From NCBI GenBank assembly GCA_961205875.1, contig OY540815.1, positions 1,736,001 to 1,800,000 of the forward strand: a DNA stretch of 64,000 nucleotides, read 5' to 3'. This stretch comes from Sialis fuliginosa. Its lineage: Eukaryota; Arthropoda; Insecta; Megaloptera; Sialidae. Every line of letters starts with the position of its first letter. Positions within the stretch are counted from its first letter, which is position 1. The translations under genes were made by a program, and so were the position numbers. Below, one piece after another: positions 1-64,000 of this stretch. The notes beneath the pieces were generated by a model that saw only the letters and a program-made list of their open reading frames with translations, did not search any database and had not been told where the DNA came from.

Positions 1-737
1 AATAATGTAAAAAATAAAATGTCTATAAAACAATGCAGAAAAAAAATACAATTTAACCAAAAAAGTTTCATTAATAGTGCTATCAGAAAAAAATGTATAA
101 TCTTTTTTTTCATAAAATGTAAAATACGAGTAGTACTTAAAAAAATATTTGGAATAAAATATTGTATTGTTTTTTTTGAAGAATTTAAGAAAACTGAGTC
201 ACTTCATCATACTAATAATAAAATAATACCTACGTCATATAAAAAATGTGTGTTATTTAATAGGAAATTATTTCATGAGTTCATAGAAAAAAAATTACTT
301 TTAGAAAGAAAATGTGTTCCTTAGAAAGCATTATGTAAACATTGTTTCAAAAATGTTTCATTATCTATTCTTCAGACATCAAACAAATTTATTTTCTCAT
401 TTTACACTATTCCATTTACATGCTGAAATTGTATCAAATATAAACGACAAAAGAATTTTCCTACATATTTTTTATGCAATACGTTAAGGGAGAAACCTCG
501 TTTATAGGCTTCAAAAAAGTAATTTTTTTATTGCTTAAAATGTTACTTTGAAACCTGTAGAATACAAATCCACGCGCGTGAAGAGGGAACCCGTTTATTC
601 AATATTCCTGTTTAATACATATAATCAGGCAGATGTTTCGGAAGAATATACAAGGTATAGTTAGAAGATCTATTTATACGATACTGGAATAGCAGATTAG
701 ACGATAAATTACCAAACCATACATTTTTCCCTTCCCG
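1..737. other. AT-rich stretch without recognised gene
   Basis: I see no gene or repeat here that I can support. A 101-codon open frame at 19..324 encodes a Lys/Phe/Ile-rich product of the kind produced by chance in A/T runs. No splice-site context or recognisable motif accompanies it. Confidence 0.5.
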
Positions 738-1552
738 GGAAAAAATTTCAGATCTGAAGTGATCTCGGTTGATCTTCATTTTGGAACAAATCAGATCTTT
801 GTAGATAAATAAACTTTTGTCTACCTTAAATAACAAATACACATATACCTACTATATAGAAACCTTGTTTATAATTTAATCAATTAAAAAAAAATTGTAC
901 AGAAACGTATTGAATGATATTTGAGGCTCGTGTATTAAATTAATAAATAAATTCACAACTCAATATTTACTGTTAACACAGCATATAGAAACATAAGATA
1001 TTATTAAATTTAATAAAATGAAAAAAAATCCAGAGACGTATTAAGTGATATTTAAGACCCGTATTGTTAAAATAACAAATACACATATTTTTTTTAAATT
1101 GATTAAAATACAAACAATGCGTTTCAATCTCACGATCTACGACGATCTGCAAAGATGTACAACGATCTACAAAGATCAACAACGATCTGCAAAGATTTAC
1201 AACGATCTGCAAAGATCTACAACGATCTATAAAGCTCACGATCTGCAACGATCTACAAAGATCAACAGCGATCTACAAAGATCTGCAACGACCTACAACG
1301 ATCTACAACTATCTGCAAAGATCTACAACGATCTATTAAGATCACGATCTACAAAGATCTATAACGATCTGCAAAGATTTACAACTATCTGCAAAGACCT
1401 ACAACGATCTGCAAAGATCACGATCTACAAGATCTACACAGAGATCTACAACTATCTGCAAAGACCTACAACGATCTACAAAGATCTACAAAGATCTGAT
1501 TTGTTTCAAAATGAAGATCAACCGAGATCACTTCAGATCTGAAATTTTTTCC
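738..1552. mobile_element. TIR (foldback-like) element carrying a satellite
   Basis: Both ends carry the same inverted sequence, starting GGAAAAAATTTCAGATCTGA at 738 and reading inward; the mirror copy ends at 1552. Similarity continues for about 65 bp into the GATCTTTGTAGAT motif. The right arm then runs into a long 12-bp tandem array, while the left arm holds only about one unit. The centre holds two diverged copies of a short module (826..945 and 1031..1092). No transposase frame is visible, so the element is non-autonomous. No clear target duplication was found. The superfamily is not assigned. Confidence 0.7.
1130..1500 (+). repeat. 12-bp tandem satellite (ACAACGATCTGC / ACAAAGATCTAC)
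   Basis: About 30 units of a 12-bp motif, roughly ACAACGATCTAC alternating with GCAAAGATCTAC, are arranged head to tail with occasional short deletions. The open frame through it (1045..1542) repeats YNDLQRSTTIYKDLQRS-like blocks because 12 is a multiple of 3. That frame is a by-product of the array, not evidence of a protein. Confidence 0.9.
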
Positions 1553-1810
1553 ATGGTTGTCACAACTTTAAACGCTTTTTTCTCGATACTTTGTTTTTTT
1601 GTTGAATTAAAAATCGATGTACCTACACAATTACTCAAAAACCATCTAACCGATTAAACTCAAATTTTATACACATTTTAATATTAATAGTGCCCCTTTG
1701 TTAAAAAGCTAATAGTAAGTTAAAATTATTAAAATAAACATGTTTTTGACTGCAACAAATATTTTTTTTTTTAAATAAAGTTTTGTATTCTAAAGTCTAT
1801 TGTTTTTCCA

Positions 1811-2395
1811 AGCCCCGCCGTTTTTGATTTTAGAAAAAACGAAAGTTGTTCTGAACTGTACTCAATTCGTGCTACTAATGCCAAAATGTTTTATTTCGAT
1901 ATTAAGTAGCCCCGAGCACAATTCAGAACAACCTTCATTTTTTCGTAAAATCAGTAGGTAATAATAGGACTAACTTTTTTTTTTTAAATTTGTTCATAAG
2001 TAGAGATTGGAAAAATAGTTTTTCAACTAATGCGTAAAAATGCATTTATTGTAATTTTTATTAGGTACATATCTCCACCGTTTTCAGAAAACTGGTTTGA
2101 TTGAACACAATTTGAAATCAACTATTTGCAACTACCTTTCCAACTATTTTAAAACTATTTACGACACTTTTTACTGCTTCGTTTGCACTAATTATTATTA
2201 AATCGTAAAAAAAACTATTTACGAAAAAAAATCAACTAGTAGCTATTTTATTGAAAATAACAACTATTTTTCCAGTCTCTATTCACAAGTCAAGAATTTG
2301 TGTACTTAATTTTTTTATTTTCTGTGCATATCAGCACAAACCAAGCATATTTCAGCACAACTTAATTTTTTTTCGAAACCAAAAACGCCGGGGCT
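1811..2395. mobile_element. TIR element (AGCCCCGCCGTTTTTG ends), interrupted
   Basis: The left end AGCCCCGCCGTTTTTGATTT is mirrored at the right end (AAAAACGCCGGGGCT finishing at 2395). A second inverted segment, 1832..1880 against 1905..1950 (core AGTTGTTCTGAA), lies just inside the left end. A separate 281-bp hAT-like element sits within it. No coding frame is present. Confidence 0.65.
2001..2281. mobile_element. hAT-like miniature element, nested
   Basis: The ends are TAGAGATTGGAAAAATAGTT and its mirror AACTATTTTTCCAGTCTCTA. They are flanked by an 8-bp near-duplicate, TTCATAAG at 1993..2000 and TTCACAAG at 2282..2289 (one mismatch). An 8-bp duplication is typical of hAT insertion. The interior is full of short AACTATTT repeats, plausible subterminal transposase-binding motifs. 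No transposase frame is present. It lies inside the 1811..2395 element. Confidence 0.75.
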
Positions 2396-3109
2396 AACTT
2401 TACTGACATAAGCTTTTTTCATCTTTATTTCTTCAGCCCAACAAGAATAGCGATGTCCTAGCTACTGATCTCAATTTTACATCCGCTTAGACATTTAATA
2501 ATAGGACGTATCATATTTATAATCTTTCATATTCTTATTATCCATATTTTTTGTAGTCGGTTTGATAAAGCAAAAATATTCACGATTAGTAAATCATCTC
2601 TTTTCAAACCATATTTAAAGTAAATCCTAAACATAAATAAACATACTATTTTCTACCCGATATTCTCTTGTATTGTATTTTGTGAAATCCGCTATAACCA
2701 TGGATAACACTAATCGTGGTTTGAAAACGAACGATTAACTAATTTTATTTTATACAACTCATATTCAATGTTATAAACGTAGGTACTTATTTCAACGAAA
2801 AGTTAATTAAACATAGGCGACTGTCATTAATTTTTCGTTATCTCGTACCATTTCAAAATTTATAGTATCGTAGCTGAAACATGTTTTCAATTATTTTAAT
2901 AAATTACATCTGTAGATGTCAAAAGTTCATATCTTTTATATCACATGCAGTAGAGGAACAGCGGTTAATGAAATGTTTCTTTATATTTCAATTTTCAGTC
3001 AATATATTTAATTGTTAGTATGTGTCAAAAATCATCTACGTAATTGTTCGACAAAATATTTGAAACAGGCGTGATCATAGTGACCTAAATTAATAAAATA
3101 CTGAAAATT
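2396..3109. other. AT-rich stretch, nothing assigned
   Basis: I see no supported feature. A weak inverted match (TCTTTTCAAACCA near 2598 and GGTTTGAAAACGA near 2718) hints at a worn TIR element but is too short to call. Confidence 0.4.
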
Positions 3110-3375
3110 ATAAAATTCTGTATTCCATGGCTAGATATTATGTTTTTATATATCTAAATGATAGTTGTATGCTGTGACATCATGGAAACATAACACGACT
3201 TGATAAAGATTTTGTTTAGTCTTTTGATATGAAATCTTAGGTGTTCATAAAATATAATAGCCCCGATACTGCATAGAAAAATTATCTAAAAATTGGTGAA
3301 AATCGCATTGAAATCGGTTCAGTAATTCCCGAGTCTATAAGCCTCATACAAACGAACATTCATTTTTATAAATAG
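3110..3375 (+). repeat. Dispersed repeat, second copy at 35540..35765
   Basis: The segment from CTGTATTCCATGGCTAG to ATCGGTTCAGTAATTCCC matches 35540..35765 in the same orientation, including the phrases CTGTGACATCATGGAAA and CAGAAAAATTATCTA. The closing GGTTCAGTAATTCCCGAG with following ACAAACGAACATTC resembles 3-prime tails of insect RTE-type non-LTR retrotransposons as I remember them. No reverse transcriptase frame is visible, so that assignment is tentative. Confidence 0.6.
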
Positions 3376-4654
3376 AGATTGAAGAATAAAGATTTTGGGC
3401 ATTTCCATTGATTGAATTGAGATCCTCCTTCTTTTTTGAAGTAGGTTAATACAAAATTTGAGAAGAGTAAACATCCGTTTCCGGTTGCTGTACTTGTAAA
3501 ACCGATTAATAAATATCGGAGTCGAATCAATTCATGATTAACTACATTATACCATATATTTTAATATTTATATTTAGTATTTTAATATTTTTCTCTAAAT
3601 TTTTAAAATAGATTATAAAATGTACTAATACTGGAAATCTGTTCGGATTTTATGGTATGATGTGAATTATCAACTACTAAAATTTCATATTTTTTACTTC
3701 CTTTTTGCATTCTATAATTGAAGTACATTTAAATTTACAAAAAAAATCTGAAAAGTACAGATTTAAATCTTTAAAATGTAGTTTTATTTTTTGCCCTTTT
3801 TCTAGCAATATTTTAATGACTATTTATGTTTTTTTTCTTCTTCAGAAAATGTTTTATTTGTTAATTATAATTTTTTTCGAACAAAATTATTTTCTTTCAA
3901 TTGAAAACTTGAACCCGAACCTGAACCCGATCCTGAACCCTACATATATAACGGTTTTTGAACCCAAATAGTTTGCACCATGCTGAACCCAAACTATAAA
4001 AAAAATTCCGAAATAAAGAATAATATATATAGGTAATTTATATAATATAATTATTATTATATTATAATATTACTATATATATTTATATAGTAATATTATA
4101 AATAATTTTGTGTCACAAAAAACCGTAATAATTTAAATAATAATCCAACAACAGATGAACCATAATACTATGTAATAATATTAATAAAATAAAACCATAT
4201 CATTAATTCTATCACACGCATATTAACAAAATAAAATCCGGGTACCTGACAAAAAAGCAATTAAGATTTTTTTTTCATTCCTCAGCGCTCTCTTTGTATT
4301 TCCCACTTGCAAAAAGCACGGTACATTATGAGTTGCCATGTCTCAGAGCCTCGCCACACTATTCTAGGGGTTGCCGCGACCCTTGAGTGTACGTTCGCCC
4401 ACCCCCAGATGCATGTATAAGGGTCTTTATATAGCTCCTTATGCGTGAAGTTATTTTTTGTTGTTAAGTTGGTATTTTCTTTCTACGTTCTGATGCAATC
4501 GGCTCTTTTTTAATGGATTATATAAAAGTTTTTACGCTACAAAAAATACATACATATGTTTTTACATTTCTTTATTCGTTATTGATTATTAGATATAAAA
4601 TAGTTATATCATCAAGAATATGTGACCAAAATATTCTTATCTAACCATAATATG
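3376..4654. other. Unassigned stretch with a short GC-richer island
   Basis: Mostly AT-rich. A run of GAACCC/GAACCT units at 3905..3965 is a short degenerate simple repeat. About 4280..4450 is clearly richer in G and C than its surroundings and matches nothing else I noticed in the window. It could be an old exon or regulatory segment, but no open frame with splice sites could be defined. Confidence 0.35.
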
Positions 4655-4980
4655 TGTTAGTTATTAACTTCCCATTAGTAAGTTATTGTAATCGGTCCGA
4701 AAATCAAAATAAAAAATTTCAACATACATATTTGTATGTTTGAAGGTCACTAGAGTATATTTACACTCTTTTCAGAAAGATTTGTGTGTGTGTGTGTATT
4801 TCCGTACGTGTCATTTTTTACGTGCACGAAATCTCGAAAATAAAAAATGCTATTGACTTCGTTGGTGTGCCAAACGAAGCGTCTTGACGTTAATATGATC
4901 TGAAAGAAAGAATTTTTCGAAAATCAACCCCTATGGGGGTAAAACGGAGTTTAAAATTATTTTTTGTTGGTCAAATTTAC
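4655..4980 (+). repeat. Dispersed repeat, relatives at 26600 and 48100
   Basis: Core phrases TAACTTCCCA, GTCCGAAAATC and TTTCAACATA recur at 26600..26700 in the same orientation and at 48100..48390 on the opposite strand. In the 48-kb copy the similarity extends through CGTCTTGA and the AATTTCATTGAA region. It contains a (TG)n run near 4786 and a TCAACCCCTATGGGGG module related to units inside the 56.3-58.2 kb element. Confidence 0.6.
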
Positions 4981-4984
4981 TTAT

Positions 4985-5225
4985 ATTATGTATTATATTA
5001 ATACAATTAAATTTAAATTGTCGGACTACCTATATAAAACAAATGCAATTTATTTCTAATTGTCAAATTAGTTATTCTAAAAATGTCTGTTATATTATTA
5101 ACATTAGGATATTAGAAAGCTAATATTCATAATACAAAGGTGAATTTTATTTCTCAATAATTCCATTAAAATTTCTCATGTACATATGTATTAAAAAAAT
5201 ATTATCATAAATTATATGGAAACAA
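4985..5225 (-). repeat. Fragment of the ACTTCCATGTTCT-ended family
   Basis: Read on the minus strand, this segment (TTTGTATTATGAATATTA, CTAATATCCTAATG, AATTGACAATTAG) matches 45595..45700 and part of 49080..49250. Neither element end is preserved. It is a truncated, diverged copy. Confidence 0.6.
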
Positions 5226-5408
5226 TAAATAATCAGTATTCAAGTATTTATAATCATACCATGTTGGGAAGTTGATTGTGTGGACCTAAAGGGTCTCACT
5301 CTAACCCAAAGCTTGTTTTAATTATGTTAATATTTGAGTTGTTCAGTAACAAAAGATTAGCTCCGATTTATTTGATTCAGAATCAAAATACTTATTTTAT
5401 ATATTTTT

Positions 5409-5772
5409 AATATGCCATGGGAGCCACGGGACTTTCTTATACGTAATACTGACAGAATACAGTGCACGTGATTCTTATATTATTAAAACATATTTCCGAC
5501 AAACTAATGACACTAATAAGGTATAATAAAATGAATGGGACATAAATTATAGATAATAATATTATCTACAACATGTATCAAATGAATTTATTTGAACGAA
5601 ATTACTAAACTGGAAACGAATGTTTACTCTTGTCAATTTTCTAAATAAGAAAAATGTTTTAGTTAAAAACGTATTTTTAGTTAAAAAGTATTACGTACAA
5701 AAACGTTCCAACAAATTCACTGTTCAATCTCTGTAATACGTATAAGAAAGTCCCATGACACTCATGGCAGAT
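5409..5772. mobile_element. TIR element (GACTTTCTTATACGTAATAC ends)
   Basis: The left ATGCCATGGGAGCCACGGGACTTTCTTATAC is mirrored near the right end by GTATAAGAAAGTCCCATGACACTCATGGCA. The interior has an AGTAAACATTCGTTTCC-like phrase (5610..5640, minus strand), also found near 3464 and 6415. No coding capacity. A sister pair of ends lies at 6181 and 6627. Confidence 0.6.
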
Positions 5773-5879
5773 ATTTCTTCTCTGTGAAACATTTGAAATA
5801 TAATTAGTAAAGCCGATTTTTTCCGAAATCCGGATTTCGAAGAAATTATCTATTTTGACCTTCCCTTAATCAATTCTGA

Positions 5880-5925
5880 CTATTTTCGCCATGCTGTCTG
5901 TGTGTCTGTCTGTCTGTAGACGCTG
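5880..5925 (+). repeat. TCTG/TGTC microsatellite
   Basis: A short (TGTC)n-type simple repeat. A 68-codon frame starts in it but its product has no recognisable feature. Confidence 0.7.
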
Positions 5926-6180
5926 TAACTTAAATACAACAAAACATAGAAGGGTGAAATTTTATACTATAAGATTAATTTTTGTCTGGAAAGAAAACAT
6001 CCTATTTTTGAAAACGATCTTTCAACTGGATACGGATGTTTACTATGTCGATTTTTTAATTTTTCGAGTTACTGTGAAACAGTGTGAATTAAAATGACCA
6101 AGTAAAAAATTGTAGGTAATATTATTATTTATAATTTATGTTCTTTTCATTTTTTTGAAAAAAAAAACAGAAGAAATATC

Positions 6181-6627
6181 TGCCAGTGTTATAGGAATTT
6201 CTTATACATATTAAAGAGAACGTGTTTGCCATAAATATCATGATAATTTCTTATACGTTATACTCAGAGTGAACAATGTGTGTGATTCTAGTTATAATAA
6301 TTTGGAAAAAGTATATGGGACGTAAATAATAGACAATAAGTAATAACATATTCGACAATTTTTATCTAAAATATTTTTTTCTTGTTTCAAAAATAATTCG
6401 AAAATTCAAAAATTGGCAAGAGTAAATATCCATTTCCGGTTAAGTAATTACTTTAAAAAAATAATTTCATACATGTAGAGAATACTATCATCTTTAATTT
6501 ATGCTCCATTTATTTTATTCTCTCTTTTATTAGTTAGTCTGATTTTAAAAAATAAAATTAGAATCACGTGTATGGTTCACTTTCAGTATTATGTATAAGA
6601 AAGACCCGTAGCATGGCAGATATATTT
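6181..6627. mobile_element. Second TIR element of the 5.4-kb family
   Basis: GAAATATCTGCCAGTG with TTCTTATACATATT at the left, and TATGTATAAGAAAGACCC with ATGGCAGATAT at the right, repeat the end sequences of the 5409..5772 element in inverted orientation. An extra end-like copy (6224..6265) lies inside. The locus is probably two overlapping or nested copies and the boundaries are approximate. Confidence 0.5.
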
Positions 6628-9336
6628 TATTATGATTTAGAGACATGTTTACGTTATATGCAGATATTGCCACAATTTCTTTGTTGTATGTTGTAGGAAT
6701 GAGAACTTTTCCACAAATTTTTGTAGTAAAACATACCATAAAATATTCTTCGTGTATGCAAATGAACAATAGATAAAATACACCTAAAACGAAATATATT
6801 TTTGTATTAAATTCAGCCGAGAACAGTAGAAAAAATACACTACAAAGCAAAAATATACAGAGGTAAATGTCTACTATAATCAACACCCGTAGCAAAAATA
6901 TGCAAAATTAACAGAAATCATAAAAAATGAGTTCGTGAGCTTCCGGTAAAGTTCGGACGGCCACTCGTAAATGTACGTCGCAATGCAGGTCACAGCGGCA
7001 GTAAGAGCTATTCCTGAGCTATGACGGGTACAGTGAGCTACTATACGTCCAGCCGTGTACCTCAGTACACATTTACGGACCTTTTTGTATCAATTTCAAT
7101 GTCAATTTGATAGCTACTGCATTTTTTTTTTCTATTGTAAGTTGGTTAATTTTTTTTCAATTTTAATAACTATTTATTGAAATAAAATTCGTAGTTGTAA
7201 TTTCGACTGAATATATCTTAGTTTTTCTTGTTTACAAATATAAATAAAGACACGCAAAAAATAATTTTTTGTTTATTCAAATTAATTAGTGTTTAGATCT
7301 TATTTTTCTAGATATAGTACTTCTTGTTATATCCTTATTAATTTCTTTTATTGGATTTTTTTAAGAAGTCATACATAATGTTTTATACATATAATGACCC
7401 ATATTAACATTTACGGTAAAACATCTTAGGAATTATTGAATATTGAAATAAAATTTGTAGAATTTTAAAAGGGGCATTCAAATAAGTCGAATATTTTTGG
7501 GGAAATCGTGATAATGACGTAATGACCTTTTATAATGGGAATCTATATTTTTGTTCTACAGAATCCCAGTTTTATTCCTCTTTGATTAGTTCGAAGTGAG
7601 TTTTAGCTATAAATATTTAATTAAGAACTCTTTAATACATACAAAATACCTCTGATTGCTTACATTTTTTTAATAATGTGGCCTAATTCCGAAGAAAAAA
7701 TACCTCACCCCAAGAAATAAGTAATTTAAAAATCATTGGGTTTTCAAACTTTTTAGATCGTTTAAAAATCAAAAATCTCAGAAATTTGATATCAATGTAA
7801 AGCAATAATTTCGTGACGACAAAAATATAAGTTCTTAATTGAGAAAAGATCGATTCTCAAAAAGTTCATTTTATTACAATTTATTAATCTACAACATTTT
7901 TTTCAATAATATTTAGTTATATATTTAAAGCTGGCACATTATAAAACGCAATGTCTCTGTCTGTCTGTCTGTCCGTTAGTGCGCTCATCACTCGAGAACG
8001 AATCACTTATCTGATTTAGGTGTGTTTTTTTAGTTCATGGATATGTTATTTGCCCAGGTTTTAGTATATATTTTGTTACGTTAGGTAACATAAGGAATCA
8101 GCAGTGACGATAATAGTAAATCTCAAACGTAGAGAATACGTATAGAGATTTCAATTCGCGTTCAATTGCAGTGTTTTTATTTGGAAAGATAAAGGACAAA
8201 TAACACATTACCTAGCGTAGTTAACATATCGCACCATGAAAAATCTCTCCACGAGTCATTGGCGTATCATTCAGATTTTAAAATAAATATCAATTGTTTT
8301 GAATTATAAAATTAATTAATAATAAATGTTTTATATTGTCTTTAAAAGTATTTCAGTGATAATTGATTAACAGAGAAATGTCTATTTAGAACTATCACCT
8401 CTCATACATACTAAATTGAATTGTAATTTAAAGCATATTTGCATATTATAAATTTTCAACTGACGCCTCTGTGATAATATGCGATTTTGACAATTAAAAA
8501 AAGATGGCTGTTAACAAATTTTGGTAACACTTTAATATACGGACTAGCATTGGTTGTTATGTATCCATAGTCTTTCCTAATCTAAGACTGTACCATAGAT
8601 ATGCACACACAACAATGTGTGTATGTTACCGTTAAGGCAGGTAGAAATATTGGTTGAATTTCGACCATAGGTATCAGAAAGTAATATGATATATTTAGAG
8701 GATATTATACGTCAAAAATACATATTGCATTTATCTCTATTATACTCGTGGAGTCTAATTATCTCGTTAATTGAGATACAGGTCTCTACATAAAAGATTT
8801 CAATTTACATATAACACTTTGTAATGTATTCTAGAAATTGTGTTAAACATTTGATTGTCTGGAATTTCCATTCGAGATGATAACACGATATTTTTATTTC
8901 GCGTTGATTTGCAGATCAAAGGGAAAACGTCGACGTCGTCGGTTGTAAACGATCTACCTGTCTGACGTTCATCTCTTGTAGTAATGCCTCACAAGGTCTC
9001 TTTGTGAGATGGATTTCGAATACGTACCCCATACATGCATATACGTACGTGCATGCTATTGTCTACTAAAACTTTTACGAATCGTGCAAAAGTTTTGTAG
9101 CGCATTTTCCTGTATACGGTTATTGTGAGCGATGCGTACAAACTTGTAAAAGAAATATGCACGACTTGAGCGTCGAGTCGTTCTATGACGATTGTGCGCC
9201 ATATTCAAGTTTCTTTGCGAATATGATTTGCATCTTCTTTTGAATTTGTGCTAGTAATTTTTGTTTGTGTCGATGTTGATGAACAAATATAAATATATTT
9301 TAAAAAATTGAGCTGAATAAAAACATTGTTTGAATA
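6628..9336. other. Unassigned 2.7-kb stretch with two GC-richer patches
   Basis: No gene could be defined. About 6935..7085 is GC-richer, with a possible weak inverted match between CGTAAATGTAC and GTACACATTTACG. 7950..7972 is a (CTGT)n microsatellite. About 8880..9260 is GC-richer, appears single-copy in the window and contains repeated ACGTAC/CATGCA palindromes. It could hold a regulatory segment or an eroded exon, but no long frame with splice sites is visible. Confidence 0.4.
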
Positions 9337-9871
9337 GAGTAATCCGGAAATTTTTAACATACCTTTTTTATTACTGAATTGCAAATATTAGGCTAGAAAA
9401 ATAATAATAGCATTGATTTTTTATTGCTCAATTTTAAATTATTCAATATTTAAAGTCGTAAAAATCGCATTTAAAATGCGACGTGATTGGTTGAAGCGTT
9501 TTTAACGTCATAATCCATATTCTGTCTAGCTGTCAATGGTGTGTGTATACAAAGTTTCAACGCGTGAGTTATAAAAACTAGAAGAAGCGGAAATCCTCAA
9601 ATTTGGGATTGTTGCCTTTAGAATGCCGCAATTTCTCGTATGTACATATTGCAACTACATATATATAGAATAACATTACTTTAATTTTTTTTCCTTCTTG
9701 TTAGTTTTCTTCTGGCACAGTTAGAAATCTTTTTCCAGGAGTTAAATTATTGCAACAAAGTACAAAACAATATTTATAACTTAATATTTTTCATGCGTTT
9801 TCCATGTTTATCGTTGACACTTGTATATTTAAGCATTTAAACTAAAATATACACCTTAACCACAATAAACC

Positions 9872-9923
9872 AATGTCACTCGACACGTGTTTCGATTTCA
9901 CAAGAAGTCCTCATCAGGAGCCT
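9872..9923 (-). ncRNA. Hammerhead-ribozyme-like motif, left arm
   Basis: The mirror copy on the minus strand. CTGATGA occupies 9917..9911 and GAAAC 9893..9889, with GACTTC opposite GAAATC, so helix II has one weakened pair relative to the right arm. It has the same extra G as the right arm. Confidence 0.45.
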
Positions 9924-9931
9924 AACAGTTC

Positions 9932-9982
9932 CAGGCTCCTGATGAGGACTTCTTGTGAAGTCGAAACACGTGTCGAGTGACA
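9932..9982 (+). ncRNA. Hammerhead-ribozyme-like motif, right arm
   Basis: CTGATGA at 9939..9945 is followed by a 6-bp helix GACTTC/GAAGTC with a TTGT loop (9947..9962), then GAAA (9963..9966) and CACGTGTC, with GAG following as a possible partner for the CTC before the first box. This matches the order of a type I hammerhead: box, helix II, GAAA, very short helix III, UH cleavage position. One extra G lies between the box and helix II compared with the canonical core, so activity is uncertain. Confidence 0.5.
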
Positions 9983-10257
9983 TTGGTTTATTGTGGTTAA
10001 GGTGTATATTTTAGTTTAAGTGACTAGAAACCACAGTTTCTCCGTTTTTCCAGTAGTATTTAAGCATTGACTGACATTTCAATACTGAATTATGACGTCA
10101 CGCAACATGGCGCGCAATTGGAAGCGTTTGAAAAGTACCTTTTTTAAATTGATATTTTGGGATCGGAATAAACTTTTGGAGTATAAAAAAGTCTACAATG
10201 TTTTTTTACCTCTAGATAACATTAAACAGGTTTTTAAGGGTTTTGACCAGATTACTC

Positions 10258-11198
10258 TTTAGTGACTGTATGCAAGGTACAAACTTAATGATAATACTTA
10301 AGTTTTAGTAATTATTTATTTATTTATTGTTGTATGTGATGTATAGTGTATTATGTAGCAATCAGCGCGAAGGTACTGTAGCGAGATGTTAACTATGTCA
10401 GGAGTTGAAACCAAGTGTCTTATTAAGAAAAATGAAAGATCCTGTTTTAGAGCGGTTAGAAAAGGATAACGATAGATATCTAGAGAGGGGGAAAAAATTC
10501 AAAGCGTACATCAGAAAGTTTGGAAAAACCTCGATGCCGGCGAAGTGATATGTCGGTATGTTTGAAAACCTATGCTGTACTTAAGGATATTAGACGTTTG
10601 CCGCCGATCTTGAGATATCCCAATCGAACGTGTTTAAAACTAAATGAACAGGCTTAAGAAATTAAAATTTTTATAATATTGTAAACTAAAGAATGTTGTC
10701 GGCTAACTGCAATAAAGTTGTTTTTAAAAATAAATGTATGTACAAAATATTTACATTAAAATCTTGGAAATTTAATATTTTAGCGTGGGAACGTCGCTAC
10801 GACTCTATTATATTTTAAAATTATATAAATCATATAGGTAATTTGCGAAATTTACTAGCCCGAATCGATTTCTGATTGATTGTAGTTTCAGAGAAAATTG
10901 CCTGTAACAGATGGGCGGACACTGTAGTTTTTACGGAACACTAAAAAGATTTGGCGCAACTACTGCAGGGTTAATATGCCATATACAAAGAAGTGTTACG
11001 CGACATATGAATTATCATAATGAATTCCGCTTGATGATACGGGGTATCATAAAAATATCATAAATAATAACGCGCTCACTGGGTATGACGTCACTGCATA
11101 TATAATAATACATTAATCTTTGATTTTTTGTTAGTGTCGCAAATTATGCGACGCACGTTATATTTAATATGTTTGTGTTGCTGCAAGAGTGTCTATCG
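10258..11198. other. Unassigned AT-rich stretch
   Basis: No gene or dispersed repeat that I can support. The segment 10360..10640 is slightly GC-richer but broken by stops in all frames. Confidence 0.4.
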
Positions 11199-12192
11199 CA
11201 TAGGTTCCCAAATTTATTTGTCCCACTACCCCCTTTTTAGCTATAAAAATCACAAAGCTCCTCTGATAATTTATATTTTTTCATATATGTACATTGTACA
11301 CATCTAGTGTTATATAATAATAATATCGATATTTTCCTACATAATTTGATGCGCTGAATACGAAAAAAATAGTAAAACATATTCAGGAGGCACCCTTTAT
11401 CTTGAAAATCGCATTTCAAAGTCAATTTTTTTTTTTGGCTATTTCGGTTTGACAGTTAGCATACCTATTTTTTATGATGCACTGAACATGAAAAAAACAG
11501 TATTACGTGTAAAAATTTCCCAACGATATCGTGTTGGCGTTGCGAGATATTGAAGGTCTAACGTCACGAAAAACGGTTTTTCGCGAATATCTCGCTTCAT
11601 ATGACTCGGAGGTCAATGGAGGTTATTATATAAATGGTGTATAATTAAATTATTTGCAGTGTTTTTATTTGGAAATTTTTGTTGTAAAAGTACTAGTAAT
11701 ATATAAAATATATAATTATAATTTGGGGTACCAATAAGAAATCGCGTTTTTTAATGAATTGTTGTTAAAAAACTAACATTTTGGATTGCCTGATCGTTAA
11801 AAATTGTAGAATGGAAATCTACTATTGAAATGCCAGATAAATGAGATAATTCAATGCATGTTACTAAAGTTTGCCAGACGAAGCGAAACTGACTTTGTGG
11901 TACATCTAATATTTATTTTTAAAACGATAATGTGTACATAACTTTGTCTTTAAATATTTGTATTATCTCCAAAACGGCAAAAAAACACCAAAAACTATAA
12001 AGAACAGGTAGTGTTTAATATTCAAATGCCAGTTTCACCCGGTATAATTTTTTGGTTATGTTTTGGTACTTGTGGTGCCTCTGGTGGTCAGTTTATAAAC
12101 TACTTTCATGAATCAAACAAATTAGAAACGTACACTCATTGATTTCCCCAATACCGCCAAGGGAGCCGAGGACCGCAGTTTGGGAACCAGTG
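11199..12192. mobile_element. Non-autonomous hAT element
   Basis: The left end CATAGGTTCCCAAATTTA and the right end TTTGGGAACCAGTG form a short TIR close to the hAT consensus CAGTGGTTCCCAAA. They are flanked by GTCTATCG (11191..11198) and GTCTATTG (12193..12200), an 8-bp duplication with one mismatch. Next to the TIRs lie the C-rich phrases usual for this group (ACTACCCCC on the left, mirror of CGGTCCTCGG on the right). The interior has no transposase frame; a 62-codon minus-strand frame at 11237..11425 has no motif. Confidence 0.8.
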
Positions 12193-12820
12193 GTCTATTG
12201 TCTTGACAGCTACTGTGCGTAAAATCAACTTAAACTTTTAAAGTTAAATACTTTAGTTTTTCTCATATCACAAGGGTATGCTGTATGTAGGGTACATCAC
12301 AATGTATAAATGGTAATTTATAAAATACTATTTCTATATCAAATACTTTTGATATGAATGATGTTTAATGTTTCAGGCCACATACTGGGTGGGCATTTCA
12401 GAAACTTGATGTGTATAATGTAAACGCGCTAGCGTACATTTAAAATCAGTATATCTCGACACTAAGAGTACCTACCACGCGTTTTGATCTCAAATTATGG
12501 ATCTCGATTACGAGGTATAAGTACAAATCAAAATATTTAACCAGTTTAAATGAGTGATAAATTTAATATTTTAAAAAACAACAAAAAATTAAATTATGTA
12601 TGTAAATATTATGTATATACGCTTGTAAATATTAATTAATTGAATTAAAAAATTAAATAACAGTATTAAGAATACGTTCACTACGGCCTAACGTTTTTAA
12701 TTTTTGATTTGTTTTTTAAATTAAATCAAAAAATAAAAAGTAAATTTCCTATTTCCACGATTTCGCTTGTTTAAACAACCTAAACTTAGGAAGATATCTA
12801 ACAAAATAATTTCTATAATA
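12193..12820. repeat. Family C repeat (12370..12560) in otherwise plain sequence
   Basis: The segment TTTCAGGCCACATACTGGGTGGGCATTTCAG through CTCAAATTATGGATCTCGAT recurs, diverged, at 13722..13925, 21545..21674 with 22856..23110, 23395..23550, and inverted at 32385..32500. No open frame or terminal repeat is visible, so the class is unknown. The rest of the stretch is AT-rich and unassigned. Confidence 0.6.
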
Positions 12821-13350
12821 TACTGGCACCAGTTATGCCCGATATAAGAACAATGTTTACTGTTTTTGTGATTGACGGGCTACTTTTTTGTAATTCTCAT
12901 GAACTTATGTTACTAATAAAATAAGTAACTTTTTATTTAATCATTTTAATTACCAAATTCCGCAAATATTGTTTGTTTTTTAAATTATAGCCTTTTATTT
13001 TATTTATGTTTTTTCTCCAGTAATGGATAACGTAAAATCAGTAATGAGGACGCTGTGATGGACACTTACTAATGATTACAAAATGATAAGTACTATGACA
13101 CAAAAGATAGAAAAAATCTGAAAAATGTAAAGCAGTTGCTATGATAATATAATAATTAATACATAAATTATACTAATATTTTTTGACACCTATTGGTCGA
13201 TTGTCATTAAATCACGCTGTAAGACAGATAAATGTATATAGATTAATATTTAGAAATCGTAGTAATCAAATATCAACAAATATTTCTAATTCAGTACATT
13301 TAATTTAAAAATAGCCATTACTGGGGTCATATCCAAAACTGGTGCCAGTA
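12821..13350 (+). mobile_element. TIR miniature element (TACTGGCACCAGTT ends)
   Basis: The left end TACTGGCACCAGTTATGCCC is mirrored by AACTGGTGCCAGTA at 13337..13350. The same ends and interior (CTCCAGTAATGGATAACGTA, CACGCTGTAAGACAG) recur at 29981..31067, 30056..30616, 31778..32294 and 35767..36078. No transposase frame. Confidence 0.75.
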
Positions 13351-13721
13351 CCTAATAACGCATCAGATACTAAAGTCAGAAATAACAGTTTGTGCACATA
13401 CGAGTTCAAAGAGAACTAGACACCGTATCTATAGATGTTTGAAGCTGCCGTAGTTGGTAGTGAAACAAAGCGCTGCGCTGCTCTGCGGATATTGTCGTTT
13501 ATTTGACGAACGTTACAATGCACACGATGCCATCGCAATATGTACACTTGATTGTACATTTATCTGATTGGATTATACACGTACCTATGTTCATTGCAAT
13601 GGTGATTGTTACTGTGATGAAAATTATTTTTGTGTTCTTGTTTAAACTACAAATAGTATACATAATTTTAATGAAAATACATATTTGTATATCATTAGTT
13701 ATTGTGTTTTGGCGTAAATAA

Positions 13722-13925
13722 CGTCTAGTGTTTCACATTTTAGATACTGGGTGACTAATTCAAAAACTTGATGTAATGCACAGAGATCAGTTTGCGCGCT
13801 AGTGAAAATTTATAATCAATATATCTCAACACGGTTTTTGGTCTCAAATTATAGATATCGATTAAATATACAAGGTACAAATCAAATAATATAAACAGTT
13901 TAAAAAGTGAAAAACATCATATTAT
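13722..13925 (+). repeat. Family C repeat copy
   Basis: Matches 12370..12560 in the same orientation (CTAGTGTTTCA, AGATACTGGGTG, CTCAAATTATAGATATCGAT, AAGGTACAAATCAA). The preceding 13503..13721 open frame is unsupported. Confidence 0.6.
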
Positions 13926-13929
13926 AAAT

Positions 13930-15203
13930 AATTCGGGCAAGACAAACATGGGTGTATGCCATAAGGATTCCGAAGTACGTACTACATGGACTGTTTGTAG
14001 CCACAGGTGTATTTTTGAGTTGGAAAATAATAAAAAAATATTGTCATATTCTTCTAATTGAGATCTATATTTCGACACTCCACATGCCTAGATATGAAAA
14101 TTAAAAATTAAAATTTAAAACGCCCCTCTGTTATTCCAAAATTTAAAATTATGTTGTTGACTTTAGTATTTGTCGCTGGTAATCCCACCAAAACCTCGTT
14201 ACCAATTTTTTTCAGACATTTTGAGCCAGTAATTACCAAGTTAGAGGGAGGGTGGATAAAATAAAATACTGCATTTAGCCCCCTACAGGCGCCATTTTCG
14301 AGTAAGAAAAAATAAATAAAAAGAAGGTCATGATCTACTAATTGAGATCTACATTTCGATACCCCACATGCCTGGATATGAAAATAAAATAAAAAATTCT
14401 ATGACACCCCTCTCTATTATTCCAAAAAAATGATATTGTTGACTTTAAATGAAACTTGGTTAGATGGTTGGGTCTGGCTTGAGGACGGTCCCATTTGAAA
14501 ATCATCAAAATTGTGTGTAAGGGGGAGGGTGACATCTCAAAATATTTATTTTTTCAATATCTCAAGAACGACACATGTTACGTGAAAATTTTATAGAATC
14601 TTTTTTGTAGAGCATTTAATTTCCTATAATATAGGTTTACAACGTTTGTTGTAAAATCTCGTTACCAAATTTTTTAAGATTTTTTGAGCCGGTAGTTACA
14701 GAGTTAGAGGGGGGTGGGGACAAAATAAAATACTGCTTTTATCCCCCTACAGGCGCCATTTTTGAGTAAGAAAAAAAAAAAAAAATATGGTCATATTCTA
14801 CTAATTGAGATGTACATTTTGACATGCCACACCACGTCTTGTTATACAATTTTTTTGTATTTGCTTTAAAGCCCCCTTCAGGCACCATTTTGCATTTAGA
14901 AAAAAAATAGAAAAAGGGTCAAATTTCACTTGTTTGGTTTTACATTTTAACGTGCCACATGCCTTGGTATAAAAAAAAATATTTGTTTTACCTATGTAGC
15001 TTTAGCTCATTATTGCCCCCCCTGAAAAATTATTTATTCAATAAATGTGTACATACTTTACTAGAGGGTGCCATTTTACATGTTCAGTAAAACTTTAAAG
15101 TTTCTAGCTTATATAGTTTACGAGCTATTTAGCTTTGAGTGAAAAGGACGGACGGACGGACGACAAAGTGAGATTTATAGGGTTTCTTCGTAACCCTAAA
15201 AAT
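13930..15203 (+). repeat. Family E repeat, copy 1 (ends in GGACGGACGG ... ACCCTAAAAA)
   Basis: It begins ATTCGGGCAAGACAAACATG and ends with GGACGGACGGACGACAAAGT and GTAACCCTAAAAATT. Copies lie at 19613..20710 and 54765..56013. The interior is built of repeated modules of about 290 bp (CTACTAATTGAGATCTACAT to CCCCCTACAGGCGCCATTTT). The 3-prime end resembles the ends of abundant lepidopteran repeats as I remember them; no reverse transcriptase is present. Part of one module (14449..14655) is replaced by sequence shared with 42664..42857. Confidence 0.7.
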
Positions 15204-15556
15204 TCAAAGTGCTAGTCGGTACTTTGCTGCAGTTTTTTTTTAAGTAAAGTACAATATATGTTCTGCTACAGCGCTAATCAAACATACTGTGGGTTTGTAT
15301 CCCCGTGCTAATTTGCCAGTTCATTAGCTCGTCAAACACTACAATACTGCAACGACACCAAGCACACAATTGTATATATAATACTCGTATAAGCAGTGGA
15401 GTGGCGCTTTGTAATCAATAATATATATGTAGGTGCTTGCTTAATATTTTTTACATTTACCAATACTAAAATAGCGGAGACAAGCAATGAAACGAACATT
15501 ATAAAAAAATCAACTACATTATAGGTACATATGTATCTCTAATTAATTTTTAAAAC
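15204..15556. other. Short unassigned stretch
   Basis: I see no feature I can support in this 350-bp segment between the family E repeat and the TTAA element. Confidence 0.4.
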
Positions 15557-16047
15557 TTAATCCATTAACGCCCAAAAGAAAACAAAAACATGCAGATGAT
15601 TTTTGAAAATGAAATTAAGTTTACATAGGTACAATATATTTAACTAAATATAACAACAAAAACTTTTTTTTTATTTAAAAAAAAATAACGATGTGTATTC
15701 GAGCGAGTAAATTTGGCAGATATGAAGTCTATTTTGAGTAAGACTGCTTTTCTGATATGATTTTTTTTAGATAAATTACATTTAAAAATCATGTCATATG
15801 TACATTTTAGTTACTCCATATGATTTAAACAAAATTCATATCACATGCCTTTATTAATATACAAATAATTTGCAGCAATTAAAACACGTTTAAACACTCA
15901 TGAAACTAATAACGTTAACAGATTTTGTTTGTTGCACTACTAGCATCTGATTTTTGAGGAAATATTGTGAATTATTATCCATAGAAAGCAGCACGAATTA
16001 TAAAATGAGGTGTACACAAGTGTGTACGGCGGGCGTTAATGGGTTAA
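15557..16047 (-). mobile_element. piggyBac-like TTAA miniature element, copy 1 (intact)
   Basis: The element is bounded by TTAA at 15557 and 16044. The right end reads GGCGGGCGTTAATGGG then TTAA; the left end reads TTAA then TCCATTAACGCCC. TTAA targets with CCC-starting ends are the mark of piggyBac-type elements. It is about 491 bp, non-coding, and is the uninterrupted counterpart of the 17675..19257 element, which lies in the opposite orientation. Confidence 0.8.
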
Positions 16048-16272
16048 TCTCTTTTGACCACAAAAATAATAGAAAATAAATAAATAAAGTCATTTTTGTC
16101 AATTTAATAACACTATTCGCATTGAAAACGACAGTGGGTGTGATGAAACGGACTGGAGTACATAAATAATACCTATCAAAAATAATTAAATTCAAAATAA
16201 ACAAAACTTTAATTAGATATATTTCGATATCTAAAATCATTTTAAATCAAGTACCTATTTTAGTCCATCAAA
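16048..16272 (-). repeat. Host repeat H, first segment
   Basis: Matches 38560..38760 on the opposite strand (GTGGGTGTGATGAAACGG, AATACCTATCAAAAATAATT, TAATTAGATATAT). The repeat continues at 17530..17674 and 19258..19420, separated by two later insertions. Similar minus-strand frames here and on the plus strand at 38499..38735 share a block reading LIIFDRY.LCTP.RFITPTV.FNAN. This may be a remnant of an old coding sequence, or may simply reflect repeat homology. Confidence 0.65.
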
Positions 16273-17282
16273 TTCAAAATCTTGCAACCGGGCGCGTCAG
16301 CAGCGCGTTAAACTTTGATACGAAATGGTCTTGGTGTGTGTGTGTGTGAGTGAGAGAGAGAGACAGAGAGATGTGTTTTATTGTTTATTTTATTTAAAAC
16401 AATAATAATGTTAATATACAATAATATTTGTGAGTTATTGTATATTATAGTGTAGTAATTAAAGGGTTGGCTGCATCTTGAGTTTGGCGGGATTTATGAC
16501 TGACATGTTGGACGGCGTCGACGTCCAAGATGTGGTTGAGATGGCGACGTCGGGGCGTCGTGTAGAGGGGTCACGCGGGAGGTGACCGCGAAAGCCTGGG
16601 CGGCGTGCGCGACGGCGAGGGCGTCGACATGGTGAGCGGGTCTGGACGCGACGTCCGAGGGTAGACCTGGAGGTAGCGTCCGTGGCGAACTGGGCTGGCG
16701 ACGTGTCCGGGACAGACCGAGCAAGCGGCGTCCGTGGGTGGATCGTCGGTGGGTGCGACGTGTTGAGCGTCCGTGAGCGGGCCTGGAGGCGATGTCCGAG
16801 GGCGGACCTGGAAATGGCGTCCGAGGGCGGCGGTGCGGGCGTCGTCGTCGTAGTCGATCGAGTCCTCCCGAGGGAGTACTGATTTTTGTTCAAAATACGT
16901 CCAGTTTTTATATCAATTGTGCATGGTGACTCAGGGGCGCGCGGAGTGCGAGCGGTAGTGTTGCATCAGCCAGAGTGAACGTATTCCCACGTTTTGGCGC
17001 CATTTCTGCATATTGTCACCAATGGAATTTTTTTTAAGACCACCCAGTATATAGGGCACTATACTTTGTGTGTACGATATAGGGGTGTTTACAGCAAAAC
17101 AGACACGCGTCTATTTGGCGCCCGTTGAGCCATGTGTTAAACTGCTACCTGCTTATAGTCCCTTTGCGTAAAGATTTGTACACAAAATGCATTTTATGAT
17201 ATTTTTACAACTGTATTATTGCGTGTCGTATCAACTTGTTAAGTTAACGCGCTGCTGACGCGCCCGGTTGCAAGATTTTGAA
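16273..17282. mobile_element. 1-kb TIR element with perfect 39-bp ends and a GC-rich interior
   Basis: The terminal repeats, starting TTCAAAATCTTGCAACCGGG and continuing through GCGCGTCAGCAGCGCGTTAA, appear identical over about 39 bp at both ends, suggesting a relatively recent element. It lies within host repeat H: the copy at 38235..38775 lacks it. The interior contains a (TG)n(AG)n microsatellite (16335..16367) and a GC-rich block. No target duplication was resolved and no transposase was recognised. Confidence 0.7.
16480..16880. other. GC-rich, CpG-dense island
   Basis: About 400 bp rich in GCGTCGACGTCC-like words in otherwise strongly AT-rich DNA. It contains a diverged direct duplication: the block starting GTGAGCGGGTCTGGA at 16632 recurs from 16773. 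Minus-strand frames of 144 and 76 codons and a plus-strand frame of 66 codons cross it. Their products are low-complexity Thr/Pro/Arg/Ser, as expected when stop codons are rare in GC-rich DNA. I do not call a gene. Confidence 0.7.
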
Positions 17283-17674
17283 GGCTGATTATGATAAAAG
17301 GGGTTCTTACTTAGTATACTGCTTACAAATAAATTTTCAGATTTTATAAAGTAGTTGCAACATTTTTACAAAAATAAAGCCGCCCCTGCGCCAAACGCTA
17401 ACTAAACTAACTGACTGACGGCAGACTGTATATCTACACCACAAATGTGACGTAATATCAAAAAATCAGCCTTTATAAAGTAGTTGCAATTTTTGTCGCT
17501 CATCTCCCCGACTATTTGTATAATTAATTAATTGTAAGTACTTAATTCTAAATTAATGTCTAAATTTATCGGTAATTGTTTATTTAAGAACATTTATTGC
17601 AAAATTAGTACCGCAACCTATAACATGAGCCTATTTATTGCATTACCGACATTTTAGTCAGTCGACATTACTAT
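17283..17674 (-). repeat. Host repeat H, second segment, plus flanking sequence
   Basis: 17530..17674 matches the minus strand of 38380..38530 (AAGTACTTAATT, ACATGAGCCTA, GACATTTTA.TCAGTC). 17283..17530 has two near-identical phrases, TTTATAAAGTAGTTGCAA at 17343 and 17471, not seen in the 38-kb copy. That part may belong to the insertion that begins at 16273. Confidence 0.55.
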
Positions 17675-17828
17675 TTAACCCATTAACGCCCGCCGTACAC
17701 ACTTGTGTACAACTCATTTTATAATTCGTGTTGCTTTCTATGGATATTAATTCACAATATTTCCTTAAAAATCAGATGCTAGTAGTGCAACAAACAAAAT
17801 CTGTTAACATTATTAGTTTCATGAGTGT

Positions 17829-18898
17829 TTAACCCTTTTGTTACTACCGGGCGTTATAACGCCCTAAAAAATGCTTTATATTTAAGTGAAATTTTTAATT
17901 AGTTTGATTTTTATTACATGGATTATTATATACCAATCGACACAGTAACTATCAAAAAGAGTTTGTGAACACATATAGTTACCACAAAAAAATAGCTTTG
18001 AGGTGCATTTGGGGTTCAAAATTTATTGGTGTGATTACTTTTCATCATGTCCTCGAAATGATACATTTCTATACTGTTACTATTTGCTAATATATATTTT
18101 TTGTTATTTTTCCTAGAGAATATTAGATAACCTATTAAATCAAGAAATAAAATGTTTGTATTTTGATATTTATCGTTCGAAAAATTATCGTTATATTACG
18201 TGGGCGTTATAACGCCCGGTAGTAATGTACCTAAGGGTCATCCGTAAAATTCGTCACGCAAATTTAAACCATTTTTGACCCCTCTGTCCATTTAAGTTTC
18301 GCTGCATCATATTTTATAAACCCCTTACCTAATTATACGTCACAAAACCTACCCCCCCCCCCCCCCAAAAAAAAGTCTATAGTTTAAAAAAAAGGAATAA
18401 AATTGATGCGGGTATTTCAAACGTCTCGTTTGTTCGGCCCCCTCCCCCTCCTCGTCACATATTATCAAGCTAAGCAATTGCCCCTCTCCTCCCCCTTTTT
18501 TACGTACATATTTTTTGGATGACCCCTATCTGCACCCAAAAACACATGTTTTAACATACTATACTCCAACAATTTTTTTTTTATTAATTACTATTTTGTT
18601 CAACTAATTTCTTTCTTCCAAATACTAACCGAAAAAACTAAATTTTCAATAAAAACAACTTTTTCTATGTGTTTTAATCAACTTGAAATGAATATAAATG
18701 ACTTAAACCGATCTCTGTGGCCGTAGTGGATACAACTACCGGGCGTTATAACACCCCTCATTTTCCAGCTTTTCTAGATAACAGAATATTTATTTATTTT
18801 TCCTGGCAAACTACATGCGTAAGGATACACATACCAAAAAATTATAATAATCGGAGATAAAAAATAGTTTCAGTAACAAGGGGGTTAAACGTGTTTTA
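17829..18898 (+). mobile_element. Second TTAA element nested in the first
   Basis: It begins TTAA then CCCTTTTGTTACTACCGGGC and ends CAGTAACAAGGGGG then TTAA. The uninterrupted first-family copy near 15890 reads AACACGTTTAAACACTC, a single TTAA where this element has duplicated it. The end region contains the palindrome GGGCGTTATAACGCCC. Related GGGCGTTATAAC words recur near 18202 and 18736, so the element may be a composite. Non-coding. Confidence 0.85.
18234..18527. mobile_element. Innermost TIR element (AGGGTCATCC ends)
   Basis: The left end AGGGTCATCCGTAAAATTCG is mirrored by TTTTTTGGATGACCCCT at the right. A cousin with ends GACCATCCATAAATTATGTC lies at 48446..48844. Both contain C-rich tracts next to CGTCACA words. 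The element lies within the second TTAA element, making three levels of insertion. Superfamily not assigned. Confidence 0.65.
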
Positions 18899-19257
18899 AT
18901 TGCTGCGAATTATTTGTATATGAATGTGATATGCTAATATATTTTATCCAACTGAAGTATGTGATTTCGAATTTTGTTTAAATCATATGGAATAACTTAA
19001 ATATACAAATCACTTGATTTTTAAATGTAAAATTCTAAAAAAAAAAGATATCAGAAAAGTAGTCTCACACAAAATAGGCTTCATATCTGCAAATTTACTC
19101 GTACGAATGCACACTGCTATTTTTTCTTCTAAATATAAAAAAAAGTTTTTGTTGTAATACTATTTACAATTAGTTAAATATATTGTATGTGTACTTAATT
19201 TCATTTTTTTTAAATCTTCTGCATGTTTTTGTTTTATTTTGGGCGTTAATGGGTTAA

Positions 19258-19420
19258 ATAAACATCCGTTTCAATGCATGAACATCTTTTCGATGCGTAA
19301 ATAAGTTTTAAAATTATTTGATAAACTTCATCTACACAGAAATAAGATTTGAAAAGTAACCATTAATGATTGATTTAAATATATGCAATATTACACAAAA
19401 CATTCGTGTAATATCTTACA
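19258..19420 (-). repeat. Host repeat H, third segment
   Basis: AATAAACATCCGTTTCAATGC through CTACACAGAAATAAGATTTG matches the minus strand of 38235..38370. It resumes the host sequence exactly after the TTAA that closes the inserted element. Confidence 0.7.
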
Positions 19421-19612
19421 TTCGGAATCTTTAGCAAAAAGATTTTTTTTTACGACAGACATTGTCCGTTTCATTAGTTTCTTTTACTCAAAAACTACTT
19501 AACCAATTTTTTAATGTGACATTCATTATTCGAAAGCCTAAGACCCTAAAATAAACAAATATTTTTAAAATTGACAAGAAAAATCAAAAGTAGGTAGGAC
19601 GAATAATTAATA

Positions 19613-20710
19613 ATTCGGGCAAGACATACACGAGTGTATGCCATAAGGATTCCGAAGTACGTACTACGTGAAATGTTTGGAACCACTTACAGGTGCATTT
19701 TTAAGTTAAAGTTAAAATATAAAAAAGTGTCAAGTTCTACTAATTGAGATCTATATTTTGACATACCACATGCCTAGATATCAAAAAAAAAATTTTATGA
19801 CGCCCCTCCCTATAATTCCAAAATTTAAAATTATATTGTTGACTTTAGTATTTGTCGTTGGTAGTCCCACCAAAGCCTCGTTACCAAATTTTTTTCAGAT
19901 TTTTTGAGCCAGTAGTTACAGAGATAGAGTGGTGGGGGGGGGGACAAAATAAAACACTGCTTTTAGCCCCCTACAGGCGCCATTTTTGAGTTAGAAAAAA
20001 AATAAAAAATATGGTCATGTTCTACGAATTGAGATGTACATTTTGACATATCACATGCCTAGATATGAAAATAAAATTTTTAAATTCTCTTACACCCCTT
20101 CCTATTATTCCAAAATTTAAAATTATATTATTGACTTTAGTATTTGTCGTTGGTAGTCCCATCAAAACCTCGTTACCAAATTTTTTTCAGATTTTTTGAA
20201 CAGGTAGTTACAGAGTTAGAGGGGGGGGGACAGAATAAAATACTGCTTTTAGCCCCCTACAGGCGCCATTTTTGAGTTAGAAAAAAAATAAAAAATAGGG
20301 ACATATTCTACTATTTGAGACGTAAATTTTGACGTATACAATTTTTTTGTTTTTTTTGGATTTGCTTTAAAGCCCCCTACAGGCACCACTTTTGATTTAG
20401 AAAAAAAATAAAAAAAGGGTCAAATTCCGCTTGTTTGGTTATACATTTTAACGTGCCACATGCCTTGGTATAAAAAAAAATATTTTTTTTTACCTAGCTT
20501 TAGCTCCTTATTGCCCCTCCTGAAAAATTATTTATTCAATAAATTTGTACATATTTTACTAGAGGGTGTCATTTTACATGTTCAGTAAAAATTTCAAGTT
20601 TCTAGCTTATATAGTTTACGAGCTATTTAGCTTTGAGTGAAAAGGACGGACGGACATACGGACGGACGACAAAGCGATATTAATAGGGTTTCTTCGGAAC
20701 CCTAAAAATT
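19613..20710 (+). repeat. Family E repeat, copy 2
   Basis: Starts ATTCGGGCAAGACATACACG and ends GGTTTCTTCGGAACCCTAAA. It contains two long modules of about 290 bp (about 19735..20020 and 20020..20310) followed by shorter ones, each with ATTGAGA near its start and CCCCCTACAGGCGCC near its end. It lacks the replaced segment of copy 1 and the hAT insertion of copy 3, so it is the best reference copy in the window. Confidence 0.75.
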
Positions 20711-21544
20711 AACATATTTTTTATAAAAATGTATAAAAAAGAAAATGAATGGTGTTGTGATATTAATGTTATAATTAAAACGAGAATTTATTTATTAAAA
20801 AAAAAAATAAAAAATGATTCCAATTTATTAAAATTACTTTTTGATATTATCAATTTTTATATTTTACATATATATTTTAATTTTGATTGTTTATAATTTA
20901 CGTAATAACAAAATGACTAATACCTATATATTTCATGAAAAATATTTTTGTTTTTATATCTCCATTTTATAAATGTAACTTGTGATAAATCAACATTTTA
21001 TGAATACATTTATGTAGTTATTTAAAATATTCTTACTGCTTCATCCATCCAGAAAAACATCAGTGACCCAACCCTTGTTCAAAAACCCGTTTTTCATTTC
21101 GAAAGCATAGCAGGCAGCTCATGCAAGAAATTACAAGAGTTTTATAGAAGAGGATGAGCAAAAATGTCACTGTCAAAAATAGAAAGTATTACCTTATGTC
21201 ATATTGGGGTTACCTTCGCCGTATATTTCTCGTTGGTAAAATTATGTATTTCTCATATTAACAAACATATTTTAAATATCAGAATATTATTTCACACATG
21301 ACGGGTTCATTAACCGAATCTCTTTGTTGAATTGCTAATTTTAGTAATTACTAGAATACTTCATTAGTGAAGTGCTTTTCAGGAAACAAAAAAAACATTT
21401 TTTGTTTGAAAAACATTTATTCTTATATTTTGAACAAGGAAATTTTGAAATATTATAAATTTCAAATGTATGTATGTATATTTTACAAAAAAAGAATATC
21501 AAATATTTATTGTATTTATTACAGTAACAAACTAATTTACATTT
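20711..21544. other. Unassigned AT-rich stretch
   Basis: I see no gene or repeat with a second copy in the window. Overlapping frames on both strands at 21341..21609 are AT-driven and lack motifs. Confidence 0.4.
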
Positions 21545-21674
21545 TGACAAAAACAACGTCCAGTATTTCACGCCAGATACTGGGGAGGGGCATTATTTCA
21601 GAAACTTGAAGTAACGTTTTCAGTATGATCTAAAACAATTGAATAACTCAGAAACTAAAAATCCGACTTAAAAT
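21545..21674 (+). repeat. Family C repeat, left part of an interrupted copy
   Basis: AACGTCCAGTATTTCACGCC and GGGCATTATTTCAGAAACTTG match the family C start at 12370 and 13722. The continuation of the copy (TCGACACTCAGAGCAGC, CTCAAATTATAGATCTCG) lies at 22935..23110, after the foldback. Confidence 0.6.
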
Positions 21675-22855
21675 TAGTATAGGAGCTAGCTGAATATTCG
21701 GTGTAGGTTTAACAACTGTCTGCCGTTGTGGTTACTTTGAAGTACTCACTCAGACAAAGCTTGGACGATGAGTCCGGTCCACCAGCTTGTAGGGGTTTAA
21801 TAGATAGGACCCACGAAAAATACGCAAACATAAATCGCGTAACAACCGTTTGGATGTAATGATTACTTAAAGTAGACTGCAATTAAAGATATTTTGGATA
21901 TACGGCAGAAATTTTTTCCTAGGGGTTTAATTACAGGGGGCCCTCAAAATTTCAAACAACAACCGGACCGGACCTGGTGCAAAATATTTATTTGGACGTA
22001 CACTTACATAAAAACATAATGGCAGAATTTTTTATGTAGGGACTTCGGTGCTTCAAGGCCTACAAATGGCCAGAATTGGGTCCAAATCTTGAAAATGCTG
22101 TAAAATCTAAAATACCGAATGAAAATTTCTACCGCGCGGTGTGTACCTTTATTATGAACTATAAAATAGATATATACCCATGGCAGAAGTTTTTATCCAT
22201 GCCATTCTCCAAAGCCCCCCCCCCCCTCCCCAAACATTACATTAATCATAAAATAAAAAAATAAAAGTAAAATTAAAACTTCCTCTTGGGCGGGGCTGGT
22301 GAGGAATAGCATAAAAAAAAAGTTCTAACATGGATATATATCTATTTTATAGTCCATAACAAAGACATACACCGCGCGGCAGAAGTTTGCATTCGGTATT
22401 TTAGATTTTACAGCATTTTTAAGATTTTGACTCAATTCTGGCCATTTGTAGGCCTAAAGCCCCGAAGTCCCCACATAAAAAATTCTGCCAGTATGTTTTA
22501 ATGTAAGTGTACGTCCAAATAAACAATTTGCACCAGGTCTGGTTCGGTTGCTCTCTGAAATTTTGGGGTCGAAATTTTGAGTGCCCCCTGTAATTAAACC
22601 CCTAGGAAAATATTTCTGCCATATATCCAAAACATCATTAATTGGGGTCTACTTTAAGTAACCGTCCCATCCAAACGGTTGTTACGCGATTTTTTTTGCG
22701 TATTTTTCGTGGGCCCTATCTATTAAACCCTTACAAGCTGGTGGACCGGACTCATCGTCTGAGCTTTGTCTGAGTGAGTACTTCAAAGTTACCACAACGG
22801 CAGACGGTTGTTAAATCTACACCGATTTTTCCTATACTAACTGGGATGATTTTGA
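21675..22855. mobile_element. Long foldback element, about 550-bp arms
   Basis: The left arm (21675..22222) and right arm (22295..22855) are inverted copies around a spacer of about 72 bp. Matching words include TTAGTATAGGA with TCCTATACTAA, CTTGTAGGGGTTTAATAGATAG with its mirror, GCGATTT/AAATCGCG with AACAACCGTTTGGATG, and GGCCTACAAATGGCCAGAAT. Divergence by eye is modest. A transcript would fold into a long imperfect hairpin. The spacer includes a C13 tract. No transposase. It appears inserted in a family C copy. Confidence 0.75.
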
Positions 22856-23110
22856 TATAATTCTAATCGGCGTATAATTCCGTACCCACAAAATATTGAG
22901 CCTCCCCCGCGGAAACGCGGTACATGCGAAGGGGGGCTAAACGCGCAGCGGTCATTTTGAGTGCTAGCGTCAATTAACATTACATATATTATAGTTCGAC
23001 ACTCAGAGCAGCTAGCACGCTAGTTTTGGACTCAAATTATAGATCTCGGTTAGATCTACGAGATACAAGTACAAATCAAAACATTTCACCAGTTTTAATT
23101 AGTGGAAAAC
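22856..23110 (+). repeat. Family C repeat, right part of the interrupted copy
   Basis: Contains GCTAGCACGCTAGTTTTGG and CAAGTACAAATCAAAACATTT, as in the other family C copies. The first 80 bp contain a short GC-richer segment (CCTCCCCCGCGGAAACGCGG) not seen elsewhere. Confidence 0.5.
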
Positions 23111-23394
23111 TTTAAAATATATAGTGGAAAATATTTAAAAAAAGTTTATTTAGTATTTCCGCGATTTCGCCAGTTAATATTAATTAATAAAATTGAAAAA
23201 AATAAGACTAAATTAGAATATATCTTTTACGCAATAACAATTTAAATTTTTTGATAATTTTTTTTTAAATATGAATAAAAAATTGTGAATATTCACTTAT
23301 TGCAAAAAGTAAACGCTATATTTTCTAAATTAATGGACAGTCTTTTCAATTTTATTGATATTAATCTACTTTAATTTTTTAATTAAGAGATTTT

Positions 23395-23550
23395 ATAGAC
23401 AAACAAACGCATAGCAATCATTTTGCGTAAATTTAAAAACAGTATAGCTCGATACAGAGCAGTTAACACGATAGTTTTTGTTTCAAGCTATAGATCTCGA
23501 TTAAATCTACATACAAGTACAAATCAAAACATTTAACTAGTTTAGTTATA
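23395..23550 (+). repeat. Family C repeat copy
   Basis: AGTATAGCTCGATACAGAGC, AAGCTATAGATCTCGATTAA and AAGTACAAATCAAAACATTT follow the family C order, about 400 bp after the previous copy. Confidence 0.6.
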
Positions 23551-23815
23551 TGACCTTTTGATTTCACCCCTTCAGTCATGAAATATTTGCAAATTTCGTT
23601 ATCAGAGCGCTCCCCTCTCTACTTTCTAAACTATCGATGCAAAAAATCTTTTAAAAAATCCAGAATGTAGCTTTTAGTTAATACTTTCAATGAAAATTAC
23701 AACGAACACTGTATCTAAAATAGTTTATAAAAAAATGAAATAGCTCTTGTTTATAAATCGTAATGACTACGGAAACATATCATGTGCGTGCCCAACACGT
23801 TTTATTTATTTTTTT
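23548..23815 (-). repeat. 5-prime part of an AGCCAAGTGCG-type repeat, inverted
   Basis: On the minus strand it reads ACGTGTTGGGCACGCACATG, TTTCCGTAGTCATTACGATT and so on to CAAAAGGTCATA, matching 24333..24603. With that copy it forms an inverted pair with arms of about 270 bp and a spacer of about 500 bp. Confidence 0.7.
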
Positions 23816-24314
23816 ATAAAATTATAATTTTATTATTAAAATTATTATTAAATAAAATAACTAAGTCTCCATTTCATTTCGCAAAAATTTAATACAGTTT
23901 AGTCTCATTAAAATCGAAACGGTTTCTTTCATCTCTGTCTCGTCTGAATTTAAGCCAATCTCGTCTCGGCATGAAATCCAACCACTTTTTTAATATTAAT
24001 GTATACTTTAAAAGCATTTAAGAAAGGCTTAATTAAATTCAAGTTAATATATCGACGTCATACACTTAAACGCAATTACAAAATTGTATATTTATCTTGA
24101 ATTCGTCCTACAACTCCATTTATCTCTAAGGACTATTCACTTCTACAAGAAACTCGACAAGCGAACGTGAAGACTCGGTGGGATCGCAATAGAGAGGAAT
24201 CGTAGCGGGCAGAGTGAGGGGAAACAAAGCACAGTGGTACAAAGTCATATGTTATTGGCCAAAAGGAGAAATTTATCAAAAATCATGGTCAGTTCAATAA
24301 CTAACTATACAATA

Positions 24315-25092
24315 AAACAGCCAAGTGCGTGTTGGACACGTACATGATAGGTTTCCGTAGTCATTACGATTTATAAACAAGAGTTATTTCATTTTTTATA
24401 TAAACTATTCTAGCTACAGTGTTCGTTATAATTTTCATTGAAAGTACTAACTAAAAGCTACATTCTGGATTTAAAAAAAAATTTTTCATCGATAGCTTAG
24501 AAAGTAGAAGGGAGAAGGGGACGCTCTGATAACGACATTTCAATTCAAATATATCGTGACTGAAGGGTTAAAATCAAAAGGTCATATAACCTTTTTTGTT
24601 GCATTTTAGGAGACCTATCCAATGACCTCCCACTCAATGGGGTAAGTGAAAAAAATGTGAGTACAATTTTCAATCTATGGGAGGGGGTCCAAATTAATTT
24701 TGACAGTGTTCGTTATAATTTTCAGTGGAAGTACTAATTAAATTCTCGAATTTTTTCAGATTTTTTGAATAGATAGTTTAGAAATTAGGGGGATGGGGCG
24801 CTCAGATCACGACTTTGAACGCAAATATATCGTTACTGAAGAGTTAAAATCAAAATGTCATATAACTAATGACATCCCACTCAATGGGGTAAGTGAAAAA
24901 AAAATGTGAGTTCATTTTTAGTCTATGGAAAGGGGGTCCAAAAAAATTTTTTTTTCAAAAATCTTATCATTTCTGTTTTTGTGTTATGACTTCGTCCGTA
25001 TACCAACTTCCATTTTAATCGGCTTAAATTTTTTTAAGACGGACATGGCGAAACTATAAGGTTTCCTAGTTTTCTATGGAAACCTAAAAAGC
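24315..25092 (+). repeat. AGCCAAGTGCG-type insect repeat, near-complete copy
   Basis: It begins AACAGCCAAGTGCGTGTTGG and ends GACGGACATGGCGAAACTAT, GGTTTCC and GGAAACCTAAAAAG. The start and end phrases resemble an abundant lepidopteran repeat (AGCCAAGTGCGAGTCGGAC ... GGAACCCTAA) as I remember it. The interior repeats a module twice (CAATGGGGTAAGTGAAAAAA and CTATGG..GGGGTCCAA at about 24640 and 24880). No open frame. Confidence 0.65.
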
Positions 25093-26599
25093 TGTCACGG
25101 GTGCCAAGAGACTTTCTTATTTAAATTTTTTATTACGTTAGCGATAAGAAAAATATTGACTATAGTTAAAAAGATACCATTTTAGAAAGATATTTACATT
25201 TCAGTACTCCTAGAATCTAGTAAAGAGATCTTTAGCGCAAGTAAGTCTAGAAAACCGCCAGTTAAAATTGTTACCAGTTAGTTTGTTGTTAGTCCAATGA
25301 AAAATAACTTTCTGTAAATTACTTTTGTTTATTACAATTAATTTTAGTTAACAGGAAAAAAATCTTAAATAAATAATGGGGTGTGTGGGAGTTGAGGGTT
25401 AACGGTTTCATTTTTTTCGAAATCCGACTGTCGCCATTCGAAAGAGTATAAAAAATCACGAAAATGTTGTATTATAGAATTTTTCAAATCTGAATTAATT
25501 AGTGTCAGAGTTATTTGAAATAAATATATAATTTTACACATTTTCATAGGGGTATTTCAACCCCTTAAACCGTTTTACCGCAGCTAAGATAATTTTTTTC
25601 TTACTTACCCTGACCCCCTCTAACTATATACAAAATTGAAACTCGATTCGAAATGCTACTTGCAGGGGTCGAAACAAGTTCAGTGTTCAAAAATACTGAT
25701 TTTACTGACACAGAAATCTAAAAATACTGACTTTTACTGACTATCTGAACCGAGTTAAAACATATAGGTGATATGTATAAAAAAAAATACTTTTATAATT
25801 ATTTGCCATCCCCATAGCCAACCCTTACCACCTTTTTATTATGTTCATAACTAAACTACATTACAGTTAATTTTTCTCACTGAACTAGACATAGCCAGTG
25901 ATAGGGTGAGATTATGTTGTTTATATGTTCACGTATACATACGTTACAATTATATCATAAAATATCTTCTAAAATTTGGTAATAAACAATACAAATAAGT
26001 AAACAACATAAAACATTATTTATTAATTTGAATATATTTTTCACGGTAATTGTGTCGTTTTGAAGTCAAATAGTGAGTTTCTTCGTGATAAATAGGGCTC
26101 CGATGTGAAAACTTTGAGTGCCAAACCAAAAAAACTGACAAAACTGACCATTTTTCCAAAAAAAACTGACTTTAACTGGCCGGGTTACAAAAAACTTACT
26201 TTTACTGATTTTACTGACCACTTGGAAAGATTCTCTTGTGCTTGACACTACAAATGACATTTTAATTGTATAGTGTCTTGATTAAATTGACAATTTGGCC
26301 AAAACATTTGAAATATAAGTCACTGTATTAGGGACGGAAAGGGCTGTTTATGTAATGAGTGTAATGTGTAATCAGCTAAATTATTGAGAAGCGACATTGT
26401 TGTGTGTTGTTGTATGATGTATATTTAAACCTAATTAATTCTGGCCCGCTAGCGTTTAGACAGATATGTATTGTACAAGTACATAGATCGTTTTAGAGAT
26501 TTTGTCGTCCTAACTAGATAAGAATGTTGTTTGCAGAACTCAGGAACGTATTAGAACAGTTTAGATGATGTGATTAGAATTATTATTATTATGATATTA
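25093..26599. other. Unassigned, with TACTGA-rich simple-repeat patches
   Basis: 25690..25745 and 26125..26222 contain repeated ACTGACTTTTACTGAC words in the same orientation, about 450 bp apart. They could be subterminal repeats of an old element. The near-identical ends needed to define it were not found. No gene. Confidence 0.4.
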
Positions 26600-26700
26600 T
26601 TAACTTCTCAGCATAGGGAAATTATTGTAATAGGTCCGAAAATCGAAATCAGAAATTTCAACGTATTTTTATGTTTTAAGGTCACAAGTATTGCACACCC
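26600..26700 (+). repeat. Fragment of the 4.65-kb repeat family
   Basis: TTAACTTCTCAGCATAGGGA, TAATAGGTCCGAAAATCGAA and TTTCAACGTA with AAGGTCACAAG match 4660..4755. Confidence 0.6.
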
Positions 26701-27378
26701 AAAGCAAGCTATGCTTGCTTGTATGTGTATTCTATTGTCGTACTGAAAATTTTATAATGAGCGTATGCATTATATATTATATTTCTTTAGTAACCCACTT
26801 AAAAGTTTACATTTTCTGAAAGAGAGCATTACAGTCTTCATATTTACTTAGTTTAATATTGATTAGTTTTAATTTTTTATTATAAAAATATAAACAAAGT
26901 TAAATTTGTCGTGAAATTGAAATTTTTAAGTACTGACAACACGCTATAGGTCGCAAAACGTAATAAATTAACAGAAATCTTTTTGAAATAGCTTCTATTA
27001 TCAGAATAGAACTCTATTAAAACTCATCCAAATCAGATAACTAGAAGTAAGAAAATTTTCGCGCTACAACTGACATATTATAATAATCTGTTGTATTTTT
27101 TTTACAAATTACAATAATTGAATGTTTATCTTGAGTTCGTTACATCTTTAATCAAAATAAAATCTGGTATGATTTGCATTAAAAAATGTGTAACATATTT
27201 ATTTTGTCAGACATACATCAAGTGGCAGTTTTGTTAGTAAAAATTGAATATTTTTAATTTTGAAAAATTATAACTATATGTAGGTACCTAAGATAAACGT
27301 ATTATGATATATTTAAGTATTATTTATTATTTGTGGAATACTTTTTTCGGTTTTTGTATTTATTTATTCTTTTATGAC
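26701..27378. other. Unassigned AT-rich stretch
   Basis: Nothing I can support. Confidence 0.4.
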
Positions 27379-27387
27379 GGATCAATG

Positions 27388-27678
27388 CATATACATATAT
27401 AATACTCCTACATAGCCAGCCGAGAGAGAAGTTCAGATACAACACTAGAATGCACACACTCGTTTCTCACTCGCACAAAAGCAGTCGTGCGTCCTTCTAC
27501 GCATGCTCGTGTTCACCATTCCATGTCGAAACATTACGAGCGTATTTTGATACTTGATTTCAAATTGTACCGCGCCGCGCATGCGCATTTCAGAGAAAAT
27601 TATCTCACTCTGATGTATCCCGTTCCTCTTACAGGCTCAAATGGACGGCTGGCCATATAGGAGTATTATATACAATAT
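27388..27678. mobile_element. 291-bp miniature element with a 9-bp target duplication
   Basis: The ends CATATACATATATAATACTC and the mirror of CATATTGTATATAATACTCC extend into CCTA.AT.GCCAGCC on both sides. GGATCAATG flanks it at 27379..27387 and 27679..27687. A perfect 9-bp duplication fits Mutator-like elements; an 8-bp reading (GATCAATG) would fit hAT or P. The interior is GC-richer, with CGCGCCGCGCATGCGC. No frame. Confidence 0.8.
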
Positions 27679-28289
27679 GGATCAATGTAAAAAAAATATA
27701 TTAAGGGAGGTTATGTCATTTATTTATTATGTTTTCAAATTAATGTGCTTACTTAATCACTATTATTACTAAAATTGACAAAGTTGATAACCTTAATAAT
27801 TAATACATTTTAAAAAGTTTAAATGTGCATTTTATGGCCAAGCCATGCTATTTTCTATTTACAGCTCACTAGACAAATACTATAGTACATTACTGATGTA
27901 CTATAATATAGTCTACAGCACATATGTATAAAGGGTCATTACCTCATTGAAATAAACATCAATTGCGAGAACATGTTCATTTGATGAAAAGAGAGATTAC
28001 TAGTATTGATAAGAATAAGTATTTGAAAGTGTTATATGTAGATTTGCAACGACTAAATAATAATTTGTTTCGACAAAATTACATGTCAAATATAAAATTA
28101 CTTTATGTATTAAAATATTTAATAGTGTATGAACCACTTTTGTGTTTAATGACATTTCTTAGATATGAATACACGGTAATGTATATGAACTACCAGGTAC
28201 ATTCTTATCATTGCTATTTAATCTCGAATATGTATATTTAAATTGAGAATAAACATAGGCATTTTGTTAATTCAAATTGGGACTCGTTA
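27679..28289. other. Unassigned AT-rich stretch
   Basis: A 92-codon frame at 27963..28241 has a Tyr/Leu/Asn-rich product without motifs, signal peptide or splice context. I do not call a gene. Confidence 0.35.
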
Positions 28290-29072
28290 TTTTGCTTCCT
28301 CGCCGTATCTAAAATACGAGAAACTTTGTGATCGTTTTAAAATAAAATAAAAATTGTTCTCCGATTTCAAAATTTTAACTTGATCTTTTCATTTTTTATC
28401 AAAATAAACACTTTTCGTTCCGCGTCTGTCTGTTTTAAAAGTAATCACGGTTGGCTGAAACCCATTATTTAGGGCATTGAATGTTCTATGGATCCCTAGC
28501 TGGATTTTATTTTATTCGGTGTAGAAGGTTTTCTTTGTAGTTGTCGAAAAACATGAATAATTTTACTGAAATTTTTGTAGTACTTAGAATTATGAGTGCT
28601 TATAATTCAAACATTGAGTGCAAAACATTATTTAAGGCACTCTATTATAACTTAAAATTTCATTTTGAAATTTAATTGAAGACATATTAAAAACAGCGGT
28701 TGAATGGAACTCTACATTTTAGGCGTGGTTTCCAAACTCGACGTCGCTAAATGATTTTTTCGCAGGCTCTATTTCAATAACTATTTATGATACATAGTTT
28801 TTAAAAACACCATTTTGTTTGAAATTTTATCAGCTTTAAAATTTATAAAACCTATTTTTTCCTAAAACAACCCCAGTTTTATTCCCAAAGAACTGATTTT
28901 AGACAGCTTTGTAAGCCCCTAGAATGTTATGCGCCCTCTTTCGAAGGGGGAGAAAAGTTATCGCGATGTTCTATACATCAAAATCTACCAATTTCTTGAA
29001 AAAAATGTACTCCATCATTTTTTTCTAGCTCAAATTTTCTAATGACTGGACTAATACGAATTATTTGTAGAT
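28290..29072 (+). repeat. Dispersed repeats F and G
   Basis: 28437..29072 (AAAGTAATCACGGTTGG, GTTTCCAAACTCGACGTCGC, CTGATTTTAGACAGCTTTGT) matches 61838..62465 in the same orientation. The preceding 28290..28436 (TTGCTTCCTCG, GTGATCGTTTTAAAA, CACTTTTCGTTCCG) matches 42925..43030 on the opposite strand. Together they may be one larger element of which the other loci keep only parts. No open frame. Confidence 0.65.
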
Positions 29073-29980
29073 ATAAACAAATATTTAATACAAAAATGAT
29101 CATGTTATTGTTAAACAGAAAGGTACATAAATAGCTTCAATGAGTAAGAAAAACTGTCGTGGTCACCAAAATACGTTTTTATACATTTATTATATCAAAA
29201 AAGTAGTAGGTAAGTATACAAATTTCAGATACTAATAATTTTTATTTATTATTATCTATTATTATAAATTATTATTTTTATGTGACTTATACCCAGAACC
29301 CAAGATCCATATTTTCACCTTTATTCTTTTTGTGTGTTATTAAATGATTTTATTGTCCTCGTTGTGTTTTATGTTAAACTATAAAAAAATTACTGTATTT
29401 TGTTTTAATCCTATATGAAGATACATCTACTTTTATTCAAGAGCAATAACATAATGGGTTCGTTTTATTTATGTATGATAAAGAAATTAATTTTTAATTA
29501 TTCAAACATGTTCACATAACATGTCAAATACTTTAAAAAATAAAATCCCAACATTTCTAGAATAATAAAACCTGATGAAATTGTTTTATATCGTTCATTA
29601 CATTCGCTTATTTTTATATGAAAACCTATTTTGTAGAAGAAATAATCATATGCTGACAGCCAAGAGCAAAAACTCGTAATTTAAATTCTAAACAACATAG
29701 GCAGCATTAAAAGATCGCGTGTAACAATGCTAATATTAACAGTGGTAGCTGCCGAATAGAAAATTGACAATTGCAGTAACAATAACAAATAAAACAATAG
29801 TAACACTTGAATATAATGTATGTACTTAGTATGCATTTCACATAAAATGAATAAGGTATAATAATACTATCAAAATATAATAATACTATTTAATTAATAT
29901 AAATCCATTGTTCCTCTATTTACTTATAATAACATCTTTATAGGAATTTATTCAAAGAAAATAATTTCAGAAGTGGTAAG
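29073..29980. other. Unassigned, with a small ribozyme-family fragment
   Basis: 29288..29313 (TATACCCAGAACCCAAGATCC) resembles the flank of the hammerhead-like loci at 41.6 and 62.6 kb. Otherwise nothing I can support. Confidence 0.35.
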
Positions 29981-31067
29981 GTACTGGAAACAATCTTGAA
30001 CAATACCCCAGTATTGAAAATTTTTAAATTAAATGTACTGAATTAGATATATTTGTTGAGCACCAGTTGTGGCCGCTATAAGGCAAGGTTTACTGTTTTT
30101 GTGATTGACGAGCTTCTTTTTTGTAATTCTCATGAACTCATGTTACTAATAAAACAAGTATCTCTTTATTTAATCAATTTAATTACCAAAGTCCGCAAAT
30201 ATAGTTTGTTTTTTAAATAAGAGCATTTTATTTTGTTTATGTTTTTTCTCCAATAATGGATAAAGTAAAACCAGTAATGAGCACGCAGTGATGGACACTT
30301 GCTAATGATTACAAAATGATAAGTACTACGACACAAAAGATATAAAAGAAAGAATCGTCATATTTGATACAATGTAAAGCAGTTGCTATGATAATATAAT
30401 AATTAATTAATTAATTATACTAATAATTAGTTTAAATGTCCACCATTTTGGCACCTATTGGCCGATTCTCATCAAATTACGCTGTAAGACAGTTATATGT
30501 ATATAGATTAATATTCAGAAATGGAAGTAATCAAATATCATCAAATATTTATAATTTAATACATTTAATAAAAAAATTGCCATTACTGAGGTCATATCCT
30601 AGACTGTTGCCAGTACCTTATTTGATAACTGCCATTACTGGATATTAATCTATGTATATTTAACTATCTTACAGCGTTATTTGATGAAAATTTATCATTT
30701 TGTTTGAAGGCAGTGGACAAATAATTAATTATCGCGGTTCGGCAGACTATTAAGAAAAGTGTATTTTCTTATGTATAGTAAATGCTGTACATTATTTTAA
30801 ATTGTATGACTCTTTATTTTATATAGTTTGTGTAGTAATACAAGTGTTCATCACTGGGTATTCATTACTGATTTTATGTTGTTCATTACTGGAGAAAAAA
30901 TATATGCAAAATAAAAGTTTGCAGACTTTGGTAATTAAATTGATGTAATAAAGATGTAGTTGTTTTATTAATAACATGAGTTCATGAGAATTTAAAAAAA
31001 GTAGCCCACCAATCCCCTAAAAATAATATATATTTGCTCTTAAAGCGTTCAAGACTGGTGCCAGTAC
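29981..31067 (-). mobile_element. TACTGGCACCAGTT-family element, split by another copy
   Basis: It starts GGTACTGGAAACAATCTTGAACAATACC, resembling the minus strand of the end near 36080, and finishes AAGACTGGTGCCAGTACC. The unbroken relative at 31778..32294 reads continuously through TTTGTTGATATTTGAATACTGCC, whereas here about 560 bp (30056..30616) intervenes. Non-coding. Confidence 0.65.
30056..30616 (+). mobile_element. TACTGGCACCAGTT-family element inserted in its own relative
   Basis: GAGCACCAGTTGTGGCCGC at the left corresponds to the left end of the 12821 copy, followed by the shared TTTACTGTTTTTGTGATTGACG. The right end reads GACTGTTGCCAGTACC. Its orientation is that of the 12.8-kb copy and opposite to the surrounding copy. 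The 70-codon frame at 30436 is a repeat-derived shadow. Confidence 0.65.
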
Positions 31068-31345
31068 CTGTATAGCAATATTTCATTACTTTATTAAAAT
31101 TGTGCCCCTACTGATCGCGTAGTAATAAAATACTTTGCTGGTAAAGCGTTCAAGACTAGTACTGTTACCTTAATAGCAATATTTCTTTACGTTATTAAAA
31201 TTGTGCCCCTACTGATCGCGTAGTAATAAAATACTTTACTGTTAAAGCGTTCAAGACTAGTACTATTACCTTAATAGCAATATTTCTTTACTTTATTAAA
31301 ATTGTGCCGCCACTGGTAGCGCAGTTTTTCTATTTTCTATAACAG
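31041..31345 (+). repeat. 101-bp unit, three tandem copies
   Basis: Units begin TAAAGCGTTCAAGACTGG at 31041, 31142 and 31243 and contain TTGTGCCCCTACTGATCGCG with TAGTAATAAAATAC. Period 101. The first unit overlaps the right end of the 29981..31067 element, so the array grew from an element end. Confidence 0.85.
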
Positions 31346-31777
31346 TTTTACGAATTAGTTCGTGTGAATAATTAAATTAAAATTTAATAAAGTGGCAGTG
31401 CTACGATATACAACAGTCGCATGCGTATTTCTTAACGAAAGGTTTGGGAAACAAATTGCCCAGTGTAAACTTTTTCGACGAATAATTTTCTTAATTACTT
31501 TCTTCGGCTGTACGCATAACATCTTATTTTATTTTGTTTTGTTTTGCAAATTGTTGGATTAAACAAATTTTTCAATGTCGTATGTTAATTATGAAAACAA
31601 CGAAGATGAAATATTGCAAGAATTGTAATTTGGTTAAGTACTTATTGTTTTGTAAGTACAAAATATTTGTAATTAGGTACATATACATGTAAAATGTAAA
31701 TTAAAAATGAGATTTGTGATTGACACAATTTTTTAATAAAACTACAAACATTATACAAAATTAATTACGTAATAAAG
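31346..31777. other. Unassigned AT-rich stretch
   Basis: I see nothing I can support here. Confidence 0.4.
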
Positions 31778-32294
31778 TACTGGCATCAGTTTTGAACAAT
31801 ACCCCAATGTTGAATATTTAAAAAAAATATTTGTTGATATTTGAATACTGCCATTTATTATTATTAATCTATGTATCAACATTTGACTATTTTACAGCGT
31901 AATTTGATGACAATTGATCATTTTGTTTGAACAGTGGACAAATAATTATTGCGGTTCGACAAACTATTAAGAAAAGTGTATTTTCTTATGTAAATGCTAT
32001 ACATTGTTTTAAATTTTACGACTCTTTATTTTATAACGTTTGTGTAGCAGTACATATCATTTTGTAATCATTGGCAAGTGATCTTCACTGGTTTTACGTG
32101 GTGGAGAAAAAACTTATACAAAATAAATGGCTATAATTTAAAAAATAAACTATATTTGTGGATTTTGCTAATTAAATTGATTTAATACAGTTAGTTTTAT
32201 AAGTAACATGTGTTCATGAGAATTTCAAAAAAGTAGCCTATCAATCCCAAAAAATATAAAAATAAACATTGCTCTTAAAGCGTTCAAGACTGGT
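31778..32294 (-). mobile_element. TACTGGCACCAGTT-family element, uninterrupted copy
   Basis: It starts TACTGGCATCAGTTTTGAAC and ends CGTTCAAGACTGG with the last bases of the terminal repeat missing. Same interior as the 12.8-kb copy in reverse. Confidence 0.7.
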
Positions 32295-32384
32295 ATGTAT
32301 CTCTAATTAATTGAGTTTCTTAAACTAAATCTTTTTACCTCTATCAAAAAATCATTTAATATTTAATATAGTTTCAGTTGAATA

Positions 32385-32500
32385 TTACGATTATATCTGT
32401 TTTTTTAAGCGCACAAAACTGATCTCCAGCGCATTACATCAAGTTTCTGAAATGCCCACCCAGTATCTGGCCTGAAACTCTAGACGTTATTCACGTCAAA
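32385..32500 (-). repeat. Family C repeat fragment, inverted
   Basis: ATCAAGTTTCTGAAATGCCC, CCCAGTATCTGGCCTGAAAC and CTAGACGTTATTCACG mirror the family C start at 13722. Confidence 0.65.
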
Positions 32501-33903
32501 ACTTAGTAAAATATTAATATTATATACTCGACAAGAATTTCATGTGAAATATTCAAAAATATCTGTACCTACCTAATCAAAAATATTTCCAGGTTTATGA
32601 AATACATAATTTGTATAAATAACGACAAGAGGAGGAACATAATTTTTAAAAGTATATTATTTTTAACATTTTATTATCATTTAATGATAATTAATGAACC
32701 ATTTAAAATAATTAATACAATTTGACATAGTTGATTTTATCAAAATTCTATCTTTATAATCTATAAAAAATATATATTACCACCAACCGGTTCTGGTAAG
32801 TGACAATGAATATAAAAAATGACGTTTCAGTGCTTGTATTGATTAAAATTTTGAATTATTTACTTACGTTTATTCTATTAACATATAAACGGCTAAAGAT
32901 CACTAAGTAGGTGTTATAAATAACGAATGTACTAACAATTTTGTCGTTAATTGAAAATTATTAATAAGTTTTTAAAGAAATGTTTCACTGATCTTTTATA
33001 CAAGCAGCATATTAATTTTTTTTAATCTTGTTAGCCAATAATTTGTTGATATTATTATATTATGCATATTTATCGTAAAACAAACTTTTTAATAGCGTAT
33101 AATCATGTAATATTTGTGTTCAAATCAATTTATATCTAATTTATTGTTAGTAGAGGATAAATGAACATGAATATAATTATTAGCTTTTTCTGAATTATAA
33201 AAATTTTATAGATATTTACAATTAAGAGTAATAATGGTTAATACGCAATGGTAATGTTATATCATTATAAGTATAATATAAAATATAGGGTAAGTGGGGG
33301 GGGGGGGGGAATTGATAGTATGTTTTCGAAAATTCAATCTTACATACTAAAAAATTTTAAAAATTGAAAATTTAGGACTCACTTCTTTTTATACTGCAAT
33401 TTGCTTTTTAGTTATGATGTATTAAATTTTTACTCTTGTTTTTTAATTTAAAAAATAAAATAAAAACAGTTTACTACCTGATTCCCCCGGTAGGGGGAAT
33501 TAATTTGCCTGTACAACTCATAAAGAATACATGTTAAATTTAGTAGGAAAATTGGTGTTACAAGAAAACTGCCAATATTCAATAGTGGGATCAAAACAAT
33601 TATTAGGTATATTCATAATCAGCAGCCTAAAAAACCATAAAATCCCGTTCGTATTTTTCGTAAAATCATTTTCTAGTTAGAATAAGTGTATAAAGTACGC
33701 ACAAATAGATTTTTATTTTATTGATTTTTTTAAATGATTCCAGACTCTGTATCATCGAATCTATTGAACTTTCTGCCCGTGAAGACTTTTGATCAGAATG
33801 GCATGAAGTATAACATACTACAATTTCAGCCAATTTGATCGGGAACTATATTCCATAAGTTTAGTTCGGGGTTCACTGAATACATTTTTTTAGACGGCAC
33901 TAA
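32501..33903. other. Unassigned AT-rich stretch with a G tract
   Basis: A run of about 13 G at 33297..33309 is the only striking feature. No gene and no second copy seen. Confidence 0.4.
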
Positions 33904-34620
33904 TACAGTCGGGACTCATTTATTTTAAAGCGTTTGACACGAGAAATTCACGTTTATTTTAAGTCGAGAGGGGCTCCTACCAAGTTATGTGTAGATCCTT
34001 GACCAATCAGCGTTGGCGCGGGAATTGACATCACCACGAAGATGTATTCAAATGTTATAAATGTATAATAGAATATCAAATACAAGAAATCCTTTATTTA
34101 TTCTTGTCTTCGTATTTTTTGATATTTTAACAACATATACAATCAAAGAAGTACAAATTCGACATTGCAAAATCATGAAAAAGCTATCACAGACAATTTT
34201 GTCTATTCGGGAAGTGTAATTTTTACTATTCTTAAGTTGGCAATACGTTCTGTGATGTCAAACATTTGAATACGTCTTCGTGGTGACTTGAAATCCCGCG
34301 CCAACGCTGATTGGTCAAGGAGCTATAGAGACTATGTATGTAAACCTTGATATTTAATATTTATCGTTAATAGTTAATCGTGATAGTAAAATAATTTTAC
34401 TTTACTTTTAATTTCGAATATGAGCAAGGTGACGAGTGACGACGGTGATAAGTGTCTAATTAATTCTACAAAAATTTCAAAAATATGTTCGTCTACGCCA
34501 TGACTCGAGAATGGTGGGAGGTGAAGGAGGAGAAAAAATTTACAATAAACGAAAGTCGGCATTTACGATAAACGAGAGTTAAAAATAAACGAAAGTTACA
34601 ATAAACGAGTCCCGACTGTA
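33904..34620. mobile_element. pogo/Tigger-like TIR element with inner TIR unit
   Basis: TA plus CAGTCGGGACTCATTTA at the left and TAAACGAGTCCCGACTG plus TA at the right. TA flanks and CAG-starting ends with GGGACTC fit pogo/Tigger-type elements. Subterminal words AATAAACGAAAGT/GATAAACGAGAGT repeat four times before the right end. A 62-codon minus-strand frame (34374..34562) has no transposase motif. Confidence 0.7.
33996..34321. mobile_element. Inner TIR unit with long, conserved ends
   Basis: About 60 bp at 33996..34055 (TCCTTGACCAATCAGCGTTG, GGCGCGGGA, ACCACGAAGA.GTATTCAAAT) is mirrored at 34258..34321 with few differences. Each arm holds GACCAATCAG, a CCAAT-type word, next to TTGGCGCGGGA, an E2F-type word. 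Whether they function is unknown. It lies inside the pogo-like element. No target duplication was resolved. Confidence 0.7.
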
Positions 34621-35539
34621 CCTGTATACCATTTTTATTTTGAGGTCAATACTTCTTATAGTTAATTGAAATATGAATAGAAATATAATAAAATTATTCA
34701 TAAAATATTTTCCCATTCAAATAAATAATAACAAAACTATTTAAAAATTCTAACAAATCTAAAACTATTATTCAATTAGTCATAATTTATTTAGTGACCA
34801 TTCCACTCATATTTGCTATCCATGTGAAAACGTCTTTATATGCATATTAAAACCTGCTAATCTTATCAGTATAATTGATCTTAAAGTTAAAAAAAAAAAT
34901 GATAAATTTGTCATACGGCTATTTTGTACTAGAGGTCCTTAAACTGTAGATTAGAGTGTGTCAAAAAATCGATATTTTTTTCCTCGCTCTCGTTACGAAA
35001 TAAGGTAGTTTATGACCCAAGATAAACCCCCCCAAAAGGATTGCCTGTAGTTCAATTTTAAGAGATGCCACAAGGAGGTCTTGTTTCCCATTTAAATAAC
35101 ATGGAAAAATTATTCTTTATGTACTAAAGTTGTTATTACTGATTCAAGATAACTGATGAAAATTTTTTAAGGATACCATTTTGTAGAGAATAAAATTATG
35201 TTCTAATAATGCTAGTTTTCGGCTTGATCATTCCTTTTCCGATAGCTCAGTAGCAGGGTAATATTTAATTGATGTTAAAATGTTAATTTTTGTAAAAAAA
35301 AATATTTAAAACGCTTATAAGTTTTAAATAATTGCATTACTCTGAACTATTTTTATAGAGAATTAAATTTCCTACAAAATTATCATTTAAAATATAGTTT
35401 AGCCGTGAGAGCTTTTTAGACAAATTAACAAATAAATCACTTTGAATGCCTGTAACTTTTGATACGTTGAATTGAGAGACACGACTTTGTAGACACTTTT
35501 GAAGAGAATTTTATATAAATATTGAAACCGTAAATTATT
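34621..35539. other. Unassigned AT-rich stretch
   Basis: No gene could be supported. The segment just before 35540 may belong to the same dispersed repeat. Confidence 0.4.
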
Positions 35540-35765
35540 GAATTCTGTATTCTATGGCTAGGTACTATTTTTTTATACACCTAAATGACAGTTATATACT
35601 GTGACATCATGGAAATAAAACACAACTTGATAAAGATTTTTTTAGTTTTTTGATGATAAATTTTAGATTTACATAAAATATTAATAGCCATGATACAGCA
35701 CAGAAAAATTATCTAACTATTGGTGAAAACTGCATTGAAATTGGTTCAGTAATTCCCAAGTCTAT
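35540..35765 (+). repeat. Dispersed repeat, second copy of 3110..3375
   Basis: Same order of phrases as at 3110, ending TTGGTTCAGTAATTCCCAAG. The tail present at 3345..3375 is missing because another element (35767 onward) abuts it. Confidence 0.6.
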
Positions 35766-35766
35766 A

Positions 35767-36078
35767 AGTCTCCAGTAATGAACAACGTAAAAAGATTACA
35801 AAATGATTAGTACTACTATACAAACGTTTTAAAAAAAAGAGTCATAAAATTTAAAACAATGTAAAGCATTTACATAAAAATACACTTTTTTTAATAGTGT
35901 GCTTACCGCGATAATTAATTGTCCAATTTTCAAACAAAATAATCAATTATCATAAAATCACGCTGTAAGACAGTTAAGGCAGTAAGTAATCAAATATGAA
36001 CAAATATTTATAATTTAGTATACTTATTTAATTAAAAAATATTCAACACTGGGGTATTGTTCAAGAATAGTGCCAGTA
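35767..36078 (+). mobile_element. TACTGGCACCAGTT-family element, left-truncated
   Basis: It starts within the family at CCAGTAATGAACAACGTAAA and ends GAATAGTGCCAGTA. It contains AAATCACGCTGTAAGACAGT as in the other copies. Confidence 0.65.
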
Positions 36079-36688
36079 CCTTATTAATTAATGTTTAATA
36101 AGGCATTTAAAAATAAATTCTATCGATAATTAAATTTCAAATATCTTAGAATTGAACTTTGTGTATTTCCTTTGTATATCCAACGATAAGTTTGAGAAAC
36201 ACTGCTCTAAGTGAGAACATTTCGAAATGAGATGACGCGTGGGTATCCATGGGTGGTCCAGCAAGGCCAACAGACTAGATCATAAACACCACCGGACTGA
36301 GACACTACGTGCTCCAGCCGGCTCCACAATCTATGAATGATTAGGGCCTGTGAGATAAAGGCGAATCGTAATACAACATAATGCTGTGATAATGCTTAAT
36401 GAGATGCTTCTTTTGATGTCTGCTGAGTGGCGTTAAAGGAATTGGGTGTGCGTTAAAGCGTGATTATTGTTTGTTAGAATTTATTAAGTCATTTATATGC
36501 TCAAGACAATTGGTTATATTGTGTGACTTATCGTTAATATTCTAATTTTGATTCTACAGTAGTTGATTTGTACATTAGCATGTAAAGAATATTTTTTATG
36601 GAATCACTTCGGTGTCCGTCTGTCCGTCCATCTGACATTTAGTACAGATATAGAGTATAGTGACCCACTTATACAGGCTGTCTAAGAT
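36079..36688. other. Unassigned stretch with GC-richer 36220..36480
   Basis: The GC-richer part contains CACCACCGGACTGAGACACT and CTCCAGCCGGCTCCAC. It appears single-copy in the window and is closed by stops in all frames. It could be an eroded exon or an element fragment. A (TCCG)n-like run with TCTGTCCGTCC follows at 36612. Confidence 0.35.
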
Positions 36689-37636
36689 AAACGTGAAATG
36701 GATAGGGATTTCCTAAACGGTAAGAGATACAGATTTTGTTAAATGAGATGAATTATTTGTAAGAAAGGGGTGAGTATTATTTCATCAAAATATATTAATA
36801 TTTCTCTGTGGTTTAGGCGGTATACCAAAAATCTGAAAATTTTAAAAATATTATTATGTTATTGTCTAAGTAGATAGGTACTTTTTGTTTGCAGTTTCTT
36901 AAAGCACTTTTTGTGCAGAATTGATTGGTGTATAAGAATTTTTATATCACTTTAAGTTTCCGAGTTACAATTCCTAACTTTAGTTTTTCTTATGGGCCGA
37001 TAAATTGGTTTAGCATATTTGAACGTGTTTTTGACAACTTTACAACGATATGTCACTTGTCATATTTATTTCCAAAAATAAGTCGAAGTACTAAATACTA
37101 ATGATACCTATTTATAAAGTTTTTTATTACAAACATTTAAGTAGGCCATGAAAAACAAAAATTGTTGAACAAAAATCAACAAATGTATATTTGAAAACAA
37201 TAAATTATTGCAAAAAAATGTTCACACTTTTTTTCGAAAATAAGTAAGTTACAAATCGTTGTAAAGTAGAGTAAAAAAAACATGTTCAAATATGTGATAA
37301 CCAACTTAGTGGCCCTTAAGAAAAACTAAAGTTAGGGCTTGTAACTAGGAAATTAAAAGTGATTCTAAATACACTAATCAATTCTACACAAAAAGTTCTT
37401 TAAGAAACTGCAAATAAAAAGTACTTACTTTACTTACTTACTTATACTTTAACAAAAAAGTTATAGCCATTTAAAAAAAATCAGAATTTTCAGATTTTTG
37501 GGTATACCGCCTATACCACATGCAATTATTAATATTTTTTGATGTAGTAATACTCACCCCTTCCTTACAAATAATTTATTTTATTTAACAGAATATGTAT
37601 CTCTTACCGTTCAGAAAATCCCCATACATTTCAAAC
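36689..37636. mobile_element. Foldback element with arms of about 370 bp
   Basis: TGAAATGGATAGGGATTTCC, ACGGTAAGAGATACA, AAGGGGTGAGTATTA and GGCGGTATACC in the left arm are mirrored in the right arm up to GGAAGGGGTGAGTATT and GGGGATTTTC on the minus strand. Arms are about 36689..37050 and 37255..37636; the spacer is about 205 bp. No coding frame. Confidence 0.75.
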
Positions 37637-38234
37637 TGCATTACAATGAAAATGTAAAAATTATAAAAAAATATATCTAGTTTAGAATAAATTCCGGAAC
37701 TCCAACGTAGGTAATAAATATAATCAATTATTAAATCAAAACTTATTAATACCACACACAAATAATATCCCTGAAGAAGGTAAGTATTAAGATGTTATCT
37801 AACACTGCTTCACTTTTTATATTAATTTTCTTTTTTAATTAAGTTCGACAAGTATATGTAATGTAATAGATTTAACCACGTATTTACAAACTTCCTTTTG
37901 TATATTAGTTTTATGAGCTGGTGTTAATAACCTTTATTAATTAGTTAACATAAAGAAAGGAAGCAGAACAGTTTGATGAAATTAAAAGTTTTAATAAAAT
38001 TATTTAGTATACAATCTCTGGATTTAATGATATTAGGTAGTTATTTTATAAATACAACTTTCAGATCTGTCATTTGTAGTTGACAACGTTCTTTTCATAT
38101 TACTTATTATTTAAAAATATATACTTTATACAGTGTATAAAGGTTTTTGAAGTAAAAAAATAGTTTTTTGAAAAAGATTCTAAAAGTGAAATAATACACT
38201 CATTGTATTTTTTATGTTTTGTATAATATTGCAT
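37637..38234. other. Unassigned AT-rich stretch
   Basis: I see nothing I can support. Confidence 0.4.
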
Positions 38235-38775
38235 ATATGTATTTGAGTCAAACAAATCTTATTTCTGTGTAGATGAAATTTATCAAATAATTTTAAAGGT
38301 TACTTTTGCATTGAATCGGACATATTTATGTTCGTGCATTGAAACGGACGTTTATTTAAATACCAGTAATGTTGATTGTACAAATTTAATAGTAATATTG
38401 ACTGGTTAAAATGTCTCAAATGTAATAAGTAGGCTCATGTTAAAAGAATGCGAGACTTATTTTGCAATATATGTATGTAATCAATTAAACAATAAGACTT
38501 GATGAAACAAAATTTAATAATTAAGTACTTAGAACCTAATAATACAAATACTAGTTTAAAAATGATTATTAATCTCAAAATATATCTAATTAAAATTTTA
38601 TTTTATTTGAATTTAATTATATTTGATAGGTACCACTTATGTACCCCAGCCCGTTTCATCACACCCACTGTCCTTTTCAATGCGAATGTTGTCATTAGGC
38701 GGACAAAAATGATTTTAAAAAAACCATGTTATTAAACTATTATTTATTATTTTTGTGGTAAAAAAAGATTCAGTT
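38235..38775 (+). repeat. Host repeat H, uninterrupted copy
   Basis: The reverse complement matches 16048..16272, 17530..17674 and 19258..19420 in order, without the elements inserted there. It contains a 78-codon frame, 38499..38735, whose block LIIFDRYHLCTPARFITPTV resembles a minus-strand frame at 15998..16240. Two copies keeping a similar reading may mean an old coding origin, but I do not recognise the protein. Confidence 0.7.
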
Positions 38776-39801
38776 TGAAAAACTCAACGTAGTTGATTTT
38801 TTTTAATGTTTTTAGTTTTAATACAAAATTGTATCAATTTGAGATTGATACAGACATTTGATATGTCTGTTTCATTGCATATCTCCCCTACTAATTAGAT
38901 AGTGTTATGTAAAAAATCAATAAATTCTACTGGAAATGATCAATAATCATGAAAGATCGGGAGACAACAACTTATTTAACAGATTTATTAACCTTATGAC
39001 GTTTTCTCATTAAATTGCGAGCTTTTTTATTTTTTTCAAAATTTCCTCTTATTTTCGTAAAAATTCCTTTATTGTTACGTTAATTATTGCATTATTAGCG
39101 ATAAAAAAAGTTTTTCGACAATTTTTTTATTTTTGAGGTTATGATGCGTTTGAAAAATAACGCTATCTATGCAGTTCTATAGTCTATTAACTTATAAGTA
39201 TTTTAATTTTATTTTTATTTTCCTATGACCTATAGAACCGGAGTTATTTCAAAAACAGTGTAGCGATACACTCGAAATGTATCAAAAATGCACAATTATG
39301 CAATTTTCTCGGGACGCGCATGGCCGATTTTTCTAAATTATGTCTCTATTCCCTCTACTAATAGATGTTGCAACCATCTTATGCAAGTGCCGAATTTTAC
39401 AAATCAAAACTCTCTTATCTTTAACATTAGGTACTTTATATACATTAGGTCATGTATTGACCTTAGACGTTACAATTTTTATATACATCACATTTGGTAC
39501 GATTTAAATGATTCAATATTTTCAATGAGAAAATAAAAAAAAGATCCAACGATAGTCAATATTTAAAACAAACCTCCACAATTATTTCATTAATGTTAAA
39601 ATAACATTTACTAAGGTTCTACTAACGGCCTTAATTGTAATAATATGTAAATAATACGTACACACGCATATTTTATATAAGTTTTTAAACGATCGGAAAA
39701 AAATTAAAATTAAAATCCATTTAAATGATAATAATAACATAAGACACTTTATACAACAAATTAATGTTTCGATTATACAAACACAAAGAAACCGTATTTA
39801 G
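38776..39801. other. Unassigned AT-rich stretch
   Basis: An 82-codon plus-strand frame at 39288..39536 is Asn/Tyr/Ile-rich without motifs. No repeat copy was noticed. Confidence 0.35.
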
Positions 39802-40645
39802 TATACAGGGTGTTCGCTCGAATCGAGTGGTCAATGCTAACTTTGTTATTATTGGAGCTAGAAGGTCGGTTAAATGGGCAAAGTATCAGTATTTTTTTCC
39901 GGAATGAATAATAGCAGTCTCAAAAAACAATTGAATGTCGAATTTCAGATATATATTGAAAATGAGGATTTTTTAAATGGAATACTATAATATAAAATAC
40001 TATATATAAAAGTCTTATACGTGTATGGTAGTAAAATTGTTATAAAATAAGATACCTATAACAGGTAATAAATTAATTAATAGAAAATATCAAAAAATAG
40101 TGTGCAATGCGAATTTAATTAAACAAATGATGAAAAATTTTAAAACAATAATTAAAGTATTTTTACCATTTTTTCGAACATTTTTTAAATTTTATTGATA
40201 AAGAAAAAAATTAATATCATAATTAATTATAACATTTATCAATAATACTCATAAACGTTTGAATCTTCGAAATAAGGTATAAATACCTGAAATTATTGTT
40301 TCAAAAATTTTAATCAATTTTTTGTATTTTATTAAATCTGCATAGCACACTATTTTTCGATATTTCTTATTAATTTTATACTTATTATAACTTGTTTTTT
40401 TATCAATTTTACCACCATGCATGTATTACACTTTTATAAAAATAACATTATCAGCTATAAAACCCATTAATTAAAAAATTATGTTTTTTTTCTTCTAAAA
40501 TTCGTCATTCAACTGTTTTTTTTTTGAGACCACCATTATTCATCCTGGAAAAAATAGTGATACTTTTCTCCATTTAACCGATATTCTAGCTCCAATAATA
40601 ACAAAGTTAGCAATGATCACTCGATTCTGGCAAACACCCTGTATA
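39802..40645. mobile_element. Foldback element ending in TATACAGGGTGTT
   Basis: The outer 150 bp of each arm match well in inverted orientation (ACAGGGTGTTCGCTCGAATC and its mirror, AACTTTGTTATTATTGGAGC, TGAATAATAGCAGTCTCAAA). The inner arms continue more loosely (ATAGTGTGC with GCACACTAT) towards a centre near 40220. ACAGGGTGT starts are common among insect inverted-repeat elements. No protein. Confidence 0.75.
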
Positions 40646-41457
40646 TATAATGTGATAATACAAACGACAAAAAAACTTATTTGTATTACTAACATATGAA
40701 TAGACATGCGTACATTTTTTGTGATTAATTGCGACGACTGCCCTCTATAATCATACGCAGGAGTAATCAATGTGGCGACATATAACCAATAATCTGTAAC
40801 CATGGGATTACGCAATTTCCTCTTTCTGATACGCCGAAAAAAAAAATCTGGTACTGAATTTAGAAATTAAACTTGGCATTGGTATGTAATTATTGATTTG
40901 GTTTCATTTTGCAGATAATATTATTATTAGATTAGATATCTGTATTTCGATTATTTTTTTGTTGCAGAATAAGGTATAATTACAATTAAGTTAAGGTTCG
41001 AGTGTAATTTGTTAAAAACATTAAGTAGTTGAGATTTTTTTTTTAAATCTCGTGAAAAGATATTTAATTATTATTTTTACTGCGTATATGTATAATAGGA
41101 GTCTGCATATATACATACTAAAGTCAATAAGTCTTATATGCGAATTTTACTACTAAATTAATTAAATTAAAATAAGAAATATTTATAAAAATATCGATAC
41201 GTCAAACTGCTTTCTTATGAATTTAACCCATTAATGCCCAAAGGGTTAAGTTTTCAAAAATTATAAGAAATGTTTTGTTAATATGTTTATTTATTTAAAA
41301 AATAAGCTTATTTTACAAAAACAATTTTCTTGGGGGGGTCCAAGTTCCCAAATATTTAATGTTGCGTTGACGCACTCTTGGGCGTATAAGGTATAATATA
41401 ACTATGTATAGTAAAAATATATAAATAAGTGAATCTCAAAATATAACACAAAAATTC
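40646..41457. other. Unassigned, with a tiny TTAA-bounded remnant
   Basis: 41224..41250 reads TTAACCCATTAATGCCC then AAAGGGTTAA, like the two ends of the 15.5-kb TTAA family brought together. A related TTGGGCGT word follows at 41379. It may be a deletion remnant or chance. Confidence 0.4.
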
Positions 41458-41525
41458 TTTGATTTTAACAATATTTACATCTGGATCTTGGCTTCTGGGT
41501 GTAAACCGCGGCGATTGATCATGTT

Positions 41526-41567
41526 AACGTTTCGTCACATATTGCAGTGCAAATCTTCAGGGCTCTT
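41526..41567 (-). ncRNA. Hammerhead-like motif, left arm
   Basis: On the minus strand: CTGAAGA (41560..41554), a short hairpin region with GCACTGCAATATGTG, then GACGAAACGTT (GAAAC at 41533..41529). One box position differs from the canonical core. Confidence 0.35.
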
Positions 41568-41579
41568 CTAAAAGTAGAG

Positions 41580-41624
41580 AAGAGCCCTAAAGATGTACAC
41601 TGCAATGTGTGACGAAACGTTGGC
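41580..41624 (+). ncRNA. Hammerhead-like motif, right arm
   Basis: CTAAAGA (41587..41593, two differences from CTGATGA), a hairpin with ACAC/GTGT around TGCAAT, then GAAAC (41614..41618) and GTTGGCC. The first box is degraded, so activity is unlikely. Confidence 0.35.
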
Positions 41625-41710
41625 CGATAACATGAACAAATCGACACGGCTTATACCCAGAAGTCAAATCCATATCAAGATTACCACGGAAGCCTCAAGA
41701 CTTGTAGAAT

Positions 41711-42663
41711 ATTTACATCTCTTTCGTGCATTTGTACTCTGATAATATGGCCTATATTTTCATATTACACATCTTTTCATAAAAAATGTATTGAAGGATG
41801 GCCGAGATTAGGATTTGTGAATTGTGGCCACAGGTTCTTGTTTCTCATCTGCTACTCCCTCGTGCTTTATTAGGGCATCAGCAACATAGGAAGGAAAATC
41901 AAGTTGGGAAATTTTTGTATTATTTGCAATATTGTGAATTTTCCACGCAATTACTGTTATAATATCTATATCATATTGCTAAATAGTGGCCACCACCATT
42001 TTTTCCCACGTATTTCTACTATGATTCGCAGTCAATTCCCTCCATAAACTGCATCTATTTCATAATTACTCATTTCAGAAGAGCAACTAATAAAAATTAG
42101 TTGTTCGAGTTTTTGCTCTGTTAGAGTTTATCTCATTTCATATGACATCTATATAGAAATAAGTTTCGTTAAAAAAAATAAAAGTAATTAAAATTTACAT
42201 AGTTTGTATTATTATGAGAATAACTAATAACCATTGTTACGTAAACTATTTTTAACTACGCCACTGAAGTATATTATCTATTAAAATAAATAAAATAAAT
42301 AATAATAGTTACATCCGGCACGTATTAAGAAAAAACATCTGCCAAGTAAATGTTTTCTAGTGCTAAAATCACCAAGTCAGTTAAAACAATTTAAATAAAA
42401 ACCGATGAAGTGTTCAGATAAATTGCCTGGCATTGGTTAACCATTTAATTTTTATATAATTTAGCTAAAAAACATTAGTTCGAAATTTTTCTTAAGACGT
42501 TATTTTTTCGTATATTTTTAATTTTTGGACAATTCCAATCTAAATTTTATGCAATCGTCAAAATGACATTTAATATGTCAAAGTAAATTTCAATTTAAAA
42601 AAAAAAACAAATGACGATTTTTTAAAGCAATTATTGAGATTAATCTTTGTAAGGGAATATTTT
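41711..42663. other. Unassigned AT-rich stretch
   Basis: I see nothing I can support. Confidence 0.4.
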
Positions 42664-43070
42664 ACAATCAGCATTGTAAAGGAAATTAAATGCTCTACAA
42701 AAAAAGATTCTATGATTTTTTTACGTAACATGTGTTGTTCTTGAGATATCTTGAAAAAATAATATTTTGGGATGTCACCTTACAGACAATTTTGATAATT
42801 TTTGAATGGGACCGTCCACAAGCCAGACCCAACCATTTAACCAAGTTTCATTAATATCGCTTCAGTGGTTCATGAGTTATACGTGTGATAAGGATTCAGG
42901 GGACAGACAGACAGACACGAAACGAAAAGTGTTTGTCTTGACCTGAAACGAATAGAACAATTTTTTTTCTCATTTTAAAACGATCACAAATCTTCTTGTA
43001 TCTTCGATATTGCAAGGAAGCAAAAGTAATTCGATATTTTCTAATAAAATTTATAAAAGGTTTTGATTTT
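42664..43070 (-). repeat. Dispersed repeat shared with 14.5 and 28.3 kb
   Basis: 42664..42857 is the reverse of 14449..14655 (GACCGTCC, AGCCAGACCCAACCAT, ACATGTGTTGTTCTTGAGAT). 42925..43030 is the reverse of part of 28290..28436. A (CAGA)n run lies at 42903..42916. The end, CGAGCGAAACCGCGGAG at 43081, is of a type seen at ends of many insect repeats. Confidence 0.6.
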
Positions 43071-43149
43071 AAAATAAACGCGAGCGAAACCGCGGAGAAT
43101 ATCTAGAACACTAATAAATAACACTAATCTAAACACATTATTACCCAGA

Positions 43150-43360
43150 CTAAGACCTTCTAGCGGTTTCAACGTCATAGACGATGTTGACAACAACAAA
43201 AGTTGATGATGATGCAAATGCAGGCAAGGGCATTAAAACAGAGAATAGAGAGCCGCCGTCAATCAATTCGCCTCGGTGGTGATTAAATACGGCTGCGACT
43301 GGCAGCACCAAAGTCCCGACGCGTGCTTGCAAAGAAACGGCTTCTTTGAAACTCCCCTAC
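43150..43360 (-). other. GC-richer segment with a 68-codon minus-strand open stretch
   Basis: On the minus strand a frame stays open for about 68 codons (…LVLPVAAVFNHHRGELIDGG…) to a stop near 43150, with no ATG at its upstream edge. Composition differs from the surroundings. It may be a fragment of an old exon or of a repeat with conserved sequence. I recognise no family, and no splice sites could be set. Confidence 0.3.
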
Positions 43361-43521
43361 AACATCTACTGGCTCAGTGGTTGTTAAACAAGGGTGTGGA
43401 CGTGCTAAAACACCATGAAATATTAACTTTAAGCTAGAAATTTAGATGTAGAAATTTTGGAAAAAAATTCAAGAACGGGGTGGGTGGGGGGTATAAATTA
43501 AGACAACAGTTGTATTTATAT

Positions 43522-43982
43522 AATAGGCATGATGCCTAAATTTTGAAAACTATTTTATGATGATCTTACGTGTCTCTTATTTCCAAATTGAATTTGACGC
43601 CAAAACGCTGGCAGGTGTCATGGCGCATTTTTGACGTCACGCCTATGTAAACACTCCTTGTCAACTATGATAAATTCTTGTTCCATCGCTAATGTTTCTC
43701 GGTTTTACTTTTGGTAATTCAAAACTGAGCAAATTGATAATTTAAAACCACAAAATAATTTATAAACAGTGCAGATATTAATGAAACAAAAATGACGTTT
43801 ACGTAGCCGTGACGTCATCCACTCTAACTGTTGTTTTATTAAACATGGTGGATTGCTGTATTTTGCGTTTTTATTTTAATAAAAATCATATTAATCTCGC
43901 TTTTAATATAAAAATAAATACATTTTTTAGAATCTTTTTAACTTATTTCATTATTTAAAATCATAATTCATCATGCCTATTT
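43522..43982. mobile_element. TIR miniature element (AATAGGCATGATG ends) with two TGACGTCA sites
   Basis: The left end AATAGGCATGATGCCTAAAT is mirrored by CATCATGCCTATT at the right. Two perfect TGACGTCA palindromes (43632..43639 and 43810..43817) lie inside, each within a short GC-richer context. No frame. Target duplication not resolved. Confidence 0.65.
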
Positions 43983-44508
43983 CAATGTAATAATAAATAG
44001 AACTTGATCCTATTTTTTAGTGTTCCGTGAAAATTGGGACACTTATCGAGACTTCGGTGTTCGCCCGTTTGTATGTCACAGGCGATTTTCTATGAAACTA
44101 TTCAACGTAAATATTTGTAAATTAGCACAGAGTTGAAATAGAAGAAAAACGCCAGAAGGATAGAACTGAAAAAAATTATTAACATTGAGAATTAGGTGAA
44201 GATTGAGCCAAAATTATCAGGATTAAAAAAATCTAGTGTGATCAATTATTATAAACAATTTAATTGCTTATTTTCTTGTAACTGTTGAACTATTGATTTT
44301 AGAGAATAAATTTTGACAGAAAATATTTCTCACGATGTAAGAAACAACTTTTGTCCGTACACTTACTGTATAAGTATAGCTTGAACTTGTCTTTTTTATA
44401 TTTCTCATTAATGAACCCACACTATTTCTCTTAAATTTTCTGTGCGATTTTGTATATACATACATTTTAATAAAAATACTACGAAATTATAGAAAATAGA
44501 CTCCACTA

Positions 44509-45000
44509 TAGTCTGTTTCATTTATGATTGCAGTGGTGGGCGGGGATAAGACGGTACCATTCACACAGGCGCTATTCTCGCACTAGGCTAGCCCACAGAA
44601 TAAAGATAGTAAGAAGCGATACTCCACGTTAAAAAACTGACAATACATACACTCTAAACGATTATTAGTTTTCTAATAACCTATACTCTATTTCGTTTAA
44701 GAATGCAGTGTTTGCCGTGGTTTTTGACGGTAAGATGCACGATTCGTACCGTCAAAACCCCGGCAACCACTGCATTCTTAAATAAAATAGAGTATACTGT
44801 CGATAATATAATACATATTTAATAACTAATCTGACAATTTGAAATTAATTGCATTTGTTTCCAAAGTAACATTAATTAGTAGATGTATTGCGTCAGTGAA
44901 AATTTTGTTATTGTGAATCTGTCTGTCGTTTTGCCCAATCAGGAGCTCGTATTATGTTTCCTATGTTACCTATCGCTGCAATCTTAAATGAAACAGACTA
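44509..45000. mobile_element. TA-flanked miniature element (TAGTCTGTTTCATTTA ends)
   Basis: TA then TAGTCTGTTTCATTTATGAT at the left; CTTAAATGAAACAGACTA then TA at the right. The subterminal part reads GCAGTGGTGGGCGGGG and AGACGGTACC. A 111-bp relative is nested inside it, and it has captured a fragment of the ACTTCCATGTTCT family (about 44805..44890). Confidence 0.75.
44684..44794. mobile_element. 111-bp hairpin miniature element nested in its relative
   Basis: TA then TACTCTATTTCGTTTAAGAA at the left, mirrored to AAATAGAGTA then TA. The arms (GCAGTGTTTGCCG, TTTTTGACGGTA) pair nearly end to end, leaving a loop of a few bases. The ends and GACGGTA word are diverged versions of the surrounding element, so it consists of little more than two terminal repeats. 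Confidence 0.75.
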
Positions 45001-45479
45001 TAGATTCTTTACAGTAACGTGTGTATTTGTAATCAGTTCTTTAGATATGAATATAATAGATGCTTATGTATTTTGTGCCGATTGTTGAAAATATTATGAA
45101 CCACTGCAGTAAGACTTTCACGTGCCCCTCACGTCTCTAGCGTTTCTCGCAATCAACGTGTGGATGCTTTTGTTTAATTTGGAACAATTTGGTAATTTAG
45201 ATGAGTGAACTTTTGTAATTTGTGAGTATGCTCCCTTGTGTTCTCTTCTCCTAAGGCTGTTAACTTTAAATATCTTTAAAGGAGAACCCGAAGTTAATTG
45301 TAAATGGAATTTATGGTTTTTGTATGTGTCTGATGAAAAATCTTCTCGTTTAGATAAATTGCACATAAATATAGTGTAATAATATTGGAAACAAGTTTAA
45401 AATCAACTAGTGATTATTTTTAAATATATAATAAATTATTTTCAACTTAATTAGAATAAGTTATAATTAAAACAAAATT
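45001..45479. other. Unassigned stretch
   Basis: An 82-codon minus-strand frame (45118..45366) has a polar, unremarkable product. Not called as a gene. Confidence 0.35.
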
Positions 45480-45870
45480 AACGGTATGAAGAACCATACA
45501 TGACTTCCATGTTCTATAGTACGAGTATCTTTCTAAATCATTTTTAATATACATATACAAAAAATATTTTTTGGAATTTGTTAGAAATAAAACTCACCTT
45601 TGTATTATGAATATTAATTTTCTAATATCCTAATGTCAATAATATAATACACATTTGTAGAATAACTAATCTGTCAATTTTAATTTAAATGCATAATTTT
45701 CACCCCTTCAATGGCTGTTAAGGCACGTATAAAAATAAGTGTCCCTTAGGTTCAAATGAACTACAACGTGTACCAAGTTTTATCAAAATTGGTGAGATAA
45801 TACTCGCAACGTTCACTTTTTAGACGATAATAGGTACACAATTTTGAATATTTCTAAAATCCGATTACAC
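45480..45870 (+). mobile_element. ACTTCCATGTTCT-family element, right-truncated
   Basis: Starts CGGTATGAAGAACCATACAT and ACTTCCATGTTCTATAG and matches 49000..49500 through CACCCCTTCAATGGCTGTT and GAGATAATACTCGCAACGTT. It stops where the 45.9-kb repeats begin. Confidence 0.65.
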
Positions 45871-45889
45871 AGATCTACAAAAAAGATCT

Positions 45890-46200
45890 ATACTGGGGTA
45901 CAGATCCAACTTCTTTTGTATTTTTTCCGCTGAACACGAATCCGTCGACATAATTGGGGGTTGATGAACAAAATCACGAGAAAACCCAAAAAAAAACGAT
46001 AAAAACCATAACATAGGTCTAAAAAAAAAGTGGTGTGCGGTGGGGTACAGACCCAACTTTTCTTTTGTATTTTTTCCCGCTGAACACGAATCCGTCGTCA
46101 TAATTGGGGATTGATGAACAAAATCACGAGAAACCGGTAAATATCTGTTTTTTGGGTTTTCTCGTGATTTTGTTCTTCAACCCCATTTATGACGACGGAT
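45890..46200. repeat. Two direct and one inverted copy of a 90-bp unit
   Basis: CCGCTGAACACGAATCCGTC with ATTGATGAACAAAATCACGAG-type continuation occurs near 45926 and 46078. The mirror (TCTCGTGATTTTGTTC, GACGACGGAT) follows at 46158..46200. The direct copies are about 146 bp apart. They produce a repeated minus-strand reading, DSCSA.K..K..LDLYP, in the 78-codon frame 45865..46101, which is not evidence of a gene. Confidence 0.7.
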
Positions 46201-46329
46201 GCTAACAATTATATATTTTGAAATATATTAATTGAAAATTGAAATATAAAGAAATATTTCACTTCCAAGAAAGGTAAAATATCGAAATTAATTATTATGA
46301 TTGTTGCCTTCTTACTAACCTATTTATTT

Positions 46330-46625
46330 ATTTATTTCCTGAATTTCATAAAAATTATAAGACAAGACCTGGTGTCTCTTGGAAGTTTGAAAATATAATT
46401 TCACACGATTTTCTCAATAACTACTAAACGGATTTTATTCCAGTTTTCACTAAGGATAGGTTATATTTAGGTGTATAATTTTTGTATATTTTGTGTAAAT
46501 TTCATGAAGTTGGAAAAAAAACAATTCACGGTGAATTGTATCTTGTGGGCATGTTGGGTGGGCAAGAATACTTTATGTTTAATTGAATCCTCGGGTAACA
46601 CCGGATCTAATGCGCTAGTATAAAA
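46330..46625 (+). repeat. Tail-like fragment ending GGGTAACACCGG
   Basis: AACTACTAAACGGATTTTAT, GGGCATGTTGGGTGGGC, CGGGTAACACCGGATCTAAT and GCGCTAGTATAA follow the order I know from insect repeat tails (conserved ...CGGGTAACGCCGGGT...CTAGT). A mirror-image relative lies at 51650..51760. Class not certain. Confidence 0.5.
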
Positions 46626-47203
46626 TATATAATATAAATAAATTCATATATATCTAAGCAAATATTAAAAAAAAAATTCGTATACATTTTACTATGGTAT
46701 GTAGGTACCTACCTTTCATCATTTTCTTATTTTTACGGTAGTTATTTTTCTGGCTGAGTTACTTTTATGCCTTTGGCTATATTCATATTATCGTACATCT
46801 TCTTTTACATGTTATGAACGTTGACTTTGTGTTTTAATCTAGTTTCATGTATTTTTATAGCTAAAACGTTAAACTTCTCTTACGTATTTCGTTATTAAAA
46901 TTATTAAAGCTTTTCATTCTCTTTGTGAAATATATTAAATATGAATACGAGACACATTTTTATTAAAATAATGGCTTTTCAAAAATAATACGTTGTTCTT
47001 TCATATTAAATACACAAATTAAAAATTATAAGAGAACTTATTGTTTTAATTACTTTTATAAGTTTATCTTTTTAACAACTATAAATATTGCGTAGATTTA
47101 TAGAGAATTAAATATTATATAAAGTTCAGAAGCAAGACAACAAATACAAGATGATTATATTAATTGCGAACATATAATTGGTTAAATATTTGAATTACTA
47201 CTA
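46626..47203. other. Unassigned AT-rich stretch
   Basis: I see nothing I can support. Confidence 0.4.
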
Positions 47204-47823
47204 GTCGAAGCAATCTAGAATTTGAGTTCGAAATCGGAGAGGGCAGGATGAAACTTTGAGGGTAGTTGGGGCCATTTAAAAAAGTTTAAATTCAAGTTTT
47301 AGACTTCATCCCCCGGGAGGTTTTTCCGCCATCTTGGATTTAGGGATGCATTCGTTTTTCGCGATTTGCGGCTTAACAACGCACTTTGTCAAAAAGTATC
47401 ATTGTAGGACATTTTCGTTCATGTTTAGTGCGCTCTAAAATATGCTAACACGTTCACTGTCGACTTCAAACTGAATTATCAGTCTCAAAAATTTTCCAAA
47501 AAAGCAGGTGCATCGTGAAAACGGCAGATTATTATTTCAAGCCCGTAATTGCTTAAATAATGGATTAATTAGTTCTTTAATAAACAAAGTTCGATAGGGA
47601 ATTTTATTATCTACAATAAATAACTGATGATACTTTTTGACAAAGTGCGTTGTTAAGCCGCAAATCGCGAAAAACGAATGCATCCCTAAATTCAAGATAG
47701 CGGAAAAACCTCCCGGGGGATGAGGTCTAATATTTGGATTTAAATTTTTTTTAATGGGCCCTAACTACCCTCAAAGTTTCATCCTGTCCTCTCCAATTCC
47801 GAACTTGGATAGATTGCTTGGAC
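47204..47823. mobile_element. TA-flanked foldback element, 200-bp arms
   Basis: TA then GTCGAAGCAATCTAGAATTT at the left, mirrored by ATAGATTGCTTGGAC then TA. The arms match for about 200 bp (GGATGAAACTTTGAGGGTAG, CATCCCCCGGGAGGTTTTTC, CGCGATTTGCGGCTTAACAA). The centre, about 215 bp, is unique. No frame. Confidence 0.8.
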
Positions 47824-48099
47824 TATACAGATAAATATGATAATGATAATGGTTATTAATACGTAACTGAAAGAACGCACACATTAATAAAAAACAAGCC
47901 GTGAAGTGGGTTTGCACCAACTTCTCAGCATGATATGACTAATTATTTATCAATACTTGAATACTGATTATTATTTATTGTTTTTTTACTATTATAAAAA
48001 ACTATAAGATGTTATTTGAAAAACTCTATAAAAATATTAAATATTTCAAAGTATCAATTGCTACTAAAATAAATTAGATTGGATACATATTTTTTAAGA
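47824..48099. other. Unassigned short stretch
   Basis: I see nothing I can support. Confidence 0.4.
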
Positions 48100-48400
48100 A
48101 ATTCTGAAATCTACTTTTTTGCAGTCTTTTTGTCCAAACAAAAAAACGGCTAGACCAAATTCAATGAAATTTTTTTTATACCATATTAATATCAAGACGC
48201 TTCGATTGGCAATAAAGTCAATATCATTTTTGATTAGCGAGATTTCATGCAGAAAAAATAGCCACGCACAAAATATCTTTTTGAAAATAGTGTAAACATA
48301 CTGTAGTGACCTTGAAAAATAATAATATGTTGAAATTTTTGATTTATATTTTCGGACCCATTAAAATAATATTCCAATTCTGGGAAGTTAATAAAATAAC
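48100..48400 (-). repeat. Dispersed repeat, minus-strand relative of 4655..4980
   Basis: GTGACCTTGAAAAATAATAA, ATATTTTCGGACCC and ATATCAAGACGCTTCG mirror the 4.7-kb copy. Confidence 0.6.
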
Positions 48401-48445
48401 AAGAACCCCTTTCAATCTAAGACCTTTATAATGATACATAGTTAG

Positions 48446-48844
48446 AGACCATCCATAAATTATGTCACACAAGTTTCAAAATAATAAGTAGGTACTGAAA
48501 ATCAACGAAAAAAAAACAAAATAAATATTGTTTCATTGTCCTTGACTGTAAATATTATTTTTATTTATATATAAAATTTTTTCGTTTATCAATAAAAATT
48601 ATATGAAATTTTACCAAGCACGTTTTAAAATTTCCCAATAATTCTTCACCGATCTCGAGTAATTAACAACATAATAATTTTTTCTCAAATTATTGCACTT
48701 AGAATTCATATAAAATTCATTGTTTTGATTTTTAGATGTGATATCATTAAGCTTGTGACTCCTGCCCACCCCCCTTGTTACACCATGTCACACTTTGTAG
48801 ACCCCCCCTCCCCTCAACGTGTGACAAAATTTATTAATGGCCCC
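48446..48844. mobile_element. TIR element (GACCATCCATAAATTATGTC ends)
   Basis: The left end is mirrored by GTGTGACAAAATTTATTAAT and GGCCCC near 48844. The right part has C-rich tracts (CCCACCCCCC, GACCCCCCCTCCCC) as in the 18234..18527 cousin. Non-coding. Confidence 0.7.
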
Positions 48845-48920
48845 GTATCTCTTTTGAAATACGTGATCACGGCAATATAACTGTCATCAGAATTTCCTTA
48901 TTCTCTGAAAATTATAAATA

Positions 48921-50406
48921 GAGTAATCCGATAATTTTTGACATACCTTTTTTATTATTATACTTAATTGCAAAGATAAGGCTAAAAAATAAAAAATATC
49001 GGTATGGAGAACCATACATGACTTCCATGTTCTTTCTATCTTTTTAAATAATTTTTAAATATAATTTTTTTTAAATATTTTAATTATATAACCTACAACT
49101 ATGAATATAAATTTCGTAATACATAATAACATATACAGCTGTTATTGCCATTTATATATATATAAATATAATCTAATTTCATAATGTCAAAAACATAAAA
49201 CACATTCGTAGAACAACTAATTTGACAATCTGAATTTAGTTGCATTTGTTTCCAAGGCAACATAAATTAATGACGAATTAATTAGTATTTAAAATTCAAA
49301 TTTTAAGGGTGTTTTTCACCCATTCAATGGCTGTTTTGGCACGTACAAATAATAAACGTCCCTTAGATTCAATTGAACTACAAATGAATCAAGTCTTATC
49401 AAAATTAGTGAGATAATACTCGCAACGTTCATTTTTTAGACGAAAAAAGTTACAAAATTTCGAATATTTCCAAACCCTCTTATCCGATTAGCACTAAAAT
49501 CAATAGGTCTGGAGTACTCACTGATACAAACATTTTCCCCAAAAATAACTCAAATCGGTGCATTTTTACAGTAGTTATCGTGAACGAAAGAAAATTCTAC
49601 ATCCGCAGAGACACACAGACACACGCACAGCCGCCATGCGGAAATTAACTTTTCTTTAAGTTTTGAAGTTAGTACAATCAGAATTTGTCATTTTCTCGGA
49701 CATTACTTTCATTTCTTTCAGAACATGGAAGTAATAGCATTGAACAATTTGTTTTTTTAATTCCTCAGTTTTAAATTATTCAATAATAAAACTCGTAAAA
49801 ATCAGCTCGCATTTAAAACGCGACGTGATTGATTGAAACATTTGTGACGTCATAATTCATTTTCTGTCCAGCTGTGAACGTTGTTTGTATACAAAGTTTC
49901 AACGCGTGAGTTATAAAAACTATATGTATAGAAGAATACTAAAAATGAGTCGAAATCCTCAAATTCGGGAGTGTTACCCTTAAAAAGCCGTCATCTCTCG
50001 AGTATATTATTATTGTACATATTGCAACTATATAGAATAACCTAACTTTTAATTTTTTCCTTAGTTTCCTTCTGACATAGTTATAAATCTTTTTCCAGGA
50101 GTTTTGTGAGTTGAATTATTACAATAAGGTACGAAACAATATTTATAATTTATTATTTTTCGTGCAATTTCCATGTTAATCGTTGACAATTGTATATTTA
50201 AGCACTGACTGCATTTCAATACTGAATTATGACGTACCTACGCAACAATAAATTAAAAGCGTTTGAAAAGTAAATTTTTTAGATTTAATATTTTGTGGTC
50301 GGGATAAACATTTGGAGTATGAAAAAATTTTCTACAACGTTTTATTTTTACCTCGAGATTACATTAAACAGGTTTTTAGAGGTTTTCATTTTTGACCGGA
50401 TTACTC
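48921..50406. mobile_element. TA-flanked miniature element, copy 2 (interrupted)
   Basis: TA then GAGTAATCCGATAATTTTTG at the left and GACCGGATTACTC then TA at the right. It matches 9337..10257 but lacks the palindromic insert of that copy: the sequence TATTTAAGCACTGACTGCAT near 50195 is the empty site. It contains instead a 740-bp insertion of the ACTTCCATGTTCT family. Confidence 0.8.
48995..49740. mobile_element. ACTTCCATGTTCT-family element, full copy, nested
   Basis: Inverted ends ACTTCCATGTTCTTTCTATC and TTTCAGAACATGGAAGTAAT. The left outer edge adds a small hairpin (GTATGGAGAACCATAC). The 9.3-kb relative of the host runs without a break from GGCTAGAAAAATAATAATAG to CATTGATTTTTTA, giving the empty site. 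Target duplication could not be fixed exactly. No transposase. Confidence 0.75.
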
Positions 50407-51050
50407 TATTCAATATTGATTCGAAAATATAATTATAATACATTCTGATTTTATTACCACATAAATAAATTTTGCAATTTATCCATACATAAAAATTTTA
50501 AATTATCTCATCATAAACAAAACAATGTTACCATTATATTAAATGAATTTACTTCTTTATAGAAGTAAATATAATCATCTTTTTCAAAAATCGATGTTGT
50601 AAACAAATTGAAATCAGTATTTCCTTGATTGAAATCTTTCCTTTACATTTTATATAAAACGGAAATCAGAAATTTTCACAGATTTTTCCAACGAAATTCC
50701 GATCAAAAGAAAACACGTGATATTTCGAAACTTCTGTGTAAATGTGCGTGTGTAAAAGAAAATATTTATTTGAATTGAATGAATTTTATTGAATTGTATT
50801 TTTCCATCAGAGATTTTCTTCGAATCACCTGGAAATTATTTATTTTTATTAGTGATTCTTTATACATTTAATAATATATATTATTATTATATGACTTATT
50901 AACTATTTACACTAGTATTTTATCTTGAACTCCAAATTTTATTACACAGATTATTATACAAAATTCATATTTACAAAATCAAAAAATTTATACCCGGGCC
51001 GGTTATGATTATTATCCGGTCCTGTCTTCATATTCGGGTGTCCGTACAAA
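50407..51050. other. Unassigned AT-rich stretch
   Basis: I see nothing I can support. Confidence 0.4.
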
Positions 51051-51617
51051 TTAAAATATTAACGGAACGGCCCCTATATCTGTTCATTGTAACCAAAAAG
51101 TAATGTAGCCGCAAACTCAGCATTGACAATGAATATGTAGGTTATGCTTAATGCATTTTAATTTTCACGTTTTTCTGAAAATACTACTTTTCTCTCAATT
51201 TTTCCGTTTTTCCTGTATATTATAATTTCTTTTAATAGCTGCCAAATTTTTAAAGAATTTTTAAATTAATTTATAAATTCCATCTCCGTAGAAAATCGAT
51301 TAAACTTAAAAATTTGTTAAATAAAAAAAAATCGATTTTCTGCGGAGATGAAAATTATTTTATTTAAAAAACTAGTTGTCTTTAAAAATTTGCTAACTAC
51401 CAGAGAGAGTCATAATATACAGAAAAACAAGAAGAATTGAGATAAAAGTAGTATTTTCTGAAAAACGTGAAAATTGCTATTTAAAATACATTTTTAAAAT
51501 GCATTGAAAATACTGAAAATAGCCTAAATATTAATTGGCAACGTTGAGTTTGCGGCTACTTTATTTTTTGGTTACAGTGAACAGATTTAGGGGGTACCCC
51601 GTTAATATTTCAATTTG
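51051..51617. mobile_element. Foldback element, arms of about 250-280 bp
   Basis: AATATTAACGGAACGGCCCC, ATGTAGCCGCAAACTCA, TTCACGTTTTTCTGAAAATA and ATCTCCGTAGAAAATCGATT in the left arm have mirrors in the right arm up to CCCCGTTAATATT. The arms meet near 51315 with only a short spacer. No frame. Confidence 0.75.
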
Positions 51618-51639
51618 AACACACCATACTGCATATAGA

Positions 51640-51760
51640 TAGTTTTATACTATAATGGACCCGGTGTTACTCAGGTTAATATCCACAAAATCAAAGGGAC
51701 TTAAAATATTCAACATGCCCACCACACACGGTTCACAACATGAAATTAAATAAAACATCC
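51640..51760 (-). repeat. Mirror-image relative of the 46.5-kb tail fragment
   Basis: GGACCCGGTGTTACTCAGGT and CAACATGCCCACC correspond on the minus strand to 46540..46610. Confidence 0.5.
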
Positions 51761-52702
51761 AAGATAAAATCACAATAGTAGGTATAATAAATTATTGTAA
51801 AAATCTGTTACTTGCACCAATGAGTTACAAAAAGTGGCGGCATGGGTATTTCAAAATGCACCATTGACACATCGTTAAAGATCAAAGGTTACTACAACAT
51901 TTCTAACTGTCTCCATGTTAAATTTTCCATAGCTTAATCGACTTGAAATACACTGTATAGAGATAATAACTGAAAAAATTGCTATACATATCAATATAAC
52001 ATACTACATTCTTTTGAAATCTGCAGTCATAAATAAATAATAACTTAAAATTATAAAATCATGTTAACAACATACACAAATTAATTAACATTTAATGTTT
52101 ATTACACTATCTCACATAGAAATTAATAAATTACTATTTAAGTATTTGAACTAAATTAGCCAAACATATTTATAACTAGCTATAAAAAAATAAAATCATG
52201 TCACATTCCTATTAGGGCGTACACAAAAAATTAAACTATGATGTATATTTATTAAGACATGCCATCTACTAAGATGTAATATATTTGGCCTTGAAAATTT
52301 AAATCTCTCGATCAGATTTTATGCATAATTTTATTATTTTTATAGCTGTAATGTATGTTATTACAGAAATTAATATTTATATTTCATCTTGTATACATAT
52401 AATGACAAGAGATGTGGCTGGAAACAGGTGTAGATACTTGATCTATTGGAATCTTCAGTGTTTTGGCATTTAATAGATTTTGTTGATAAAATATTTATTT
52501 CGTAATTTATATGATAGAATATTTTTTGTTTGATGTATTTTTATATAAACACCGTCATTAGTTTTAATTAATTTTCTACTTTAAAGGGATTTTTTGTGTA
52601 AATGTTTGTTTTACTTTGAAGTGTTGAAATAATGATGGGGTGTATATTACACATACATAAAAATATCTCCATAACAATTTATCTAATAAAAGATACTATA
52701 TA
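51761..52702. other. Unassigned AT-rich stretch
   Basis: I see nothing I can support. Confidence 0.4.
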
Positions 52703-53835
52703 CAGTAAAACTTCGTTATTACGCAAGCAGATCGGATCAAAAACGCGTAGGCGGGAAATAAATTAAAAAAGTAAATATTTTTTCTAATAATATGTGACGG
52801 AAAAAACAGTTTTTTATGTATTTTTTCAAAGCATATATATTTGAAAATATGTATAAATCTAAGTTGAAAATTGCCTGACTTAGTCAATTTAGTGAGACCA
52901 GGAAGCGTGGCCGGTTATGACCCGCAGAAAATTTAAACGCGTTTTTTTCGAAACGACTTTTTGACCTGGTTTCAGCGATTCCTCAGACTAATGAACCGAT
53001 TAAAAAAAAAATTCTCAAAATTTTTGTAATCACAGTGATTTAGTCTGTGATTTTTTAAATTTTGATATTTACTATTTTTTAAAAGCGCTTGAATTAAAAA
53101 AGGTGTTAAAAATAAAAAAAAAACTGTCGCTATTTTGTGGAAAATTTCAATTAAAAAAACGGCTACGCACAACTATAGCTACATCCATATAGATATTGAT
53201 AAAAAAAAAAAATCCGATAATCCATCCCGAAATTTCGATGGAACCATGGAGAAAAATATTTTTTTTGGTCGTCATATTTTTGTAAATTTTTAATATTTTT
53301 CAATACAATATTTACAGTATTTAATAAGTTGAATATATAGTTAATAAAATGTCCTTCACCCGATCCTAAAATATTTAGTAATACCTGTGAAAAAAATTCT
53401 CAAACATTGACAATTTTTCTACCCGTTATAGTGACTTTCCCCTTTAAATGTATATAATTTAATTATAATATATGACGATTTTTAAGAATAGAACGGAGGT
53501 TAACCAAGAAATTCCAAGAGTCTTCGCTAAATCTTTTTGTTTCAATACTTTATTTTCGTCACATTTTAGTAAAATCACCGTTTTTTCCGCTAGAGTTTGG
53601 AATGGTAAACACTTATACAACAAATGTTGCGAAGTTGATTTGAAGAATTTTGACAAAAGGTATTCGTCATTACAAAAGGTGTTAACAAACTTTTGTGTGT
53701 TATGAACGGAATCTGTGAGCATTAAAAACGGGGTTATTTGTATATTTATTTATATGTCAAGGTCGGGACCTTGGCAAAAGCGTGTAATAGACGGGATAGC
53801 ACTATAAAAGAAAGCGTTATATTGAAAGTTCACTG
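52703..53835 (-). mobile_element. pogo/Tigger-like element, internally deleted
   Basis: TA then CAGTAAAACTTCGTTATTAC at the left, mirrored imperfectly by AGCGTTATATTGAAAGTTCACTG then TA at the right. Read from the right end, a minus-strand frame (53722..53459) carries a block resembling the N-terminal helix-turn-helix of pogo-type transposases. At 1.13 kb it is about half the length of typical autonomous relatives; the catalytic DDE region was not found. Confidence 0.75.
53459..53722 (-). pseudogene. Remnant of a pogo-type transposase DNA-binding domain
   Basis: The 87-codon product ends with the block TLAEKTVILLKCDENKVLKQ followed by KDLAKTLGIS. This follows the CENP-B/pogo N-terminal helix-turn-helix pattern (LTLEEKVEIL-K---E--KKQKDLAKEFGIS-STLS) at residues about 43-75. 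After it the expected STVS-type helix is altered to WLTSVLF and the frame stops within 15 residues. The first 40 residues match nothing I know. It starts about 110 bp inside the right terminal repeat, where a transposase start is expected. Domain recognition is from memory; a LINE or host origin is unlikely given the flanking TIRs. Confidence 0.6.
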
Positions 53836-53959
53836 TAATTACTTGTGATGCCATACTTATTTTTCAAATGAAAAACTTTAAATTAGTTCCAAATCGAATG
53901 TTTCAGGAATTTATTTTACAATTTTAAATTTATCGACTCTCGGTACATATGAAATACAC

Positions 53960-54627
53960 TAGAGCTGGGCGCGTGAGTAATTTTTACTCACGATAACGCA
54001 CGCTCACGAGAGAAATTTTTTAGTCACGCCCGCTCACTCACGGTTACAAAAAAAGTACTTACGATCACGCACGCTCACGACTTCTATTTTTTTACTCACG
54101 CCCGATCACGCACGGCGGGTCACACTCGTGACCCGATTTAATCTAATTGTGGTAAATTAAATTTTGAAATGATGAAAATTAATGTTTTTACGTGCAATAT
54201 ATTGTGTAGTATATTTTATATTCATATTATTTTCTTACATTCTAGTACAGTAATAACAAACAAAACAATAAGAAAATAAAGCTACAATGCATTTTTAAAT
54301 CTTTTTTTGGTGTTCTGATATAGTTGTCAATACTGACCATGTGAAAGTGCTTCTAAAATAACATTTATTTTTTATATTATATTTTTTAATGCCAAAATTC
54401 GTTTTAAAACATTATTATATTTATGCATTATTAGTTCAGATATTAAAAAAAAGATCAAATAAGTTTATAAAAAAAGTATATTCACGGACGAGAAAAATGT
54501 ACTCACGCACGGTTGTTTTAATTTGACTCACGATCACGCCCGCTCACGATTCAAGATTTGAAAATCACTCACGCTCACGTGGGTCACGGTCGTAACCCGA
54601 AAAATTCACGGCCCGCACCCAGCTCTA
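53960..54627. mobile_element. hAT-like element with dense TCACG subterminal repeats
   Basis: The ends TAGAGCTGGGCGCGTGAG and CCGCACCCAGCTCTA are mirrored. Flanks AAATACAC and GAATACAT match 6 of 8. For about 140 bp inside each end the sequence is built of CGCTCACGATCACG-like words, more than 15 TCACG units in total, in the same strand sense at both ends. CGGGTCACACTCGTGACCCG (54117..54136) is a perfect short hairpin. The centre is AT-rich and non-coding. Confidence 0.7.
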
Positions 54628-54764
54628 GAATACATATTATAATGACATAGAAACAGTAGTAGAATAAGGAATTGAGGAGGCGGTTTGCCCTAGGGTGCAG
54701 ACATGGTAAAGGAAATTTTATCAATGTTTGAAATATATTCGAAATAAAATAAAAATAAAAAAAC

Positions 54765-56013
54765 GGTCAAGACATACACGGGTGTATGCCATAAGGTAAA
54801 GGTGGCCAAACCATGGCGCATGCGCCAAACGTGGCGCATTAGATGATTACAAGTGCGCATTGCATCCTTGCGCCTACTTATTCTTTTGAAGTTGACGCCA
54901 TAACTGAATTCATCTTCATGGTACATAACACCAAAGTGTTCTCAGTTCAATTTAGCCTTTTTTAGAGCCTTCTTACTAATCAGTTCGTTCTATTTTTTGA
55001 CAGTTTCCTAGCTAACTATTATTTCCAAGCCATGCTTACAGTTTGGCAGAGCAAGAGCATTAAACAGACGTGAATTCAGAGAATAATGTGAATTGTTAGA
55101 TTTGAAATAAGAGAAAATTTGCAAAAAGTTATAACCATGAACGTAAGAAGGTAGAAAACATGCTTGAGTTACATGGCGCATCTAAACTGGTCTTCGAAAA
55201 TAATTGGCACATGGTATGCAAAAGGTTGACCACCCCTGCCATAAGGGTTTCGAAGTACGTACTATATGGACTGTTTGGAGCCACTGGTGCATTTTTTAGT
55301 TAGAAAAAATATAAAAATAAGGTCATATTCTATAAGCTGATATCTACATTTATGAAAATAAAAATTAAAAATTCTATAACGCCTCCCTATTATTCCAAAA
55401 TTTAAAATGGTATTGTTGATTTTAGTATTTGTCGTTGGTAGTCCCACCAAAGCTTCTTTACCATTTTTTTTCAGAGTTTTTGAGCCAATAGTTACTGAGA
55501 GGGGAGATGAGAAAATAAAATACTGCTTGGAGCCCCCTGCAGGTGCCATTTTTAATTTACAAAAAAAAAATCAAATTCTACTGATTGCGATCTTCATTTT
55601 AACACCCCACACGCCTTGGTATATATATTATTTATTTTTGGATTTGCTTTAAAGCCCCCTGCAAACGTCATTTTTGATTTATAAAAAAATAAGGAAGAGT
55701 GTCAAATTCCACTGGTTCGGTTATACATTTTGACGTGCCACATGCCTTGGTATTTGGTATAAAAATATATATTTATTGCCTAGTCTTAGTTCCTTAGCAC
55801 TCCCCCCCACCTGAAAAAATTTTTTTTCAAAAAAATTGTACATCTTTAACATTTAACATTTTATATGTTCAGTAAAAAAATTCTAGTTTATATACCTACA
55901 TAGTTCACGAGATATTTCGCATTGACTGAAAATGACATACGAAACATGGATACTTGGACACACGGACAGACGACAAAGTGAGGTTAATAGGGTTTCTTTG
56001 GAACCCTAAAAAA
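54765..56013 (+). repeat. Family E repeat, copy 3, split by a hAT element
   Basis: GGTCAAGACATACACGGGTG starts the copy at 54766. After the 442-bp insertion it resumes with TTTCGAAGTACGTACTATAT and ends GGTTTCTTTGGAACCCTAAA. It contains one long module (TTAGTATTTGTCGTTGGTAG at 55422). The other two copies run unbroken across the insertion point. Confidence 0.75.
54797..55238. mobile_element. hAT miniature element with perfect 8-bp duplication
   Basis: The left end TAAAGGTGGCCAAACC and the right end GGTTGACCACCCCTG (mirror CAGGGGTGGTCAACC) match the hAT pattern CAGGGGTGGCCAACC. CCATAAGG flanks at 54789..54796 and 55239..55246. Copies of the host at 13962 and 19641 show a single CCATAAGG. The interior has GGCGCATGCGCC and ATGGCGCAT words near both ends. 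A 78-codon minus-strand frame crossing the left edge has no motif. Confidence 0.9.
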
Positions 56014-56206
56014 CTACTGCTACCATAATACTATACCTACATGAACAATTTCATATAAATTTATTCAAAACAATGCACAATGTTTCTATGTGTATGGTAA
56101 ATTCTTGTCTGAATTGAATTGAAATTCAATTTCATAAATGTCCATAATACAAGTACATCGCCAGTTTCACACCTGATGCAGATATTTCCATATCTAACCT
56201 GTACCC
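56014..56206. other. Short unassigned stretch
   Basis: I see nothing I can support. Confidence 0.4.
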
Positions 56207-56339
56207 GTATGCATGTATATAAGATCAGGCAAGCGTTGCAGCGCCAAGGTCATTTGCATGACAAACCAACCGCTGATAGCTCGTTGCAAAGTCGAGCGGA
56301 GTTATAAATGCTAAACCGCCTTGATCTTATATACATACA
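56207..56339. mobile_element. 133-bp TIR unit (GTATATAAGATCA ends)
   Basis: TATGCATGTATATAAGATCA is mirrored by TGATCTTATATACATAC. The centre is GC-richer (AGCGTTGCAGCGCCAAGG). It directly abuts the next element. It may be a separate miniature element or an outer part of the neighbour. Confidence 0.5.
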
Positions 56340-58237
56340 GTGCACTATGGGCCAGGAGACCCTGTTCTGTGGCCAAAAGTCTACTTTCGAATTTGAGAAA
56401 ACGAATTAGACCACTGAATTCAGCATTAATTGAAGTAGTTATGATGACAATTACATGTTGATTAGTCAATTCCTGTTCAAATGACAGGGGCGCAAAGTTG
56501 AAAAATGTATAAAAAAAATGTATGTTATTGTCGCTTGTAAAATTTAATATTTATTGTAAAGTCATAAATTCCAAGCCGTATATTTGGCTTATTTCATTCG
56601 TGGAAGTTCAAAAATAATTTTAAATGTCACATAAATGCGTTATTTTTAGTTTTACTGAAGTAAAACCACTTTTTTAGTATAAAAAAACAAGATTTTTCAG
56701 CAAAGCACCTGCTGCCGAATGCGAATACCGAAAGATACCGCCTTGTATTAAGTAATGAGACTCACAAATGTCTTCTCTAGGATGTGCACTTCAGCCTAGA
56801 TCTGCCCCTTTTTGCCCGTTTTCATTTGCTTGACTGTGAAACTCTTCTAAACGTACAAGAATGATATGTACATATTTATTTCACATTGTATAAACGAATA
56901 TAGTACTACGAGTGTTCAAACTTTCTCTGGACCGTGAAATTTGAGAGGTGTCTTCCTTTTATGATATAAGCACCCATTAAGAAAAGATTTTTTTAAATTC
57001 AACCCCTACGAGGGCAAAAAGGGGTGTAAAATTTTGTATGGGAAAATATTTTTTGGTTGGATTTACTTGAAACTTAAAATGAATACTCTATAATACAAAT
57101 AATGAAACTAGTATTTAAGTATTTCCCAAAATTAAACTCCTAAGGGGTGCAAGGGGGTGGAAAAGTTTATATGACGAAAAAAATTTGTTTGTATTCACTC
57201 GAATGAAACATTGCACACATATTGTACAAGACAAATAGCATTTTCGAAAATTCAACCCCTAAGAGATGAGAGGAGAGGGGGGGGGGGGTTATTGATGTTT
57301 AATTTTTAAAATTTTGATATATTTATCTACATACTTTTTTGCGATATTATGGTAAATTCGGAGAAAATATAATAATATTCAATTAAAATAAAAATTTCAA
57401 CATTCAACCCCTAATAGCGTAAGAGGTGGACGAGGGTGGGTTTTTGATATGTTTATCTGCATAGTTGCTTTACTTATACAGGTGAATTTGGACAAAACAG
57501 TTTTAAATAAAAATAAAAAATCGACACTCAACCCCTAATGGTCGGGGTAGTCAGGGGGTGAGTTTATGCAATTTTTAGTTTCATTCATAGTGTTAGAGCG
57601 AAACCTTGTTGTGGATTGTCGTAAGGATATTACTTGTATTTAGATTGTTATTTGTTTACATCGCGTGCTTATAAAATTAATTTTATTTAAATTGGATAAC
57701 TTTTGAAATATATTGGTCGCCATACTGTATCCGCCATTTTGAATTTTTAAATTTTTATAATAAAATTGAAATCAGCGTCCCAATAAAACCTTATAAAATG
57801 AATTTTATTAAAATCGGATAACTTTTGAAATATCTTGGTCGCCATATTGGATCCGCCATTTTAAATTTTAAAATTTTTATAAAAATTATTAAATCAGCGT
57901 CCCAATAAAACCTTATAAAATGAATTTTATTTAAATCGGATAACTTTTGAAATATATTGGTCGCCATATTGAGTCCGCCATTTTAAATTTTTAAATTTTT
58001 ATAAAAAATTTGAAATCAGTGTCCCAATAGAACCATATGAAATGAATTTTATTTAAATCGGATAACTTTTGAAATATATTAGTTGCCATATTAGTTCCGC
58101 CATTTTGAATTTTAGAATTTTTATTAAAAATTTGAAATCAGCGTCCTAAAAAACTCCTATAAAGTGAATTTTAATTAAATCGGATGACTTCTGGACTTTT
58201 GGCCATAGAACAGGGTCTCCTGGCCCATAGTGCAGTG
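56338..58237. mobile_element. 1.9-kb TIR element with internal tandem repeats
   Basis: The ends CAGTGCACTATGGGCCAGGA and its mirror, continuing through GACCCTGTTCT.TGGCCA and AAAGTC, match over about 44 bp with few differences. Inside are a series of diverged units of about 130 bp beginning TTCAACCCCTA (about 56998, 57250, 57402, 57528) and a 122-bp tandem array. No transposase frame. CAGTG ends suggest hAT, but no 8-bp duplication was seen. Confidence 0.75.
57655..58190 (+). repeat. 122-bp tandem array, about 4.5 units
   Basis: Unit boundaries at the word GTCC fall at 57777, 57899, 58021 and 58143. Each unit reads CCTTATAAAATGAATTTTAT, TAACTTTTGAAATAT.TTGG, TCGCCATATTG and TCCGCCATTTT. The array ends at the right terminal repeat. 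Confidence 0.9.
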
Positions 58238-60413
58238 GTGGGTTATGTATAAAGGACATATTAACTAACTACCTACATAGATACGGCTAATAGTGGTTCG
58301 TGCTCGTGTTATTAGAGGCATTGTTGCAATATTAAAGACTTCGACGATTACCTGGAGATAGGAAAGTGTAAAAATTAGTGTTATTTTAAGGCATGTCCAT
58401 ATGGAATGGATTTTACAAATTTTTGCAACGAATTATCACAGCGATAATTTTGATATTAATATAAATTTATAATATAAAATAATACCTGAAAAGGAACTGA
58501 TATTTTATTAACTTCACTATGTTAAAAGGATGATTTTGGACACTTATTATTAGATTTGTAAATTACTCATAAGTACCTGTAACGGGCGTTACAAAATTCG
58601 GAAATTATTAAATCAGGTAAATCTGCAGAAACATATTTCATTTATGTGTTTTTTTGTATACTGTGACTTTATTAATTTAGGCAGATGTAAACATAAAAAT
58701 GAAGCTAGATTGTATGTTTATCTATTTTTAATGATTTTTGATAAGTGTAACGGACGTTACACACGATAATATAGATAATTTTTACTTCATTGCTTGGAGT
58801 TGTTAAATGTTAAGTGATTTTTAAAATAATATGTAATAATGAAAAATGTGTTTTTTCTTATTGTTTCTTACCATTTAGGCGTCGCTTTATCAAGAAGTGA
58901 ACTTTTGACGCAAAAAATAAATAAATCAAAAATGTCAATAAAAGTAGCAGTTGGTCTGGGACTCGCTCTTTACATACTTACTTATTAGATATTATTATTT
59001 CAAACTTTTGCTTATATACAGTGTGTCCCCGGATCGACGCATGAATAGGAACAATAGACAAAAAAATTAAGACAAGTGCAAGCTATACTTGCACATTCAG
59101 TGTTCCATGGCATCAGCCCCTCCTTAAATTATTTTAAAAAATTAAAAACATGTAAGTACAAAAGTTGTTCCTTACAACTTGAGAAATTATTTTTCTCGAA
59201 AAACTTTTTCTCTAAAACCAATGGTTCAGCAGTTATGAGGAAATAAACGACTAAATTGTTTATAACAATTGATCGGGCTAGAATTTTTCAATCCTGATAT
59301 TTTTGGTTCAATCGACACTTAATTCTCAAAAAAAATAATTTAAATACATCATATACCTATATGTATATTGTTCAATTTGTGTGAACGATGTTCTTGAAAA
59401 CTTTTTTTTCCATTTCCAAATTTACCCCCTGAAATTAACCCCCAGAATCAAAATTCAACTTTTCATACTTCACGTCTATAATTGGGCCATCAAATTTCCA
59501 ATTTTTACGTCAAATAGTTTCAGAGAGAAAAATCTGTGTCAAACGGACAGACGGACACTAATTTTTGGCAAAATTTTTGGAAGAATTTCCAGACACAGAT
59601 TAGTATTACATCCTCGATCTACTGTTAATTTTTTTACACTAGTAAATCATCCTGTATACTTTAGAAAAAAACAAACCTGGATGAAATCAAACAAACAGTT
59701 TTTGAGAAAATAATTTCCAAAATTCACCATTTTTTTCCGACATCTATTCATATGTCCCCCCTTAAAAAATGATATCCAGAAAAAGAAATTACAACTCAAG
59801 TCTACAAATTTTTGTAAATATTGAAAAACGTTGTGTCTTACTGTTAGTAAATCTGGTATTTTAAAATAAAAAATATTATTATTATCTCATGATGGCCGCC
59901 ACTGGCTGACGACGCAAATTGATGCAGGGAAGATGAACTGCAGTTAACGAAAGCGGTACAATTACGGCTCGCTGAAGCGACAAGCGTGTGTTAAACCCAC
60001 CAAGAAGTTTCTGCGGGTGTATGTGTTTGTATGACATTTGATGATAATGAAGCACAGGTTAAATTTTTTTATCGCTTTTCGACAGTATCTGCTGATGGCG
60101 TTTTTTATGACACATAAATATATAATACGTTCAAAATGATTTGCAGCAAAAGTTCATTACCAAGTATCACTGATCTAGCTGTTAATTTTATTTTTATTTT
60201 TTATTAGCAGAAATATTTTTATTTCAGGCAACCCATGAAGATTTTTAGAATTTCTTTGTAATTTTCATACTTTTCTGTTGACCTAATTTTAGAGGATAAT
60301 ATCGCATATAAATTGAATGGAGCGTCGCGTAGATTAAAGAAATTAGTTAGTGCTTTAAGGATGCATATAAGTCCTCAAAATAAAAAGTAATATTACTTTT
60401 TTTCATATCTTAA
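58238..60413. other. Unassigned 2.2-kb stretch
   Basis: No gene called. Two near-identical 14-bp palindromes, GTAACGGGCGTTAC (58579..58592) and GTAACGGACGTTAC (58747..58760), lie 168 bp apart and may be ends of a small element. CAGTGTGTCCCCGG near 59022 resembles the start of an inverted-repeat element, but no partner was found. A 110-codon frame at 59381..59713 has no motif. Confidence 0.4.
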
Positions 60414-60851
60414 GCGCCCCATACACCTACAATATAACTGTACAATATTATTATTGCACATTTTTATTGAAACATACCTTGCACCTACACGTTCAATTAT
60501 GTTGAGTTTCGCATTAAAATTTCCATGAGAGTAACGTGTGATGATTAAAATTTGGCTGCAGCTGTACTGTTGATGTAAAATGAAGACAAAAAACGAAAAT
60601 TGATTAAATAATGATTGAAAAAGGCCAATGTACACTCACGAACATCTTTTAAAGGACCTAGCTTCCATGCGTACAGGACTGCTCCGAACACTAAACTAAA
60701 ACATATTGCACAATAAACCCTACAGACTACACAATGAAAAAATATGACGCAAAAAAATGTAAGCTTGCTCAAACTTTTCTAAAATCATTGTGCAATCTTC
60801 AATACGAACCTTAAACACTTGCACAATATTATTGATCGTGTATGGGGCGCC
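60414..60851. mobile_element. TIR element (GCGCCCCATACAC ends)
   Basis: TAA then GCGCCCCATACACCTACAAT at the left; GTGTATGGGGCGCC then TAA at the right. Similarity continues loosely in CAATATTATT.TTGCAC. TAA on both sides would fit the 3-bp TWA target of PIF/Harbinger elements. Two overlapping minus-strand frames (60393..60772) carry no transposase motif. Confidence 0.65.
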
Positions 60852-61012
60852 TAACTTTGTATTGTGAGCGTGATCTACACTGAACGTTAACGGTTCGATA
60901 CTACATAGACGTAGGCTAAGGTATCGGTAAGTGCAGAGAGAACATTAGTTTGCCTCTTCTAACATACTGAAACCACTGAATTCGTGATTACCCCACTCTC
61001 CTCTACATATAA
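60852..61012 (+). mobile_element. Right-end fragment of the GGGGTAATCACG element
   Basis: GTGATCTACACTGAACGTTA, GTCGGTAAGTGCAGAGAGAA-like words and TTCGTGATTACCCCACTCTC match the right end of the element at 62931..63751. The left part is missing. Confidence 0.65.
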
Positions 61013-61283
61013 AGTTATAACTCTTTGGGCTTTGAGATGAAACCACATTTAATATTTCTGGGAAGTTTCAAATAATAATTATCATAGTTTTTATCAGAAC
61101 TATATACGATAAATTAAAAAACATCCCACTAATTTATTTATTTTTTAAATATACCTAGGTAGTTTTCGATAAAATTAAACCATTCCCAATTAATTATAAT
61201 ACATTAATTGAACTTAAATATGAAATATGATTGATCCATAAGCAAACAATATGGTTGTGAATCAAAGTATAGATTATAGATAC
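61013..61283. other. AT-rich flank of the candidate exon
   Basis: If the exon at 61284..61449 is real, this would be the start of the intron on the minus strand (GTATCT at 61283..61278). Nothing else seen. Confidence 0.3.
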
Positions 61284-61449
61284 CTGTTGTATTTATATAG
61301 GTTACAGCATAGCGAATGTAATCCCATGTTGACCGACTGATAACTGTAAAGTTTAGAACAACTTTCAGGTCTGCCACATCGGGCATAACCCATCTAAGAC
61401 AAGGGTCCCCTTGAAATGGGATAAGCGCATCGATCTGCTTATTATTCAT
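61284..61449 (-). CDS. Candidate host exon, protein not recognised
   Basis: The minus-strand frame begins at an ATG (61449..61447) and encodes 55 residues with balanced composition, e.g. LRWVMPDVADLKVVLNFTVI followed by SRSTWDYIRYAVTYINTT. It is GC-richer than its surroundings, and the composition is unlike the Phe/Ile/Lys-rich chance frames elsewhere. It ends at ACAACAG|GTATCT, a good splice-donor match leaving one base of the next codon; past that point the reading becomes AT-driven. The start could instead be an internal acceptor (AATAATAAGCAG|ATC or TTTCAAG|GGG). NFT and NTT are possible N-glycosylation sites, weakly suggesting an extracellular segment. No partner exon was found in the window and I do not recognise the family. 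Confidence 0.4.
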
Positions 61450-61837
61450 GAAACGGAACGTTGTTTTTACAATTTATTTATACATAAAAAGTAATAAAAT
61501 TTGCGTTATCGACTTTGTTTTTGTATTGGCCTTTAAACGAACTTTTGTATTTTATTGCATCTAAAATTTGCTTATATGTGCGAATTTATACCAAATGTTT
61601 TCAATATATATGGAACATTCAAAGGTCGAAGCGACCATCTTTATACTTAAATCAGACATTCTCCATTGGCTCCATTGGTGTATAGTGTATATACTATATA
61701 GTATAAAATTGTTCAAGGTATAGGTAAATGTATAAAGACAAATTTTCGTGTCAAAAACTTTTTTTGAATACAATTGGAATAATTATAATTTAAATTATGT
61801 GCTTTAAATGTTTACCTATTACATGAACAATTTTAAA
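61450..61837. other. Unassigned stretch
   Basis: A 70-codon minus-strand frame (61561..61773) is not supported. No repeat copy noticed. Confidence 0.35.
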
Positions 61838-62465
61838 GTAATCACAGTCGGATAGAAACCATTATTTAGAGCATTAAATGTTCTATAGATTCCTAGTTGG
61901 ATTTTATTTTATTCGGTGTAGAAGATCTTCTCTGTGGTCGTCGAAAAACATGAATAATTTTCCTTAAATATGTATTTGTAATACTTAGAATTTTGAGTGC
62001 TTATAACTAAAACATTTTTAAAGATAGCGACATAAGATACAATAGAGAACCATTTTCTGTATTATAACTTAAAATTTCAATTTGAAATTCAATGAAAGAA
62101 ATATTAAACACAGTGGTTGAAGGGAACTTTACATTTTAGGTGTGGTTTCCAAACTCGATGTCGCTAAATGGTTTTTTCGCGGGTTTTATTTCAATAACTA
62201 TTTATGGTATATAATTTTTTAAAACACTATTTTATTCGAATTTTTATCAGCTTTAAGATTTATAAAACCTATTTTATCCTAAAACTGACAACTCCAGTGT
62301 TATTCCCAAACAACTGATTTTAGACAGCTTTGTAAGCCTCTAGAAAGTTAAGTACCCCCTTTTGAAGTGGGGGAAAAGTTATCATCATGATCAGAATCTA
62401 CCAATTTCTAGCTCAATCTTCTGATCACTGGACTAATATAGATATTTATAAATCGTTGGTCTTAA
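61838..62465 (+). repeat. Dispersed repeat F, second copy
   Basis: Matches 28437..29072 almost throughout, with small indels. It lacks the segment between GAAAAGTTATC and TCTAGCTCAA-type words that the 28-kb copy has near 28980..29030. Confidence 0.7.
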
Positions 62466-62559
62466 TATGATAACTGCAAAATTGTAATTTATCATGAGCG
62501 CGATTTGAATTCTCTGTTTTGTTTAAATGTCATTCATTATATCTTCATGTGAATTTAGG

Positions 62560-62735
62560 TTTCTGGGTATAAGCCGTGTTCGATTCGGTTGTTCTATCGG
62601 AAAATTGTACTTTCAATAGAGTCCTGATGATATCCACTGCAACGTGTGACGAAAAGTTGGCCGATAGAACGACCATATCATATTCCAGAAACAAAGATTC
62701 ATATCAGGATCACCGCGGAAGCCTAAAAACTTGAA
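62560..62735 (+). mobile_element. Single-copy locus of the 41.5-kb ribozyme family
   Basis: Left flank GGTTTCTGGGTATAAGCCGT and CGGTTGTTCTATCGG; right flank CCGATAGAACGACCATATCA, TTCCAGAAAC and ATCACCGCGGAAGCCT. The same flanking words occur around the inverted pair at 41458..41710. The two flanks are themselves inverted relative to each other, with the hammerhead-like core between them. Confidence 0.6.
62616..62665 (+). ncRNA. Hammerhead-like motif
   Basis: Canonical CTGATGA at 62624..62630, then TATCCAC/TGCAAC/GTGTGAC as a weak helix, then GAAAA (62651..62655) in place of GAAAC, then GTTGGCC. The GAAAA change would weaken the first helix III pair. Confidence 0.4.
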
Positions 62736-62930
62736 TATTACCATTTATTTCAACTTATTTCTCGAATGAATAAGACATTAAACTAAATAAACGAAATATA
62801 TGCTTACCAGAAAAAGGTCAAAATATAATTAACAATTTATTTTCAGTTTAATGAAAATACAAAATATAAAAATATGAGTATACAAGCCTCGACGATATGA
62901 TCAAAAATATGCCGCTTATATAAGCTAATA
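62736..62930. other. Short unassigned stretch
   Basis: I see nothing I can support. Confidence 0.4.
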
Positions 62931-63751
62931 CAGTAGGGGAGAGTTGGGGTAGTTACGAACGCCAAAAAAAATAAAATAAATTAAAACCTGAGTAAGAAAC
63001 CAAATTCGTTAGTTATAACTTTCATTATCAATTAATTTTTTTTTTTTAAATTAACATTAAAGAAAAAAATAAAACCTTAAACGTGTTCGTGATTACTCGA
63101 CTAACAAGGAGTAATCACGAAAGCCGCAGCGAAAGCCTCTGGATGTACTTTGACCACTGGTATACTTATCATGTGCCCGTAAATTTCACTTGTAGCACAT
63201 TACCTAGTCTTCAACAGGAGATTCTTGATATTTTTTATTTCAATAACAAAAATAGTTATTTTTTTATCAACATCTTTTTTACTTGGTACTTTATCAATAT
63301 TCTTCATTTGGTTATTTCTCGCACTTTTCTAGTTTTAGTTTTCATCAGTTCGGAATTGCCCCCATTTAATTCGTTCATCATTACCCCACAAGCTTGAAAA
63401 AAATAAACTTTTTTTTTTAGGTAAGGATCATATTCATCATATAATAAGCAATATTGGCGACATCAAATACTTTTTGATCGAGGCTTCCTTGAGCATTATT
63501 TAATTTCATTTCTGTTAAGTACATATCAACTATTACATGGCTTTTTTTAAATAAAAAATAAATATAATATGATATGAAAATGGAACTAAGCTTACTTTGT
63601 ACTGTGAGTGTGATCTACAATGAATGTTAACCATCCGATACTAGACGTAGGCGTAACTGTCGGTAAGTGCAGAGAGAACATAAGTTTTCCTCTTATAACA
63701 CACTGAAGTCGCGATTACCCCGCGTTCGTGATTACCCCACTCTCCTCTACA
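62931..63751. mobile_element. TIR element (GTAGGGGAGAGTTGGGGTA ends)
   Basis: CAGTAGGGGAGAGTTGGGGT with AGTTACGAACGC is mirrored by GCGTTCGTGATTACCCCACT and CTCCTCTAC. The right end has a second GATTACCCCGCG word, so the terminal motif is partly doubled. The interior word GTGATTACTCGACTAACAAG, with GAGTAATCACGAA following, is palindromic (63088..63120). A 104-codon frame at 63083..63397 has a Phe/Ile-rich product and is not convincing. Superfamily not assigned. Confidence 0.7.
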
Positions 63752-64000
63752 TCATTTTTACTAAACTGAAAGAAATATATTTTCAAACGAAACCGAAATT
63801 TTTCTCAATTTTGATATTTTTTTGTGTTCAAAACAGCTAATTTGATTGAAACCATGAAGTTCGTACGATCTTCTTGGACAGAGGTTACACGATCAGTCTG
63901 GCATCAGTTCAGTCCGTGACCTTGATCCAAACTGATCGTGTAATGCATTGATTGACTGACTGATGTAATGGACTGATGGATACTTTAATATTTTTCATCA
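63752..64000. other. Window end with a short hairpin
   Basis: TTACACGATCAGT (63886..63898) and ACTGATCGTGTAA (63930..63942) are perfect inverted copies 31 bp apart, followed by repeated GACTGATG words. It may be the edge of a further element cut by the window end. Confidence 0.45.

Follow-up and report, generated by a model that had tools for sequence, protein, structure and literature searches.

A hammerhead-bearing palindrome in Sialis fuliginosa as a probable Penelope-like insertion made of two convergent, target-primed cDNAs

The transposition of Penelope-like elements (PLEs) is relatively little known (PMC11167929). The closest described reaction is that of the Anolis Poseidon element in vitro, for which the available part of the account reports that the two strands of the target are each cut and extended, that reverse transcription starts at two adjacent internal sites, the tail being the stretch between them, and that the ribozyme cleaved only with the protein present and was dispensable for insertion (PMC11167929). 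A difference in start site between the two strands is not reported in that part, so a rule of one of each does not appear to have been noted in vitro, and the main text uses neither head-to-head nor target site duplication (TSD). In the rotifer Adineta vaga, the pLTRs of Penelopes are inverted and head-to-head, one of the two has a tail, and self-priming was proposed (PMC3846280); inverted pLTRs and short 3' extensions have also been treated as peculiarities of single PLE copies (PMC8969392). In the relevant sections of these papers the PLE tail is optional and situated on one inverted repeat (PMC11167929, PMC3846280, PMC8969392). Animal retrozymes, as far as the available sections of PMC7229834 describe them, are short non-coding repeats with a type I hammerhead, of short helix III in amphibians, which are arranged as direct tandem repeats and yield circular RNA. 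The insertion considered here belongs to an element type that is already known, the PLEs.

The DNA analysed, referred to below as the window, is a stretch of 64,000 nucleotides of Sialis fuliginosa (contig OY540815.1, positions 1,736,001 to 1,800,000). It contains a 219-bp insert bracketed by an exact 12-bp direct duplication, the whole occupying 9826-10068, with the left copy of the duplication (TATTTAAGCATT) at 9826-9837, its last two bases possibly being common to the insert end, and the right copy at 10057-10068. Both flanks of the insert align to a paralogous host repeat elsewhere in the window (on the left 9413-9835 to 49749-50204, on the right 10057-10258 to 50195-50407). This paralogue contains the first ten bases of the duplicated word once, at 50195-50204 on the plus strand, and the empty site is therefore real. 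The same ten bases occur four times in the window against 0.71 expected, the fourth occurrence being at 47550 on the minus strand. The discrete insertion between two word copies and the readable empty site, both proposed in the first-pass annotation, are therefore upheld. The host repeat that carries the insertion (9413-10258 and 49749-50407) shows 77-79% identity to its paralogue.

Within the insert, two inverted arms of 90 nt each (9834-9923 and 9933-10022), 98% complementary, are separated by a spacer of 9 nt. The palindrome itself had been recognised at first reading as 221 bp long; it measures 189 bp, as 10020-10056 is one-sided. Both arms are cDNA-sense copies of one 140-nt unit, joined near its first bases, and the unit of a real copy (L051) was used as a ruler with positions U1 to U140. 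Aligned to this ruler, the left cDNA arm (9838-9932, minus strand) has its outer end without a tail at about U103-U104, which we call site A, and runs inward to near what would be the RNA 5' end. The right cDNA arm (9933-10056, plus strand; alignment and reading) has its outer, tailed end at site B (U140) and is truncated inward at about U16, with an exact junction that is uncertain by a few bases. The 37-nt tail (10020-10056, plus strand) is present as an extension of the right end alone and proved the most telling feature of the insert.

Each arm bears a hammerhead-like core, on the left at 9882-9917 (minus strand, CTGATGAG...GAAACACGTGTC) and on the right at 9939-9974 (plus strand), where cleavage is predicted after 9974 (GUC). 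The Rfam search at the gathering score gave no match to the palindrome, and the Hammerhead_1 model (RF00163) matches both arms below its cut-off of 34 bits, with 17.6 bits on the left and 17.7-18.9 bits on the right; the conserved type I core CUGANGA...GAAA...UH is matched in the alignment to the Rfam consensus, with one extra G of stem II adjoining the core on reading. CTGATGA...GAAAC and CACGTG are found in both arms, as had been noted earlier; the perfect stem-II hairpin attributed to each arm is perfect on the right, and on the left it has one change (GAAATC). The 140-nt unit is predicted to fold into a stable structure (z -2.84) other than the hammerhead, a result that is neutral as to the ribozyme. 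Several miRNA models scored above the hammerhead in Rfam and were set aside, since all are below their own cut-offs and reflect the long hairpin alone. In the 392-Mb genome the pattern CTGATGA N8-30 GAAACACGTGTC has 542 + 590 = 1132 exact matches and the same pattern read backwards has none, a frequency well above chance. We regard the non-coding repeat of this element as bearing a type I hammerhead-like motif, a predicted ribozyme. If cleaved RNA were the template, cDNA ends should accumulate at the predicted cleavage site, but of the 41 partial second arms described below one ends within U55-U59, which gives no sign of this; the arms pass through this site, so the copied RNA was apparently not cleaved by the hammerhead beforehand.

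The palindrome, used as a query that included just the first three tail bases, matched at least 40 scored places in the genome, each on both strands, the other places being 88-98% identical to the window copy. For closer study we took 100 listed cores of the 1132, exact cores alone and all on contig C1, which represent 91 insertions and were fetched with their flanks. Nine loci have two listed cores, all head-to-head, which differs from the direct tandem arrangement given for retrozymes in the available text (PMC7229834); among the 100 listed exact cores there was no direct tandem array with a repeat length of 150-450 bp and a hammerhead in every repeat, and the closest same-strand neighbours lie 1.6 kb apart. 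One locus has degenerate direct repeats related to the hammerhead unit (L021, 142-1046), two of them spaced 166 bp, of a satellite- or retrozyme-like appearance. Another (L042, 3140-3986) shows alternating inverted hammerhead arms with telomere-like (CCTAA)n repeats in place of the sequence near site A. TTAGG repeats, which are associated with arthropods, occur in the 392-Mb genome, with one run close to the end of C1. In seven loci (L075, L082, L084, L114, L116, L133 and L141) the core arm aligned only from U21, and in L082 and L084 about 11 nt between AGTCTGGAA and CTGATGAG, a part of stem I, are absent, a possible subfamily.

Sequence upstream of the core is common to several single-core copies, and a 167-bp piece of it yielded 285 first-look candidates, 40 of them scored. 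In L059, L061 and L063 the reading frames end shortly before the hammerhead unit. The L059 ORF, upstream of the hammerhead and on the same strand, matches RVT_1 with 47.6 bits (cut-off 29.6). In L061 a 331-aa frame covers the end of the reverse transcriptase match and terminates a short way upstream of the unit; Pfam gave no match to it at E 0.001. GIY-YIG (PF01541) was matched weakly in L063 (17.9 bits) and L061 (16.6 bits; cut-off 22.6), and the L059 fragment had no match to this profile. Because a reverse transcriptase lies upstream of the unit, we conclude that the family is, to judge by its coding sequence, a Penelope-like element; the link to these elements that had been suggested from the hammerheads is thus borne out by the longer copies, which enter the PLE reverse transcriptase frame, and the window palindrome is a 5'-truncated PLE insertion rather than an independent mini-element. 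A genome search with the L059 frame gave 133 matches, which by identity represent several PLE families; in many of them the open frame is about 896 aa long. Those less than 8 kb apart, mostly of related PLE families by identity and not of the hammerhead family studied here, are oriented -+ in 20 cases, -- in 23, ++ in 15 and +- in 2, and the 20 against 2 indicate that ORF-bearing arrays, mostly of these related families, are also head-to-head. Long arrays of the ~896-aa frame, all minus and then all plus with a period of about 3.59 kb, lie at C10:2330-40733 and similar places, and at C10:3223931-3253563 the PLE body piece recurs five times at intervals of about 7.37 kb, apparently through tandem duplication.

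The central regularity concerns the outer ends of the insertions. Most of them cluster near U104 (site A) or at U140 (site B), and they were classed as A (U95-116) or B (U126-140), limits that were fixed after sight of the first palindromic copies. Both ends could be classed in 53 of the 91 insertions with listed cores: 52 combine an A end with a B end, a single insertion has A/A and none has B/B (one-sided Fisher's exact p = 2.9e-13 for the excess of one of each). The 37-nt tail is accordingly found at one end alone in 52 of the 53, and two tails in none; the sole A/A case (L130) is a weak match with no duplication found. In 25 further insertions no second arm was found and in 13 at least one end belonged to neither class, so that the rule rests on these 53. 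The same combination was seen in 34 of 36 other palindromic copies, a set recovered with the palindrome query, in which the tail was represented by its first three bases. One copy (L040) was scored A/A and turned into A/B once an insertion nested within it was read, the tail continuing beyond it; the nested sequence (L040, ~1663-1995) is a short inverted-repeat element in the palindrome's tail with an apparent TTA duplication. In L015 the tail is shortened to U121. Of the eight body-bearing loci obtained with the 167-bp piece, three show both ends, each with A and B (L061, L062 and L058, the last being identical with insertion L049), and the other five show one end in the stretch examined. The core follows no strict rule, being on the A arm in 34 of the 52 A/B insertions and on the B arm in 18. 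In its length and place the tail resembles the PLE tail between two reverse transcription start sites, and in general the Sialis family appears to share with the Anolis PAc element (Penelope/Poseidon clade) the hammerhead, the reverse transcriptase ORF, the cutting and extension of both strands, AT-rich targets and an optional 30-40 bp tail between two start sites, and to differ from the available account of it in that each site is used once per insertion (PMC11167929). We found no earlier count or statement of such strict one-tail pairing in the parts of the PLE literature that our search covered.

The two arms of an insertion also carry the same source alleles. At the GT/GG site (U68) the arm pairs agree in 52 of 53 cases against 37.2 expected from shuffling, and at the T-run at U91 in 53 of 56 against 25.7, with 0 of 20000 shufflings reaching either observed concordance; none of the four discordant pairs is a swap between common alleles. 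These two positions were picked for the larger test after a first look at every variable position in 43 pairs, where they agreed in 43/43 and 42/43, and U89 in 41/43. Concordance was lower at U3 (1/10), U11 (17/23), U105 (11/18), U107 (3/8) and U109 (1/5), which we take to be alignment-edge effects near junctions and ends. Over U22-U100 the mean divergence in the 43 pairs was 2.8% within pairs against 4.5% between copies.

We consider it well supported, with a probability of about 85%, that the palindrome is a single PLE insertion in which a staggered cut left two 3' ends, each priming a cDNA from a different one of two adjacent sites, and the cDNAs were then joined. The PLE enzyme would make a staggered cut with 3' overhangs of about 12 nt, both of them priming, as suggested by duplications lying outside both ends together with the cDNA sense of the arms. 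With PLE RNA as the template, one overhang would prime reverse transcription at A and the other at B, and both cDNAs would extend toward the RNA 5' end, near TCAGT, before their ends are joined, often at short microhomologies. Both strands may be templated by one RNA, or by RNAs of a single source copy, to which the one A and one B per insertion and the alleles common to the arms point.

The other features of the arms can be set against this scheme. Second arms, from 14 nt to full length, were found in 66 of the 91 insertions. In 70 of the 91 the arm with the core extends as far as U1-U7, and in body-bearing copies it adjoins TCAGT, which suggests that the RNA 5' end lies there. We take TCAGT at the unit start to be an initiator-like motif; a literature search for a Penelope initiator or downstream promoter gave no usable paper. 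Clean junctions share at least two bases in 26 of 47 cases, against 14.5% in simulated joins; the other 50 of the 97 junctions had over two mismatches and were excluded as noisy, and the identical U1/U1 join recurs among the 26, not all of which are therefore independent. The palindrome centres vary between copies. By script, adjacent duplications were found in 45 of the 91 insertions, 12 bp in 22 of them (the mode), with a range of 8-15 bp and 78% A+T, and none in the other 46; in L067 the script had placed the duplication far off, and an adjacent 12-bp one is present on reading. The many genomic copies with duplications of variable length that the first-pass annotation had asked about were found.

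A variant of this explanation, in which an asymmetric enzyme dimer carries two RNAs of one source copy and primes on both sides, must be treated as tentative and is on balance improbable. It accounts no less well for the one-A-one-B rule and the allele concordance, and the Anolis protein is predicted to be a dimer in the available text of PMC11167929, yet almost every insertion would then have required a pair of transcripts from the same copy, and none of the informative pairs (53 and 56) showed a swap between common alleles.

Self-priming, in which a single cDNA or an antisense copy folds back and is copied into a palindrome, as proposed for rotifer Penelopes (PMC3846280), would account for the matching arms, their concordance at both tested alleles and the palindromic centres. 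It predicts, however, second arms anchored at the centre. Only 4 of the 66 (L043, L074, L105 and L109) start within U25 and end at neither site, two of which (L043 and L074) resemble a shortened or internally deleted A arm on reading, whereas 41 have their inner end past U25 and 36 of these have the outer end at A or B, with neither in 5; the 21 near-full-length second arms are uninformative on direction. Nor does it predict a discrete A opposite B or the adjacent 12-bp duplications. As fold-back would give centre-anchored second arms and most are target-anchored, we regard self-priming as very unlikely in the hammerhead PLE family. The Adineta vaga families for which it was favoured have single or few copies, in the parts of PMC3846280 that describe them, whereas the Sialis family has many copies with target-anchored second cDNAs.

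An equally slim chance attaches to the palindrome being a stand-alone, non-autonomous ribozyme element of a retrozyme-like or SINE-like kind, possibly from an ORF-less source RNA; an inverted pair moved in trans had been the proposal of the first-pass annotation. The scored palindromic places so similar to the window copy and the lack of a protein inside would agree with this, but centres and arm lengths vary from copy to copy, second arms range down to 14 nt, and some copies have PLE coding sequence between the same ends. The differing centres speak against movement of the palindrome as a unit, and with the variable arms and PLE-bearing copies they indicate that each palindrome was seemingly made afresh at PLE integration; the proposal of a mobile inverted pair is thus not sustained. 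A fold-back or MITE-type DNA transposon with chance hammerhead-like sequence in its inverted ends, which would explain inverted repeats with a target duplication, can be practically dismissed given ends asymmetric by 37 nt, duplications varying from 8 to 15 bp, one-armed copies and the reverse transcriptase encoded in longer copies.

Two-sided target priming with joining of the cDNAs, our preferred reading, may be stated more strictly. We lean, by a narrow margin over doubt, towards the view that every insertion of the hammerhead PLE family consists of two cDNAs, target-primed and convergent, that an obligately asymmetric complex would make on one RNA and that are then joined, with start sites about 37 nt apart that would be used one per 3' overhang of the ~12-nt staggered cut. 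If this is true, the PLE tail would be the mark of one target strand and not an optional extension, and PLEs would prime on both strands by rule. The inverted repeats and the optional tail, formerly given separate tentative explanations, would come under one rule of one tail per insertion with target-anchored second arms. The Sialis counts disfavour self-priming in the hammerhead PLE family, and they fit the in-vitro data on the Anolis Poseidon system as given in the available text of PMC11167929.
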